Source of the DNA: a bacterium
GTDB taxonomy: Bacteria; JACRDZ01; JAJRWM01
DNA length: 15,480 nucleotides
Direction of reading: 5' to 3'
NCBI GenBank assembly: GCA_024276815.1
Contig: JAJRWM010000186.1
Coordinates: 1-15,480 of the forward strand
Each line of letters opens with the position of its first letter. Within the stretch, counting starts at the first letter, position 1. Of the stretch, positions 1 through 15,480 are shown piece by piece. The notes beneath the pieces were generated by a model. The model had not been told where the DNA came from. It saw nothing but the letters and a program-made list of their open reading frames with translations, and ran no database searches. The translations under genes were made by a program, and so were the position numbers.

Positions 1-3000
1 AACACGATAACCAAGTATATCGCGCCGCTCGATTCAACCGTGCCGGCCTGGAATTCCACCGTGGGTATTGTTGATGCCGTGAACACCTTCCAGGGCGAAG
101 AGGTTATCGTTTACTGGAACGGCGCGACCGATACCGGCAGCGCTCCGGTTACCTACAATATCTACTATTCCACGACCGCTCCCGTGACACTGGGAACAAA
201 GATTGCCGCTGTCAGCGGAAATCCTTCCGCTCCCAATGACTGGGAATACACCGTTACCGGTTTAACCAATAATGTAGAGTATGGATTTGTTGTCAGAGCG
301 CAGGACAGCGCCACTATCGTTAATGAAGATACCAACGTCGTGACTCTTTCAAGCTTGCCGTCCGATACTGTGGCGCCGAACTGGAGCGGCGGCAACGGGT
401 TGGTTGTTGATGGCAGCGGTTATGGTGATGAGATAACCCTGACCTGGAACGCCGCTTCTGACAACACTCTGCCGATTACCTATAATATCTATCAGGCTGA
501 ATCTCCCGGCGGAGAGGTCTTCACGACGCCGACCGCCAGCACTTTGGATACCACTTATAATTTGAACGGTTTAACCAACGGAACCACCTATTATTATGTC
601 GTTCGCGCCCAGGATAACGCGCCGGTGCCCAATGAAGATACCAATACCGGCGAGGTTTCGGATGTTGTCGTTGACGGCGATCCTCCGGTTTGGTACAGCA
701 CGACCGGTATCGCCAACATCTTCTCAGCCTCCGAACTGGTCGGCGATTCCCGGGTTAGTTTGAAATGGAGCAGCGCCGTCGATTTTAATACCGTGCATTA
801 CAATGTTTATTATACGGACAGTCCGACCGATCCGGTGACCAACGGTATCCAGTTGTATCATGTCTCCTATGCCAACGATCCCTCGTACGATCATAGTTAT
901 ATCGTCACCGGTCTGACTAATGGCGTTTCCTACCGCTTTGTCTTGAGAGCGCAGGACCAACTGGGGCAGGAAGAAACCAACTATTTTGTCCAAAGCGCGA
1001 TACCGACAGCCGATACGGACGCTCCGACCTGGCCTATTACGACCGGCGCCCGGCTGGCCGAGGGTAAAGACGCCAGCGTGATTGTCAGTTGGAACATGGC
1101 GTCCGATCTCAGCGAGCCGATTAAATATAATCTCTACTATAATACGAGTTCCGACGCCACCAACGGCACCAAGCTGGCTGATGTCACCACCGCGACCGGC
1201 AATGGCTATCATTATCAGTATCAACTTACCGGGCTTACCAACGGCGTTACTTATTACTTTGTTGTACGAGCCGAAGACGATGCCCTGATTCCCAATGAGG
1301 ACCTTAATACCCAGACAGTGTCAGCCGCGCCCGTGGCGGATAACAATCCTCCTGAGTGGAGCGGCAATGTTGGCGTCCAGGCTTTGTTCGCCAGCGATCT
1401 GATGGTTCGCGTAGAATGGGATCAGGCGGTCGATTCGGAGGGCAGCGATCCGGTTAATTATCTGGTTTACTATAATACGAGCGCGGTGGTGACCTCCGGC
1501 ACGCCGAGCGTGAAAAATGTCGGCGGTACGATTCCGGCTGGTTCCGAGTATGGTTATTCAACTGAAATTACCGGCTTGACCAATGGGGTGACCTATTACT
1601 TTATGGTGCGGGCAGTCGATTCAGCGTCTGTTCCCAACGAAGACCAGAACTTTATCACGCTGGGGGCGACTCCGGGCGGCTTGTTCTACGACAGTACCGA
1701 TGCCGCGGGCATTAATGACAGTTTCGAAAGCTACGGCGTGGCCATGAACGATTATGACAATGACGGGTTGCTGGATATCTACACCGCTAATTATAACGCT
1801 CAAAACAGAATGTATCATAATGACGGTTCCTTCGGCTTTACCAACGTCGCTTCAACTCTCGGCGTTAATTCCACTATGGATACCTATGGCGTTAACTTAA
1901 CCGACTATGACAATGACGATGATCCTGACCTGTTCCTGGCCAACGACGATACCATGATCGAATTCTATCGCAATGAAGCCGGCAGCAGCTTTACCAACTT
2001 TACTACCGGCGCCGCCCTTGGTATTGATAAATACAGCGCCTCGGCGATTTCCGCCGATTACGATAATGACGGCGACCTGGACGTTTACGTGATTCGGGGT
2101 GTGGGCAGTAACGGTAAGCCTAACGTTTTGTACCGCAATAAAGGCGGCAACCTGTTTGAGGTTGTGACTACCGAGGCCCAGGTCGAGGACAGCGGCATCG
2201 GCGCCAGCGGCGTCTTTACAGATATTGATAATGACGGTGATCTGGATCTTTACGTTGTTAACGGGGCCGGCACATTGGATCAACTCAATAATCTGTTCGT
2301 CAATAACGGCGACGGCACCTTCACTTTAAATAACTTCCTGGGGCTGAACGATACCGGTAGCGGCACCTCAGTAGCCGCCGGCGATGTCAACAACGATGGC
2401 TATGTGGATATTTATGTGGGTAATTTCAACCAGATCAATAATATTTATATCAACGATGGCACGGGTAATTTCAACCAGTCCAATACCTTGTTCAATTTGC
2501 CTTTGCCGGCCAACCCGACCAAGAGTGTCGCGATGGGCGACGTTAATAATGACGGTTACCTGGATATCTTTGTCGTTAACGATGGCGTCAATAACGTCCT
2601 TTACCTCAATGATCTCAACGGTAGCGGCAAGTTTGTCGACGCTACGATTCAGTGCAATTTAAGCAACGCCTACTCCGGCTCGGCCGCCGCCTTTGGCGAT
2701 GTCGATAACGACGGCGACCTGGATCTGTTCCTGACCAACCGCTTGGCCGGCAAGAATCGTTTGTACAGCAACCTGCAGGATACGGTCAGCGGTAATAACT
2801 GGTTAAAGGTTCATCTCGAAGGTATCTCGTATGATACCTCGACCAATAATACGTCGGAAAACCGGGACGCTGTTGGTTCTCAGGTGAAATTATACGTGGC
2901 GGATGGCACTTTTACCAACCTGTTGCAGATGCGCGAGATCAGTGGCGGAACCGGATTTGGCAGTCAGAACGAACTGACGGCTCACTTCGGGCTGGGTGCT

Positions 3001-6000
3001 ACGACCGTGGTTGATATCGAGGCCTTCAGAGGTGATAACCGGGTCAGACTGACGAACCAAACCTCCAACCAGTTAATTAATATCCAGGAAGCCTATGATA
3101 CGACTGATCCCTACTGGCTAACGACCACCGGCATTCAGGCCGCTGCCCCCGGTGATTTAAGGGTGACAGTTGCCTGGAATGACGCTGCCGATAGTAATGG
3201 GCCGGTAACTTACAATATCTACTATGACATTACCAGTCCGGTTCGGATTGGAACGGCGGCGTCATTAGTTTACAGCGTGACCGGAAATACCTCCGGCGTT
3301 GGCTTTGATCATTTCTACGAAGTAACCGGCCTGACCAATTTTATGCATTACTACTTCGCTGTGCAAGCGCTTGATATGGTCGGGAATGACGACAGCAATA
3401 TCGTTGAGATCCACGCTCAGCCGATGGCCGAGTATGATCCGCCTACCTGGCTGACGACCACCGGCGTGCAGCAGGCGTTTGCCGGTGAAACCCAGATCAT
3501 TGTCGCCTGGAACGGAGCGACCGACGCGAGTCCGCCCCTGAAATATAATGTCTATTACAGTACTGGCGCTGATCCGTTTGTGGGCACCAAGTTGCCGGAC
3601 GTTGCCACCACCGAACCAAGCCGTTGGGGCGCTCAGGACAGCGGCGGCTGGGATTATCAGTATATTATCAATGGGCTTACTCTGGGTCAGACCTACTCCG
3701 TGGGAGTCAGGGCTGAGGACAGCGCTCAATATTCGAATCAAGAAACCAATACAGTAATCAAAAGTAATGTGACCCTTGGCAATAATCCGCCTACCTGGCT
3801 GACGACTACCGGTATCCAGACCGCTAAGGAAGTTGAGACCCTGTTCGGGGCCGTTGATATCACCTGGGTGGGCGCCTGGGATCCGACCGGTCCGGTAACT
3901 TATAACATCTATTATGATACCAAGGAAAACGAAGTATTTAATGATCTGGTTGATGAGGAACAGTTTAATATTGATATTACTGACCCTCTCGACGGCGCGA
4001 CCTTCAGCGCGACCTCGGGCGTGGCCAGTAAGCTAAGGGCGCAAAAACAAGGCGGCGGTACTATAATTATTGACGGCGCTTCCGATCCGACTTATCCCGG
4101 CGTTGGTCATATTACCAGTCCGGGCGCTACTGACAGCGCGTCTGTTCTCTCGGCCAGCGCGCTGACCGCTCCTTACAAAATTGTTTACCAGATTGATAAC
4201 CTGGCTAATATTACCGACGGCGGCTTGAGGATGGGGATCTTCAATACCATAACCTTGCCGGTTACCGCGGCCGGCTGGGATAACGCCGGGGTCGCGAGCG
4301 GGGGCGGGGGCGGCGCCAAGGTCTATATCCAGTTCGCGGGCGACGGCAATGTTTATCTGGCCTATCGTGACGTTAACGGCGACCTCTGGCGATTTGATAA
4401 AACCACCGCGAAAACCGGTAACTGGTACAAAGAAGGCACCATTGACTTTGGTTTGATTGAATATGATAAATGGGTAACTCAAAAAGCTTACCATGTTGAA
4501 ATTGAAAGAACAGCGGCCGATGATTATTACCTGAGGATTAAAAATGATTCCGAAGTCCTCCTGGTCGAAGCTTCAATCGCCGCCGCCAGTGTCAGAGACG
4601 GCGCGGTCGCTGAATACCTGGCGATTGGTGATGTGACCAGTGACGAGGCTACCGTCAGCGTTGATCTGGACGATGTTTGTCTGGACTCGAATGTTACCGT
4701 GCCCGCCGTTCCGGAAATAACCAATGTCGGTCACCTGGAGGGCACGATCACCAATCGGGTCACCGGTCTTGACGATAATAAGCGCTACTTCTTTGGCGTG
4801 AGGGCTGTTGACGGGGCCGGAAACGAAGATACCAACACCGTCATCCTCAGTCCCGCCCTGACAAAAGACCTGCAGGATGGCTGGAATATGATTACCATGC
4901 CCTGGCAGCCGCTTTCATCCGATCCTCAGGATATCTTTGGCGACGATATTCAATACCAATTGTATATGTGGGAGTATGACGCGGCTCTTACCCCGCCGTA
5001 TTCCGCTCCCTCCTCACTGGAACTGGGACGCGGATACTGGCTCTGGGGTTGGCAGGCCGGTGTAACTGTTGATGTTGACGGCGAAGAGCGGGTTTCACCG
5101 CTGACTGTTCAGATCAGCGCGGGCTGGAATATCATCGGCGCTCCGTTTGCCTTTGATATCCTGATGAATGAAGTGGAGGTGGATACTATCCCACCGACTT
5201 CTACCAGGCTTTTAGGCCAGGCTCAGTCGGACGGTCTTCTGGTCGCCGCGATTTATAATTATGAAAACGGCGGCTATGTCGTCGATATCCTGCCTGATGG
5301 GCTGATGGATATGTGGAATGGTTACTGGATCTACGCGTTGTCCGATTTAAATATTACCATGTCGCCCAATCCGGCCACCGGCGGTAATAGCAAGATGATG
5401 GCGCCGGGAAAAACCGGTAAACGCGTTATGTACGCCGCGGGAAGCGACCGGGAGGTTAACTTCAACGTCGCGGATGACAATACTTATTCTACCCTCAAAG
5501 CGGCCTACGGGGTTATCTACAGCGACGCTTACCGCTTCCTTGATGATAACAGCAGCAATGAGGACCTTTCATCGGCTGAGCCGCCAACCAATTCAGTTTA
5601 CGCCTACTTCCCGGCCTCGGATGGCGTTGGTATTCCCGGTTACAGCGATGTCTTCATGTGGGATAAGAGGGACGCGGATGTTACCGAAGGCTGGGCCTTC
5701 GAGGTTACCTATCCGGCCGGTAGCGCCAAGGCTGATTTGCCGGTTACCGTAAGCTGGCTGGCCGGCGATATCGACGCGATCAGCAGCGGCTATCTACCAA
5801 GGCTGATTGATGTCGAGGGCTGCACAGAGGTTAATATGCGCCTGGCCACCAGTTATACCTTTACCTATGGTAGTGCCGGCAGTGTGCGGCACTTCCAGTT
5901 TGTGCTGAGCGATAACAGCGATACCACTCCGCCGCCGGCCGTTACGGTGAATGTCAATTCCACCGGTATGGAAGGGGAGGCGCGCATCGACTGGAGCGGT

Positions 6001-7794
6001 TATACTGCGCCCGCTGATTTGGAATCATATATCGTTTATCAGCAAACCGGTGATTTTAGCTCAGTTGATGGCTTGGCGCCGCTGACTGTTTTGAATCAGG
6101 ATGTGCTGAGTTATACCGTTGATAATCTGATTCTGGGCAATACCTGTTACTATGCCGTGGTCGCTCAGGATACCAGCGGTAACAAGGATAACAACGTTAC
6201 CACGGTTTCCTTTACGCCGCAGGCTGATACGACATCGCCCGGGATTGTCACCATTAGCGCTACTGATACCGGCGAAGGCGGAACCGTTCAGTTGAGTTGG
6301 GCCGGCTACTCTCCGCCGGTTGACCTGGAAAGTTACGAAGTGTATTATGATACGCTAGATTTCAGCGATATTAGTGCGATGACGCCAGCCGCTACCCTGG
6401 TTTCCGGGGTCGCAAACTATAACGTCAGCGGTTTGACCAATGGTCAGCAATACTATTTCGCGGTCGTGGCGGTAGACTATAACGGGAACAAACTGGCCGG
6501 TGTCACGACGGCCGCGGCTACTCCCTCGGCGCCGTCTACTCCGACCACCTTGACGATTAACGTTACTCCAGCCGGAAGCAAGGTTTATCTCGATGGTAAT
6601 TATGGTTATCGGGGACGACTGATAACCGGAGCCGACTATGACAACGTAAGTCCCGGCTGGCATTTCTTCCGCGTTACCAAGCCCGGCTACGCTGACCAAT
6701 TGGTATCCAAGTATATCAACAACGGCCAGGCTAATGTAATTAACGTTACCCTGAGCCTGAAAGCCGATCAGGTTTATCTGCTGTTCAGCGACCTGCTGGG
6801 CGCGGATAACTCCCAGATTGTAACGCAACAGGTTGTTGACTGGGATAATGACAATGACAAGGACCTGTTGGTTAGTAAGGTGGACGGCTCGATCCTGATC
6901 TATCGCAATACCGGCAGTGATGAAACTCCGGTCCTGGGCGCTTCTCAGGTATTGCGGACGGCCTCCGGCGACTTTAACGGCGGCGAGGAAGTCAGCTTCT
7001 TTGTCGTTGACTGGAATGGCGACGGCTTGAAAGATATTATTTATGGTAACAGAAGCGGCCAGGTTTACTGGTGCGAAAATACCGGCGCGGACAGCAGTCC
7101 CGACTTGGCCGACATGGTTGTCCTGACCTTGACCGACGCCAGCGCTCTCGATGTGGGCGCTGACGCCAAGCCGGTTGTCGCTGATTGGGATAATGACGGC
7201 GACAAAGATTTGCTGGTCGGTAACAACGCCGGCGCGGTTATAGTCTTTGAAAACGTGGGCAGTAACAGTAACCCGCAATTCAATGCCGGCGTTAATCAAC
7301 TGGCCGGTGGTCAGGCGATTAACCTGGGCAGCGACGCCGCTCCGTTTATCTGTGACTGGGATAATGACGGGGACCTGGACCTGTTAGTCGGGGCCAGGGG
7401 TAAAGTCTATGTCTATAAAAATACCAACAATGATACCTCGCCGCAGCTCGCTGAGGCAAGTATGGTTAAAGCGAATGGCGTCAATCTCGATGTGGGTGAT
7501 CAGGCTAATCTCTTCGCTGTCGATTGGAATAATGACCGGCTGATGGATATTCTGATCAGCAATGAGGCCGGTAAGCTGAGTCTGTATCGGGCGCAATCGC
7601 CCAGCGGCGGTAACGGCGACATTGATGGTTCAGGACGGGTCGATGGTATGGATCTGATTATCCTGGGTCGGGCCTTCGGGGCGCAGGAAGGCGTGGACGC
7701 CAACTTCGACCCACGCGCCGACCTTAACGCTGACGGTCTTATTGATGGTAGTGACCTGCAAGTGCTTGCCGGCAACTTCGGCAGTGTGTACTAG
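1..7794 (+). CDS. Giant multidomain surface protein (FN3, FG-GAP/VCBS, ASPIC/UnbV, PEGA) with C-terminal dockerin; 5' partial
   Basis: The frame is open to base 1, so the N-terminus and any signal peptide lie outside the window; residues here count from the GTG at 40. Seen in order: five FN3-like modules (about 2-545), each with a DxxPPxW entry, a V-W strand, YNIYY and GLTNGVTYYFVVRA; an FG-GAP/VCBS block rich in DxDNDGDLDxY calcium loops (547-915); an ASPIC/UnbV-like domain (918-1019, NWLKVHLEG and GFGSQNE); three more FN3 modules (1021-1606), the last split by a LamG-like insert (about 1297-1552); paired GWNMITMPW and GWNIIGAPF modules (1607-1778); a beta-rich region (1802-1961); two FN3 modules (1963-2165); PEGA (2169-2243); a second FG-GAP block (2246-2521); and a type I dockerin (2527-2584). 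An extracellular adhesion or binding role is inferred. No catalytic domain is recognised. The cohesin lipoprotein gene begins 14 bases downstream, so the two are probably co-transcribed. Confidence 0.9.
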   Translation, partial: NTITKYIAPLDSTVPAWNSTVGIVDAVNTFQGEEVIVYWNGATDTGSAPVTYNIYYSTTAPVTLGTKIAAVSGNPSAPNDWEYTVTGLTNNVEYGFVVRAQDSATIVNEDTNVVTLSSLPSDTVAPNWSGGNGLVVDGSGYGDEITLTWNAASDNTLPITYNIYQAESPGGEVFTTPTASTLDTTYNLNGLTNGTTYYYVVRAQDNAPVPNEDTNTGEVSDVVVDGDPPVWYSTTGIANIFSASELVGDSRVSLKWSSAVDFNTVHYNVYYTDSPTDPVTNGIQLYHVSYANDPSYDHSYIVTGLTNGVSYRFVLRAQDQLGQEETNYFVQSAIPTADTDAPTWPITTGARLAEGKDASVIVSWNMASDLSEPIKYNLYYNTSSDATNGTKLADVTTATGNGYHYQYQLTGLTNGVTYYFVVRAEDDALIPNEDLNTQTVSAAPVADNNPPEWSGNVGVQALFASDLMVRVEWDQAVDSEGSDPVNYLVYYNTSAVVTSGTPSVKNVGGTIPAGSEYGYSTEITGLTNGVTYYFMVRAVDSASVPNEDQNFITLGATPGGLFYDSTDAAGINDSFESYGVAMNDYDNDGLLDIYTANYNAQNRMYHNDGSFGFTNVASTLGVNSTMDTYGVNLTDYDNDDDPDLFLANDDTMIEFYRNEAGSSFTNFTTGAALGIDKYSASAISADYDNDGDLDVYVIRGVGSNGKPNVLYRNKGGNLFEVVTTEAQVEDSGIGASGVFTDIDNDGDLDLYVVNGAGTLDQLNNLFVNNGDGTFTLNNFLGLNDTGSGTSVAAGDVNNDGYVDIYVGNFNQINNIYINDGTGNFNQSNTLFNLPLPANPTKSVAMGDVNNDGYLDIFVVNDGVNNVLYLNDLNGSGKFVDATIQCNLSNAYSGSAAAFGDVDNDGDLDLFLTNRLAGKNRLYSNLQDTVSGNNWLKVHLEGISYDTSTNNTSENRDAVGSQVKLYVADGTFTNLLQMREISGGTGFGSQNELTAHFGLGATTVVDIEAFRGDNRVRLTNQTSNQLINIQEAYDTTDPYWLTTTGIQAAAPGDLRVTVAWNDAADSNGPVTYNIYYDITSPVRIGTAASLVYSVTGNTSGVGFDHFYEVTGLTNFMHYYFAVQALDMVGNDDSNIVEIHAQPMAEYDPPTWLTTTGVQQAFAGETQIIVAWNGATDASPPLKYNVYYSTGADPFVGTKLPDVATTEPSRWGAQDSGGWDYQYIINGLTLGQTYSVGVRAEDSAQYSNQETNTVIKSNVTLGNNPPTWLTTTGIQTAKEVETLFGAVDITWVGAWDPTGPVTYNIYYDTKENEVFNDLVDEEQFNIDITDPLDGATFSATSGVASKLRAQKQGGGTIIIDGASDPTYPGVGHITSPGATDSASVLSASALTAPYKIVYQIDNLANITDGGLRMGIFNTITLPVTAAGWDNAGVASGGGGGAKVYIQFAGDGNVYLAYRDVNGDLWRFDKTTAKTGNWYKEGTIDFGLIEYDKWVTQKAYHVEIERTAADDYYLRIKNDSEVLLVEASIAAASVRDGAVAEYLAIGDVTSDEATVSVDLDDVCLDSNVTVPAVPEITNVGHLEGTITNRVTGLDDNKRYFFGVRAVDGAGNEDTNTVILSPALTKDLQDGWNMITMPWQPLSSDPQDIFGDDIQYQLYMWEYDAALTPPYSAPSSLELGRGYWLWGWQAGVTVDVDGEERVSPLTVQISAGWNIIGAPFAFDILMNEVEVDTIPPTSTRLLGQAQSDGLLVAAIYNYENGGYVVDILPDGLMDMWNGYWIYALSDLNITMSPNPATGGNSKMMAPGKTGKRVMYAAGSDREVNFNVADDNTYSTLKAAYGVIYSDAYRFLDDNSSNEDLSSAEPPTNSVYAYFPASDGVGIPGYSDVFMWDKRDADVTEGWAFEVTYPAGSAKADLPVTVSWLAGDIDAISSGYLPRLIDVEGCTEVNMRLATSYTFTYGSAGSVRHFQFVLSDNSDTTPPPAVTVNVNSTGMEGEARIDWSGYTAPADLESYIVYQQTGDFSSVDGLAPLTVLNQDVLSYTVDNLILGNTCYYAVVAQDTSGNKDNNVTTVSFTPQADTTSPGIVTISATDTGEGGTVQLSWAGYSPPVDLESYEVYYDTLDFSDISAMTPAATLVSGVANYNVSGLTNGQQYYFAVVAVDYNGNKLAGVTTAAATPSAPSTPTTLTINVTPAGSKVYLDGNYGYRGRLITGADYDNVSPGWHFFRVTKPGYADQLVSKYINNGQANVINVTLSLKADQVYLLFSDLLGADNSQIVTQQVVDWDNDNDKDLLVSKVDGSILIYRNTGSDETPVLGASQVLRTASGDFNGGEEVSFFVVDWNGDGLKDIIYGNRSGQVYWCENTGADSSPDLADMVVLTLTDASALDVGADAKPVVADWDNDGDKDLLVGNNAGAVIVFENVGSNSNPQFNAGVNQLAGGQAINLGSDAAPFICDWDNDGDLDLLVGARGKVYVYKNTNNDTSPQLAEASMVKANGVNLDVGDQANLFAVDWNNDRLMDILISNEAGKLSLYRAQSPSGGNGDIDGSGRVDGMDLIILGRAFGAQEGVDANFDPRADLNADGLIDGSDLQVLAGNFGSVY
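7611..7791 (+). other. Type I dockerin domain at the C-terminus of the giant protein
   Basis: Two F-hand repeats close the protein. The first reads GDIDGSGRVDGMDLIILGRA and runs on to FG; the second reads DLNADGLIDGSDLQVLAGNF and then G. Both have Asp/Asn at calcium positions 1, 3 and 5, Asp at position 12, and the Leu-x-x-Leu-x-x-x-(Ala)-Phe-Gly helix typical of type I dockerins. Known of the family: dockerins bind cohesins with high affinity in a calcium-dependent way. Because it sits at the extreme C-terminus, directly before a gene encoding a cohesin, a direct partnership is likely but inferred. Confidence 0.9.
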
Positions 7795-7808
7795 ATGAAG
7801 TGGTCGTA

Positions 7809-8930
7809 ATGAAATATCTTCGGCGCTTGGTGCCGATTATTATAGCGCTGTTTTTTCTGTTGGCTAATGGTTGCGCTCCTCCACCCTCCGGTTCCGGAGG
7901 CGGCAGTAGTAGCGGGGGAGGGGGCGGTACCCATACGACGACAAAAGCCGGCATTCAGGGTAAATTGATTGTGCCTAACGGCGTCGCGCCAAAGCAAGCG
8001 AGAACAATGTACGCGGCGCTATCTGGAGATGTGTTGCCGGGAGCGACGGTAGTCTTGTCTGACGCTGATGGGACTCCCTTTGATACGACGGTATCTGACG
8101 TTAAGGGCGAGTATCTGTTTGATAATGTTGATCCAGGTAACAATTATCTTATCCATGCCAATCTTGGCAATATTAATCTCTATGGTCTTGTGCCGTTTGT
8201 GAACGATGTCGATGTCGATGTCGGTCAGATTGACGCGGCGTCAACCGCTGTTTATCTTTTAGCGCAATACTATGTTAATAACGATCCCGACTTTACCAGC
8301 ATCGCTGACGTTGATGTCGGAGCTTTGGAAACCTACCTGGAGCTTAATATCGCCCTGGTAAACGAAGTCGTGCAGGCGTTAGTTGATTTTGGCGATACCA
8401 ACGCTTCATCAGGAGATATTATTGATAATGTCAATAATACCGTTGTGACTGCCGCCGCGGCCGCGGCTAATGATACGGCGATATCAATTACCGCCAGCAA
8501 GGAAGTCCTGACGGTTAACGAGGAGTTCTTTGTTTACGTTAACGCGGGCTTCGTCACGGACCTTTACGGGGCGTCCTTTGGTCTTGAGTATGATTCCACC
8601 AAAATTCAGGTTAAGGATAGCGACTTGAGTGATACCACTATTCAGCCAACCTACGCTCAGGGGGATTTTTTTGACAGCGCGGCGTCTAACCTGCTGGTTG
8701 GTTTTGAAAACGGCGATTACGATAAGCTCCTGGTAGGAATCTCAAAAACCGGGCAGGTGGTCGGCAATGATGGTAATGGTAATCTGCTGAGAATTACTTT
8801 TAAAGCGTTGGATACTACCAGTTCAACTATCCTCTGTTTTGATTCCACATCAATGATAACGGATTCATCGGACAATGAGATTCCCACAAACAGCTGGGCT
8901 GACGTCTGTAAGGAAATTTCCATCCAATAA
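7809..8930 (+). CDS. Cohesin-domain lipoprotein (putative surface receptor for the dockerin protein)
   Basis: A 373-residue protein. The ATG at 7809 is preferred over the in-frame GTG at 7800 because it begins a classical lipoprotein signal (MKYLRR, hydrophobic stretch, LLANGC, lipidated Cys22). After Cys comes a Pro/Gly/Ser linker (23-42), then a carboxypeptidase-regulatory-like or CnaB-like beta-sandwich (about 47-115, LPGATVVLSDADG then GEYLFDNVDPG), a mostly helical, Ala-rich stretch (about 125-220), and a cohesin-like domain (about 223-373). Cohesin hallmarks are the VNEEFFVYVNAG strand, LYGASFGLEYDSTKIQV, the GDFF loop, and GNLLRITFKAL near the end. It follows the dockerin protein by 14 bases with only a weak Shine-Dalgarno (GAAGTGG), suggesting translational coupling. 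Likely role: membrane-anchored cohesin that tethers dockerin proteins. Membrane localisation (inner or outer) is not determinable here. No PEP-CTERM tail is present. Confidence 0.85.
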   Translation: MKYLRRLVPIIIALFFLLANGCAPPPSGSGGGSSSGGGGGTHTTTKAGIQGKLIVPNGVAPKQARTMYAALSGDVLPGATVVLSDADGTPFDTTVSDVKGEYLFDNVDPGNNYLIHANLGNINLYGLVPFVNDVDVDVGQIDAASTAVYLLAQYYVNNDPDFTSIADVDVGALETYLELNIALVNEVVQALVDFGDTNASSGDIIDNVNNTVVTAAAAAANDTAISITASKEVLTVNEEFFVYVNAGFVTDLYGASFGLEYDSTKIQVKDSDLSDTTIQPTYAQGDFFDSAASNLLVGFENGDYDKLLVGISKTGQVVGNDGNGNLLRITFKALDTTSSTILCFDSTSMITDSSDNEIPTNSWADVCKEISIQ

Positions 8931-8933
8931 CAG

Positions 8934-8974
8934 CAGGCTTACAGCCTGGGGATAGGTCGCTTCGCGACTTTTGA
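8934..8974 (+). terminator. Two consecutive hairpins just after the cohesin gene
   Basis: Hairpin one pairs CAGGCT (8934-8939) with AGCCTG (8943-8948) around a 3-base loop. Hairpin two pairs GTCGC (8956-8960) with GCGAC (8964-8968) around TTC, with possible A-T and G-T extension, and is followed by a short T run before GAACCC. They begin three bases after the stop codon, fitting transcription termination or mRNA 3'-end protection for the dockerin/cohesin unit. The T run is short, so termination efficiency is uncertain. Confidence 0.5.
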
Positions 8975-9057
8975 ACCCGCTTCGTAAAAGTACTCAGCTA
9001 CGTGTCAGGTAGTATTAAGCGAACAATTCTTTGCGAGCGGAATTGATGTGCCAACGG

Positions 9058-9103
9058 CAAGCATGGTCAAGCGGTAGGCTTGTTTAGGCTTGACTGTTTT
9101 TTG
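9058..9103 (+). repeat. Nested CAAGC/GCTTG inverted repeats with T run
   Basis: Two CAAGC copies (9058-9062, 9068-9072) are followed by two GCTTG copies (9078-9082, 9088-9092). They can form a nested stem with a symmetrical 5-base internal loop, or a single 7-bp stem GTCAAGC (9066-9072) with GCTTGAC (9088-9094). TGTTTTTTG follows. It may be a terminator for the cohesin transcript, but its right arm overlaps the putative -35 of the exosortase gene, so the function is unsettled. Confidence 0.45.
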
Positions 9104-9118
9104 TTCTGAAGCTACATT
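9090..9118 (+). promoter_or_regulatory. Putative sigma-70-type promoter of the exosortase gene, possibly leaderless
   Basis: TTGACT (9090-9095) matches five of six -35 positions. A 17-base spacer leads to TACATT (9113-9118), which matches four of six -10 positions. The ATG of the next gene lies seven bases after the -10 hexamer, where transcription would normally start, and no Shine-Dalgarno precedes that ATG. The promoter call is moderately supported; leaderless translation is an inference. Confidence 0.45.
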
Positions 9119-9124
9119 TGATTT

Positions 9125-9664
9125 ATGACAAACGGCTGGCGGGACCTGTACCAAAAAAATAAATCTACCGTTAATTTCGTTCTTTTATTTTCCCTGTTCA
9201 TAATCATTGCGCATTTGATTGTTTTTCTGATCCAGATAACTGATTTTATCGTTGTTTTAAATAATATGACGGCCAGGTTGGTTTTTCTGTCCTTAAGAAC
9301 ATTCACTTCTGAAGTAATAATGAATAACGAAGTGTTAATCTGGGGAAACTTTTCCCTGAAAATTATCACTGAATGCACTGGCCTGTTTCTTTTTATCGTT
9401 TATGCGGGCGCGGTGGTCAGTTTTCCAACGACCTGGAGAAAAAAAGCTTTGGGATTGCTCGGTCTGCCGGCCTTGTTTTTACTGAACCTGGTTAGACTGC
9501 TGGTTTTAATGCTGATCGGCCGCTATTATCGGTCGGCGTTTGACTTTGTTCATCATTATTTATGGCAAACCACCTTTATCATCGCGGTGATTGCGGTCTG
9601 GATGGTCTGGGTGGAGTTAGTGGTCCACGATGGGCAACAAGCGGGTGATGGGCTTGAAGGCTAA
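9125..9664 (+). CDS. Exosortase/archaeosortase family transpeptidase (short, single-domain form)
   Basis: A 179-residue integral membrane protein with about five or six hydrophobic helices. The family's catalytic triad is visible: Cys84 in TECTGLF, Arg124 in LLNLVRL, and His143/His144 in FDFVHHYLWQ. Known of the family: exosortases cleave C-terminal sorting tails (Pro-Glu-Pro or variants) of secreted proteins and transfer them to a membrane or surface carrier. Its length matches compact exosortases that lack the fused EpsI domain; an XrtH-like subtype is possible but not proven. The gene has no Shine-Dalgarno. It overlaps the next gene, which looks like a membrane partner. Neither protein upstream ends in a recognisable sorting tail, so the substrate is elsewhere. 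Confidence 0.85.
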   Translation: MTNGWRDLYQKNKSTVNFVLLFSLFIIIAHLIVFLIQITDFIVVLNNMTARLVFLSLRTFTSEVIMNNEVLIWGNFSLKIITECTGLFLFIVYAGAVVSFPTTWRKKALGLLGLPALFLLNLVRLLVLMLIGRYYRSAFDFVHHYLWQTTFIIAVIAVWMVWVELVVHDGQQAGDGLEG

Positions 9665-10166
9665 ATTTTTCTTCCTGGCAAAGCTGATTTTCTGGGCAAC
9701 TCTGCTTTTTTTAATCCTGCAACCACTCTGGCCTTTTTATTATAAACTGGCTGCCTTGACGAGCCAGATAACCCTTGGCGCTCTGCGGTACAAGGTCTCT
9801 GTTACCGCTGGTAAAAAATGGGGTGTTCTGCCGGGAAATCCGGAGTATATCTATTTTCTTTACCGATTCCGGTCGGCGCAGGTGGACGCCAGTTTCTTCA
9901 GCCTGAATATTATTCCGTTTTTAGCCCTGATGTTTTCGACAATTAGTAAAGTAGGGAAAGCCTTCCTGGTCCAGGTTGTTGTTGGCGTGGCAATAATCAT
10001 GACCGGCCACCAGGTGTTTCTTTTAAGCGCTTTTTTTTATTTTTGCCGAGGCTCTATGGCCGGCAATATTTTAACAACTTTCTTCGGTGATTTTGGCAGC
10101 ATTTTTCTGCCCTTTATTCTGTGGCTGCTATTTCGGGGCCGGGAAATAAAACTATTCAATAATTAG
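9630..10166 (+). CDS. Exosortase-associated membrane protein, function unknown
   Basis: A 178-residue protein overlapping the exosortase gene by 35 bases, or 17 if the internal ATG at 9648 is the true start; neither start has a good Shine-Dalgarno. One helix spans about residues 12-35. A short extracytoplasmic stretch follows (about 45-88, including GKKWGVLPGNPEYIYFLYRF). Two or three further helices follow (about 90-175). A basic tail (RGREIKLFNN) ends the protein. I recognise no catalytic motif. Compact exosortases, such as the XrtH group, are often followed by a small membrane protein, and the overlap argues for co-translation with the exosortase. Its role as an exosortase partner is inferred from position only. 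Confidence 0.7.
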   Translation: MGNKRVMGLKAKFFFLAKLIFWATLLFLILQPLWPFYYKLAALTSQITLGALRYKVSVTAGKKWGVLPGNPEYIYFLYRFRSAQVDASFFSLNIIPFLALMFSTISKVGKAFLVQVVVGVAIIMTGHQVFLLSAFFYFCRGSMAGNILTTFFGDFGSIFLPFILWLLFRGREIKLFNN

Positions 10167-10212
10167 AGCATGTTACGAGCGAATGCAAGGCAAAATAAGA
10201 ACCTTGAGAAAC
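10164..10212 (+). repeat. 49-base dispersed repeat, copy 1 (after the exosortase partner gene)
   Basis: This copy begins at the TAG stop codon of the preceding gene. It aligns with the sequence downstream of the glycosyltransferase gene (12156-12203, - strand) at about 38 of 49 positions with one gap. Conserved cores are TAGAGCAT, TTACGA, CAAAA, AAGAACCTT and GAAAC. Both copies lie in sense orientation directly behind a gene's 3' end. Confidence 0.6.
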
Positions 10213-10395
10213 CCCTTTTTTTGAAAAAAAGTAGGTTTCCAAACCTTCCCCAAAAAACTTTAACTTGGAGGAGCCGCGAGTAAGATCGTTAAATGCCGTA
10301 GAACGTATTGCAATCAGATGTAACGTTTTTGCCGCAGGCCAACCAAAGTTTTTGTGGGGGATTGGGGGCGGTGTTTTTCAAAAAGAGCTCCCAGG
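10208..10395. repeat. Pair of inverted terminator-like repeats between convergent genes
   Basis: A hairpin at 10208-10239 pairs GAAACC with GGTTTC and a T7 run with an A7 run. Beyond it, CCCCAAAAAACTTT (10248-10261) is the inverse of AAAGTTTTTGTGGGGG (10345-10360). The right copy continues to a TTTTTCAAAAAG run (10374-10385), mirroring the left copy read on the - strand. The layout is two head-to-head copies of an AAAGTTTTT-GGGG...TTTTTCAAAAA element around an 83-base centre. It lies between a + strand and a - strand gene end, fitting bidirectional termination. The 282-base gap holds no convincing gene. Confidence 0.55.
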
Positions 10396-10438
10396 ATTCT
10401 TTGAAATTAATTGATTTTCATGTGTTCATGAGCTCTTT
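10377..10438 (-). terminator. Rho-independent-like terminator of the superoxide reductase operon
   Basis: A perfect 9-bp inverted repeat, AAAGAGCTC (10382-10390) with GAGCTCTTT (10430-10438), encloses a 39-base loop that holds a second small stem (TGAAA with TTTCA). Read on the - strand, the stem begins about ten bases after the stop codon of the superoxide reductase gene and ends in a run of five T. The long loop is unusual for a classical terminator. Confidence 0.5.
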
Positions 10439-10448
10439 AGATATAAAG

Positions 10449-10844
10449 TTAAGATTTTAAATGTGGAGGGGGTTCTTCAGCCAGGTGTAAATCCAGAGTA
10501 CCCTCCCATTGGCCATGAAGATTGCAACGGCTGACCGCCCTGAGCAGGCCTGACTGCTTTAAGTTGACGCTCAGCGTCGCCTGAGGCAGCAAAACCACCG
10601 GGGTGAAGGTCAACCTGGTCAGGTAAACCTCTCCAACGTACAGGTCGATAAACTGGATGTAATGATCGTTTTCAACCGGATGCTGTATCCGGCCAACAGA
10701 AACCTCCAGGAGAAAAGGTTTGCCGGCGGTTAGTTTTTCGGGAGTTTTTAGCACGGGAATATGTTTTTGTTCCATTTCGGTTAGCGAAGCAGGATCGTTC
10801 GCCCGGTTAATCTGCAAAAACCAGTTGTGGTATTTGGTCATCAT
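10449..10844 (-). CDS. Superoxide reductase (neelaredoxin/desulfoferrodoxin-type SOR domain)
   Basis: A 131-residue cytoplasmic protein. Superoxide reductase reduces superoxide to hydrogen peroxide at a mononuclear iron bound by four His and one Cys, without making oxygen; this is typical of anaerobes. The ligand residues are present: His28 (QKHIPV), His55 (QHPV), His61 (DHYIQF), Cys107 and His110 (CNLHGQW). The N-terminal Cys4 rubredoxin-like domain of class I desulfoferrodoxin is absent. Lys27, which helps steer superoxide, is kept. The glutamate usually next to it (EKH in many SORs) is Gln26 here. The start overlaps the stop of the upstream exported-protein gene by four bases, so translation is coupled. 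A terminator-like stem follows. Confidence 0.88.
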   Translation of the reverse strand: MMTKYHNWFLQINRANDPASLTEMEQKHIPVLKTPEKLTAGKPFLLEVSVGRIQHPVENDHYIQFIDLYVGEVYLTRLTFTPVVLLPQATLSVNLKQSGLLRAVSRCNLHGQWEGTLDLHLAEEPPPHLKS

Positions 10845-11725
10845 AAAACCTCAAGCCGGATTCGGATGAATACCGGGCTATCGCCTGTTCCTTCCTCTTC
10901 GATATAAAGAATACTCTCGTACTTGCTCTTATGTAAACTCTCGTCATTTTCCGGCAAAGCCACGCCAATTTTAATTTTTCGGCTCTTGTTTGCAGCCACC
11001 GTCACTTTACGACGGAATCTGAGCCATTTTTTGTGAGGCAACCACTTGAAGCCGTCAGTAGGCGAAATAGGTTGTTTTTTGCCATAGGCCAACTCGCCGG
11101 TAGGGTTCAGGGTATAGGTGTGAGAAACGGTATCGTTATTATAGATTGTGAATTCACCGCGTTCTTCATTCTCTCCCGGTTGCAGTTCCTTGAGCAGAAC
11201 CGTGCTGGGAACAATCTCGATTTTACCGCTGGCCGGTTTTGATTTTAACCATTTTTTCTTTTCTGTCTCAAGGTAAACTTTAGGGTAAGCGTAACTGCCG
11301 CCCCGGTTGTTGGCTGTTTTTTCCCTGATTGCCAGGGCGATAACCCAATGTTGGTTATAATAGATCTCCTTTTTGGGGATATGGATATACATTAAGATAT
11401 TTTTAACTGAATGGGCCGGAATCTTCAGGTAGAGTTTTTCGAAGCCAAGCCAGGAAGGATTGGGGATTTCCTGGTAGCCCTTGATCCAGTCAGCCTTGAT
11501 GGTTGAAGGTTTAACGGTATCCATAATAAAAGTAGTTGCCTTGTTGGTCTCGTTATATATTTGGAGCGGCATACGCAACTGGAATTTTTTACCAACCGGC
11601 ACTTCCGTAAAGAGGAACTCCCGGGGATTAATCTTTAAGTTATAAGAGTAAAGCGGTGTGGTTAGCGCGACGGACAAGAGAATCAAGAGAAGCTTGTTCA
11701 GGTATAAGTGATTGGTATTGTTCAT
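10841..11725 (-). CDS. Exported protein with two beta-sandwich domains, unknown function
   Basis: A 294-residue protein from the ATG at 11725. This start is preferred over the longer frame (to 11788) because GGGAGTGGGG precedes it and a clean signal peptide follows (NKLLLILLSVALTTPLYS). The mature part looks like two Ig-like beta-sandwiches. The first is about residues 30-145, with INPREFLFTEVPVGKK and later KIPAHSVKNILMYIHIPKKE. The second is about 165-294, with IEIVPSTVLLKELQPGENEE and VTVAANKSRKIKIGVALP. The pattern 'polypeptide, equal-length linker, HS/NKS-(K/R)-K/I-strand' recurs in both, suggesting duplication. It recalls DUF916-like or pilus-chaperone-like folds, but I do not recognise the family. 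It is translationally coupled to the superoxide reductase by a four-base overlap, although the two proteins should act in different compartments. Confidence 0.7.
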   Translation of the reverse strand: MNNTNHLYLNKLLLILLSVALTTPLYSYNLKINPREFLFTEVPVGKKFQLRMPLQIYNETNKATTFIMDTVKPSTIKADWIKGYQEIPNPSWLGFEKLYLKIPAHSVKNILMYIHIPKKEIYYNQHWVIALAIREKTANNRGGSYAYPKVYLETEKKKWLKSKPASGKIEIVPSTVLLKELQPGENEERGEFTIYNNDTVSHTYTLNPTGELAYGKKQPISPTDGFKWLPHKKWLRFRRKVTVAANKSRKIKIGVALPENDESLHKSKYESILYIEEEGTGDSPVFIRIRLEVL

Positions 11726-11816
11726 TCCCCACTCCCGCAACATAATATAGTCCAGTTTGGCTGGCAAGTGAAAATATATAGGCAACAAAATCTATCAAGA
11801 AACAGACTATTTTTTT

Positions 11817-11856
11817 CATGATAGGGATAATAGTATTATATTATATATATATCATG
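11817..11856. promoter_or_regulatory. AT-rich palindrome upstream of the exported-protein/SOR operon (possible operator)
   Basis: CATGATA and TATCATG form the outer arms of a 40-base inverted repeat. Inside it, ATAATAGTATTAT (11827-11839) is a perfect 6-1-6 palindrome. Size and AT bias resemble Fur/PerR-family boxes, which would suit a superoxide reductase operon, but the match to the published 7-1-7 consensus is incomplete. It lies about 90-130 bases upstream of the start codon, so it could also be a structural cruciform. No convincing -35/-10 pair was found for the operon. Confidence 0.35.
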
Positions 11857-11908
11857 GCGGTTTGTAAATCTTTAAATAATATTTGTGGTAACCGGTTGGT
11901 GGTTTGGG

Positions 11909-11929
11909 AAAACGTTTTTCACTAAAACG
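11909..11929 (-). terminator. Weak terminator-like hairpin downstream of tRNA-Pro
   Basis: On the - strand, CGTTTT pairs with AAAACG around a five-base loop and TTTT follows. It lies about 50 bases past the tRNA 3' end. The AT-rich stem makes it a weak candidate. A C-rich/T-rich stretch sits between the tRNA and this hairpin. Confidence 0.3.
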
Positions 11930-11979
11930 AAGTGCGCTCAAGTGTAAAGTTCTTAGGGGGAGGGGGGAATTTTTGATTC

Positions 11980-12057
11980 TGGTCGGGGCGAGAGGATTTG
12001 AACCTCCGGCTTCCTGCTCCCAAGGCAGGCGCGCTAACCGGGCTGCGCTACGCCCCG
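11980..12057 (-). tRNA. tRNA-Pro (anticodon TGG)
   Basis: The cloverleaf is fully legible on the - strand. The acceptor arms are CGGGGCG and CGCCCCG, with A as discriminator and an encoded CCA. The D arm begins TAGCGCAGCCCGG. The anticodon stem CCTGC/GCAGG encloses loop CTTGGGA, giving anticodon TGG (reads CCA and other Pro codons). The T arm carries GGTTCAAATCC. It has its own strong promoter upstream on the same strand. It interrupts the otherwise protein-coding - strand and stands alone. Confidence 0.97.
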
Positions 12058-12077
12058 ATGATTTGAAATGAGAGGGC

Positions 12078-12107
12078 ATTTTAGCAACTAAAGCACTTTC
12101 CTGTCAA
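12078..12107 (-). promoter_or_regulatory. Near-consensus sigma-70 promoter of tRNA-Pro
   Basis: On the - strand, TTGACA (12102-12107) is a perfect -35. An 18-base spacer leads to TAAAAT (12078-12083), which matches five of six -10 positions. The expected transcription start lies about 13 bases before the mature tRNA 5' end, a normal short leader. Confidence 0.75.
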
Positions 12108-12155
12108 CAAATATTCTTTGTTTTGGAGTTCCCCTCTTAAGATCCGCGGGGCAGA

Positions 12156-12203
12156 GTTTCCAAGGTTCTTGTTTTGTCTCACAAAAGTTCGTAAAATGCT
12201 CTA
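12156..12203 (-). repeat. 49-base dispersed repeat, copy 2 (after the GT9 gene)
   Basis: Inverse-oriented partner of the copy at 10164-10212. It begins five bases after the stop codon of the glycosyltransferase gene and has the same TAGAGCAT, TTACGA, AAGAACCTT and GAAAC blocks. The two copies bracket the tRNA-Pro and superoxide reductase segment. A shorter related stretch (TTCGTAAAA followed by a diverged CTCAGC) occurs at 8982-8998. Confidence 0.6.
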
Positions 12204-12208
12204 GCACC

Positions 12209-13321
12209 TTACGATTGGCCGCCTTTGAGGATGCCCAGCGCGGCTTGGTATACTTCTTCCGCAGTCAGCGCTTCCATGCAGTTTTGGGGCTGGTCGCATA
12301 TTTTCAGGTAGCAGGGGGCGCAGGGGAAATCAGTGATTAATTTTTTACCCCGCCCGTAGAGATCAATCTCGGTGTGAGAAGTCGGACCAAAAATGGCCAG
12401 TACGGGAATTTTTTGCGCTATCGCTAAATGTAAGGCAATGGTGTAACCGGTGATTAACAGGTCAAGCTGACCAATCAGAGCAGCAAATTCAGACAGCGAA
12501 TTATCAGTACCGCTGTCAATAAGCCCAGGAGCCGCTTCTTTTATGCGGGAGTTGCGTTCAATTTCATCCGGGCCGCCCATTAAAACCGCCTGAATGTCAG
12601 GCGTCCCGATTAATTTTTCGCCCAGTTCTATAAAACCCGGTTCTGTCCACTTCTTGGTGGCGAAAACCGGACCGCACCCGGTGTTGAGGCCGACCAGCCG
12701 CTGATTCTCTCTCGCTCCTGAATTAAACAACTTTTTCTTCGCCTGTTTAGATAGGGATGAAGAGATGTTCAGCATATACTCCTGCCCGGTAAAAGACAAG
12801 CCCAGCATCTCAAAGGTGATTTCCTGGTAACTTTTTTGATTCGCTTTAAATTTTAATTCATCATCCAGACCCAGACGGAAAGCGTACTCGGCTTCGTTGT
12901 TTAAAAAAGTGAGCGCTCCATTTTCCTTCATACCAAAACCCATTTTATTTTCAGCTTTGGCAAGCATGGCGAGACCCGTGGCGTCCATGCTTTTATCCAG
13001 ACAAATTACCTGGTCAAAAGTCTCAGTCTGAAGCCCGATCAGGGTGGTGAGATCAAGCGGCCACAATCGATCGATTAAAGGGTTGTCCGCTAAAAGGGGG
13101 TAGGCGTTACTATAGGTTATCCAAGTGATAAACGACTGGGGATACCTGGCTTTTAAAGCCGGCAACAGCGGCGTTGTCCTCAGAACATCACCCATCGCTC
13201 CCAGCTTGATTATTAAAATTCTCTGGCCCTGGGGCCGGTATTTATCGCAATCCTGGCAAAGCCTCTTGAAGCGACAAGGCTTCTCACCCAGGAAAAAACG
13301 ACAATCGTCACGCCAGAGCAC
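12209..13321 (-). CDS. Glycosyltransferase family 9 (ADP-heptose:LPS heptosyltransferase-like) with N-terminal cysteine cluster
   Basis: A 370-residue cytoplasmic or membrane-peripheral GT-B enzyme. The GT9 signature ILIIKLGAMGDVLRTTPLLP lies at 35-54, followed by ALKARYPQSFITWIT. A NTGCG motif precedes the C-terminal nucleotide-sugar lobe, where GPTSHTEIDLYG matches the family's donor-site region. The C-terminus has the familiar four-cysteine cluster CAPCYLKICDQPQNC (334-348). An additional cluster precedes the catalytic domain: Cys7, Cys16, Cys22 and Cys25 (spacing x8, x5, x2), possibly a zinc or iron-sulfur site. The start is GTG with AAGAGAG six bases upstream. It follows gcvH by 30 bases and probably shares its transcript. 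Likely role: adding a heptose or related sugar to LPS core or another surface glycan; the acceptor cannot be told. Confidence 0.87.
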   Translation of the reverse strand: MLWRDDCRFFLGEKPCRFKRLCQDCDKYRPQGQRILIIKLGAMGDVLRTTPLLPALKARYPQSFITWITYSNAYPLLADNPLIDRLWPLDLTTLIGLQTETFDQVICLDKSMDATGLAMLAKAENKMGFGMKENGALTFLNNEAEYAFRLGLDDELKFKANQKSYQEITFEMLGLSFTGQEYMLNISSSLSKQAKKKLFNSGARENQRLVGLNTGCGPVFATKKWTEPGFIELGEKLIGTPDIQAVLMGGPDEIERNSRIKEAAPGLIDSGTDNSLSEFAALIGQLDLLITGYTIALHLAIAQKIPVLAIFGPTSHTEIDLYGRGKKLITDFPCAPCYLKICDQPQNCMEALTAEEVYQAALGILKGGQS

Positions 13322-13351
13322 TTTTCGCTCTCTTCTTGTTACTTGCCGGAA

Positions 13352-13735
13352 TTATTTTTCTTCCTTTAAAAATTCCTGATATTCATCAGAACTCATTAAC
13401 AGGTCAAGCTCTGAATGATCATTCATCTCAACGCTTATTAACCAGCCATCATCATAAGAATCCTCGTTGATGATTTCCGGATTGTCAAAGAGATCCTCAT
13501 TGACCTCAAGCACTTCGCCGCTAATCGGGGAATACAGGTCAGAGACTGTTTTGGTGGACTCAACTACGCCGAATTCAGACATATACTCCACTTCTTCCCC
13601 AACACTGGGAAGCTCGACAAAGACAATGTCGCCCAGTTGACTTTGCGCGAAATCGGTAAGACCGACCAAACCGACATTTCCTTCCACCTTTACCCAAGTG
13701 TGTTCTTTGGTGTACTTCAATTTATCTGGGAACAT
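13352..13735 (-). CDS. gcvH: Glycine cleavage system H protein
   Basis: A 127-residue lipoyl-carrier protein, the usual length. The H protein shuttles the aminomethyl group between the P, T and L proteins of glycine cleavage. The lipoylated lysine is in the canonical GVVESTKTVSDLYSPISG motif (Lys61). The N-terminal YTKEHTWV and C-terminal DDGWLISV motifs are present. The ATG at 13735 is chosen because AAGGAGGG sits six bases before it; the upstream ATG at 13750 would place that Shine-Dalgarno inside the gene. No P, T or L genes are in the window. No glycine-riboswitch motif was seen in the roughly 80-base leader. It is followed within 30 bases by a glycosyltransferase gene. Confidence 0.95.
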   Translation of the reverse strand: MFPDKLKYTKEHTWVKVEGNVGLVGLTDFAQSQLGDIVFVELPSVGEEVEYMSEFGVVESTKTVSDLYSPISGEVLEVNEDLFDNPEIINEDSYDDGWLISVEMNDHSELDLLMSSDEYQEFLKEEK

Positions 13736-13824
13736 TCGTCCCTCCTTCATGTATGAAAAATAATTGAGCTTGCCGGAAGCGGATTACCACCCCCACACAC
13801 AATCTGGCCAAGAATCGTATTGAA

Positions 13825-13853
13825 AATTAACATAACTTTTTTTAACCTGTCAA
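13825..13853 (-). promoter_or_regulatory. Putative promoter of gcvH
   Basis: On the - strand, TTGACA (13848-13853) is a perfect -35. With a 17-base spacer the -10 would be TTAATT (13825-13830), only a half match; an A/T-rich spacer surrounds it. The transcript would have a leader of about 80 bases. Confidence 0.45.
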
Positions 13854-13930
13854 GTCTTTTATTTTTTATTTCAACTACAGGTGGAAACGCGGATTGTTAG
13901 TGTTGCCGGCTACTTTGGTTTGAGCGCTAA

Positions 13931-13958
13931 AATTGTTCATAACTGTTATAGAACAATT
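13931..13958. terminator. 28-base near-perfect palindrome at the lipoprotein stop codon
   Basis: AATTGTTC (13931-13938) pairs with GAACAATT (13951-13958), and the interior ATAAC/GTTAT can extend the stem. The right arm overlaps the TAA stop of the lipoprotein reading frame (13957-13959). On the - strand it is followed by TTTT. On the + strand ATTTTTT follows. It probably terminates the lipoprotein transcript before the gcvH promoter, although a dyad operator is not excluded. Confidence 0.5.
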
Positions 13959-14175
13959 ATTTTTTCAGGGCGTCCACCAGTTTCAATTTGATCTCTTCAT
14001 GCTCAAAAGAATGAGTATCGGGGAATTTGCCAAACAGGTAACCCTGATATATTGTCTCCTTGCCCTGGGTGATAATTACCCGAACCGCCGGATTGTTCAG
14101 CGACTCGCTTCTGGAAACAGGACCAGTGGGGCCGATTACGAAATCGCTGTAAAACTCTAACGCCCGGATCATCAT
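13957..14175 (-). pseudogene. C-terminal part of a frameshifted lipoprotein (periplasmic beta domain)
   Basis: The frame stays open on the - strand from the nine-A run near 14245 to the stop at 13957, so the apparent ATG at 14175 is probably internal. Residues before it read HIEVSIGGDKVALGLGSGD; then come FYSDFVIGPTGPVSRSES, NPAVRVIITQGKE and YQGYLFGKFPD. The NPAV...(Y)(E/Q)GYLF-KFPD pattern recalls a periplasmic domain seen in ResB-like and DUF2155-type proteins. I hold that family guess loosely. Deleting one A from the run joins this to the lipoprotein start to give about 184 residues. It could alternatively be a separately translated fragment: GGAG lies just before the double ATG. Confidence 0.6.
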
Positions 14176-14239
14176 ATCTCCGCTGCCAAGTCCCAGAGCG
14201 ACCTTGTCTCCGCCAATGCTTACCTCGATATGCCTGGTC

Positions 14240-14512
14240 TCATTGTTTTTTTTTGTTTATCACGCTGATTACCACTTTTTTATAAGGGCTTTTCACCTTT
14301 TTCGCCGGCTGAAAAGGTTCTTTGGTCGGTGGAGCGGAACCCAAATGAGGAGCGCTTCCCGGCATACCAAAATGTGAGCGGGGCATGTTGGCCGGATGGC
14401 CTTTCATCTTGACCGCTTCCTGGCTTTTCCTGGTCGCCGCGCAGCCGGCGTAAACGACGGATAAAGATAAAATTATTAACAACCAACCCTTTTTGCCCAA
14501 ATTTGAAATCAA
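14240..14512 (-). CDS. Small lipoprotein, probably the N-terminal half of a frameshifted gene
   Basis: Ninety residues as written. The start is TTG, supported by AGGGGG six bases upstream. A lipoprotein signal is clear: basic NLGKKGW, a hydrophobic stretch, and lipobox VYAGC. The mature part is rich in Pro, His, Gly and Met (about 38-70, NMPRSHFGMPGSAPHLGSAP), then a basic stretch leads to a beta strand KKVVISVINKKK that stops abruptly two codons after the A9 run. The intact protein would carry on in the +1 frame. It lies 36 bases after the coiled-coil protein gene, in the same orientation. Confidence 0.65.
   Translation of the reverse strand: MISNLGKKGWLLIILSLSVVYAGCAATRKSQEAVKMKGHPANMPRSHFGMPGSAPHLGSAPPTKEPFQPAKKVKSPYKKVVISVINKKKQ
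14245..14255 (-). other. A9 homopolymer at the frameshift junction
   Basis: Nine consecutive A on the - strand sit exactly where the lipoprotein frame ends (AAA AAA AAA CAA TGA). Reading with eight A gives a continuous protein (N K K N N E T R H I E V) into the downstream open frame. Homopolymers of this length are classic sites of sequencing error, replication slippage and transcriptional slippage. Confidence 0.75.
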
Positions 14513-14548
14513 AACGATCCCCCTAAATAAATTAATGTTTTTTACCCG

Positions 14549-15480
14549 CTACTTGCTATCCGTTTTCCCTGACTCTGAAGCCCCGGTATTTTTCTGATTC
14601 TTGCCTGCGCCATCTTCTGTTTTCTTGGGTGGAAGAGGGGCGCTCAGCGCTATTTTAACCAGTTCCGAAACGGAGCCGGCATTGTCAAACGATCTGATAA
14701 CCAGCGCCAACTGTAGGCCCGGCTTAACGGTTAGCTTAAAACTCCAAGTCTCTTTGCCGGTCGCGCCCTGAAAACTCTTGCCGCCGTCAACGCTGAATTC
14801 CACCCGCTCAACCTTAATGCCGTTCCTGGAAGCCGCGTAACTGACAACGCTCTCGCCGCTAATCTCTACCCCGGTTTTACCAGCCGGCAGAGAATACTGA
14901 TTGCCGCTTACTTCAACACCGTTAATTTTAATTTTGTTTAACGCCGGCCTGGTAGTGGCCTTATAATAATGGAAACGGGCCTGCTGCCATTTATCAGCCA
15001 GCTTCTTTAAAGCGGCTTCGTTGGCCGGGTTGCGTTTGAGTACAAGGGTGTCTCCCGTCTTGGTGCGGACAGTGTTGCCCCTCCTGATAGCGCGTATTTC
15101 TCTCTGGAGAGCCTGGTAGGTTTTGGTCAGTTCCTTTTTAGCCGTGATTTTAGTCAGAGCGTCAATCTTTTGAGCTAATTCCCTGATTTGCTGAACCAGT
15201 TTGCGGTTATATTCGCCTTCATACTTGCTTGATTTGCGGGCCGCGAATTTTTTTAATAATTCCCGCTCTGAATTGGTCAGGCTGTTAACCGCTTTTTCAA
15301 CTTTATCCTTTACTCCCTCGGTATGGACCAAAAACACCTTGGTTGCGTATTCCTCGATTTGTTTTCGTTCCCGGTTCAATAATTCCTCGAATTTACCGGC
15401 GTCCATGTTCAGGTAAACGTCCTTGTCTATCTCGCCGCTGATCTTCTGGAAACGAGTTCGCGACTCACCTAACAAACGAT
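14549..15480 (-). CDS. Coiled-coil protein with C-terminal Ig-like domain (5' partial), unknown function
   Basis: The frame is open to the window's right edge, so the N-terminus is missing; about 310 residues are visible. Residues about 25-135 are charged and helical with heptad-like spacing (LLNRERKQIEEYATKVF, IRELAQKIDALTKITAKKEL), suggesting a coiled coil. A beta-sandwich follows (about 180-278) with INGVEVSGNQYSLPAGKTG and VEFSVDGGKSFQG...SFDNAGSVSE, the look of bacterial Ig-like domains of cell-surface or periplasmic proteins. The tail (about 280-308) is low-complexity Lys/Glu/Gly/Ser. No enzyme motif is recognised. It is probably first in an operon with the lipoprotein 36 bases downstream. 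Confidence 0.65.
   Translation of the reverse strand, partial: RLLGESRTRFQKISGEIDKDVYLNMDAGKFEELLNRERKQIEEYATKVFLVHTEGVKDKVEKAVNSLTNSERELLKKFAARKSSKYEGEYNRKLVQQIRELAQKIDALTKITAKKELTKTYQALQREIRAIRRGNTVRTKTGDTLVLKRNPANEAALKKLADKWQQARFHYYKATTRPALNKIKINGVEVSGNQYSLPAGKTGVEISGESVVSYAASRNGIKVERVEFSVDGGKSFQGATGKETWSFKLTVKPGLQLALVIRSFDNAGSVSELVKIALSAPLPPKKTEDGAGKNQKNTGASESGKTDSK

Follow-up and report, generated by a model that had tools for sequence, protein, structure and literature searches.

A giant dockerin protein and its neighbouring cohesin lipoprotein as a probable cargo-and-anchor pair

The window analyzed here is the whole of contig C117 (15,480 nucleotides) of genome G000, a 2.39 Mb assembly in 246 contigs. 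The window opens inside a giant gene (positions 1..7794, + strand) that is 5'-truncated at the contig edge, and 2597 amino acids are visible. Pfam models place FN3 repeats, an FG-GAP/ASPIC-UnbV region, PEGA, a second FG-GAP region, and a C-terminal dockerin along the protein, in that order. The N-terminus is out of view because the contig start cuts the open reading frame, and the signal peptide is likewise unseen because that end is missing from an assembly that is 91% complete. The FN3 and propeller-type repeats suggest that the giant protein probably functions in adhesion or binding.

The dockerin domain (7612..7791, + strand, residues about 2538-2597) was identified with Pfam and with a phylum profile. 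The Pfam PF00404 (Dockerin_1) match spans residues 2539-2590 of the 2597-residue frame and scores 25.6 bits against the curated cut-off of 22.9. A leave-one-out profile derived from 12 other dockerins of the phylum gave 56.6 bits (E 3.5e-16). The search set comprised 3,502 sequences, the two window proteins and 3,500 shuffled copies, and no match to the leave-one-out dockerin or cohesin profiles was reported among the shuffled copies. Two predicted calcium-binding F-hand loops, DIDGSGRVDGMD (7618..7653, + strand) and DLNADGLIDGSD (7720..7755, + strand), were read from the sequence and aligned with the 12 relatives. Both loops are complete and carry the calcium-loop residues. A single-sequence structural model of the dockerin (pLDDT 56.7) was uninformative about its helices. 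The original prediction described a complete two-repeat type I dockerin. The two-loop C-terminal dockerin stands, but the type I label is unsupported because the nearest solved dockerin, 2y3n_B, comes from an entry titled type II. The phylum cohesin profile gives its best score on the type II dyad 3l8q, and the fold search with the cohesin model described below returns a mixture of type I and type II cohesins.

The stop codon of the giant gene (7792-7794) is followed by an ATG at 7809, which leaves the 14-nucleotide gap originally reported. This ATG begins the cohesin lipoprotein gene (7809..8930, + strand); the mechanically called frame begins with GTG at 7800. A probable lipoprotein signal, MKYLRRLVPIIIALFFLLANGC, runs to the lipobox cysteine (LLANGC; 7809..7874, + strand), whose codon occupies 7872-7874 and is followed by a Gly/Ser-rich tether. 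The hydrophobic signal and the cysteine are present, but the asparagine at position -2 deviates from the usual lipobox. This unusual residue is shared with the paralogues, where LNSC, LNGC, and FNGC are found repeatedly. The membrane lipid anchor that had been proposed is retained as probable. A CarboxypepD_reg or prealbumin-like spacer domain (8022..8159, + strand, residues 75-120) lies beyond the tether and scores under the Pfam cut-off for CarboxypepD_reg.

The lipoprotein ends in a cohesin domain (8457..8921, + strand), as had been predicted, and Pfam, the phylum profile, a structural model, and a fold search all identify it. The PF00963 match covers residues 229-363 of the 7800-8930 frame at 26.5 bits (cut-off 24.1), and the leave-one-out profile gave 82.8 bits (E 3.3e-24). 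An AlphaFold2 model calculated from a three-row alignment has nine strands in a jelly-roll fold, though at low confidence (pLDDT 55.9). Among the Foldseek matches listed for this model, 50 of 50 were cohesins or cohesin-containing chains, and the best VIA match had a Z score of 12.7 over 132 residues. A PDB search with the single lipoprotein sequence returned chance matches only, and the family profile was required to find real ones. Profiles, fold match, and sequence reading together confirm a dockerin protein and a probable cohesin lipoprotein encoded back to back.

We did not detect a terminator 3' of the cohesin gene; hairpins there were no better than in shuffled sequences (z -1.64), and the scan was near expectation. 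An exosortase-family gene (9125-9664, + strand) lies about 195 nucleotides downstream of the cohesin gene. Its closest models are archaeosortase B and exosortase H, both under their cut-offs, and it scores over the general exosortase/archaeosortase cut-off. It overlaps a gene (9630-10166, + strand) for a 178-residue hydrophobic protein with no family match. Farther along, 10449-10844 on the - strand encodes a stand-alone desulfoferrodoxin iron-binding domain protein, which fits an anaerobic or oxygen-sensitive lifestyle.

Pfam models and phylum profiles were used to search the G000 assembly for further dockerin and cohesin genes. The assembly contains one dockerin and two cohesins; the search thus added no dockerin and a single cohesin, which is part of a secretin. 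No multi-cohesin scaffoldin was detected in the 91%-complete assembly by either the Pfam model or the phylum profile. No Pfam glycoside hydrolase family was found among the visible residues of the dockerin protein, whose N-terminus is missing. These two results argue against a cellulosome, and this candidate was rejected for a genome with one dockerin protein and two single-cohesin proteins. The original observation that no cellulase or scaffoldin is visible is supported to this extent. The dockerin-cohesin pair is probably a system for holding cargo rather than a machine for digesting cellulose.

The window's phylum is represented by four genomes in our comparison, and the pairing recurs among them. 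Genome G003 (JAQUKH01) has 11 full dockerins, one partial dockerin, and a fragment, together with 13 cohesins, and genome G001 has five of each domain. Six intact G003 loci (C24, C8, C1, C31, C30, and C3) place a dockerin gene and a small cohesin gene next to each other on the same strand within about 20 nucleotides, against 0.13 adjacent pairs expected by chance (Poisson P 6e-9, assuming 2,400 genes). A contig break (C46 to C10) interrupts a seventh G003 pair, and G001 has pairs on C107 and C90. The order of the genes varies, with either dockerin or cohesin first. The cargo also varies and includes an S8 protease with LVIVD/PKD domains, RCC1 repeats, PKD, VWA, an M4/M36-type peptidase, a DUF5122 propeller with cadherin-like domains, and others. 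The exception is the pair on C3 (G003) and C107 (G001), where the dockerin has no visible cargo. G222, a genome outside the phylum, shows the gene order of the window, with 19 nucleotides between the dockerin stop codon and a cohesin lipoprotein gene. A weaker case is C19 of G006, also outside the phylum, where a small cohesin protein lies beside a larger one with a sub-threshold dockerin match.

Several smaller observations were made at these loci. The tiny dockerin proteins of G001:C107 (L078:181-507) and G003:C3 (about L064:4673-4861) consist of a hydrophobic N-terminus and a dockerin with little else; their genes adjoin a cohesin lipoprotein gene and lie near polysaccharide-chain-length-type genes. 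A half-dockerin fragment, a 31-residue open frame just 3' of a complete dockerin gene (G003:C10:1548-1634), is perhaps a decayed duplicate. Two cohesin lipoproteins without a neighbouring dockerin, at L071:5786-6385 (G003:C44) and L074:6087-6713 (G001:C66), each adjoin a LysM-type protein, and transglycosylase SLT and LysM domains were confirmed in the G003 neighbour.

The divergence of the two domains was compared across pairs. Dockerin and cohesin distances correlate among ten pairs (r 0.89, permutation p 2e-4) and among the six paralogous G003 pairs (r 0.60, p 0.03). Species history is ruled out as the cause of the second correlation because all six pairs reside in one genome, but pairs copied whole would leave a similar pattern. 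Recurrent adjacency and correlated divergence support the cognate relationship that had been proposed for the window pair. Gene adjacency predicts which domains are partners in about ten pairs; as six of these are paralogues within a single genome, their specificity is open to a matrix test.

The second cohesin of G000 resides on a PilQ/GspD-type secretin of 652 residues (L079:4009-5967, G000:C103), where a long Pro/Ala/Glu-rich linker precedes the C-terminal cohesin. The protein matches Secretin (138.8 bits), Secretin_N (46.1 bits), STN (32.0 bits), and Cohesin (28.9 bits). Translations of the surrounding operon read as PilM/N/O-like proteins and GspG-like pseudopilins. In view of this finding, the description of the window pair as a minimal two-component system is unsupported. 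The secretin cohesin means that the dockerin may have a partner besides the neighbouring lipoprotein. Orthologues of the cohesin-secretin occur in G001 and G003, and similar proteins occur in G080 and G086. In G003:C10, the gene directly after the cohesin-secretin (L065:13677-14234) encodes a 185-residue protein in which a short hydrophobic N-terminus precedes a near-duplicate of the secretin's cohesin; the arrangement looks like a duplication of the 3' end of the secretin gene.

The wider survey covered 193 genomes, 189 of them outside the window's phylum. Secretin matches that run through a cohesin were found in five (G000, G001, G003, G080, and G086). The window dockerin type, at E 3e-21 or better, was found in the same five, and the next best genome gave 4e-13. 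Kinship labels place the five in three lineages. Because members of the window's phylum supplied the dockerin profile, only G080 and G086 count as independent cases of this co-occurrence. Outside the phylum, both features are confined to these two genomes (2/189; P 5.6e-5 if independent, or 0.0016 with a looser dockerin cut). Like G000, each of the two has a single dockerin at E 3e-21 strength along with a single cohesin lipoprotein and a single cohesin-secretin. Four of the secretin cohesins (G000, G001, G003, and G080) cluster (support 0.967), and that of G086 falls outside. G222 has a dockerin-lipoprotein pair, yet no second cohesin was detected at E 1e-8 in this 86%-complete genome.

These data suggest that the two window genes are a plug-and-socket module, one member of a family of such one-cargo/one-anchor pairs within the phylum, and we put the probability of this reading at roughly 0.6. 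The giant FN3/FG-GAP protein would be exported, and its C-terminal dockerin would be held in the presence of calcium by the cohesin of the neighbouring lipoprotein. The lipoprotein would be lipidated and fixed to the envelope, with the outer membrane as the likeliest site and an outward orientation, and the Gly/Ser tether and CarboxypepD_reg-like domain would serve as its stalk. An Omp85 protein and the secretin in the genome support a two-membrane cell. Each anchor is encoded beside its own cargo, and dockerin and cohesin diverge together as cognate partners should. The secretin possibly assists export of the cargo before its own socket holds it at the lipid anchor. A fuller three-part scheme, in which a common secretin's cohesin captures dockerin-tagged proteins to take them across the outer membrane and each protein's own lipoprotein then holds it at the envelope, would have the dockerin read twice; we offer this scheme only tentatively.

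A different division of labour would make the dockerin mainly an export or routing tag that is read by the secretin's cohesin, with the lipoprotein as escort or final holder, and the anchor alone would then be insufficient. The one other cohesin of the genome points this way, being part of a secretin encoded alongside PilM/N/O-type genes and GspG-like pseudopilins, as do the joint distribution of dockerin type and cohesin-secretin, the single matching sets in G080 and G086, and the clustering of four secretin cohesins. However, the operonic partner of the dockerin is the lipoprotein and not the secretin, and G222 has the pair with no second cohesin found. The origin of the dockerin profile in the window's own phylum, the separate position of the G086 secretin cohesin, and the possibility that gene transfer between lineages explains the sharing also weaken the case, and we regard the export tag as doubtful.

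The plug-and-socket reading assumes that the two domains bind each other. If they do not, cohesin and dockerin would serve surface proteins as spacers or as adhesive modules, with pairs repeated by co-duplication alone. Duplication of pairs as units could also yield the correlated distances, and some large multidomain proteins do contain cohesins although no dockerin gene adjoins theirs. This explanation is nonetheless improbable given that gene order flips within pairs, that the cargo changes while dockerin and cohesin persist, and that the arrangement recurs outside the phylum. In addition, in the solved complexes 2y3n, 4u3s, 4wi0, 2b59, 3kcp, and 5g5d the dockerin profile hits one partner and the cohesin profile the other. 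Binding might instead operate between cells, with the cohesins of one cell capturing the dockerin proteins of its neighbours, as suggested for ANME-SRB consortia. The giant protein bears adhesion-type repeats, and two reports propose cohesin/dockerin proteins as adhesins in syntrophic partners (PMC10553843, PMC9012536), but both halves are encoded together here, which favours self-anchoring. We consider a between-cell role highly improbable. The association with a secretin cohesin hints at a part in export in two-membrane bacteria, which is open to testing, and would supply orthogonal plugs and sockets for displaying proteins at the cell surface.

Single-cohesin surface anchoring is already known from cellulosomes, and non-cellulosomal cohesins and dockerins are widespread. 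To our knowledge, few of the non-cellulosomal domains have a known partner or purpose. Non-cellulosomal cohesin/dockerin proteins were reportedly treated by Peer et al. in 2009. We did not find the repeated one-cargo/one-lipoprotein operon or its association with a secretin in the openly accessible literature searched. Non-cellulosomal cohesins and dockerins themselves are on record (PMC9012536, PMC10553843, PMC6461901, and PMC10066038). The proteins of Archaeoglobus fulgidus and ANME archaea (PMC9012536) resemble those of the window in having both domains without cellulose degradation or a scaffoldin, and the A. fulgidus cohesin 2xdh resembles the window cohesin (Z 11.4). In contrast, the window pair is an example of an operon that recurs and includes a lipoprotein anchor, and a further cohesin resides on a secretin.

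The adhesins of syntrophic sulfate reducers (PMC10553843) also have adjacent cohesin and dockerin domains in two-membrane bacteria. The consulted portion of that paper proposes them for cell-cell contact in consortia and does not describe a pairing with lipoproteins or a link to a secretin. The 'planctosome' proposed for freshwater Planctomycetes (PMC6461901) resembles the module envisaged for the window in being an outer-membrane-associated cohesin/dockerin complex with non-cellulase cargo, but its scaffold model has an adaptor with both domains and a lamin-tail anchor, whereas the window combines a single anchor with a single cargo. The single-cohesin anchors of cellulosomes (the type II SdbA and type I OlpA/OlpC of C. 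thermocellum and the autonomous cohesin ScaG of R. flavefaciens) share with the proposed window module the use of one cohesin for holding a dockerin-bearing protein near the surface, and the fold of the window cohesin matches 2bm3, 3ul4, 4dh2, and 4wkz. Those anchors use the Gram-positive wall, whereas in the window a two-membrane cell would use a probable lipoprotein for this purpose. Its cargo is neither a cellulase nor a scaffoldin, and every cargo is encoded next to an anchor of its own.
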